This document shows positions 1 to 32,708 of a stretch of DNA of 32,708 bases, one piece after another (positions within the stretch are counted from its first letter, which is position 1; each line of letters begins with the position of its first letter). Below the pieces are notes generated by a model. It saw only the letters and a program-made list of their open reading frames with translations, ran no database searches and was not told the DNA's origin. Position numbers and translations under genes: made by a program. Where the stretch lies: contig NZ_VDFC01000075.1 in the NCBI RefSeq assembly GCF_008369065.1, forward strand, positions 59,101 through 91,808, read 5' to 3'. The stretch comes from Streptomyces apricus (lineage in GTDB: Bacteria; Actinomycetota; Actinomycetes; Streptomycetales; Streptomycetaceae).

Positions 1-595
1 CGTTCTCCGTGGTCGGCGCCGAGACCGCGCCCGGGATGTGACCGCCGACCCGGTCGATCGGCTCGACGTCGCCGCGGTAGCGCTCGGCGGCCCGGGCGTC
101 GAGCAGCAGACCGGTGCGGGCCAGCGAGGCGGCGCCGTCGGCGTCCAGCACGGGCAGCGCCCCGGGAGCCGGTACAAAGGTCCCGGCGGCCGGCGCCGTC
201 CGGCCGCTCTCGACCGGACCGGTCCAGGCCGGGAGGCCGCCGTCAAGTACACGCACCGACGGGTGACCCGTCCAGCGCAACAGCCACCAGGCGCGCGCGG
301 CGGCCCAGCCGAGGCCCCCGTCGTACACGACGACGTCCCGGTCGGCGGACACCCCGGCCGCGCGCATGGCCGCGCCGAAGGCCTCCGGGTCGGGCAGCGG
401 ATGGCGGCCCGCCGCACCCGCGGGACCGGCCAGTTCGGTGTCGAGGTCCACGTAGACGGCCCCCGGGATGTGCGCCTCCTCGTAGGCCGGGCGCAGGTTC
501 GGGCCGCCGAGCTGCCAGCGGACGTCGAGCACGGCCGGCGGGTTCGGGCCCGCCAGGTCGCTCGCGAGTCGGGATGCGGAGATGATGGCGTTCAT
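1..595 (-). CDS. Sulfurtransferase of the rhodanese / 3-mercaptopyruvate type, 3'-truncated by the window edge
   Basis: About 198 N-terminal residues are visible. They read as a complete first rhodanese domain (VLDVRW near residue 19, AHIPGAVYVDLDTEL near 38, VVVYDGG in the middle, LDGGLPAW) followed by the start of a second domain (LLLDARAAERYRG, HIPGA). Two-domain members transfer sulfur from thiosulfate or 3-mercaptopyruvate to an acceptor through a cysteine in the second domain. That cysteine would lie beyond position 1 and cannot be checked, so the donor is unknown. The ATG at 595 is chosen because GAGG stands 9 nt upstream; an in-frame ATG at 604 is the alternative but has no ribosome site. 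Divergent from the VOC gene at 882, with a 20-bp tandem array between them. Confidence 0.88.
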   Translation of the reverse strand, partial: MNAIISASRLASDLAGPNPPAVLDVRWQLGGPNLRPAYEEAHIPGAVYVDLDTELAGPAGAAGRHPLPDPEAFGAAMRAAGVSADRDVVVYDGGLGWAAARAWWLLRWTGHPSVRVLDGGLPAWTGPVESGRTAPAAGTFVPAPGALPVLDADGAASLARTGLLLDARAAERYRGDVEPIDRVGGHIPGAVSAPTTEN

Positions 596-674
596 GGTCA
601 CCATCCTCGCGCACGGGGTGGCTACATCGTCCGGGTCCGGCTACTGTGCTCCGCCGGGCCGCCCCGGCCACGCG

Positions 675-780
675 GCGTACCGGTCCGGACACGCGCCGTA
701 CGACCGGCACGTACGATGCACGGCCGGAGCGCACCACGTACGGCCGGAACGCACCGTGTACGGCCGGGGCGCGGCCCGCC
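675..780. repeat. Short GC-rich tandem array, about 20-bp units, between divergent genes
   Basis: CGGCCGG recurs exactly at 721, 741 and 761, each inside a unit resembling CACGTACGGCCGGAACGCAC. Two more diverged units (GTACCGGTCC, GTACGACCGG) extend the array leftwards to about 675. The three best copies have a 20-bp period. The array fills the gap between the sulfurtransferase and VOC genes, where the divergent promoters should lie. It is similar in flavour (GTACG followed by CCGG) to the array at 7388-7489. No function is known to me. Confidence 0.7.
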
Positions 781-881
781 CCGGGTGGTGCGACCATCGG
801 CACCGGGCACCCGATCCGCGCAGAGGCGGTCCGGGAGGCGGAAGCGAAGCGGCCCCGCGAGGCGCCGAGGAGAGGGTGACG

Positions 882-1676
882 ATGACCGAGGCACCGGGGT
901 CGGCCGGCCCGAACGGCACTGCGTACGCGCCCGGCACGCCCTGCTGGGTGAGTCTGATGGTGCACGGGATGGCCGCGACCCAGGAGTTCTACGGGGAACT
1001 GTTCGGCTGGGAGTTCCGGCCCGGCCCGCAGCAGCTGGGCGCGTACGTGCGGGCGCGGCTGGACGGGCACGAGGTGGCGGGCATCGGGCTGCTCCCGGTC
1101 GACCGGCACCTGCCCGTCGCGTGGACCCCCTACCTCGCCTCGGACGACGTGGACCTGACGGCGGAGACGGTACGGCTCTGCGGCGGCACGGTCGGCGTGG
1201 GGCCGCTGGTCGCCGACGAGGCGGGCCGTCTGGCGATCGCCTCGGACCCCTCGGGCGCGGTGTTCGGCGTCTGGCAGGCCGCGGCCCACCTCGGCGCGGG
1301 CATCACCGGCGTCCCCGGAAGCCTGGCCTGGAACGAGCTCGTCACGCGTGACTCCGAAGGGGTCGCCAAGTTCTACGAGACGGTCTTCGGCTACGAGCGG
1401 GAGGCCGTGGTCTCCGCCGACTTCGACTACCTCACCCTGCACGTCAAGGGCCGCCCGGTGGCCGGCATCCACGGCGTCGGCGGGGCGCTGCCCCGGGACC
1501 GCGGCGCCCACTGGATGACGTACTTCGAGGTCGCGGACGTGGACGCGGCGGTGACCCAGGCCGTCGACCTCGGCGGGCACGTCCTGCGGGCGGCCCACGA
1601 GAGCCCGCAGGGGCGGGTCGCCACGGTGGCGGACCCGGAGGGCGCGGCGTTCTCGGTGGTCCGGACGAGGCGCTGA
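882..1676 (+). CDS. VOC superfamily protein with two glyoxalase-like domains
   Basis: The product is 264 aa with two tandem vicinal-oxygen-chelate folds. The first starts at PCWVSLMVHG (about residue 20) with EFYGELFGWEF; the second starts at LAWNELVTRD (about 148) with KFYETVFGYE. Each ends with a characteristic DPSGAVFGVWQ or DPEGAAFSVV strand. This two-domain type is common in actinobacteria and is often annotated as glyoxalase or hydroxylase-like, but substrates are generally unknown. The open frame extends upstream to 582, but ATG 882 is preceded by a purine-rich GAGGAGAGGG site and begins where the family begins, so the longer frame is rejected. It runs convergently towards thymidine kinase, with 43 nt between the stop codons. 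Confidence 0.9.
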   Translation: MTEAPGSAGPNGTAYAPGTPCWVSLMVHGMAATQEFYGELFGWEFRPGPQQLGAYVRARLDGHEVAGIGLLPVDRHLPVAWTPYLASDDVDLTAETVRLCGGTVGVGPLVADEAGRLAIASDPSGAVFGVWQAAAHLGAGITGVPGSLAWNELVTRDSEGVAKFYETVFGYEREAVVSADFDYLTLHVKGRPVAGIHGVGGALPRDRGAHWMTYFEVADVDAAVTQAVDLGGHVLRAAHESPQGRVATVADPEGAAFSVVRTRR

Positions 1677-1719
1677 GCCGCCCGGGCCGCCCCGTTCCGC
1701 CGCAGCCGGGTGCGAGCCG

Positions 1720-2376
1720 TCAGCGGCGGGCCGCGGCGTCCACCGGCAGGACGTCCGGGGAGAGCGCGCCCGCCCTCGCGGTGGCCGCGGTCGTCCGCCG
1801 GCGGTGGTGCCGGCGGCACAGCACCTCGTAGCCGATGTCCTCCGACTGGTCGACGTCGCCGACGACGACCTGCGCGCCCTCCACGACCATGTGGCCGCCT
1901 ATCGTGCGGGCGTTGTGCGTGGCGCGGGCCCCGCACCAGCACAGGGCCTCGACCTGCAGCACCTCGACGCGGTCCGCGAGTTCGACCAGGCGCTGCGAGC
2001 CGGGGAAGAGCTTGGAGCGGAAGTCGGTCGTGATGCCGAAGGCGAAGACGTCGATGTCCAGGTCGTCCACCACGCGGGCGAGCTGGTCGATCTGCTCGGG
2101 GGCCAGGAACTGCGCCTCGTCGGCGATGACGTAGTCCGCGCGGCCGCCCCGCGAGAGGTGCTCCACGAGGTACGCGTACACGTCCTGGTCGTCCTCGACC
2201 TCCACCGCGTCGGTGACGAGGCCGAGGCGGGAGGAGAGCTTGCCCTCGCCCGCGCGGTCGTCCCGGGTGAAGATCATGCCCTGCAGCCCGCGGGCCGAGC
2301 GGTTGTGCTCGATCTGCAGAGCCAGCGTCGACTTCCCGCAGTCCATCGTTCCGGAGAAGAACACCAGCTCGGGCAT
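1720..2376 (-). CDS. tdk: Thymidine kinase (type II, zinc-binding)
   Basis: This 218-aa enzyme phosphorylates thymidine to dTMP with ATP in nucleoside salvage. The Walker A loop GTMDCGKST is at residues 9-17, a DEAQ motif carrying the catalytic Glu is at 86-89 (E87), and a C-terminal zinc site is formed by CWC (C146, C148) and CRRH (C187, H190). The length fits type II thymidine kinases. The ATG at 2376 is chosen because the family starts directly before the beta strand leading into the P-loop; AAAGGTG lies a little far upstream (about 11 nt). It is the last gene of a minus-strand run and starts 89 nt after the phosphatase-like gene stops, so it may be co-transcribed or have its own promoter. 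Confidence 0.95.
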   Translation of the reverse strand: MPELVFFSGTMDCGKSTLALQIEHNRSARGLQGMIFTRDDRAGEGKLSSRLGLVTDAVEVEDDQDVYAYLVEHLSRGGRADYVIADEAQFLAPEQIDQLARVVDDLDIDVFAFGITTDFRSKLFPGSQRLVELADRVEVLQVEALCWCGARATHNARTIGGHMVVEGAQVVVGDVDQSEDIGYEVLCRRHHRRRTTAATARAGALSPDVLPVDAAARR

Positions 2377-2465
2377 GGGGAGTCGGGCACCTTTCAGCGA
2401 AAACGTTTCGGCGGGGACTTCTCGGCAGGGCTTGTGAGCAGGGGCGGTTCGGGGCGGGCGCGGGG

Positions 2466-3656
2466 TCAGGAACGTACTTCCAGGAGCGGGACGTGCTGTT
2501 CCGCGGGGGTCATCGAGCCGTGGTTGCCGACCATCAGCGACTCCTTCGGCTCGCGCTCGGACGCGGTGATCAGCACGTCGTCCCGGGCCGCCGCGACGAC
2601 GTCGCCGATGCGCCCGTACACCCGCTCGTCGACCTGCGGTCCGAACCAGCCCGCCGCCACCGCCTCGTCGCGCGAGGCCACCCAGAACTGCTCGCCGAGC
2701 ACCTCGCGCCAGCAGGTCAGGACGTCCGACGCGGCGCCCGGGACGGCGTAGACGTGCCGGGCGCGGCCCTCGCCGCCCAGCAGGGCGACCCCCGCGCGCA
2801 GTTCCCAGTCCGCGTCGAAGTCGATGCGGTGCTCGTCGTCGAAGGGGATGTCGAGCATGCCGTGGTCGGCGGTGACGTAGAGGGCGGCGCGCGGCGGCAG
2901 TTGCTCGGCCAGCCGCTGCACCAGCCGGTCCACGTACATGAGCTGCCCGCGCCAGGCGTCGGAGTCGACGCCGAAGCGGTGGCCCTTGCCGTCCACCTCG
3001 GCGTAGTACGTGTAGACCAGCGAACGGTCGCCCGCGGCCAGTTGCTCGGCCGCGCAGTCCATCCGGTCCTCGCCGGTCAGCCGGCCGTGGAACGTCCCGC
3101 CGCTGAGCGCGACCTTGGTCAGGGGCGTGTTCTGGAAGTGCGGTGACGACACCTGGGCGGTGTGCACGCCCGCCGCGTCGGCCAGCTGGAACACCGTCGG
3201 GTACGGCTGCCACACGGCCGGCTCGGTCCAGGGGATCCAGCGGAGCTGGTTCATCAGCTCACCGGTCTTCGGGTCGCGCACCGTGTAACCGGGCAGGCCG
3301 TGGGCCCCCGGCGGCAGTCCGGTGCCGACCGAGGCGAGCGAGGTCGCGGTGGTCGCGGGATAGCCCGCGGTGATCGGCCGGCCGGTGCCGCCGCGCGAGC
3401 TGTCCAGCAGGGAGCTCATGAACGGCGCCTCGTCCGGATGCGCCCTCAGCTGCTCCCAGCCGAGGCCGTCGATCAGGAAGACGCAGTTCCGGTCGGCCTG
3501 GCCGAGCTCCGGGAGCGAGGCGGTCATGTCCGGTACGCCCATGCCGGCGGCCAGGGTCGGCAGCAGGTCGGCGAGGGAGCCGGTGCCGTACTCGGGGACG
3601 GGCGCGGAGTCGACGGTGAGTGGTTCCGGGTGGTGGTCCCAGGCGGCCTGGGACAT
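2466..3656 (-). CDS. Alkaline-phosphatase superfamily protein (nucleotide pyrophosphatase/phosphodiesterase-like)
   Basis: The 396-aa product shows the metal-site pattern of the alkaline phosphatase/NPP fold: FLIDGLGW with D63, a Thr nucleophile candidate in GYPATTATS (residues 99-106), DGKGHRFG with D222 and H226, and TADHGM with D264 and H265. No signal peptide is seen, so it is probably cytoplasmic. The family hydrolyses phosphodiesters or phosphomonoesters; the substrate here cannot be read from sequence. Its ATG shares one base with the TGA of the DUF5998 gene (TGATG at 3654-3658), which implies translational coupling and a conserved functional tie. Thymidine kinase follows. Confidence 0.9.
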   Translation of the reverse strand: MSQAAWDHHPEPLTVDSAPVPEYGTGSLADLLPTLAAGMGVPDMTASLPELGQADRNCVFLIDGLGWEQLRAHPDEAPFMSSLLDSSRGGTGRPITAGYPATTATSLASVGTGLPPGAHGLPGYTVRDPKTGELMNQLRWIPWTEPAVWQPYPTVFQLADAAGVHTAQVSSPHFQNTPLTKVALSGGTFHGRLTGEDRMDCAAEQLAAGDRSLVYTYYAEVDGKGHRFGVDSDAWRGQLMYVDRLVQRLAEQLPPRAALYVTADHGMLDIPFDDEHRIDFDADWELRAGVALLGGEGRARHVYAVPGAASDVLTCWREVLGEQFWVASRDEAVAAGWFGPQVDERVYGRIGDVVAAARDDVLITASEREPKESLMVGNHGSMTPAEQHVPLLEVRS

Positions 3657-4243
3657 CAGCGGGTGACGTCCGCGGTCGCCTCGGAGAGCGACTGCGCGAA
3701 GGCGAGCGTCTGGCGCACGGCGTCCGGGCCGTCCCCGGCCTCGCTGACGCGCAGGCTCAGGTCGTCCGCCGTGGAGCTGCCGGTGTAGCCGTGGTCGGCC
3801 TCGCAGTTGGAGTCGCCGCAGGCCGCGGGCTCCAGGTCGATGCGGGCGACCGCGCCCCAGCCGATGGTGAGGACGACCTCGCGCGGCAGCGTCCCCACGA
3901 CGTACTTCTCGGGGTTGGCCACGACCCGGCTGAGCACCACCGACGAGATCCGGCCGAGCTTCACGGACTCGGTGGAGGTGGTCGCGTACGGCGTCGGCGA
4001 CGTGCTGTCCGCCGCCTGCTCGTCCGTGTGGCTCACGATGAAGCGGTTGCCGGTGAGGACGAGCACCGTGACATGCCGGCGCACCTCGTTGGCGTCGAAC
4101 GTGGTCTCCTGGTGGACCAGGTACGACCGGATCGGCTCGCCGCCCACAGCGGCCTCCACCGCCTCGGCCACGAGGGCCGGGTAGTAGCCGCTGCGCTCGA
4201 TCGCCGCTCGCAGCCCCTGGGTCGTCGTACTGGTCTTGGCCAT
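3656..4243 (-). CDS. DUF5998 family protein, function unknown
   Basis: The 195-aa product begins MAKTSTTTQGLRAAIERSGYY and has an all-soluble profile. An alternating beta pattern in the middle (RHVTVLVLT, FIVSHTDE, VVLTIGWGAVARIDLEP) and two cysteines in CGDSNC stand out. I recognise it as the actinobacterial DUF5998 family, for which I know no function. ATG 4243 is preferred over the in-frame ATG at 4252 because AGGA lies 8 nt before 4243, while 4252 would overlap it. It sits 41 nt after the acetyltransferase gene and is coupled to the downstream phosphatase-like gene, so it is likely part of one operon from 7254 to 1720. Confidence 0.85.
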   Translation of the reverse strand: MAKTSTTTQGLRAAIERSGYYPALVAEAVEAAVGGEPIRSYLVHQETTFDANEVRRHVTVLVLTGNRFIVSHTDEQAADSTSPTPYATTSTESVKLGRISSVVLSRVVANPEKYVVGTLPREVVLTIGWGAVARIDLEPAACGDSNCEADHGYTGSSTADDLSLRVSEAGDGPDAVRQTLAFAQSLSEATADVTR

Positions 4244-4284
4244 GACGTCCATCCTACGGTGGCCCACTGACTGCGAGGCACCGC

Positions 4285-7254
4285 TCAGTACACGGGAAGG
4301 GTGCGGGGGCCGAGGTCGTCGCGGGCGGGCGGCGGGGCGAGCCGGACGGAGGCCCCGAGCACGCTCAGCCCGCGCGGGGCGACGACGACGGGCTCCAGGG
4401 AGACGGAGACGACCTCGGGGTGGTCGTCGACCAGGCGTGACAGGCGGAGCAGCAGTTCCTCCAGTGCCGCGACGTCCGCCGGGGCGGAGCCCCGCCAGCC
4501 GAAGAGGAGCGGCGCGGTCCGGATGGACCGGACCAGGGAGGCGGCGTCGCGGTCGGTGACCGGGATCAGGCGGTGCGCGGTGTCCCCGAGCAGCTCGGAC
4601 GGCGCTCCGGCGAGGCCGAAGGAGAGCACCGCCCCGGCCGCCGGGTCGATGACCGCGTGGACGACCGTGTCGACGCCGCGGGGCGCCATGCCCTGGACCA
4701 CCGGGAGCAGTTCCTCGGGCTCCCCGAACAGGCCGGTCAACTCGGCGTACGCCCGCCGCAGTTGCCCTTCGTCCGCGAGGTCGAGGCGGACGCCGCCCAG
4801 GTCGGCGCGGTGGCGCAGGTGCGGGGCGGTGGTCTTCAGCGCCACGGGGTAGCCGAGGCGCTCCGCCGCCGCCACGGCCTCCCCGGGCGTGGGCGCGGGC
4901 AGGGCGCGGCGGACGCCGATGCCGTAGCGGGCGAGGAGGTCGCAGGTGTCGTCGGGGCCGAGCGTGAGGCCGTCCTCGCCCTGTTCGCCGGCTTTTCCTG
5001 ATTCTTCTCCGGCCTTCCCGGCTTCTTCTCCGACTCCTCCGGCCTCTCCGGACTCTCCGGCTTCTTCGGCGAGGAGGCGGGCGATCTGGTCGGCCGCGCC
5101 CTTCTCGTCGATGTCGTCGTACTCGGGCACCCTGCCGGGATCGGCGTCCTCGCGCCGCCACTGGCCGTACTTGACGGCTTCGGCGAGCGCGCGGACGGCG
5201 CGCTCGGCGGCGGGGTAGGCGGGGATGAGGCGGGAGTGGGCCTCTGCCCCGGGCGCGTCCTGCGCCTCTGCCTGTGCCTGTGTATCTGCGTCTGCCTGCG
5301 GGGGGTCGTCGGCCGGGCGGACCGGGTGGGCGTCACCGGTCTGCGCGGCCCCGCCCGCGGCGGGTGCGGGTGCGGGTGCGGGCTGCGGTGCGGTGCCGGT
5401 GGCCGCGGACAGGGCTTCCGCGAGCCCGCCCAGCTCCACGTGGACCACCAGGACCGGCTTGTCGGGCGCCGCGGCCGAGGCCGACCGCAGGGCCTGCGCG
5501 AGGGCGGCGTCCCCGGCGGACCGCTCCCCCACCGCCGGGATGGCGGTGACCACCACGGCGTCGCAGGCCTCGTCGGCCAGCGCCTGCGCCAGTGCGGCGC
5601 GGAAGTCCTCGGCGGAGGCGTCCGTGGTCAGGTCGCGGGGCGGCAGGGGCTGCAGACCCTGGGCGAGGCACGCGTCGTACGTCAGCAGCCCGAGCGACTC
5701 GCTGTTCCCGAGGATCGCCACCCGGGGGCCAGCGGGCAGGGGCTGGCGGGCCAGGAGCAGTCCCGCGTCGACCAGCTCCGTGATGGTGTCCACCCGGACG
5801 ACCCCGGCCTGGCGCAGCAGCGCCGACACCGTGGCGTGCGGCAGGCGGGTGGCCCGTACCGCGTGCCCCTGGGGCGCGGCCCCGCCGTGCCGGGCGCCCT
5901 GGACGACGACCAGCGGCTTGGCCGCCGCGGTGCGCCGTGCGAGACGGGTGAACTTGCGCGGGTTCCCGATCGATTCCAGGTACATGAGCGCGACGTCGGT
6001 GTCGGGGTCGTCGTACCAGTACTGCAGGACGTCGTTCCCGGACACGTCCGCGCGGTTGCCCGAGGAGACGAAGGTCGACACGCCCGTCACCCCGGTGACC
6101 CCGCCGCCGCGCCGGTGCAGCCGGGACAGCAGCGCGATCCCGATGGCCCCGGACTGGGCGAACAGGCCGATGCGGCCGGTGCGCGGCATCTCCGGCGCGA
6201 GCGAGGCGTTGAGCCGCGTGCGCGGCGAGGTGTTGATGACGCCGAAGGCGTTCGGACCGATGAGCCGCATCCCGTACGTACGCACCTGACGGACGAGCGC
6301 GCGCTGGCGCTCCCTGCCCTCGGGACCGCTCTCGGCGTAACCCGCGGACACCACGACGAGTCCCTGCACGCCGTGCTCACCGCACTCCGCGACCGCCTCG
6401 GGCACCCGTTCGGCCGGAACGGCGATCACCGCGAGGTCGACGGGCTCGGCGATGTCCCGCACGCTGCGGTGGGCCGGGACGCCGGCCAGCTCCTTCTCCT
6501 CCAGCGCCCCGTTCACCGCGTACAGGCGGCCGGTGAAGCCGGCGTCGCGCAGGTTCTCCAGGACGCTGCGGCCCACTCCCCCGGGCGTGCGGCCGGCTCC
6601 GACGACCGCGACCGAACCGGGTGCGAGGAGGCGGGCGACCGAGCGCGCCTCCGCCCGCTGCTCCCGCGCGCGCTGCACGGCGAGCGAGCGGTCGGTGGGC
6701 TCCAGGTCGAACTCCAGGCGGACGACGCCGTCCTCGAAGCTGCGCTTCTGCTGGTACCCGGCGTCCGTGAACACCTTGATCATCTTGGTGTTGGCGGGCA
6801 GCACCTCGGCGGCGAAGCGGCGCACGCCCCGCTCGCGGGCGACGGCCGCGATGTGCTCCAGCAGGGCGGACGCCACGCCGCGGCCCTGGTGGGCGTCCTG
6901 GACGAGGAAGGCGACCTCCGCCTCGTCCGCGGGGGCGGAGGCGGGCATGCCGTCCGCGCTGATGCGGTCGTAGCGCACGGTGGCGATGAACTCGCCGCCG
7001 ACGGTGGCCGCGAGCCCCACCCGGTCCACGAAGTCGTGGTGGGTGAAGCGGTGGACGTCCTTGGCGGACAGACGCGGGTACGGCGCGAAGAAGCGGTAGT
7101 ACTTCGACTCGGCGGACACCTGCTCGTAGAAGCTGACGAGGCGGTCGGCGTCGTCGGCCGCGATGGGCCGGATGCGCGCGGTGCCGCCGTCGCGCAGCAC
7201 GACGTCGGCCTCCCAGTGAGCGGGGTACTCGTGCCGGTCCGTCGGGGTCTGCAT
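4285..7254 (-). CDS. Protein lysine acetyltransferase: N-terminal GNAT domain fused to an NDP-forming acyl-CoA synthetase-like region (SlPatA type)
   Basis: The 989-aa protein starts with a GNAT domain (about residues 15-185; acetyl-CoA loop QDAHQGRGVASALL). A CoA-binding and succinyl-CoA-ligase-like region follows (about 205-610; VAVVGAGRTPGGVGRSVL, LIGPNAFGVIN, GLFAQSGAIG), and a C-terminal ATP-grasp module (about 770-985; YPVALKTTAPHLRHRADLGGV). This order, GNAT first, matches the S. lividans PatA described as controlling acetoacetyl-CoA synthetase by lysine acetylation; PatZ/Pat of enterobacteria has the opposite order. Two low-complexity stretches separate the modules: Pro/Ala/Gln-rich at about 618-675 and Glu/Gly/Lys-rich repeats at about 722-760. 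Likely first gene of the operon running to thymidine kinase. Target proteins cannot be inferred. Confidence 0.92.
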   Translation of the reverse strand: MQTPTDRHEYPAHWEADVVLRDGGTARIRPIAADDADRLVSFYEQVSAESKYYRFFAPYPRLSAKDVHRFTHHDFVDRVGLAATVGGEFIATVRYDRISADGMPASAPADEAEVAFLVQDAHQGRGVASALLEHIAAVARERGVRRFAAEVLPANTKMIKVFTDAGYQQKRSFEDGVVRLEFDLEPTDRSLAVQRAREQRAEARSVARLLAPGSVAVVGAGRTPGGVGRSVLENLRDAGFTGRLYAVNGALEEKELAGVPAHRSVRDIAEPVDLAVIAVPAERVPEAVAECGEHGVQGLVVVSAGYAESGPEGRERQRALVRQVRTYGMRLIGPNAFGVINTSPRTRLNASLAPEMPRTGRIGLFAQSGAIGIALLSRLHRRGGGVTGVTGVSTFVSSGNRADVSGNDVLQYWYDDPDTDVALMYLESIGNPRKFTRLARRTAAAKPLVVVQGARHGGAAPQGHAVRATRLPHATVSALLRQAGVVRVDTITELVDAGLLLARQPLPAGPRVAILGNSESLGLLTYDACLAQGLQPLPPRDLTTDASAEDFRAALAQALADEACDAVVVTAIPAVGERSAGDAALAQALRSASAAAPDKPVLVVHVELGGLAEALSAATGTAPQPAPAPAPAAGGAAQTGDAHPVRPADDPPQADADTQAQAEAQDAPGAEAHSRLIPAYPAAERAVRALAEAVKYGQWRREDADPGRVPEYDDIDEKGAADQIARLLAEEAGESGEAGGVGEEAGKAGEESGKAGEQGEDGLTLGPDDTCDLLARYGIGVRRALPAPTPGEAVAAAERLGYPVALKTTAPHLRHRADLGGVRLDLADEGQLRRAYAELTGLFGEPEELLPVVQGMAPRGVDTVVHAVIDPAAGAVLSFGLAGAPSELLGDTAHRLIPVTDRDAASLVRSIRTAPLLFGWRGSAPADVAALEELLLRLSRLVDDHPEVVSVSLEPVVVAPRGLSVLGASVRLAPPPARDDLGPRTLPVY

Positions 7255-7387
7255 GGGCCCAGACTACGGCTCGGGTCGGACAACGGCGGGGGCCTGACGG
7301 GGCCCCGCGGAGCCCCTGTCGGGCCCTTGCCGCGCGGAGGTCCGGTGCGCACCACGGGCTCCGGGCGGGCCCCGGGTCCGCCCGGCC

Positions 7388-7489
7388 GGGTACGCGGACC
7401 GGCGCGGACGGATACGTGGCCCGGCGCGGGCGGGTACGCGGACCGGCGCGGACGGATACGTGGCCCGGCGCGGGCGGGTACGCGGACCG
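7388..7489. repeat. Tandem repeat, two identical 44-bp copies plus a 14-bp partial, each built from two 22-bp half units
   Basis: Copies at 7388-7431 and 7432-7475 are identical, and a third begins at 7476 and breaks off at 7489. Each 44-mer divides into two related 22-mers, starting GGGTACGCGGACCGGCGCGG and GGATACGTGGCCCGGCGCGG. The array is therefore a higher-order repeat of a 22-bp element, which implies recent amplification of an already duplicated unit. It sits 80-180 nt upstream of the DasR operator of ptsH. Confidence 0.9.
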
Positions 7490-7570
7490 TGCCGTCGGGC
7501 TCGCGCACGGCCGGGGTGCGGGGCAGTCTGGGGGTCGCGCCCCGCCCGGGGCGCGCTCCACGTGTGGAAC

Positions 7571-7586
7571 ACTGGTCTAGACAACC
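7571..7586 (+). promoter_or_regulatory. DasR-responsive element (dre) upstream of ptsH
   Basis: ACTGGTCTAGACAACC matches the consensus ACTGGTCTAGACCAGT in the first 12 positions and in one of the last four. DasR, a GntR/HutC regulator released by glucosamine-6-phosphate, is known to control PTS genes including ptsH in S. coelicolor. The site ends 26 nt before the ptsH start codon, a position suited to repression. Functional binding is inferred. Confidence 0.8.
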
Positions 7587-7612
7587 TTGAGACACCTGAA
7601 GGGCAGCATCAC

Positions 7613-7894
7613 ATGGCTGAGCGCCGCGTCAACGTCGGCTGGGCCGAGGGCCTTCACGCCCGCCCCGCCTCCATCTTCGTCCGGGCGGTCACGGCCTCCG
7701 GCGTCCCCGTGACGATCGCCAAGGCGGACGGCAACCCCGTCAACGCCGCGTCCATGCTCGGGGTCCTCGGCCTGGGCGCCCAGGGCGGCGAGGAGATCGT
7801 GCTGGCCTCCGACGCGGACGGCGCGGACGCCGCGCTCGACCGCCTGGCGAAGCTGGTCTCCGAGGGCCTCGAAGAGCTCCCCGAGACGGTCTGA
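7613..7894 (+). CDS. ptsH: HPr, phosphocarrier protein of the phosphotransferase system
   Basis: This 93-aa cytoplasmic protein passes phosphate from enzyme I to the sugar-specific EIIA domains. The active-site signature GLHARPA places the phosphorylated His at residue 15 with R17. NAASML places the equivalent of the regulatory serine at residue 47. The length and sequence are those of the Streptomyces HPr. The ATG at 7613 follows GAAGGG about 10 nt upstream, and the longer open frame back to 7460 runs through the operator and repeat, so it is rejected. A DasR operator just upstream indicates control by N-acetylglucosamine metabolism. Monocistronic, with a strong hairpin behind it. Confidence 0.97.
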   Translation: MAERRVNVGWAEGLHARPASIFVRAVTASGVPVTIAKADGNPVNAASMLGVLGLGAQGGEEIVLASDADGADAALDRLAKLVSEGLEELPETV

Positions 7895-7920
7895 TCCCGC
7901 GCCACCCGCGCGTCTTCCGC

Positions 7921-7975
7921 ACGGCGGAGCCGCGTCACCCGCGATCCGGGCGACACGGCTCCGCCGTCCGCGTTT
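7921..7975 (+). terminator. Rho-independent-type terminator of ptsH
   Basis: A perfect 12-bp inverted repeat pairs ACGGCGGAGCCG (7921-7932) with CGGCTCCGCCGT (7956-7967). A partly paired inner segment (GTCACCCG with CGGGCGAC) closes most of the loop, and TTTT follows at 7973-7976. It lies 27 nt after the ptsH stop codon. Confidence 0.8.
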
Positions 7976-8107
7976 TCCCGCCGTCGCCGGCCGACCGATT
8001 TCCGTGCACACGGAAATACCGCGCTCGGGAATTCCGGGAAACACGGAAAAACGGGCATCGAAAAACAGGCCCTCGCCCGGCGGCATTCTTTGTATACGGT
8101 GCTCCTG

Positions 8108-8800
8108 TTAATACCGCGGGCCCGCCGTGTTTACGGGATGTTGCAAAGACCTCACACGCTCGGCGCGGTCCCCGCCGGGAAAGCGCAGCCGGTGCGCGGC
8201 CGTCGCCCGCTCGGTGTGCAGCGCCGTGACCGACCGGGCCCGGTCGGCGTCCCCGCGGGCGACGGCGTCCACGATGGCCCCGTGCTCGGTCCAGGACTCG
8301 GCCGGGTGCGCGGGCGCCTCCACCGCGTACATCCAGGCGATCTTGTGCCGCAGCTGGGCGAGGGTCGAGGTCAGCGCCGGACTGCCCGAGGCCTGCGTGA
8401 GCGTCTCGTGGAACCAGCCCCCCAGCGAGCGCAGGTCCTCGCTGTTGCCCCGCCTGGCCCGCTCCTGCCCCAGCCTGACCAGGCCGCGCAGCACCTTCAG
8501 GTGGGCCTCGGTGCGGCGCTGGGCGGCCCGGGCGGCGGCCAGCGGCTCCAGCAGCATGCGCATCTCCAGGAGGTCGGAGGCCTCCTGTTCCGTCGGTTCC
8601 GCGACGCACGCGCCCGCGTGGCGGCGCGTCACCACGAACCCCTCCGCCTCCAGGGTGCGCAGGGCCTCGCGCACGGGGACCCGGGAGACGCCGTAGCGGC
8701 GCGCGAGCAGTTCCTCGGTGAGCCGGCTGCCGCGCTCGTAGACACCCGCGACGATGTCGTCACGGATCGCCGTGCATACCGAACGCGCGGGAATACGCAT
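8108..8800 (-). CDS. GntR family transcriptional regulator, FCD (FadR) subgroup
   Basis: The 230-aa product has an N-terminal winged helix-turn-helix (residues about 5-70; RGSRLTEELLARRYGVSRVPVREALRTLEAEGFV) and a C-terminal all-helical FCD domain (about 80-215). The likely FCD metal-site histidines are in WFHETL, EHGAIVDA and ALHTE. Such proteins usually bind organic acids or sugars and repress nearby genes; the effector is unknown. ATG 8800 is chosen because GGCGGAGG lies 7 nt upstream. The open frame to 8920 would start with an unrelated Lys/Pro-rich leader and is rejected. It lies between ptsH and a wall peptidase on the opposite strand to ptsH, and no paired metabolic gene is adjacent, so its target is not evident. 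Confidence 0.9.
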   Translation of the reverse strand: MRIPARSVCTAIRDDIVAGVYERGSRLTEELLARRYGVSRVPVREALRTLEAEGFVVTRRHAGACVAEPTEQEASDLLEMRMLLEPLAAARAAQRRTEAHLKVLRGLVRLGQERARRGNSEDLRSLGGWFHETLTQASGSPALTSTLAQLRHKIAWMYAVEAPAHPAESWTEHGAIVDAVARGDADRARSVTALHTERATAAHRLRFPGGDRAERVRSLQHPVNTAGPRY

Positions 8801-8921
8801 GACCGGACCTCCGCCTTTACCCCCGCGAAACGCGGTCGATCGAAGCCTGTTCGGTGACTCTATTGCAGAGGGCGGGAAATTCCGAAGGCAGCCGGAAATC
8901 CATGGATATTTTTTGGACACC

Positions 8922-8978
8922 CGGCACTTCGGCGGAAGGCCCCGACTCGGTGAGTCGGGGCCTTCCGCCGAAGTGCCG
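8922..8978 (-). terminator. Very long perfect hairpin downstream of the M23 peptidase gene
   Basis: Left arm 8922-8948 and right arm 8952-8978 are perfectly complementary over 27 bp, with only three bases (GGT) between them. It starts 26 nt after the peptidase stop codon and is probably its terminator. On the minus strand it is followed by an A-run rather than a T-run, which is common for GC-rich Streptomyces terminators. Confidence 0.8.
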
Positions 8979-9003
8979 TACCGCGCGGTGTCGCGCGGCG
9001 GGG

Positions 9004-9792
9004 TCAGACGTTCACGCCGTGCGCGCGCAGGTACGCGACGGGGTCCATGTCGGAGCCGTACTCGGCGGTGGTGCGCGCCTCGAAGTGCAGGTGCGCCCCG
9101 GTGACGTTGCCGGTCGCCCCGGAGAGGGCGATCTGCTGCCCCGGGGTGACCGTCTGGCCGACCGAGACATTGACGGACGACAGGTGTCCGTACTGGGTGT
9201 ACGTACCATCGGTCATCTTGATGACGACCTGGTTGCCGTAGGACCCTCCCCAGCCCGCCTCGACGACCGTGCCGGAGCCCACCGCGTGCACGGCGGTGCC
9301 GCTCGCGGCGTGGAAATCGATGCCGGTGTGGCTGCCCGAGGACCAGACGGCGCCGCCGGCCTTGTAGAAGGTGGAGACGTACGAGCCGGCGATCGGCGCG
9401 GTGTACGCGTTGAGGCGCTTGCGCTCGGCCTCGCGGGCGGCACGGACCTTCGCCTCGCGCTCCTTCTCGGCCCGGGCCTCGGCCTTGGCGGCGGCCTCCT
9501 GGGCGCGCTTCCTCGCGGCGGCCTCGGCCTTCTCGCGGGCGGCGGCCTGCTCGGCGGCCTGGCGCTGGGCGGCGGCCTGCGCGTCGATCTCCTGGGCGAC
9601 CGAGTCACCCATGGCGACGGCCTTGAGGGGGCCGGTCTGCTCGGCCGCGCTCTCGGCGGCGAACGCCGGGGAGGCGGCCAGGGTGCCCACGACGCCGGTG
9701 GTGGCGAGGGCGGCGACGCCGACGGTCCTGCGGGTCGTGCGCGTCATGCGGCTGGGAAGACGGTGCTTCCCCGTGGCGCGGCTGAACGCCAT
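9004..9792 (-). CDS. Secreted M23 family metallopeptidase (peptidoglycan endopeptidase)
   Basis: The 262-aa precursor has a basic N-region, a hydrophobic core (about residues 24-42) and an AFA-A signal-peptidase-like site near 45. An Ala/Glu/Lys/Arg-rich helical, coiled-coil-prone stretch covers about 65-127, and a LytM/M23 domain covers 135-262. Zinc ligands H155, D159 and H236 lie in HTGIDFH and HLHFE; H203 (YGHLS) and H234 complete the catalytic set. The domain cleaves peptide cross-links in the wall. ATG 9792 has AAAGGA about 11 nt upstream; M16 (MTRTTRR) is a possible shorter start. The mRNA leader is a cyclic-di-AMP riboswitch, so expression should fall when the second messenger is high, as for other Streptomyces wall hydrolases. 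Confidence 0.94.
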   Translation of the reverse strand: MAFSRATGKHRLPSRMTRTTRRTVGVAALATTGVVGTLAASPAFAAESAAEQTGPLKAVAMGDSVAQEIDAQAAAQRQAAEQAAAREKAEAAARKRAQEAAAKAEARAEKEREAKVRAAREAERKRLNAYTAPIAGSYVSTFYKAGGAVWSSGSHTGIDFHAASGTAVHAVGSGTVVEAGWGGSYGNQVVIKMTDGTYTQYGHLSSVNVSVGQTVTPGQQIALSGATGNVTGAHLHFEARTTAEYGSDMDPVAYLRAHGVNV

Positions 9793-9814
9793 GAAGTGGC
9801 TGGTCCTTTCCTTC

Positions 9815-9960
9815 CTTCTCGCCTACCGGGTTAGCTGACGGGTTCGGAGCAGGAAGGTCTCCTACGGGCGCCCTCCGGGAAGGACGTCCGATTCACCCCA
9901 GGGACTGTGGGTCCCCGGCTCCCCGGGCTCGCGCCGTACGGGGACTCGGCGATGACTGTC
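9815..9960 (-). promoter_or_regulatory. ydaO-yuaA (cyclic di-AMP) riboswitch in the M23 peptidase leader
   Basis: Read on the minus strand, the leader contains hallmark ydaO segments in order: TCATCGCCGAGTCC, GGAGCCGGGGACCCACAG, GGGGTGAATCGG, GGGCGCCCGTAGGAGACC, CTTCCTGCTCCGAACCCGTC and AGCTAACCCGGTAGGCGAGA. The terminal stem pairs TCGCC (9952-9948) with GGCGA (9823-9819). The element ends about 25 nt before the ATG. In Streptomyces this class sits ahead of resuscitation-promoting factors and other wall lytic enzymes, where c-di-AMP lowers expression. Assignment is by recognition of the conserved core; a covariance-model search was not run. Confidence 0.92.
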
Positions 9961-10004
9961 CGGTGCCGCGGACGCGGCGCACTGCCTGACGAACAGCCGG
10001 ACCG

Positions 10005-10034
10005 ACGCTAAGCGGCGGCCCTTTCGGCAGACAA
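10005..10034 (-). promoter_or_regulatory. Candidate promoter of the M23 peptidase riboswitch transcript
   Basis: On the minus strand TTGTCT (10034-10029) and TAGCGT (10010-10005) are 18 bp apart. This would start the transcript about 35 nt before the riboswitch. The match to the vegetative TTGACA/TAgrrT consensus is moderate. Confidence 0.4.
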
Positions 10035-10128
10035 ACGGATCACCACTTTTGTAGCGCATGCCACAGGGCAGACAGGCAGCCTCCCCCTCAATACGGACAC
10101 CCTTGATCAACCATGGACGAAGGCGGAC

Positions 10129-10173
10129 GCGACGGGGCCCGGGCGGTTCGTCCGTCCGCCCGGGCCCCGTCGC
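10129..10173 (-). terminator. Terminator of the M16 peptidase operon
   Basis: A perfect 18-bp inverted repeat (10129-10146 with 10156-10173) encloses a 9-nt loop, 44 nt after the stop codon of the second M16 gene. There is no T-run, as usual for this genus. Confidence 0.8.
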
Positions 10174-10217
10174 CGCCGGTCGCTGTCCGGCTCCCTGCTC
10201 GGCTTCCTGCTTGGCCC

Positions 10218-11606
10218 CTACTCGGCCGTCACGACGCTCACTTCGCCGATGCCGAGGGCCCTGACGGGCTCCTCGATCTGCGAGGCGTCCCCGACGAGGA
10301 CGGTCACCAGCCGGTCCACCGGGAAGGCGTTCACGGCGGCCGCGGTGGCCTCCACGGTGCCGGTGGCGGCGAGCTGCCGGTACAGCGTCGCCTGGAAGTC
10401 GTCGGGCAGGTGCTGCTCGACCTGGTCGGCGAGCGTGCCCGCGACGGCGGCCGCGGTCTCGTACTTCAGGGGCGCCACGCCCACCAGGTTCTGCACGGCG
10501 ACGTCCCGCTCGGCGTCGGTCAGCCCCTCGGCCGCGAGCGTGCGCAGCACCTTCCAGAGGTCGTCGAGCGCCGGGCCGGTGTTCGGGGTGTCCACGGAGC
10601 CGCTGATGGCGAGCATCGACAGGCCCGTGCCGTCCGGGGCGGAGCGCAGCACCTGCCCGAACGCCCGTACGCCGTAGGTGTATCCCTTCTCCTCGCGCAG
10701 GACGCGGTCCAGGCGGGAGGTGAGGGTGCCGCCGAGGCAGTACGTGCCGAGCACCTGGGCGGGCCACACGCGGTCGTGCCGGTCGGGGCCGACGCGGCCG
10801 ATGAGCAGCTGCGTCTGCACGGCGCCGGGCCGGTCGACGATGATCACCCGGCCGGTGTCGTCGGCGGTCACCGGCGGCACGGGACGCGCCTCGGCCTGCG
10901 AGCCGGTCCAGGCGCCGAGCGTGTCCGCGAGCAGCGCGTCGAGGTCGACGCCGGTGAGGTCGCCGACGACGACCGCGGTGGCCGTGGCCGGGCGTACGTG
11001 CTTCTCGTAGAAGGCGCGCACGGCCGCGGAGTCGATCGCGGCGACCGTCTCCTCGGTGCCCTGGCGCGGGCGCGACATGCGGGAGTCCGCCGGGAAGAGC
11101 TGCCGGGACAGCTCCTTGGCGGCCCGGCGGGCCGGGTTGGCGGTCTCGTGCGGAATCTCGTCGAGGCGGTTGCGCACCAGCCGCTCGATCTCCCCGTCGT
11201 CGAACGCGGGCGCCCTGAGGGCGTCGGCGAGCAGGCCCAGCGCCTTGGGCAGCCGGGAGACGGGGACTTCGAGGCTGAGCCGGACGCCGGGGTGGTCGGC
11301 GTGGGCGTCGAGCGTGGCGCCGCTGCGCTCCAGCTCGGCGGCGAACTCCTCGGCGGAGTGCTTGTCGGTGCCCTCCGAGAAGGCCCTCGCCATGATCGTG
11401 GCGATGCCGTCCAGGCCCTTCGGCTCGGCCTCCAGCGGGGCGGCCAGGAGCACCTCGACGGCGACGACCTGCTGGCCGGGGCGGTGGCAGCGCAGCAGCG
11501 TCAGGCCGTTGTCGAGCGTGCCGCGCTCGGGCGCCGGGAAGGCCCAGGGCCGGGCTTCGCCGGCCTGGGGCCGCGGGTGGAACTCCATCGTGGCGAGCTC
11601 GGTCAC
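10218..11606 (-). CDS. M16 family peptidase-like protein lacking the zinc motif (partner subunit)
   Basis: This 462-aa protein has the two-lobed M16B fold. Where active members carry HxxEH it reads GLDGIATIMARAFSEGTDKHS, so the zinc site is absent. Conserved C-terminal-lobe signatures, including EKGYTYGVRAFG (an Arg/Tyr pair that contacts substrate in active heterodimers), are retained. In bacterial M16B heterodimers one chain supplies zinc and the other the R/Y pair, so this is most likely the non-catalytic partner of the upstream product. GTG 11606 is chosen: GAGGAGG lies 7 nt upstream and the GTG overlaps the upstream TGA by 4 nt (GTGA), indicating translational coupling. An in-frame ATG at 11588 is the alternative. 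Confidence 0.92.
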   Translation of the reverse strand: MTELATMEFHPRPQAGEARPWAFPAPERGTLDNGLTLLRCHRPGQQVVAVEVLLAAPLEAEPKGLDGIATIMARAFSEGTDKHSAEEFAAELERSGATLDAHADHPGVRLSLEVPVSRLPKALGLLADALRAPAFDDGEIERLVRNRLDEIPHETANPARRAAKELSRQLFPADSRMSRPRQGTEETVAAIDSAAVRAFYEKHVRPATATAVVVGDLTGVDLDALLADTLGAWTGSQAEARPVPPVTADDTGRVIIVDRPGAVQTQLLIGRVGPDRHDRVWPAQVLGTYCLGGTLTSRLDRVLREEKGYTYGVRAFGQVLRSAPDGTGLSMLAISGSVDTPNTGPALDDLWKVLRTLAAEGLTDAERDVAVQNLVGVAPLKYETAAAVAGTLADQVEQHLPDDFQATLYRQLAATGTVEATAAAVNAFPVDRLVTVLVGDASQIEEPVRALGIGEVSVVTAE

Positions 11607-12979
11607 TTGGCCGCCTCCTCGTCGGTGTCGGTGGTGGCGGCGTCGGTGGTGGTGGCGTCGGCGGCGGGCTCCTCGGGGGCCAGCGGCTCGTAGACCAGCA
11701 CCGCGCGGTTGTCGGGGCGCAGGCGGGCCTTGGCGACCTCCTGGACTTCCTCCGCGGTGATGTCCAGGACGCGCTGCACGGCGGTCAGGGCGAGCTGCGG
11801 GTCGCCGAACAGGACGGCGTACCGGCACAGTTCGTCGGCGCGGCCCGCGACCGTGCCGAGGCGGTCCAGCCACTCGCGCTCCAGCTGGGCCTGGGCGCGC
11901 TCCATCTCCTCGGCCGTGGGGCCCTCCGCGGCGAACCGGGCGAGCTCCTCGTCGACGGCGGCCTCGATCACCGGGACCTCGACGTCCCCGGACGTCTTCA
12001 CGTCCAGCCACCCCAGGGAGGGCGCCCCGGCGAGGCGCAGCAGGCCGAACCCGGCGGCGACGGCCGTGCGGTCACGGCGTACGAGCCGGTTGTAGAGCCG
12101 GGACGACTCGCCGCCGCCGAGGACGGTCAGGGCCAGGTCGGCGGCGTCCGCCGCGCGCGTGCCGTCCTCCGGGAGCCGGTAGGCGGCCATCAGCGCGCGG
12201 GCCGGGACCTCCTCCACGACGACCTCGCGCAGCTGGCCGCCGATGGTCTCCGGGAGCGAGCCGTCGCGCGGGGCGGGCTTGCCGTCGTGGCCGGCGATGG
12301 AGCCGAAGTACTTCTCGACCCAGGCGAGCGTCTGCTCCGGGTCGATGTCGCCGACGATCGACAGCACGGCGTTGTTGGGCGCGTAGTAGGTGCGGAAGAA
12401 GGCGCGGGCGTCCTCCAGGGTGGCCGCGTCCAGGTCCGCCATCGACCCGATGGGCGTGTGGTGGTACGGGTGGCCCTCCGGGTAGGCGAGGGCGGTCAGC
12501 TTCTCGAAGGCCGTGCCGTAGGGGACGTTGTCGTAGCGCTGGCGGCGCTCGTTCTTGACGACGTCCCGCTGGTTTTCCATCGACTCCTCGTCGAGGGCGG
12601 CGAGCAGCGAGCCCATCCGGTCCGCCTCCAGCCAGAGGGCGAGCTCCAGCTGGTGCGTCGGCATGGTCTCGAAGTAGTTGGTGCGCTCGAAGCTCGTCGT
12701 CCCGTTGAGCGAACCGCCCGCGCCCTGCACCAGTTCGAAGTGGCCGTTGCCCTTGACCTGGCCGGAGCCCTGGAACATGAGGTGCTCGAAGAGGTGGGCG
12801 AGTCCGGTGCGGCCCTCCACCTCGTGGCGCGAGCCGACGTCGTACCAGAGGCACACCGCCGCGACCGGGGTCAGGTGGTCCTCGGAGAGCACCACACGCA
12901 GGCCGTTGGCCAGGCGGTGCTCGGTCGCTGTCAGGCCGCCGGAACCGGCCTCAGCTGTGGCCGTGTGACCCATGGGCAT
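11603..12979 (-). CDS. M16 family zinc metallopeptidase, catalytic subunit
   Basis: The 458-aa protein carries the inverted zinc motif HLFEH (H62, E65, H66) and a downstream acidic ligand probably at E144 in KNERRQRYDN. It is the size of M16B processing-peptidase-like enzymes and has no signal peptide, so cytoplasmic action on short or unfolded peptides is likely. It begins MPMGHTATAEAG; the first ATG (12979) has GAAGGG 6 nt upstream and is preferred over 12973 and over the longer frame to 13090. It is translationally coupled to the zinc-less M16 gene, consistent with a heterodimer. It diverges from the topoisomerase IV subunit A gene. Confidence 0.94.
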   Translation of the reverse strand: MPMGHTATAEAGSGGLTATEHRLANGLRVVLSEDHLTPVAAVCLWYDVGSRHEVEGRTGLAHLFEHLMFQGSGQVKGNGHFELVQGAGGSLNGTTSFERTNYFETMPTHQLELALWLEADRMGSLLAALDEESMENQRDVVKNERRQRYDNVPYGTAFEKLTALAYPEGHPYHHTPIGSMADLDAATLEDARAFFRTYYAPNNAVLSIVGDIDPEQTLAWVEKYFGSIAGHDGKPAPRDGSLPETIGGQLREVVVEEVPARALMAAYRLPEDGTRAADAADLALTVLGGGESSRLYNRLVRRDRTAVAAGFGLLRLAGAPSLGWLDVKTSGDVEVPVIEAAVDEELARFAAEGPTAEEMERAQAQLEREWLDRLGTVAGRADELCRYAVLFGDPQLALTAVQRVLDITAEEVQEVAKARLRPDNRAVLVYEPLAPEEPAADATTTDAATTDTDEEAAK

Positions 12980-13104
12980 GTACGTCCCTTCGATCGCGGG
13001 AAATGCTGGATTCCTGCTAGTCCTGCCACTGTATGCAAGCGCGCGGACAGCTGGCGAAGTTCCCGCGTCGCGTACGCCGAGAGCGAGCACGCCGGCCGCT
13101 CCGT

Positions 13105-13122
13105 CTCGTACGGTCGTACGAG
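13105..13122. promoter_or_regulatory. 18-nt perfect palindrome, possible operator
   Basis: CTCGTACGGTCGTACGAG has perfect 8-nt arms around a GT centre. It lies in the M16/topoisomerase IV divergent region. I do not recognise the cognate regulator. Confidence 0.4.
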
Positions 13123-13337
13123 CACGGGCGCTCCCGGGCCGGCGACGGGGTAGCCTCCAGAACCTCGCGCGGCCGGTGACGCGGTAGCGTCCTGGGACCT
13201 ACGCAGACAGCCGGAGGCCGTGCCCGCCGGGCCTTCCGGGGCCTCCTCGGCGCGGTCCGCGAGGCCTGTCGAGGCGGTGGCGCGCCTGGTCCGCGAGGCC
13301 CGTACGGACGGGTCGTGGTCCGCGTTGTCAGTCCTCA

Positions 13338-13352
13338 GGTCCACAATGGACC
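13338..13352. promoter_or_regulatory. 15-nt perfect inverted repeat upstream of the topoisomerase IV A gene
   Basis: GGTCCACAATGGACC has perfect 6-nt arms around CAA and ends 62 nt before the start codon. It could be an operator or a leader hairpin. The regulator is unknown. Confidence 0.45.
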
Positions 13353-13414
13353 GCGTCAGACCCGTCAGAACCCGTTCATGCCCCGGCAGAGACTGTGAAG
13401 GAGTCGCAGCAGCG

Positions 13415-15865
13415 ATGGCCCGCCGCAGCACGAAGACCCCGCCTCCGGACGACTTCGAGGAGCGCATCCTCGACATCGACGTCGTCGACGAGATGCAGGG
13501 CTCCTTCCTTGAGTACGCGTACTCGGTCATCTACTCCCGAGCCCTGCCGGACGCCCGCGACGGCCTCAAACCGGTCCACCGCCGCATCGTCTACCAGATG
13601 AACGAGATGGGCCTGCGCCCCGACCGGGGCTACGTGAAGTGCGCCCGCGTCGTCGGCGAGGTCATGGGCAAGCTCCACCCCCACGGGGACGCGTCGATCT
13701 ACGACGCCCTGGTGCGCCTGGCCCAGCCCTTCTCCATGCGGCTGCCCCTGGTCGACGGCCACGGCAACTTCGGTTCGCTGGGCAACGACGACCCGCCGGC
13801 CGCCATGCGGTACACCGAGGCGCGGATGGCCGACGCCACCTCCCTCATGACGGAGTCGATCGAGGAGAACACGGTCGACTTCGCCCCGAACTACGACGGC
13901 CAGGAGCAGGAGCCCGCGGTCCTCCCGGCCGCGTACCCGAACCTCCTGGTCAACGGTGCGTCGGGCATCGCGGTCGGCATGGCGACGAACATGGCGCCGC
14001 ACAACCTGGGCGAGGTCATCGCCGCCGCCCGCCACCTGATCCGCCACCCCGGCGCCGACCTCGACACGCTCATGAAGCACGTCCCGGGACCCGACCTGCC
14101 CACCGGCGGCCGGATCGTCGGCCTGTCCGGGATCAGGGACGCGTACGAGAAGGGCCGCGGCACCTTCAAGATCCGTGCGACGGTCGCCGTGGAGAACGTG
14201 ACGGCGCGCCGCAAGGGCCTCGTCGTCACCGAACTGCCCTTCACCGTCGGTCCGGAGAAGGTGATCGCCAAGATCAAGGACCTGGTCAACGCGAAGAAAC
14301 TGCAGGGCATCGCGGACGTCAAGGACCTCACCGACCGGGCGCACGGCCTGCGACTGGTCATCGAGATCAAGAACGGCTTCGTGCCGGAGGCCGTCCTGGA
14401 GCAGCTCTACAAGCTGACGCCGATGGAGGAGTCCTTCGGCATCAACAACGTGGCGCTGGTGGACGGCCAGCCGCTCACGCTGGGCCTGAAAGAACTGCTG
14501 GAGGTGTACCTCGACCACCGCTTCGAGGTCGTGCGCCGCCGCAGCGAGTTCCGCCGCACGAAGAAGCGCGACCGGCTGCACCTGGTCGAGGGCCTGCTCG
14601 TCGCGCTGCTGGACATCGACGAGGTCATCCGGCTCATCCGCTCCAGCGAGAACTCAGCGCAGGCCAAGCAGCGCCTGATCGAGCACTTCTCGCTGAGCGA
14701 GATCCAGACGCAGTACATCCTGGACACGCCGCTGCGCCGGCTGACCAAGTTCGACCGCATCGAGCTGGAGACCGAGCGCGACCGGCTCAACGGCGAGATC
14801 GACGAGCTGACCGGCATCCTGGAGTCGGACGCCGAGCTGCGCAAGCTCGTCTCCAGCGAGCTGGCCGCGGTGGCGAAGAAGTTCGGCACCGACCGGCGCA
14901 CGGTGCTGCTGGAGTCCGCCGGCTCGACCGCCGCGGCCGTGCCGCTGCAGGTGGCGGACGACCCGTGCCGGGTGCTCCTGTCGTCGACGGGGCTGCTCGC
15001 GCGCACGGCCAACGGCGAGCCCTTCGGCGAGGGCGGCGAACGGCGCGTCAAGCACGACCTGATCGTCTCCGCCGTCCCGGCGACGGCGCTGGGCGAGGTC
15101 GGCGCGGTCACCTCCACCGGGCGGCTGCTGCGCATCAACGTCATCGACCTCCCGCAGCTCCCCGAGACCGCCGCCGCCCCGAACCTCTCCGGGGGCGCTC
15201 CGGTCTCGGAGTTCCTGGCCCTGGAGGGCGACGAGCAGGTGGTCTGCCTGACGACGCTCGACGAGTCGTCGCCGGGCCTGGCGCTCGGCACGCAGCAGGG
15301 CGTGGTCAAGCGCGTGGTGCCGGACTATCCCTCCAACAAGGAGGAGCTGGAGGTCATCACCCTCAAGGACGGCGACCGGATTGTCGGCGGGGCCGAGCTG
15401 CGCACGGGCGAGGAGGACCTGGTCTTCATCACCGACGACGCGCAGCTGCTGCGCTATCAGGCGTCCCAGGTCCGTCCGCAGGGCCGGCCGGCGGGCGGCA
15501 TGACGGGCGTGAAGCTCACGGACGGCGCCAAGGTCATCTCGTTCACGGCGGTCGACCCGGCCGTGGACGCGGTGGTCTTCACCGTGGCGGGCTCGCGCGG
15601 CACGCTGGACGACTCCGTCCAGACGACCGCCAAGCTGACCCCCTTCGACCAGTATCCGCGCAAGGGGCGCGCCACGGGCGGGGTGCGCTGCCAGCGGTTC
15701 CTGAAGGGCGAGGACTGCCTGAGCCTGGCGTGGGCGGGCCCCGCTCCGGCGCGCGCCGCCCAGAAGGACGGCACGCCCGCGGAACTGCCCGACATGGACC
15801 CACGCCGCGACGGCTCGGGGGTCTCGCTGGCGAAGACGGTGTCGGTGGTGGCGGGCCCGGCCTAG
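13415..15865 (+). CDS. parC: DNA topoisomerase IV subunit A (ParC; GyrA-like)
   Basis: This 816-aa type IIA topoisomerase subunit cuts and rejoins DNA and works with ParE to decatenate chromosomes. The catalytic tyrosine is Y133 in [10 protein letters not shown]. The quinolone-determining segment [10 protein letters not shown] spans 88-97, and the C-terminal half forms the beta-pinwheel (residues about 510-810). The canonical GyrA box is absent; at the corresponding blade it reads [11 protein letters not shown], which supports topoisomerase IV over gyrase. Residue 93, equivalent to E. coli GyrA Ser83, is alanine. ATG 13415 follows GAAGGAG by 11 nt; the upstream frame to 13220 is unlike the family. 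Its ParE partner lies about 9 kb away at 24787-26910, as in other Streptomyces. Confidence 0.95.
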
Positions 15866-15883
15866 AGGCGGGCCCGGCCTAGA
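15850..15883. repeat. 17-bp tandem duplication spanning two convergent stop codons; can fold as a bidirectional terminator
   Basis: GGCGGGCCCGGCCTAGA occurs at 15850-15866 and again at 15867-15883. The palindromic CTAG in the first copy supplies the topoisomerase stop (TAG 15863-15865). That in the second copy supplies the CobW gene stop (TAG on the minus strand, 15881-15879). The two copies also form a hairpin, GGGCCCGGCC-TAGA-GGCGGGCCC with one bulge, the only terminator-like structure between these genes. Confidence 0.8.
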
Positions 15884-17000
15884 GCACGTCTTCCCTGGGT
15901 GACTCCGTCTCCTGCATCCGTGATTCCGTCTCCTGCTCGGGTACGTCAGGTTCCTGTACGTACCTGAGGACGCCCCACATGCCGTGCTCGTCGGCGTGTG
16001 GGGCGTCGTCCTTGCACGCCTCCAGTTCCTTGCCGAGCGCGGGCGTGTCGATGCCCGAGCCGATGAGCACGAGCTGGGTGAGGCGCTCCGCCGGCCCGCC
16101 CGGCGGCCAGGGCTCCGGGTAGAAGCGCAGGAACCGCCCCACGGCGTGGACGGCGTAGCGGTTGCGGGGATCGGACGGGCCGAAGTCGACGTACCCCTTG
16201 ATCCGGTACAGCCCGTCGGGCCTGCTGTCGAGGAAGTCCATCAGCCGCCGGGGCGAGAGGGGTGCTTCGGAGGTGAAGGAGAGGGAGTCGTAGCCGGAGT
16301 GCAGATGCCGGTGATGCCCGTCGGTCCCGTCAGAGGCGTCCTCCCCCTCATCGCGGTGCAGGTCGTCGAAGGAGAGCTGGCCGAGGCGCTCCTCGGCCGG
16401 CCGGCAGTCGAAGAGGAACCCGGGGTCGATCCGTCCGTAGGAGGCGGGGACGACGGCGGCACCGTCGGCGAGCGTCCGCACCAGCCGGAGCACGCGGTCG
16501 GGATCGTCGGCCCGGTCCGTCTTGTTGACGACGACGAGGTCGGCGAGGGCGAGATGCCGGTCGATCTCGGGGTGCTTCTCGCGAGTGGCGTCGAACTCGG
16601 CGGCGTCGACGACCTCGACGAGACCGCCGTAGACGATGTGCGGGTTCTCGCTGGCGAGGAGCATCTTGACCAGCTCCTGCGGTTCGGCGAGGCCGCTCGC
16701 CTCGATGACGATCACGTCCATCCGGACGACGGGGCGGGCGAGCCGGTCCAGGTAGAGGTCGAGCTCGCTGGAGTCGACGGCGCAACACAGGCAGCCGTTC
16801 CCGAGGGAGACGGTGGAGTCGCCGAGCGCTCCGGCGACCGCCATGGCATCGATCTCGATGGCCCCGAAGTCGTTGACGACGGCCCCGATACGGCTGCCGC
16901 CGCTGCGGTGCAGGAGGTGGTTGAGGAGGGTGGTCTTACCGGATCCGAGGAAGCCGGCGAGGACGAGGACGGGGATCTGGCGGGGGCTCGCCTGACTCAA
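15879..17000 (-). CDS. CobW/COG0523 family GTP-binding protein (putative metallochaperone)
   Basis: The 373-aa G3E GTPase has Walker A GFLGSGKTT (residues 16-24), the metal-binding GCLCC motif (C70, C72, C73), a Walker B-like VIEASGL (98-104) and NKTD for guanine recognition (159-162). A histidine-rich linker, DGHHRHLHSG, precedes the C-terminal CobW domain (FYPEPWPPG). COG0523 proteins deliver metals such as zinc or cobalt; the metal here is not determined. The start is taken as TTG 17000 because AAAGAGGT lies 6 nt upstream. A GTG at 17027 without a ribosome site would add nine residues. I found no Zur box upstream. Confidence 0.9.
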   Translation of the reverse strand: MSQASPRQIPVLVLAGFLGSGKTTLLNHLLHRSGGSRIGAVVNDFGAIEIDAMAVAGALGDSTVSLGNGCLCCAVDSSELDLYLDRLARPVVRMDVIVIEASGLAEPQELVKMLLASENPHIVYGGLVEVVDAAEFDATREKHPEIDRHLALADLVVVNKTDRADDPDRVLRLVRTLADGAAVVPASYGRIDPGFLFDCRPAEERLGQLSFDDLHRDEGEDASDGTDGHHRHLHSGYDSLSFTSEAPLSPRRLMDFLDSRPDGLYRIKGYVDFGPSDPRNRYAVHAVGRFLRFYPEPWPPGGPAERLTQLVLIGSGIDTPALGKELEACKDDAPHADEHGMWGVLRYVQEPDVPEQETESRMQETESPREDVL

Positions 17001-17318
17001 CGTGCGACCTCTTTCACCAATGCGCACACCGGCTCACGAACCGGCTCTCACTACGGGAAACGAATGCCCACCAAGGATACGAGCCGCCGGATACCACGCG
17101 AAGTGAACGATTGTTAGCGGCGCTCGCGGGGCACACGTCAGTCAAGGCGCCGAGTTGCGCGACCCGCGCTTCCCTCCGTGCGCCGCTTCTCCGCCTCCCA
17201 GCAGAACCGATCCACTCGGCACCCTGGGAGACGGCAAGCGCCGCCCAACGCTCGCCGGTCCCCATCAGTCGACCCGCACCCGACGACCGGCGGACGGCCG
17301 CCTGATCCGGGGGTTGAC
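17001..17318. other. Intergenic region between the CobW gene and the accessory patch
   Basis: This 318-nt divergent gap has no supported gene. The first 100 nt form a lower-GC leader of the CobW gene with a small stem (CCGGTTCGTGAGCCGG). GTGAACGATTGTTA at about 17103-17116 is the most AT-rich spot and could be promoter or operator DNA. Composition drops towards the DUF6082 gene. Confidence 0.45.
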
Positions 17319-17837
17319 ATGGCCACACAGAACTTTGCACGGGGATGCGGCTCGGCCGCAGCGGTCGGGCTGACCTTCGCGGCAGCCATCGGCGTTCTCG
17401 TCGTCCAGCAGCGGCAGTCCAGGAGGCTGCGGCTGAGCGAGCAGCACATCAACCTCGCCAACCAGCAGCGACTTCACTGGGAGTTGTTGAGCAAAGCACT
17501 GGAGGACCCCGCGCTGGCCGCCGTACTCGATACGCACGACGGTGCCATTCCGTCTGCGAAGTACCGCCAGTTCCTCTTTGCCAACGCGCTGTACACCAAC
17601 GCGTTGCTCGCTTACCGCATCGGCAACGTAAATCGAGCCGAACTCTTCGGTCATCTGCGCGGTACCGTACAGAATCCAATCTTCCGCGAATACTGGGAAG
17701 TGACGCGGCCTGCTCGCGCCAGCCTGGAAGCAAGTTCGATCGAAGCCCAGGTAGGGCGCTTGATGGACAACCTCATCAACGACCTCGATGAGGCCGATAC
17801 CGACGAATGGTGGGTCGTGGGAGATCCACACGAGTGA
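17319..17837 (+). CDS. DUF6082 family membrane-anchored protein
   Basis: The 172-aa product has one N-terminal hydrophobic segment (about residues 12-30, AAAVGLTFAAAIGVLVV) followed by basic residues (RQSRRLR). This predicts a single-pass anchor with the rest cytoplasmic. The body (QQRLHWELLSKALEDPALAAVL, FANALYTNALLAYRIG, FREYWEVTRPAR) matches DUF6082, a Streptomyces-rich family often present in many copies; no biochemical role is known to me. ATG 17319 is preceded by GGGGG at 5 nt and starts just before the anchor, so the longer frame from 17178 is rejected. GC is near 60% in the line I counted, below its neighbours, suggesting acquisition. Two small paralogous genes follow on the same strand. 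Confidence 0.82.
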   Translation: MATQNFARGCGSAAAVGLTFAAAIGVLVVQQRQSRRLRLSEQHINLANQQRLHWELLSKALEDPALAAVLDTHDGAIPSAKYRQFLFANALYTNALLAYRIGNVNRAELFGHLRGTVQNPIFREYWEVTRPARASLEASSIEAQVGRLMDNLINDLDEADTDEWWVVGDPHE

Positions 17838-17895
17838 GTTCATCCGGTCGTCCGGGTTTCACGCAGCGCCGTCAACGTGGGTAGGTTTGTCGTTC

Positions 17896-18195
17896 ATGCC
17901 AGCAAACACTCCCTACCCATTCACCGTCGCGTCCTCCGACCACTTGGAGCGGGTTACGCTGAAGATCATTCGTCGCATCGGCCCCTCACCTCGCAAGCGC
18001 GGCAGCATCTCAGGTGAGACCTGCCCCGACATTTTCGAACTGAGCGACGGCAGCTTCGCCATCATCGGAACGGATGCCACAGAAGCACTCCAGGACGAAC
18101 TTCCCGCCGACGCAGCGCGGGCCGACCATGAGCGCATCGTGGTCATCAGTCGCGAGACGCTGATCCGCGCCAAGGCCGACATTCCCGACCGCTAA
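17896..18195 (+). CDS. Small conserved protein of unknown function, copy 1 of a tandem paralogous pair
   Basis: The product is about 99 aa, soluble. The core runs RRIGPSPRKRG, TCPDIFELSDGSFAIIGTD, ERIVVISRETLIRAK, DIPD. I recognise no characterised domain. The alternating pattern (FELSDGSFAIIG) looks like a short beta hairpin followed by a terminal strand-helix. The downstream gene repeats this core at about 73% identity. The start is uncertain: ATG 17896 has only a weak TAGGT upstream, and the frame stays open to 17788, inside the DUF6082 gene. The 58-nt gap from DUF6082 suggests co-transcription. Lower GC than flanking core genes. Confidence 0.72.
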   Translation: MPANTPYPFTVASSDHLERVTLKIIRRIGPSPRKRGSISGETCPDIFELSDGSFAIIGTDATEALQDELPADAARADHERIVVISRETLIRAKADIPDR

Positions 18196-18328
18196 CCGCA
18201 TCCGAGAACTGCGGTCTCATAAGCCCACGATTAGGTCACCGCCTATTCGAATAACCGTTCATCCCAGGAATCTTCTGGCGCTACGATTGATTTGCTTCGG
18301 GATGCCCCTATGGTGTTGGCTACGCTCT

Positions 18329-18574
18329 GTGACCTCACTAGACATCACGCGCCGCATTGGCGTGTCCCCACGGCAGCGCGGAAGCCTCGACGGCAACACC
18401 TGCCCAGATATTTTTGAGCTGAGCGACGGCTCTTTTGCAGTTATCGGAGCGGACAGAACCGACTCCCTTGAGGGCAAGCTACCGGCCGACGCGGGGCGGT
18501 CAAGTGACGAGCGGATCGTGGTCATCACCCGGGAAACGCTAATTCGCGCCAAGTTCGACATCCCGGATGCCTGA
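18329..18574 (+). CDS. Small conserved protein of unknown function, copy 2 of a tandem paralogous pair
   Basis: About 81 aa from GTG 18329. The core (RRIGVSPRQRG, TCPDIFELSDGSFAVIGAD, ERIVVITRETLIRAK, DIPD) aligns with copy 1 without gaps at 55 of 75 positions. Differences cluster in surface-like stretches (RTDSLEGK versus ATEALQDE), as expected after duplication and divergence. No good ribosome site is visible. ATG 18302 and TTG 18287 are in-frame alternatives whose extra residues (Trp/Cys/Leu-rich) do not match copy 1. It may be a shortened or decaying duplicate. A hairpin at 18669-18696 may terminate the cassette. Confidence 0.65.
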   Translation: MTSLDITRRIGVSPRQRGSLDGNTCPDIFELSDGSFAVIGADRTDSLEGKLPADAGRSSDERIVVITRETLIRAKFDIPDA

Positions 18575-18901
18575 GGCGAGAAAACCCCATACGGCAGGAA
18601 AACCGCATCCCAACGGACCATCCCGTCGCCCCCCAACCGCGACAGGACACTGAGATCCCCACTGCGAAAGGCCTGGCTGCACTGGCGGCCAGGCCTGCTT
18701 CCGCACGGTCACTGCCGAGAGCACCGTCTCCGGCGCTCTCGGCGCACAGGCTTCGGGCCGACGGTCCACCGGTGACCACCGGACCCGGTTGAACCCGCAC
18801 TCCACCCTTGGCCGGAGCTCGGCCGCTTGAACCGGACATCACATTGTCCAGCCACTTCCGGAGCAGTGACACCACGCGTCCCGGAAGCCTTCGGGGGTTG
18901 G
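18575..18901. other. Intergenic region after the accessory patch
   Basis: This 327-nt gap has no supported gene. It contains a terminator-like hairpin (18669-18696) and a nested dyad around 18763-18785 (CCGGTG/CACCGG within GGTCC/GGACC). The promoter of the iron-box gene should lie at its right end. GC returns to the core level here. Confidence 0.5.
18669..18696 (+). terminator. Hairpin, likely terminator of the small-gene cassette
   Basis: AGGCCTGGC (18669-18677) pairs perfectly with GCCAGGCCT (18688-18696) across a 10-nt loop; GCTT follows. It lies 94 nt after the stop codon of copy 2. Confidence 0.6.
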
Positions 18902-18920
18902 TCAGGTTAGGCTCACCTCT
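18902..18920 (+). promoter_or_regulatory. Iron box (DmdR1/DtxR-type operator) directly before the start codon
   Basis: TCAGGTTAGGCTCACCTCT agrees with the iron-box consensus TTAGGTTAGGCTCACCTAA at 16 of 19 positions. Its last base is adjacent to the GTG start at 18921. Actinobacterial DtxR/DmdR1 represses through such sites when Fe2+ is plentiful. Confidence 0.88.
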
Positions 18921-19853
18921 GTGAGTACGTGCGCGAAGGTCTCACGGGACCTGGAAGAGCCCCTCGCGGGAACTGCCGCCACGGCGAGGACGTGGTTGCT
19001 GGTCGAACAGCCGGGTCCCTGGGGCGCCGACGCGCTGACATCGAGCCACCTGGACCCCGCGCTGGGCCGCGCCCTGGACGAGGCGGCCGAGGGCACCGGC
19101 GTACGCATCGCGCTGATCCGCCGTCCGGGGCGGCACGCCGACTGCCGCACGACCGCCGAGCGCCAGGTGTACGCGGCCCACACCGCTCCGGGGAACGTAT
19201 GGCTGCACAGCGCCACCACGTCGGACCCGGAGCGGCTGCTCGACCTCGACTTCGCCGCACTCGGCGGGGGCCGGGCAGGCACCTTCGACAGGGCTCTCGG
19301 CGGCCGGCCCCACCCCGGCGGCCCGCTCGCCCTGGTGTGCACCAACGGCAAGCGCGACCGGTGCTGCGCCCTCCTGGGCCGCCCCCTCGCCGCCGAACTC
19401 GCCGCCTCCGGAGTGGACGGCGCGTGGGAGGTCACCCACCTGGGGGGCCACCGCTTCTCGCCCACCCTCCTCGTGCTGCCGTTCGGCTACGCGTACGGGC
19501 GCGCCGAGGCCCACGCGGTCAAGGAGGTCCTCCAGGGCGTGCGGGAAGGGCGTGTCGTCACCGAGGGGTGCCGTGGCAGCTCCGCGTGGGAACGGCCCGG
19601 CCAGGCCGCCGAACTGGCCGTGCGGGCGGCGGTCTCCGAGGACGCGGCCGGAGTGCTCACCGTGGTCCGCACCGAGGGCCAGGCGCCCCACTGGGAGGTG
19701 ACGGTCGCCCACACCGACGGCCGCCGCTGGCTCGTCACGGTCGCCCAGGGGGCCTCGTCGCCGCCCCGGCCGCAGAGCTGCGGCTCGCCCCTGGGGTCGC
19801 CGGCGCGGATGGACGTCCTGGCGGTGCGCGAGCTGTCGCGTACCGCGGCCTGA
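18921..19853 (+). CDS. Sucrase/ferredoxin-like family protein (thioredoxin-fold [2Fe-2S] protein), iron-regulated
   Basis: The 310-aa product belongs to the Suc_Fer-like family. Conserved ligands are in CTNGKRDRCC (C140, C148, C149) and HLGGHRF (H173, H177). This is the two-Cys/two-His arrangement described for yeast Apd1, a bis-histidinyl non-Rieske [2Fe-2S] protein. A second region (about 220-300) carries a typical C-terminal extension ending CGSPLGSPARMDV. An iron box abuts the GTG start, so expression should rise under iron starvation. A role in siderophore-iron release or iron-responsive redox chemistry is plausible but inferred. The start is either leaderless or uses TAGG, part of the operator, as ribosome site. 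Confidence 0.9.
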   Translation: MSTCAKVSRDLEEPLAGTAATARTWLLVEQPGPWGADALTSSHLDPALGRALDEAAEGTGVRIALIRRPGRHADCRTTAERQVYAAHTAPGNVWLHSATTSDPERLLDLDFAALGGGRAGTFDRALGGRPHPGGPLALVCTNGKRDRCCALLGRPLAAELAASGVDGAWEVTHLGGHRFSPTLLVLPFGYAYGRAEAHAVKEVLQGVREGRVVTEGCRGSSAWERPGQAAELAVRAAVSEDAAGVLTVVRTEGQAPHWEVTVAHTDGRRWLVTVAQGASSPPRPQSCGSPLGSPARMDVLAVRELSRTAA

Positions 19854-19941
19854 TCCCCGCGCCCCGCTGACCAGCGGTTTCGACGAGATCCGCGCCACAC
19901 CTCCCGCGGAGCTCGGCACCGCTGCCCGTACCGTCGTGGGT

Positions 19942-21639
19942 ATGAGTTCCCCTCCCCCTGCCCGGCGACTGCGCCTCGGGATGCCGAAGCGGATGTTCTC
20001 GCAGGTGCTGCTGATGCAGGTGGCGATCGCCGCCGGGGTCGCCGTACTCGCGACGGGGCTGTTCCTCGCCCCGCTCAGCGACCAGCTGGACGACCAGGCG
20101 ATGCGCCGCGCGCTCGCGATCGCGCAGACCGCGGCGGCGCAGCCGCAGCTCGCCGAGGAGCTGACGTCGACGGCCCCCTCGGCGGACGGGCCCGTGCAGG
20201 CCGAGGCGGAGCGGGTGCGCAGGGCGAGCGGGGCCGAGTACGTCGTGGTCATGGACATGCGCGGGGTGCGCTGGTCGCACACCAACGCCGCCGAGATCGG
20301 CAGGCGCGTCTCCACCGACCCGCGGCAGGCGCTGGCCGGCCGGGAGGTCATGCAGATCGACGACGGCACGCTGGGCCGCTCTGCGCGCGGCAAGGTGCCG
20401 TTGCGCGACGCCGACGGCCTGATCGTCGGTGCGGTGTCGGTCGGCATCGAGTACGACAGTGTGCGGGCCCGTCTGGTCCATGCGATCCCGGGGCTCTTCG
20501 CCTACGCGGGCGGCGCCCTGGCCGTCGGCGCGCTGGCGGCCTATGTGATCTCGCGGCGGGTGCAGCGGCAGACCCGCGATCTGGCCTTCTCCGACATCGC
20601 CGGGCTCCTGGCGGAGCGTGAGGCCATGCTGCACGGCATCAGGGAGGGGGTGGTCGCGCTGGACCGCGACGGCAGGATCCGGCTGCTCAACGACGAGGCA
20701 CGGCGGCTGCTCGGCCTGGGTGACGAGGCAGTGGGGCAGCCGCTCGGCGCGGCGCTCGGCGAGGGGCGTACGGCCGACGTGCTGGCCGGAACCGTCGGCG
20801 GGACCGATCTGCTCACCGTGCGCGGACAGCGGGTCCTGGTCGCGAACCGGATGCCGACCGACGACGGCGGGACCGTCGCCACCCTGCGCGACCGCACGGA
20901 GCTGGAGCAGCTGGGCCGTGAACTCGACTCCACCCGCGGTCTGATCGACGCCCTGCGCGCGCAGGACCACGAGTACGCCAACCGGATGCACACCCTGCTC
21001 GGCCTGCTGGAACTGGAGATGTTCGACGACGCCGTGGAGTTCGTCGGTGAGGTGGTCGGCGACCACCGGGCCACCGCGGAACAGGTCACCGGGAAGATCC
21101 ACGACCCGTTGCTCGCCGCCCTCCTGGTGGGCAAGGCGACCGTCGCGGCGGAGCGTGCGGTGGCCCTGCGCATCTCCGACGGCACGCTGCTCCCCGACCG
21201 GCTGGTGGATCCCCGCGGGCTGGTCACGATCGTCGGGAACCTCGTCGACAACGCGCTCGACGCCGTGGCGGGCACCCGGCACGCGCGCGTGGAGGTCGAA
21301 CTGCGGGCGGAGGGGCGTACGGCCGTGCTCGCCGTACGCGACACCGGACCGGGCGTCCCCGCGGGACAGCGCGAGCTGGTCTTCACGGACGGCTGGTCCA
21401 CCAAGGAGCCGCCGGCCCACCGTGGGCGCGGAATCGGCCTGCCGCTGGTGCGCAGGCTCGCCGAGCGGCAGGGTGGCAGCGCACGGGTCGCGGAGGCGGA
21501 GGGCGGCGGCGCGGAGTTCACGGTCGTGCTGCCGGAGGCGCTCGCGGAACCGGCGCCCGCACCCGGGCCCGGGTCCGAGTCCGAGTTCGGCCCCGCACGG
21601 GGGACGACCGCCACGACCGCCGAGGGGGAAGCGCGATGA
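19942..21639 (+). CDS. Sensor histidine kinase of the CitA/DcuS (carboxylate-sensing) family
   Basis: The 565-aa membrane kinase has TM1 about residues 21-43, an extracytoplasmic PAS/Cache domain, TM2 about 183-204, a cytoplasmic PAS domain (about 222-320), the phospho-acceptor region QDHEYANRMH (H343) and an HATPase module (VGNLVDNALDA, DTGPGVP, GRGIGLPLV). The sensor domain carries GVRWSHTN and VGAVSVGIEYD, counterparts of the citrate/C4-dicarboxylate pocket motifs of CitA and DcuS, so a di- or tricarboxylate ligand is likely. The low-complexity C-terminal tail (PAPAPGPGSE) is unusual but short. The start is ATG 19942; GTG 19936 is also possible and neither has a strong ribosome site. The stop overlaps the regulator start (ATGA). 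Confidence 0.93.
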   Translation: MSSPPPARRLRLGMPKRMFSQVLLMQVAIAAGVAVLATGLFLAPLSDQLDDQAMRRALAIAQTAAAQPQLAEELTSTAPSADGPVQAEAERVRRASGAEYVVVMDMRGVRWSHTNAAEIGRRVSTDPRQALAGREVMQIDDGTLGRSARGKVPLRDADGLIVGAVSVGIEYDSVRARLVHAIPGLFAYAGGALAVGALAAYVISRRVQRQTRDLAFSDIAGLLAEREAMLHGIREGVVALDRDGRIRLLNDEARRLLGLGDEAVGQPLGAALGEGRTADVLAGTVGGTDLLTVRGQRVLVANRMPTDDGGTVATLRDRTELEQLGRELDSTRGLIDALRAQDHEYANRMHTLLGLLELEMFDDAVEFVGEVVGDHRATAEQVTGKIHDPLLAALLVGKATVAAERAVALRISDGTLLPDRLVDPRGLVTIVGNLVDNALDAVAGTRHARVEVELRAEGRTAVLAVRDTGPGVPAGQRELVFTDGWSTKEPPAHRGRGIGLPLVRRLAERQGGSARVAEAEGGGAEFTVVLPEALAEPAPAPGPGSESEFGPARGTTATTAEGEAR

Positions 21640-22316
21640 TCGAGGTACTGGTCGTGGACGACGACGTCCGGGTCGCGCGGGTCAACGCCGCCTACGTGGG
21701 GAAGGTCGCCGGCTTCCACGTGGCGGGCGAGGCGCACTCGGCGGCGGAGGCGCTGCGGCAGGTGGAGGCGCTGCCCCGGCTGGACCTGGTGCTGCTCGAC
21801 CACTACCTGCCCGACGACACGGGACTCGCGGTCGTACGGGAGATGCGGCGGCGCGGCCACCAGACCGACGTGATCATGGTGACCGCGGCGCGGGACGTCA
21901 CCACGGTCCAGGCGGCGATGCGGCACGGCGCCCTCCAGTACCTGGTGAAACCGTTCGCCTTCGCCGGGCTCCGCGCGAAGCTGGAGGCGTACGCCGAGCT
22001 GCGCCGCACCCTGGACGGCGGCGGCGAGGCCGAGCAGGCCGAGGTCGACCGGATCTTCGGCGCCCTCTCGGCGGGCACCGAACCGGATCTGCCCAAGGGG
22101 CACTCACCCGCCACCGCGGAGGCCGTGCGCCAGGCCCTGATGAGCGCGGAGAGGCCCCTGTCCGCCCAGGAGCTCGCCGACCGGACCGGGCTCAGCCGGC
22201 AGACCGCCCAGCGCTACCTGAAGCTCCTGGAGCGCACCGGGCGGGCCACGCTGAGCCTGAAGTACGGCGACGCGGGCCGCCCCGAACACCGCTACGTCTG
22301 GGCGACCCGCGCCTGA
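21636..22316 (+). CDS. Response regulator of the CitB/DcuR family
   Basis: The 226-aa product has a receiver domain with acidic D8-D10, phospho-acceptor D55 (VLLDHYLPD), T83 and K105 (LVKPF). A C-terminal helix-turn-helix follows (about residues 165-215, SAQELADRTGLSRQTAQRYLKLLE). It overlaps the kinase gene by 4 nt and is certainly its partner. CitB-family regulators activate carboxylate uptake and metabolism. The convergent DUF485/symporter pair is the nearest transport target candidate, though no regulator site was identified. Confidence 0.94.
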   Translation: MIEVLVVDDDVRVARVNAAYVGKVAGFHVAGEAHSAAEALRQVEALPRLDLVLLDHYLPDDTGLAVVREMRRRGHQTDVIMVTAARDVTTVQAAMRHGALQYLVKPFAFAGLRAKLEAYAELRRTLDGGGEAEQAEVDRIFGALSAGTEPDLPKGHSPATAEAVRQALMSAERPLSAQELADRTGLSRQTAQRYLKLLERTGRATLSLKYGDAGRPEHRYVWATRA

Positions 22317-22319
22317 GCA

Positions 22320-22426
22320 CCATGGTCCACGGGGCTGTGATCCGCAGCTCCGTGGTCTCCGGACCCGTGATCCGCAGCCCCGTGGTCCTTGGGCCCGTGA
22401 TCCGCAGCCCCGCGGTCTCCAGCCGC
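22320..22426. repeat. 30-bp tandem repeat, about 3 copies, between convergent genes
   Basis: GTGATCCGCAGC recurs at 22337, 22367 and 22397, an exact 30-bp period. Units differ at a few C/T positions, and a partial unit precedes the array (GGTCCACGGGGCT). On the minus strand one frame reads as a 10-residue repeat of the type DHGAADHGSG, but no start or supported gene uses it. The first copy also contributes to a hairpin (22327-22355). Confidence 0.85.
22327..22355. terminator. Hairpin between the response regulator and symporter genes
   Basis: CCACGGGGCTG (22327-22337) pairs with CAGCTCCGTGG (22345-22355), 11 bp with one G-T pair, around a 7-nt loop. It starts 11 nt after the regulator stop codon and could serve both convergent transcripts. 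Confidence 0.6.
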
Positions 22427-22440
22427 GCTCCCCGGGCCCC

Positions 22441-24033
22441 TCAGACCGCCCCCGCGCCCGTCAGCGCCCGTACCTCGGTCTCCGCGTGCTTCGCCTCGTC
22501 CGGCGGCTCCGCCGAGGTGACCGTGCCGAGCCAGCCCGCGAGGAAGCCCAGCGGGATGGAGACCAGGCCCGGGTTCTCCAGCGGGAAGTACTGCAGGTCG
22601 ACGCCCGGGAAGAGCGAGGCGGGGCTGCCCGACACCACGGGCGACAGCACCACCAGCACCAGGGCCGGCACCAGGCCTCCGTACACGGACCAGACCGCGC
22701 CGCGGGTGGTGAAGTTGCGCCAGAAGAGCGAGTACAGCAGGACGGGCAGGTTCGCCGACGCGGCGACCGCGAAGGCGAGCCCCACCAGGAAGGCCACGTT
22801 CAGGTCCCGCGCGAGCAGTCCGAGTGCGATGGCCACGACGCCGACGCCCACGGCGGCGGCCCGGGCCACGGCCACCTCGCTGCGCGGCTTCGCCCCCCGT
22901 CTGCGCAGGGACGCGTACAGGTCGTGGGCCACGGACGCCGAGGAGGCGAGCGTGATGCCGGCGACCACCGCGAGGATCGTGGCGAAGGCGATCGCGGCGA
23001 CGACCGCGAACAGAACCGTTCCTCCGGTGGATCCGGCACCGCCTCCCAGGTCGAGCGCCAGCAACGGGACCGCCGTGTTCCCGGCCGCGTTCGACCCGCG
23101 TACGGCGTCGGGGCCGACGATCGCCGCCGCTCCGAACCCCAGCACGATCGTCATCAGGTAGAAGCCGCCGATCAGGCCGATCGACCAGACCACCGAGCGG
23201 CGTGCGGCGCGGGCGGTCGGCACGGTGTAGAAGCGCGACAGGATGTGCGGCAGCCCCGCCGTGCCGAGCACCAGCGCGAGCCCGAGGCTGATGAAGTCGA
23301 GGCGCGCCGTCCAGTCCCCGCCGTACTTGAGCCCCGGCGCGAGGAACGCCGTGCCGTGCCCGCTGCGCTGGGCCGCCGTGCGCAGCAACTGGTCGAAGTC
23401 CCCGTGGAACCGCAGCAGGACGAGCACCGTCAGCGCGATCGCCCCGCCCATGAGCAGGACCGCCTTGACGATCTGGATCCATGTGGTGGCCCGCATGCCC
23501 CCGAAGGACACGTAGACGATCATCAGTGCACCGACGCCGACGACCGTCCAGGCCTGTGCCGCCCCGCTCGTGCCGCCGAGGAGGAGCGCGACCAGGCTGC
23601 CCGCCCCCACCATCTGCGCCACCAGATACAGGACGGACACGGTCACCGAGGAGGTCCCCGCCGCGATGCGCACCGGCCGCTCGCGCATCCGGGCGGCGAC
23701 GACGTCGGCGAGGGTGTACCGGCCGCAGTTGCGGACCAGCTCGGCGACCAGGAACAGCACGACGAGCCAGGCGACGAGGAAGCCCACCGAGTACAGCAGC
23801 CCGTCGTAGCCGAAGAGCGCGATCAGTCCCGAGATGCCGAGGAAGGAGGCGGCGGACATGTAGTCGCCCGCGATGGCAAAACCATTCTCCATCGGCGAGA
23901 AGAGCCGGCCGCCCGCGTAGAAGTCCTCCGCCGAGCCGTGCCGGTGGCGGCTCACCCAGGTGGTGATCCCCAGGGTGATCGCGACGAACACGCTGAAGAG
24001 CAGCAGCGCCAGCGTCTGGTGGTTCCCGGTCAC
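22441..24033 (-). CDS. Cation/acetate symporter (sodium:solute symporter family, ActP-like)
   Basis: The 530-aa product has about 13 hydrophobic segments and SSS-family signatures: GDYMSAASFLGISG near residue 57, TLADVVAARM near 107, GGMRATTWIQIVKAVLL near 178, and TAGLPHILSRFYTVP around 260. The family couples Na+ or H+ to uptake of acetate and other short monocarboxylates. GTG 24033 is chosen because it overlaps the upstream TGA (GTGA, 4 nt) and begins right before the first membrane helix; the open frame to 24750 is rejected. It is paired with a DUF485 protein, as actP is with yjcH. It converges on the carboxylate-type two-component system. Confidence 0.93.
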   Translation of the reverse strand: MTGNHQTLALLLFSVFVAITLGITTWVSRHRHGSAEDFYAGGRLFSPMENGFAIAGDYMSAASFLGISGLIALFGYDGLLYSVGFLVAWLVVLFLVAELVRNCGRYTLADVVAARMRERPVRIAAGTSSVTVSVLYLVAQMVGAGSLVALLLGGTSGAAQAWTVVGVGALMIVYVSFGGMRATTWIQIVKAVLLMGGAIALTVLVLLRFHGDFDQLLRTAAQRSGHGTAFLAPGLKYGGDWTARLDFISLGLALVLGTAGLPHILSRFYTVPTARAARRSVVWSIGLIGGFYLMTIVLGFGAAAIVGPDAVRGSNAAGNTAVPLLALDLGGGAGSTGGTVLFAVVAAIAFATILAVVAGITLASSASVAHDLYASLRRRGAKPRSEVAVARAAAVGVGVVAIALGLLARDLNVAFLVGLAFAVAASANLPVLLYSLFWRNFTTRGAVWSVYGGLVPALVLVVLSPVVSGSPASLFPGVDLQYFPLENPGLVSIPLGFLAGWLGTVTSAEPPDEAKHAETEVRALTGAGAV

Positions 24034-24518
24034 CGTCCACCGCCCGCGACGCCGCGCGTCAGTTCCTGGGTGTCCCAGCGCAGGTCGAGCGCGGCGCGGT
24101 CCCGGCGCAGCCGCGCGTGCCGGGCGTACGCCCAGGTGAAGAGGAACGTCGTGAGGAACTGCCCGAGCCCCGCGACCATCGCCACGTTCACCGCGCCGGC
24201 GACGGGCCGCGCCATGAACTGCGGTGCCGTGGTCGCCACCACGACGTATCCCACGTACCAGGTGAGGAAGACGGCGACGCTCGGGACCACGAACCTCCGG
24301 TACCGGCCGCGCACCTCCTGGAAGGCCGCGCTGCGCTGCACCTCCAGGTAGATGTCGGCGGCGCGGACGCCCCGGTCCTCCGGCCGGCCGCGCGCGGGCG
24401 GCACGACGGGGGCCGGCGCGCCCGTACCGTCCAGCTCGCCCCACCCGGAGGCGAGCGCGTCGTACCAGGGATCGTCGATCCGGGCCTCTCCGGAGTCGGG
24501 ACCATCCTGCTTCTCCAC
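24030..24518 (-). CDS. DUF485 family small membrane protein (symporter partner)
   Basis: The 162-aa product has a Gly/Pro-rich soluble N-terminus containing DPWYDALASGWGELDG. The DUF485 core follows: EVQRSAAFQEVRGRYRRFVVP, then two membrane helices (about 82-102 and 112-134, FLTWYVGYVVVA and VAMVAGLGQFLTTFLFTWAYA). DUF485 proteins are found next to acetate symporters (yjcH-actP) and probably assist or modulate them. GTG 24518 has AAGGAG 6 nt upstream, better than the longer frame to 24560. Translationally coupled to the symporter gene. Confidence 0.9.
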   Translation of the reverse strand: MEKQDGPDSGEARIDDPWYDALASGWGELDGTGAPAPVVPPARGRPEDRGVRAADIYLEVQRSAAFQEVRGRYRRFVVPSVAVFLTWYVGYVVVATTAPQFMARPVAGAVNVAMVAGLGQFLTTFLFTWAYARHARLRRDRAALDLRWDTQELTRGVAGGGR

Positions 24519-24720
24519 CGAACTCTCCTTGTCCGCCGCCCGTTCCGGCCGCGTGCCCAAGGATGGACAGATCGGGAAGATCCCTGACTCTTCTCTCCGC
24601 GCACTTCACCCCATCAGGTGACCCACGCCCTGGTGGACCCACACGTCCCTCCGCGGGGGCGTAACGGGCGCGGACCTCGCGCCCGCCGGTCGCGCGCGGG
24701 TGCCGCCCGCCGGACGTGCG

Positions 24721-24755
24721 CGGGGGTGCCGCCCGCCGTGCGGACGACACCCCCG
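24721..24755 (-). terminator. Hairpin downstream of the topoisomerase IV B gene
   Basis: CGGGGGTG (24721-24728) pairs with CACCCCCG (24748-24755), and CCGC pairs with GCGG inside. A second small stem, GGCCGG/CCGGCC (24768-24784), lies between it and the stop codon. Either could terminate the gene. Confidence 0.6.
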
Positions 24756-24786
24756 GTGCGGCGCCGTGGCCGGTCCCGCCGGCCGC

Positions 24787-26910
<2,124 letters not shown>

Positions 26911-27350
26911 GCGGTTCGCTCCTCGCTGAATTTCAATGGGGGCCCTGATGGGTAAGGGTCCGGCTTCGGTCACCGGTCCGAGGGTACCGAGGCCTGGTAG
27001 AGCCGTTGTAACGCCACCCTCGCCCCAAACGCAGACTAGTCCACAGTCGCATGGGTGTTCGATCCCTCGTTGGAGTGAAGTACATATCACGTTCCCTTCG
27101 GGGCATGAACCATTTAGGCTCCGGGCACGTCCTCAAGAACAACCGGCAAGCCAGCCGGAGGACTGAACCTGACAGAGTGCGAAACCCGTAAGACACGAAG
27201 ACACGCAATACGGCTCATTCGCCGCCAACCGGCAGCAGACAGCCGACTCGGAAAGATTTTTTTCGAGGAAGAGCCACAAGCGGGAACGTTTTCGGCCTGG
27301 TTGGATGTTGACCCTGGTACGACAGCTCGTCGAGCTAGAGAAGAGGCGAC
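26911..27350. other. Divergent promoter region between the topoisomerase IV B and DUF7455 genes
   Basis: This 440-nt gap is clearly lower in GC than its neighbours and has no supported gene. It contains a degenerate SOS-box-like sequence (27047-27062), a TACATATCACG stretch near 27080, and a run of seven T at about 27255. A TTGACC is at 27309-27314, 37 nt before the DUF7455 start; it could be a -35 element, but no convincing -10 follows. Confidence 0.5.
27047..27062. promoter_or_regulatory. LexA SOS-box-like sequence upstream of parE (weak)
   Basis: TCGCATGGGTGTTCGA matches the actinobacterial LexA pattern TCGAAC-N4-GTTCGA at 10 of 12 specified positions, with one perfect half-site. It is about 137 nt upstream of the parE start. 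Two mismatches in one half make this tentative. Confidence 0.3.
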
Positions 27351-27581
27351 GTGACTACTGTTCTGACCCCCGCGAGCCCGCTGACGGCCGCTGACCGCTG
27401 CGACCGTTGCGGCGCCCAGGCATATCTGCGCGTCGTCCTCCTCAGCGGTGGTGAACTGCTCTTCTGCGCCCACCACGGGCGCAAGTTCGAGCCGGAACTC
27501 AAGAAGATCGCCGCTGAGATACAGGACGAGACGGAGCGGTTGACCGCCACTCCGGCAAGCGCCAACGACGAAGAGCACTGA
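27351..27581 (+). CDS. DUF7455 family small zinc-ribbon-like protein
   Basis: The 76-aa product carries four probable metal ligands: CDRC (C17, C20) and CAHH (C39 with H42 or H41), separated by the beta pattern QAYLRVVLLSGGELLF. This suggests a single zinc ribbon. A charged helix (KFEPELKKIAAEIQDE) makes up the C-terminus. The family is conserved in actinobacteria beside the principal sigma factor and topoisomerase genes; I know no experimentally established role. GTG 27351 has GAAGAGG 4-5 nt upstream. A strong terminator follows, so the gene is monocistronic. Confidence 0.88.
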   Translation: MTTVLTPASPLTAADRCDRCGAQAYLRVVLLSGGELLFCAHHGRKFEPELKKIAAEIQDETERLTATPASANDEEH

Positions 27582-27630
27582 CACTTCGCGCAGACGACGA
27601 GCCATCTCCGGCACAGGCCGGTGACCGGGC

Positions 27631-27662
27631 GGCCGCCCCTGGACCCTCAGGGGCGGCCGTTC
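27631..27662 (+). terminator. Terminator of the DUF7455 gene
   Basis: A perfect 12-bp stem, CGGCCGCCCCTG (27631-27642) with CAGGGGCGGCCG (27649-27660), has a 6-nt loop and is followed by TT. It lies 49 nt after the stop codon. Confidence 0.82.
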
Positions 27663-27749
27663 GCGCTCGTCCAGGCACAAGTCCTCCGGAGATCTCGGAA
27701 TCCGGGCCGCAAGGCCGCCCGGACCACGAGGCCGCCCGGACTGGGAAGC

Positions 27750-27767
27750 CCGGACCGCCGGGTCCGG
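27750..27767 (-). terminator. Short hairpin downstream of the trypsin-like protease gene
   Basis: CCGGACC and GGTCCGG form a perfect 7-bp stem with a GCCG loop, about 60 nt after the protease stop codon. It sits in a segment with repeated GGCCGCCCGGA motifs (27712 and 27730). A plausible but not certain terminator. Confidence 0.45.
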
Positions 27768-27827
27768 CCCTCGGGCCCGGGCCTCGGCTTCTTCGGGTTC
27801 TCGTCCCTCAGCCGGGGCTCCCGGGGC

Positions 27828-28622
27828 TCAGCGGCTCCCTCCCAGCGCCGTGACGACCCCTGAGACCCGCGTGTAGACCCCAGGGCTCCCCGCCGACACG
27901 AGGCCGATCAGGACCCCCTGTGCGACCAGCGGCCCGCCGCTGTCGCCCTGGCAGGCGTCCCGGCCCCCGTCGGCCTCTCCCGCGCACAGCATGGAGCCGG
28001 CCAGGTACGTTCCGTCCGCACTGCCGGGATACGCCTTCTCGCAGACGGCGTCCGACAGCACCTCGACGCGCGCCGCCCGCAGGGCGCCCGCGTAGTCGCC
28101 GCTTCCCGTCATGTCGCCCCAGCCGTAGACCACGGCGTCCGTACCGGGCGCGTACGCGGCGTTCCCGGCGGCGGCCATGCGGATGACCGAGCCGGCGCCG
28201 AGCGGCTCCGCGAGCGTGAGCACGGCGAAGTCGCCGGCGTTCGTACGGCCGTCGTGCCTGGGGTTGATCCAGGTGTCGCGTACGGCGATCTCCCTGCCCC
28301 CGCCCGCTCCCAGGTCGCCGCGTCCCGCGACGACCCGCAGGTCCCGGACCTTGCGCGGGGAGGCGCCCAGCACTTCCTCGCCCAGGCAGTGGGCCGCCGT
28401 CAGCACGGTGGACCGGCCGATCACCACGCCCCCGCAGAACTGTCCCGCGCGGGTACCCCCGAACCGGTCACGGCTGGAGAGGGCCACCACCCAGGGGACC
28501 GCGGAGATCTCGACCGGGTAGCCGCCGATGACGACATCGGCCGCCGCGGGGGCGGGAAGGGCCAGCGGTACCACGGCCATCGTGGCCGCCAGGGCCAGCG
28601 CTCGGGCGAAGGGACGACGCAT
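27828..28622 (-). CDS. Secreted trypsin-like serine protease (S1 family)
   Basis: The 264-aa precursor has a signal peptide (about residues 1-28, ending PAPAAA) and a mature start resembling VIGG (31-34), leaving only a two-residue propeptide. The catalytic triad is H78 (TAAHC), D131 (AGDFAV) and S228 (GDSGGP). D222 in the segment before the active serine (DACQGDSGG) predicts trypsin-like cleavage after Arg/Lys. Six cysteines (63, 79, 194, 213, 224 and one in the signal-proximal or core region to be verified) fit the disulfides of bacterial trypsins. ATG 28622 has GAGGAGC 4 nt upstream. Exported, function probably nutritional or developmental proteolysis; substrate unknown. Confidence 0.93.
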   Translation of the reverse strand: MRRPFARALALAATMAVVPLALPAPAAADVVIGGYPVEISAVPWVVALSSRDRFGGTRAGQFCGGVVIGRSTVLTAAHCLGEEVLGASPRKVRDLRVVAGRGDLGAGGGREIAVRDTWINPRHDGRTNAGDFAVLTLAEPLGAGSVIRMAAAGNAAYAPGTDAVVYGWGDMTGSGDYAGALRAARVEVLSDAVCEKAYPGSADGTYLAGSMLCAGEADGGRDACQGDSGGPLVAQGVLIGLVSAGSPGVYTRVSGVVTALGGSR

Positions 28623-28747
28623 GCGCGCTCCTCACTCTGAGGTTGTCAGGAAACACCCAGCGTGATCCAGACGGCGGTGCTCCGCACGCGCACCCCGCCC
28701 TTCGCCCCTCGCACGGACCGGGCGCACCCCATGCCGTACGCACACGC

Positions 28748-28785
28748 GCAGGGCCCGGCACCCCTGACGGGGTGCCGGGCCCTGC
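28748..28785 (-). terminator. Terminator of hrdB
   Basis: A perfect 17-bp inverted repeat, 28748-28764 with 28769-28785, has a TGAC loop; further pairs extend it at the base. It lies about 50 nt after the hrdB stop codon and separates it from the protease gene. Confidence 0.85.
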
Positions 28786-28836
28786 GTGGCGTACTGGCGA
28801 CCGGGACCCGGTGGGCGGCCCGGACGGGAGGGCGGT

Positions 28837-30375
28837 CTAGTCGAGGTAGTCGCGCAGGACCTGCGAGCGCGAGGGGTGACGCAGCTTCGACATCGTCTTG
28901 GACTCGATCTGGCGGATCCGCTCACGCGTCACGCCGTACACCTTGCCGATCTCGTCGAGCGTCTTCGGCTGGCCGTCGGTGAGGCCGAAGCGCATCGAGA
29001 CGACGCCCGCCTCGCGCTCGGAGAGGGTGTCCAGGACGGAGTGCAGCTGCTCCTGGAGGAGCGTGAAGCTGACCGCGTCGGCCGGGACGACCGCCTCGGA
29101 GTCCTCGATGAGGTCACCGAACTCGCTGTCGCCGTCCTCACCCAGGGGGGTGTGGAGGGAGATCGGCTCACGCCCGTACTTCTGGACCTCGATGACCTTC
29201 TCGGGGGTCATGTCGAGTTCCTTCGCCAGCTCCTCCGGAGTGGGCTCGCGGCCCAGGTCCTGGAGCATCTGGCGCTGCACGCGCGCGAGCTTGTTGATGA
29301 CCTCGACCATGTGCACCGGGATACGGATGGTGCGGGCCTGGTCGGCCATGGCGCGGGTGATCGCCTGACGGATCCACCACGTGGCGTACGTCGAGAACTT
29401 GTAGCCCTTGGTGTAGTCGAACTTCTCCACCGCGCGGATCAGACCGAGGTTGCCCTCCTGGATGAGGTCCAGGAAGAGCATGCCGCGGCCGGTGTACCGC
29501 TTGGCCAGGGAGACCACCAGACGGAGGTTCGCCTCCAGGAGGTGGTTCTTGGCGCGGCGGCCGTCCTCGGCGATGATCTCCAGCTCGCGCTTGAGCTTCG
29601 GCGCCAGCTTGTCGGCGTTGGCCAGCTTGTCCTCGGCGAACAGACCGGCCTCGATGCGCTTGGCGAGCTCGACCTCCTGCTCGGCGTTGAGCAGCGGGAC
29701 CTTGCCGATCTGCTTGAGGTAGTCCTTGACAGGGTCGGCGGTGGCACCGGCGGCGGCGACCTGCTGCGCGGGCGCGTCGTCCTCGTCCTCGTCGGACAGG
29801 ACGAAGCCCTGCGCGCCGTCCTCGGTGGGCTCCTCGCCCGCCTTGGCGGTGCCGGGGGTCTCCTCGACGGCCTCTTCGTCGACCAGCTCGGCGTCGTCCT
29901 TCTTGCCCGCGGTCTTCTTCGCCGCGGTCTTCTTGGCGACGGTCTTCTTCGCGACGGCCTTCTTGGCCGCGGCCTTCTTGGCGACGGGCTTCCCGGCGGA
30001 CGCGTCCTCGTCGGGGACGTCGGTGGCGGGCATCACCGGCGTGGCGGTGGCGGTGGCCTTCTTGGCCGTGGCCGTCTTCGCCGCGACGGTCTTGGTGGCG
30101 GTGCGCTTGGCCGGACTCTTCGCTGCGACGCTCTTCCGGGTGCGCTTGGGCTCCGCGGCACTGACCATCAGCGTCACACCCTCTTCCTCCAGGATCTGGT
30201 TGAGGCTGCGCAGTACGTTCTTCCACTGAGTGGCCGGGATCTGGTCAGCTTCGAAGGCCCGACGCACGTCGTCGCCGGCGATCTGCCCCTCGGCCTTTCC
30301 CCGCTCAATCAGAGCCATGACAGAGACGGACTCGGCGATCTCCGGCGGGAGCGTACGGGATGTGCTGGCCGACAC
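28837..30375 (-). CDS. hrdB: Principal RNA polymerase sigma factor HrdB (sigma-70, RpoD class)
   Basis: The 512-aa essential sigma factor directs RNA polymerase to vegetative promoters. Region 1.2 has [11 protein letters not shown]. Region 2 is complete, with [38 protein letters not shown] and the -10 recognition/melting segment [16 protein letters not shown]. Region 3 and region 4 follow ([41 protein letters not shown]). Before these comes a long Lys/Ala-rich stretch (about 73-165, [14 protein letters not shown] repeats) and an acidic patch (SDEDEDDAP), as in S. coelicolor HrdB. The start is GTG 30375 because GAGAGG lies 6 nt upstream; TTG 30381 would sit on that site. Terminated by a strong hairpin. 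Confidence 0.98.
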
Positions 30376-30781
30376 GAACAACCTCTCGGAACGTTGGAAA
30401 ACGGCTTCCGGCCCCGTCCACTGCGGACCGGAGCCGACGACCGACGGCTTGGAGTGGGCCGGCGGCGTGGGCGAGAACCGGAAAGAGTCACAGCGCCTGA
30501 AGCGGCGCCCGTATTCCCTGCTCGGCTGTCACCTCTTAGGTCATCGCGCTGTCCCGAAGAGCGTTACGCCCAATCTGCGTGGCCCGAGTCACACCCCGTA
30601 AGCGCATAAAAACAGCCATACACGGTCAGAGGTGGTCAGTCGACGATTACAGCGTCTCATCACACCGCCGGGCCCCGCCGGATCCTCGAGGAATCCGTCG
30701 GGGCCCGGCGGCGGACCGCTCCCCGGCCCGGCCGTGCCGTACGGGGCAGCCGCTCCCGACCGCACCACCGGCGGTACGCGA
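30376..30781. other. hrdB promoter region and end of the whiH transcript
   Basis: This 406-nt gap has no supported gene. On the minus strand it holds a GGGAAT motif (30518-30513) resembling the -35 of SigmaR promoters, an AT-rich block TGTTTTTATG near 30605, and the terminator hairpin of the upstream whiH gene (30665-30711). An hrdB leader of more than 100 nt is likely. Confidence 0.5.
30665..30711 (-). terminator. Terminator of whiH
   Basis: CCGCCGGGCCCCG (30665-30677) pairs with CGGGGCCCGGCGG (30699-30711). After one mismatch, CGGAT pairs with ATCCG, and the loop region itself contains CCTCGAGG. It lies about 70 nt after the whiH stop codon. Confidence 0.8.
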
Positions 30782-31675
30782 TCAGTGCTCGCGCGGGGCG
30801 GGCACGACGCGCTCCACCTCGGGGTGGACGGTGAGCAGTTGCCGCATGGCGGCCTCGGCGGCCGAGGCGTCGCCCGCCGCGAGGGCGTCGGCGATACGGG
30901 CGTGGTGCGCGAGGGAGATCTCGTTCGGCCGGTCGCAGCCGATGACCGGGCCGCCGGACACCTGGAGCGCGGAGGAGACGATCCCGGAGAGGTGCTCCAG
31001 CATGCGGTTGCCGGCGACCTGGATGAGCAGGGAGTGGAACTCCGCGTCGGCCCGCGAGAAGGTGAGCGCGTCGCCCTGTCCCAGCGCGTGCCCCATGATC
31101 TCGACCATGTCGGCGAGGCGCTGCTGGACCTCGGGCCGGCCGTGCCCGGCGGCGAGGCGGGCGGCGAGCGGTTCGATCGTCCAGCGCAGCTCGCTCAGCT
31201 CGCGCCGCTGGTCGTCGCGCTGCGGGCCGAAGGCGCGCCACTCGATGATGTCCGGGTCCAGGAGGTTCCAGTCGCTGACCGGGCGCACCCGCGTGCCGAC
31301 GTTCGGGCGGGCGCTCACCAGGCCCTTGGCTTCGAGCACCCGGAGGGACTCGCGGACGACGGTGCGGGAGACCTCGAAGCGCTGCCCGATCTCCTCGGGC
31401 ACGAGCGGGCGGTCGGCGCCGAGGTCACCGGAGACGATCATCTGACCGAGTTGCTGGACCAGTTGTCCGTGCAGGCCGCGGCCGCGACTGCCGCCGGTGC
31501 GTCGGCCCACGCGCCCCAGCTCCGGATCCGGGGCGTCCCACGCGGAGGCGCCGAGGCGGTCCGCGCCCGGGGTCTCCGCATAGGGGTAGCGATCGAGTTC
31601 GCCCGGTCCGGGTCCGGCGAGGCCGGAGTCTGCGGAACGGGCTGCGGTCATCATGGCGTGCGCAAGGGTAGTCAC
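30782..31675 (-). CDS. whiH: Sporulation regulator WhiH (GntR family, FCD subgroup)
   Basis: The 297-aa product has a flexible Gly/Pro-rich N-terminus (about 1-65). A GntR winged helix-turn-helix follows (about 68-135; VPEEIGQRFEVSRTVVRESLRVLEAKGLVSARPNVGTRV), then an FCD effector domain (about 150-285; DAEFHSLLIQVAGN, HHARIADALAAGD). Its place next to hrdB and its sequence identify it as WhiH, required for septation of aerial hyphae in S. coelicolor and transcribed by SigmaWhiG. GTG 31675 is selected (AAAGGA just upstream, family-like start TTLAHAMMTAARSAD); ATG 31654 is an alternative, and the GTG at 31828 is unlikely because it lies upstream of the probable promoter. The FCD histidines suggest metal or organic-acid binding; ligand unknown. 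Confidence 0.9.
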   Translation of the reverse strand: MTTLAHAMMTAARSADSGLAGPGPGELDRYPYAETPGADRLGASAWDAPDPELGRVGRRTGGSRGRGLHGQLVQQLGQMIVSGDLGADRPLVPEEIGQRFEVSRTVVRESLRVLEAKGLVSARPNVGTRVRPVSDWNLLDPDIIEWRAFGPQRDDQRRELSELRWTIEPLAARLAAGHGRPEVQQRLADMVEIMGHALGQGDALTFSRADAEFHSLLIQVAGNRMLEHLSGIVSSALQVSGGPVIGCDRPNEISLAHHARIADALAAGDASAAEAAMRQLLTVHPEVERVVPAPREH

Positions 31676-31767
31676 GGATCCTTTGTCGGCGTTGCCTCCA
31701 ACTCCCTTGAGGTCTTTGGTGAAAAGCACACGAAAGGGTGATCGCTCACACCGTCGCAATTGACGCC

Positions 31768-31775
31768 TTATCGGA
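31768..31775 (-). promoter_or_regulatory. SigmaWhiG-like -10 element upstream of whiH
   Basis: TCCGATAA on the minus strand matches 7 of 8 bases of the SigmaWhiG -10 consensus GCCGATAA. Transcription would start near 31760, about 85 nt before the GTG. A TAAA -35 at the expected 15-16 bp distance is not present (CGCA instead), which lowers confidence. Established knowledge that whiH depends on SigmaWhiG supports the call. Confidence 0.5.
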
Positions 31776-31837
31776 AGGAAATGGGCGTTCTGCGCGGAGT
31801 TGTGTGCACGAGGGGAACGGGCGTGCACGGACGGTCG

Positions 31838-32677
31838 TCATCGGACCCGGCTCCGCAGGCTCGTGAGCAGATACGCGCAGAGCAGCGCCGTCAGCGACAA
31901 CATCAGCGCGCCGGCGACGGGTTGGGCGATCACACCCGCCACGGCGGCCAGGTAGTGCTCGCCGCCGAACGGCCACCGCACCAGTACGAGCTCGCGCAGC
32001 CGGGCCGAGAACCCGGCGGCCGTCCGGACCGACGGCCCCTCCAGGACCTTCTGCACGACCGGCACGACGGCCACCGGCACGGCGAGGACCGCCGCCAGCC
32101 CGGCGGTCGTGGAGCGGAAGATGCCCGCCGCCAGGACACCGGCCCAGGCACAGCCGACCATCAGGCCGATCCAACTCGCGCCCAGTTCGATCCAGTCCGG
32201 GGGGACCGCGGTCAGTTCCCGTCCGTGGAGGAGGTGGAGCAGGCCGGCGTCCACGCCCACCACGAGGACCGCCAGCGTCAGCGCGGTGAGCGCGGCGACG
32301 GCGAGTTTGGCGGTCAACAGCCCCAGGCGGCGGGGAACGGTCCCGCGGTCCGCGGCCAGCGCGGGGTGCCGGAACTCGTCGCCGAAGGCGAAGGCGCCGA
32401 GCAGTCCCGCGCCGAGCGCCGCGGGCGGCAGCGGGAAGTCCCGCGGCCACGCGGCGAGCAGCCGCGGCTGCGGGGTGTGGCCCGCCCCGGCCAGCAGGAC
32501 GCAGACGACGACGGAGGCGACGAGCGCGACGGCCGCGGTCGCCCAGCCGGTACCGACGCCCGTCGCGCGAAGCAGTTCGTAGCGCAGCGGGCGCAGGGGG
32601 CCGGACCCCGGGCGGACGGTGATGGGCGGCGGAAGCGGCGCCGACGCGCGCGTGCCCGCCTTCTCCACGGCCCGCAC
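31838..32677 (-). CDS. Multi-pass membrane protein, probable ABC transporter permease; start may lie beyond the window
   Basis: The 279-aa reading from GTG 32677 shows about six hydrophobic helices (for example AAVALVASVVVCVLLA, LAVAALTALTLAVLVVGVDA, WIGLMVGCAWAGVLAAGIF, LAAVLAVPVAVVPVV, VAGALMLSLTALLCAYLL). A loop, FGDEFRHPALAADRG, resembles the GxEFRHGT-type motif of ABC-2 permeases. The frame is open to the window end upstream of 32677, so the true start may be further out. GGAG 8 nt before the GTG makes 32677 acceptable. A TGA in another frame at 32696-32694 could be the end of an upstream gene, perhaps the ATPase, but this cannot be shown. Exported or imported substrate unknown. Confidence 0.8.
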   Translation of the reverse strand: MRAVEKAGTRASAPLPPPITVRPGSGPLRPLRYELLRATGVGTGWATAAVALVASVVVCVLLAGAGHTPQPRLLAAWPRDFPLPPAALGAGLLGAFAFGDEFRHPALAADRGTVPRRLGLLTAKLAVAALTALTLAVLVVGVDAGLLHLLHGRELTAVPPDWIELGASWIGLMVGCAWAGVLAAGIFRSTTAGLAAVLAVPVAVVPVVQKVLEGPSVRTAAGFSARLRELVLVRWPFGGEHYLAAVAGVIAQPVAGALMLSLTALLCAYLLTSLRSRVR

Positions 32678-32708
32678 GGGGGGCGCTCCGTCCTCACCGG
32701 ATCCCTCC

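Follow-up and report, generated by a model that had tools for sequence, protein, structure and literature searches.

A cassette of three genes in Streptomyces apricus (contig NZ_VDFC01000075.1) carries a DUF6082 gene followed by two genes of one small-protein family, labelled SM here. The cassette is an accessory insert whose site is fixed, with a gene for a CobW-family GTPase on one side and one for a sucrase/ferredoxin-like protein (Suc_Fer) on the other. All three genes are under purifying selection, and SM is linked to DUF6082 and co-varies with it. In the preferred reading, to which a probability of about 0.4 was assigned, an actinobacterial SM-DUF6879-DUF6082 module is present here in reduced form, and SM controls a partner protein, in this case most likely DUF6082. 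Positions refer to the window, the whole stretch of 32,708 nucleotides that was analysed.

Genes of the cassette and its flanks

The features of the locus were as follows. The ends of the accessory segment are approximate and were taken from relatives without the insert; the last three genes were named from sequence and S. coelicolor gene order.

17319..17837, + strand, DUF6082 gene, 172 aa (PF19560, E 5.5e-50)
17896..18195, + strand, small protein SM1 (SM profile, E 4e-42)
18329..18574, + strand, small protein SM2, 81 aa from GTG (SM profile, E 3e-39)
17084..18850, strand not applicable, accessory segment
15879..17000, - strand, left flank, CobW-family GTPase (PF02492, E 3.7e-44)
18921..19853, + strand, right flank, sucrase/ferredoxin-like protein, Suc_Fer (PF06999, E 4.3e-22)
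13415-15865, + strand, parC/gyrA-like gene
19981-21639, + strand, histidine kinase
21636-22316, + strand, response regulator

The initial annotation had proposed three genes on one strand with DUF6082 first, and the profile match and gene calls agree. Genes called from CobW to Suc_Fer were DUF6082 and SM only, so an XRE regulator is absent from the insert; no STAND gene was present either. Pfam detected neither a caspase-superfamily nor another known effector domain in the three products, and no caspase gene in either flank. At 16900-19000 there was no Rfam match. No promoter-like sites were found, and terminator-like sites numbered 2 against 1.5 expected. Repeats beyond the SM1/SM2 duplication were short and chance-like only, with no clear direct repeats at the insert ends. 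The citrate synthase pair that relatives usually carry between the cassette place and Suc_Fer (44 citrate synthase genes in this gap in 23 loci) is missing from window positions 18575-18920. Elsewhere in the window, small genes of low GC3 were called at 27351-27581 (0.79) and 30362-30601 (0.785, containing a TTA codon); these may be real or miscalled.

The product of 17319-17837 matched Pfam DUF6082, a family of uncharacterised function, at 169.6 bits (curated cut-off 26.7) over residues 5-160. It is laid out as an N-terminal hydrophobic segment followed by a long helix and a helical bundle, ending near a conserved DEWWVVG. An AlphaFold2 model was all helical (mean pLDDT 88.4). Foldseek returned no match to the DUF6082 or SM model at E <= 0.001, VIA fold comparison of DUF6082 gave middling helical-bundle rows only (best Z 5.7, not used), and the search for solved relatives gave two non-significant matches (E 0.11 and 0.37). 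A search of the open-access literature found no paper naming DUF6082 or DUF6879. A second DUF6082 gene in the same genome (G000:C252:372090-372563; L093, L096) has no SM neighbour, and at L017:774-1340 DUF6082 extends over two adjoining open reading frames in the same frame, which is likely a broken copy.

The initial annotation had described the DUF6082 product as membrane-anchored. The window copy fits this description, its hydrophobic N-terminal stretch giving a best 19-residue Kyte-Doolittle mean of 2.09. Across 60 loci (59 gathered plus the window), 27 had a CobW neighbour (site A), 19 lay at site B, marked by a 2-oxoacid:ferredoxin oxidoreductase-like neighbour and NmrA/HxlR-like genes (named from sequence), and none had both. 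A mean of at least 1.6 was reached by 17 of 30 DUF6082 copies at site A and by 0 of 20 at site B, by hydropathy only. By this measure, membrane anchoring is not constant across the family.

SM1 and SM2 are 72% identical over 78 codons, which agrees with the 55 of 75 shared residues first noted, and the TCPDIFELSDG and RETLIRAK blocks were found in both. Both copies also match the SM profile and its G-CPD-[IL]-FEL-DG-FAVIG core. The SM1 open frame spans 17788-18195, with an ATG at 17896 (99 aa) and a CTG at 17959 (78 aa). The latter occupies the start position of most relatives, where the codon read TTG in 50 and GTG in 23 of 109 pattern matches in the loci read; copies whose N-termini are longer also match the pattern, and L092 duplicates the window. 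As the conserved position reads CTG, SM1 starts either with this rare codon or with the ATG at 17896; the homologous start is probably CTG 17959. The SM2 open frame spans 18287-18574 and begins at TTG 18287; its GTG at 18329 (81 aa) is matched by GTG in L034 and L035.

No Pfam, NCBIfam or PADLOC family matched the SM proteins above cut-off. Pfam hSac2 was rejected as their family, the match being a sub-threshold chance one (E 0.2). The SM model, with few strands and one helix at the C-terminus, was of low confidence (pLDDT 74, pTM 0.54), with no solved relatives found and no VIA fold comparison at Z >= 2. SM is probably a small, cytoplasmic, dedicated partner domain.

The small partner is duplicated in the window as first described, and tandem copies are a minority in the family: separate tandem frames occurred in 10 of 89 loci, and three more (L020, L021, L067) carry two SM domains in one fused reading frame of ~192 aa. 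SM2 of the window clustered with SM2 of L033, L034 and L035 (support 100/96) in a tree that is poorly resolved outside this clade. The duplication thus predates those species and both copies have been kept; in L033, SM2 lies in reversed orientation.

Insertion site, composition and selection

In a sample of 61 Streptomyces genomes, CobW was found in 57 (E <= 1e-100) and Suc_Fer in 32 (E <= 1e-40). The two lay within 6 kb of each other in 25 of the 57 CobW genomes and farther apart in four (G032, G047, G055, G058); in the remaining CobW genomes Suc_Fer had no match at E <= 1e-40 or lay on another contig. The DUF6082-SM pair was present in 10 of the 25 and absent from 15, and in 6 of these 15 just 143-198 bases separate the CobW and Suc_Fer matches. 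Three genomes with no Suc_Fer nearby (G001, G021, G030) carry the pair beside CobW, and G009 retains a DUF6082 fragment without SM as a remnant. BLAST homology with pair-less relatives ended at 17083 (G026, L244) or 17085 (G032, L255/L254) and resumed at 18852 or 18849, respectively; other empty sites aligned less far (ends 16977-17038 and 18900-18904). As the initial annotation had proposed, the DUF6082-SM segment is accessory; its site between CobW and Suc_Fer is a fixed one. Nor is the locus universal in the genus, SM being present in 135 of 295 Streptomyces genomes; in a class sample of 246 genomes SM was found in 23 and DUF6082 in 24.

Apart from the window itself, G032 gave the best match to CobW and also to Suc_Fer (87% identity for either gene). 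Its two genes lie 35.8 kb apart (L254/L255, G032:C80:7000-45500), and the stretch between them contains transporters, citrate synthases and a series of genes resembling biosynthetic ones, and neither SM nor DUF6082.

GC content in 400-base windows drops to 0.58-0.62 at the cassette. The cassette genes have GC of 0.614-0.623, against 0.733 +/- 0.024 for the 22 other window genes longer than 400 bases, and GC3 of 0.750, 0.758 and 0.716, against 0.946 +/- 0.023 for the 22 other genes. The low GC reported at first was thus confirmed, and its use as a mark of recent acquisition was not: GC3 is low throughout both families (SM 0.774 +/- 0.080, n=102; DUF6082 0.835 +/- 0.062, n=94) and is therefore a family trait. 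Recent horizontal gain with low GC as the sole evidence was accordingly rejected.

Against L033 (S. beigongshangae), dN/dS was 0.092 for DUF6082, 0.104 for SM1, 0.078 for SM2 and 0.253 for CobW, and all three cassette genes are under purifying selection in this comparison. SM1 reached 0.244 against L035, SM2 values were 0.078-0.093, and all cassette pairs measured fell at 0.03-0.24, with 0.17-0.29 for the CobW neighbour. These values were obtained by simple counting from pairs with dS of ~0.6-1.0, near saturation for such short genes; dS between SM1 and SM2 was 1.5. The low dN/dS indicates that the cassette genes are functional. Neutral passenger genes in a permissive gap would account for the low codon adaptation, the patchy presence and the one remnant, but would hardly show a dN/dS of 0.08-0.24, no higher than the 0.17-0.29 of CobW, or a linkage conserved across families. 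This explanation is already disfavoured by the dN/dS values and is very improbable.

Linkage of SM with DUF6082, DUF6879 and NB-ARC/TPR proteins

Among loci gathered with SM as query, 84 of 89 had a DUF6082 match, fragments counted. In the 61 Streptomyces genomes, which were not selected for linkage, 25 of 41 SM places lay within 2.5 kb of DUF6082 against 0.05 expected, and conversely 25 of 40 DUF6082 places were linked to SM at this distance. The survey kept SM at E <= 1e-9 (41 of 54 rows; the 13 dropped had E of 3.6e-5 to 0.0087, and one of them adjoins a G007 DUF6082 gene counted as alone) and DUF6082 at E <= 1e-11 (40 of 43 rows). The best 21 SM matches (E <= 1e-35) were all DUF6082-linked. 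The linkage supposed by the initial annotation was borne out, with SM homologues adjoining DUF6082 both in Streptomyces and in other genera. At the survey thresholds, 15 of 40 DUF6082 genes had no SM within 2.5 kb and 16 of 41 SM places had no DUF6082; since each is found apart, neither requires the other in every genome.

SM and DUF6082 distances across 58 site A loci were correlated (r 0.506), also given the CobW neighbour (partial r 0.481). None of 2000 permutations reached this partial value, the largest being 0.216. The compact unit first suggested is in this sense co-inherited. The correlation speaks for a SM-DUF6082 unit and not for contact between the proteins, since block transfer would produce the same correlation.

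A toxin-antitoxin system, with DUF6082 as predicted membrane toxin, SM as predicted antitoxin and the tandem SM as a spare or decoy, would fit a small protein with a partner and patchy presence, the decayed remnant in G009 and the occurrence on plasmids (SM in 3 and DUF6082 in 2 of 72,556 records). The 15 of 40 DUF6082 genes without nearby SM include some long open frames, and an active toxin there would be intolerable unless another antitoxin were present. SM usually follows DUF6082 in Streptomyces and elsewhere is often separated from it by other genes, the DUF6082 proteins of site B have no clear membrane segment, and phage records held no SM or DUF6082 match. Such a system is considered unlikely.

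Where SM occurs in Streptomyces without DUF6082, DUF6879 (PF21806) adjoins it in 13 of 16 places. Of the other three, L234 has an NB-ARC/TPR gene as its direct neighbour, L107 an HTH gene together with a TPR-like remnant, and L233 none of these. Of the 13 SM places in genera other than Streptomyces, 12 adjoin DUF6879, 8 have DUF6082 and 7 have both, as judged with our own profiles; a Pfam scan confirmed DUF6879 in all five of those 12 places that were scanned. In total, DUF6879 was Pfam-confirmed in 14 proteins of the SM neighbourhoods scanned for it. Several loci, L266, L267, L269, L276 and L277 among them, show an 8-base overlap between the SM gene and that for DUF6879, which suggests coupled translation. 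The relative orientation of DUF6082 and SM varies, the two lying on opposite strands in, for example, L072, L077, L256, L257 and L270.

DUF6879 was found in 52 of the 61 Streptomyces genomes. The window's genome has two PF21806 matches, and both lie away from the window's contig C283, on C298 and C244; of the three-gene module SM-DUF6879-DUF6082, the DUF6879 gene is absent at the window locus. The same genome has 32 DUF397 matches in all, and one of its two DUF6879 genes lies beside XRE and DUF397 genes.

A small domain, CP, often lies N-terminal to, or is encoded directly upstream of, Streptomyces DUF6879 and carries the motif CPxxxED-DTG-VVQG-TD-VPRELL. In such cases an XRE-DUF5753 regulator follows CP-DUF6879 (one regulator was domain-scanned), and at L236 a CP-DUF6879 pair and a DUF6082 gene are divergent neighbours. 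In a single pairwise test with hhalign, the SM and CP profiles aligned over 48 columns (probability 91.2, E 1e-6), which is suggestive of SM being a distant relative of CP. SM was rejected as a relative of DUF397, with a probability of 0.3 in both profile comparisons made, one of them by hhalign, and no Pfam DUF397 match. The window thus resembles DUF6879 systems in having a CP-like SM that adjoins DUF6879 in other genomes, and differs from them in that its insert has no DUF6879 or XRE gene.

SM-DUF6879 also adjoins NB-ARC/TPR proteins in Streptomyces and other genera. Among 13 large ATPase-like proteins scanned beside SM or SM-DUF6879, 11 passed the NB-ARC cut-off (L083 and L232 failed). On a Kitasatospora plasmid (L264:5236-8280), DUF6879, NB-ARC and TPR form a single chain of 1014 aa encoded directly after the SM gene. 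The initial view of an anchored DUF plus a duplicated partner is therefore too narrow: the small domain goes with DUF6879, and together these two also neighbour NB-ARC/TPR ATPases. As SM is shared with DUF6879 and with immune-receptor-like ATPases, the DUF6082-SM pair is probably one arm of a hitherto unstudied network for signalling or defence.

An immune branch of NLR-like type could be built on these neighbours, with SM-DUF6879 as sensor or adaptor driving STAND ATPases or, elsewhere, DUF6082 in abortive phage defence. The NB-ARC/TPR neighbours and the fusion protein would support it, and the passages cited of PMC7159879 and PMC8195603 discuss similar ideas for the conflict systems of multicellular bacteria. 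The NB-ARC/TPR STAND ATPases of actinobacterial conflict systems, which elsewhere adjoin or are fused to SM-DUF6879, are however absent from the window insert. No known defence system was recognised, the three window products having no match among PADLOC models of systems described by 2023. A defence gene that is rapidly swapped would be less expected to show such a stable, specific site in the core and such strong purifying selection, and it is XRE regulators that accompany the CP-DUF6879 branch. We regard this role as improbable for the window pair. The EACC1-caspase conflict system is also an actinobacterial unit of two genes, with a single membrane-spanning component, but the three window products have no caspase or known effector domain.

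Possible roles of the pair

In the preferred reading, that of a reduced SM-DUF6879-DUF6082 module, SM would bind its partner protein and either hold it inactive or couple it to a signal. DUF6082 would provide the output; in the window, its N-terminal segment would hold it at the membrane. The window locus would have lost DUF6879, and one or both SM copies would contact the DUF6082 helical bundle directly; alternatively, the window SM may contact a DUF6879 protein encoded elsewhere in the genome, by one of the two genes there. The module as a whole could serve as a stress, development or conflict switch. The occurrence of SM and DUF6082 apart from each other, their varying orientation and the missing membrane segment at site B speak against this reading. 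We infer SM-partner control from the linkage, and likewise we infer physical binding, inhibition, a membrane output and a conflict or developmental role.

A regulator of development or stress, in which the pair would tune differentiation by analogy with XRE-DUF397 pairs, was also weighed. Such pairs (Scr1/Scr2 type) had been proposed as toxin-antitoxin systems and are in fact regulators of antibiotic production according to the passages cited (PMC6262351, PMC10364602); the part of PMC10364602 covered held nothing on DUF6082. They resemble the present genes in combining a small beta-rich actinobacterial protein with a partner, in many copies that are experimentally little understood, and differ in that SM has no DUF397 profile match and the insert no XRE gene.

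In S. coelicolor, citA4 is SCO5832 and parC is SCO5836 (passages cited of PMC3905888, PMC9739823 and PMC12323332), which leaves SCO5833-SCO5835 between them. By gene order only, the slot would be SCO5833-SCO5834, with SCO5834 as candidate DUF6082 and SCO5835 expected to be CobW. SCO5834, a 'hypothetical protein membrane spanning', is listed in the part of PMC3610822 covered with log2 values of 1.5, 3.1 and 3.2 for second against first mycelium, a rise of about 8-fold or more in the second mycelium. This rise would favour the developmental role. The list, however, as described in that part of the source, holds only genes more than 75% similar in five species, which fits a patchy gene badly, and the identity of SCO5834 with DUF6082 rests on gene order, not sequence. 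A developmental role for the pair is quite unlikely.

More broadly, and only tentatively, SM and CP may be one interchangeable control domain that acts mostly via DUF6879, so that a single sensing or restraint mechanism serves three outputs. If this were true, one output would be a membrane protein (DUF6082), another transcription (XRE-DUF5753) and the third NLR-like NB-ARC/TPR ATPases. An immune or programmed-death network so far unrecognised would then have its minimal membrane branch in the window, with the control domain doubled and the intermediate, DUF6879, dropped.

SM, DUF6082 and DUF6879 are common in actinobacteria, and linking them to one another, to XRE regulators and to NB-ARC/TPR proteins makes of them one testable system. 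As a laboratory entry point the pair comprises two genes, which lie at a constant position with parC on one side and the citrate synthase genes on the other; S. coelicolor probably has them.
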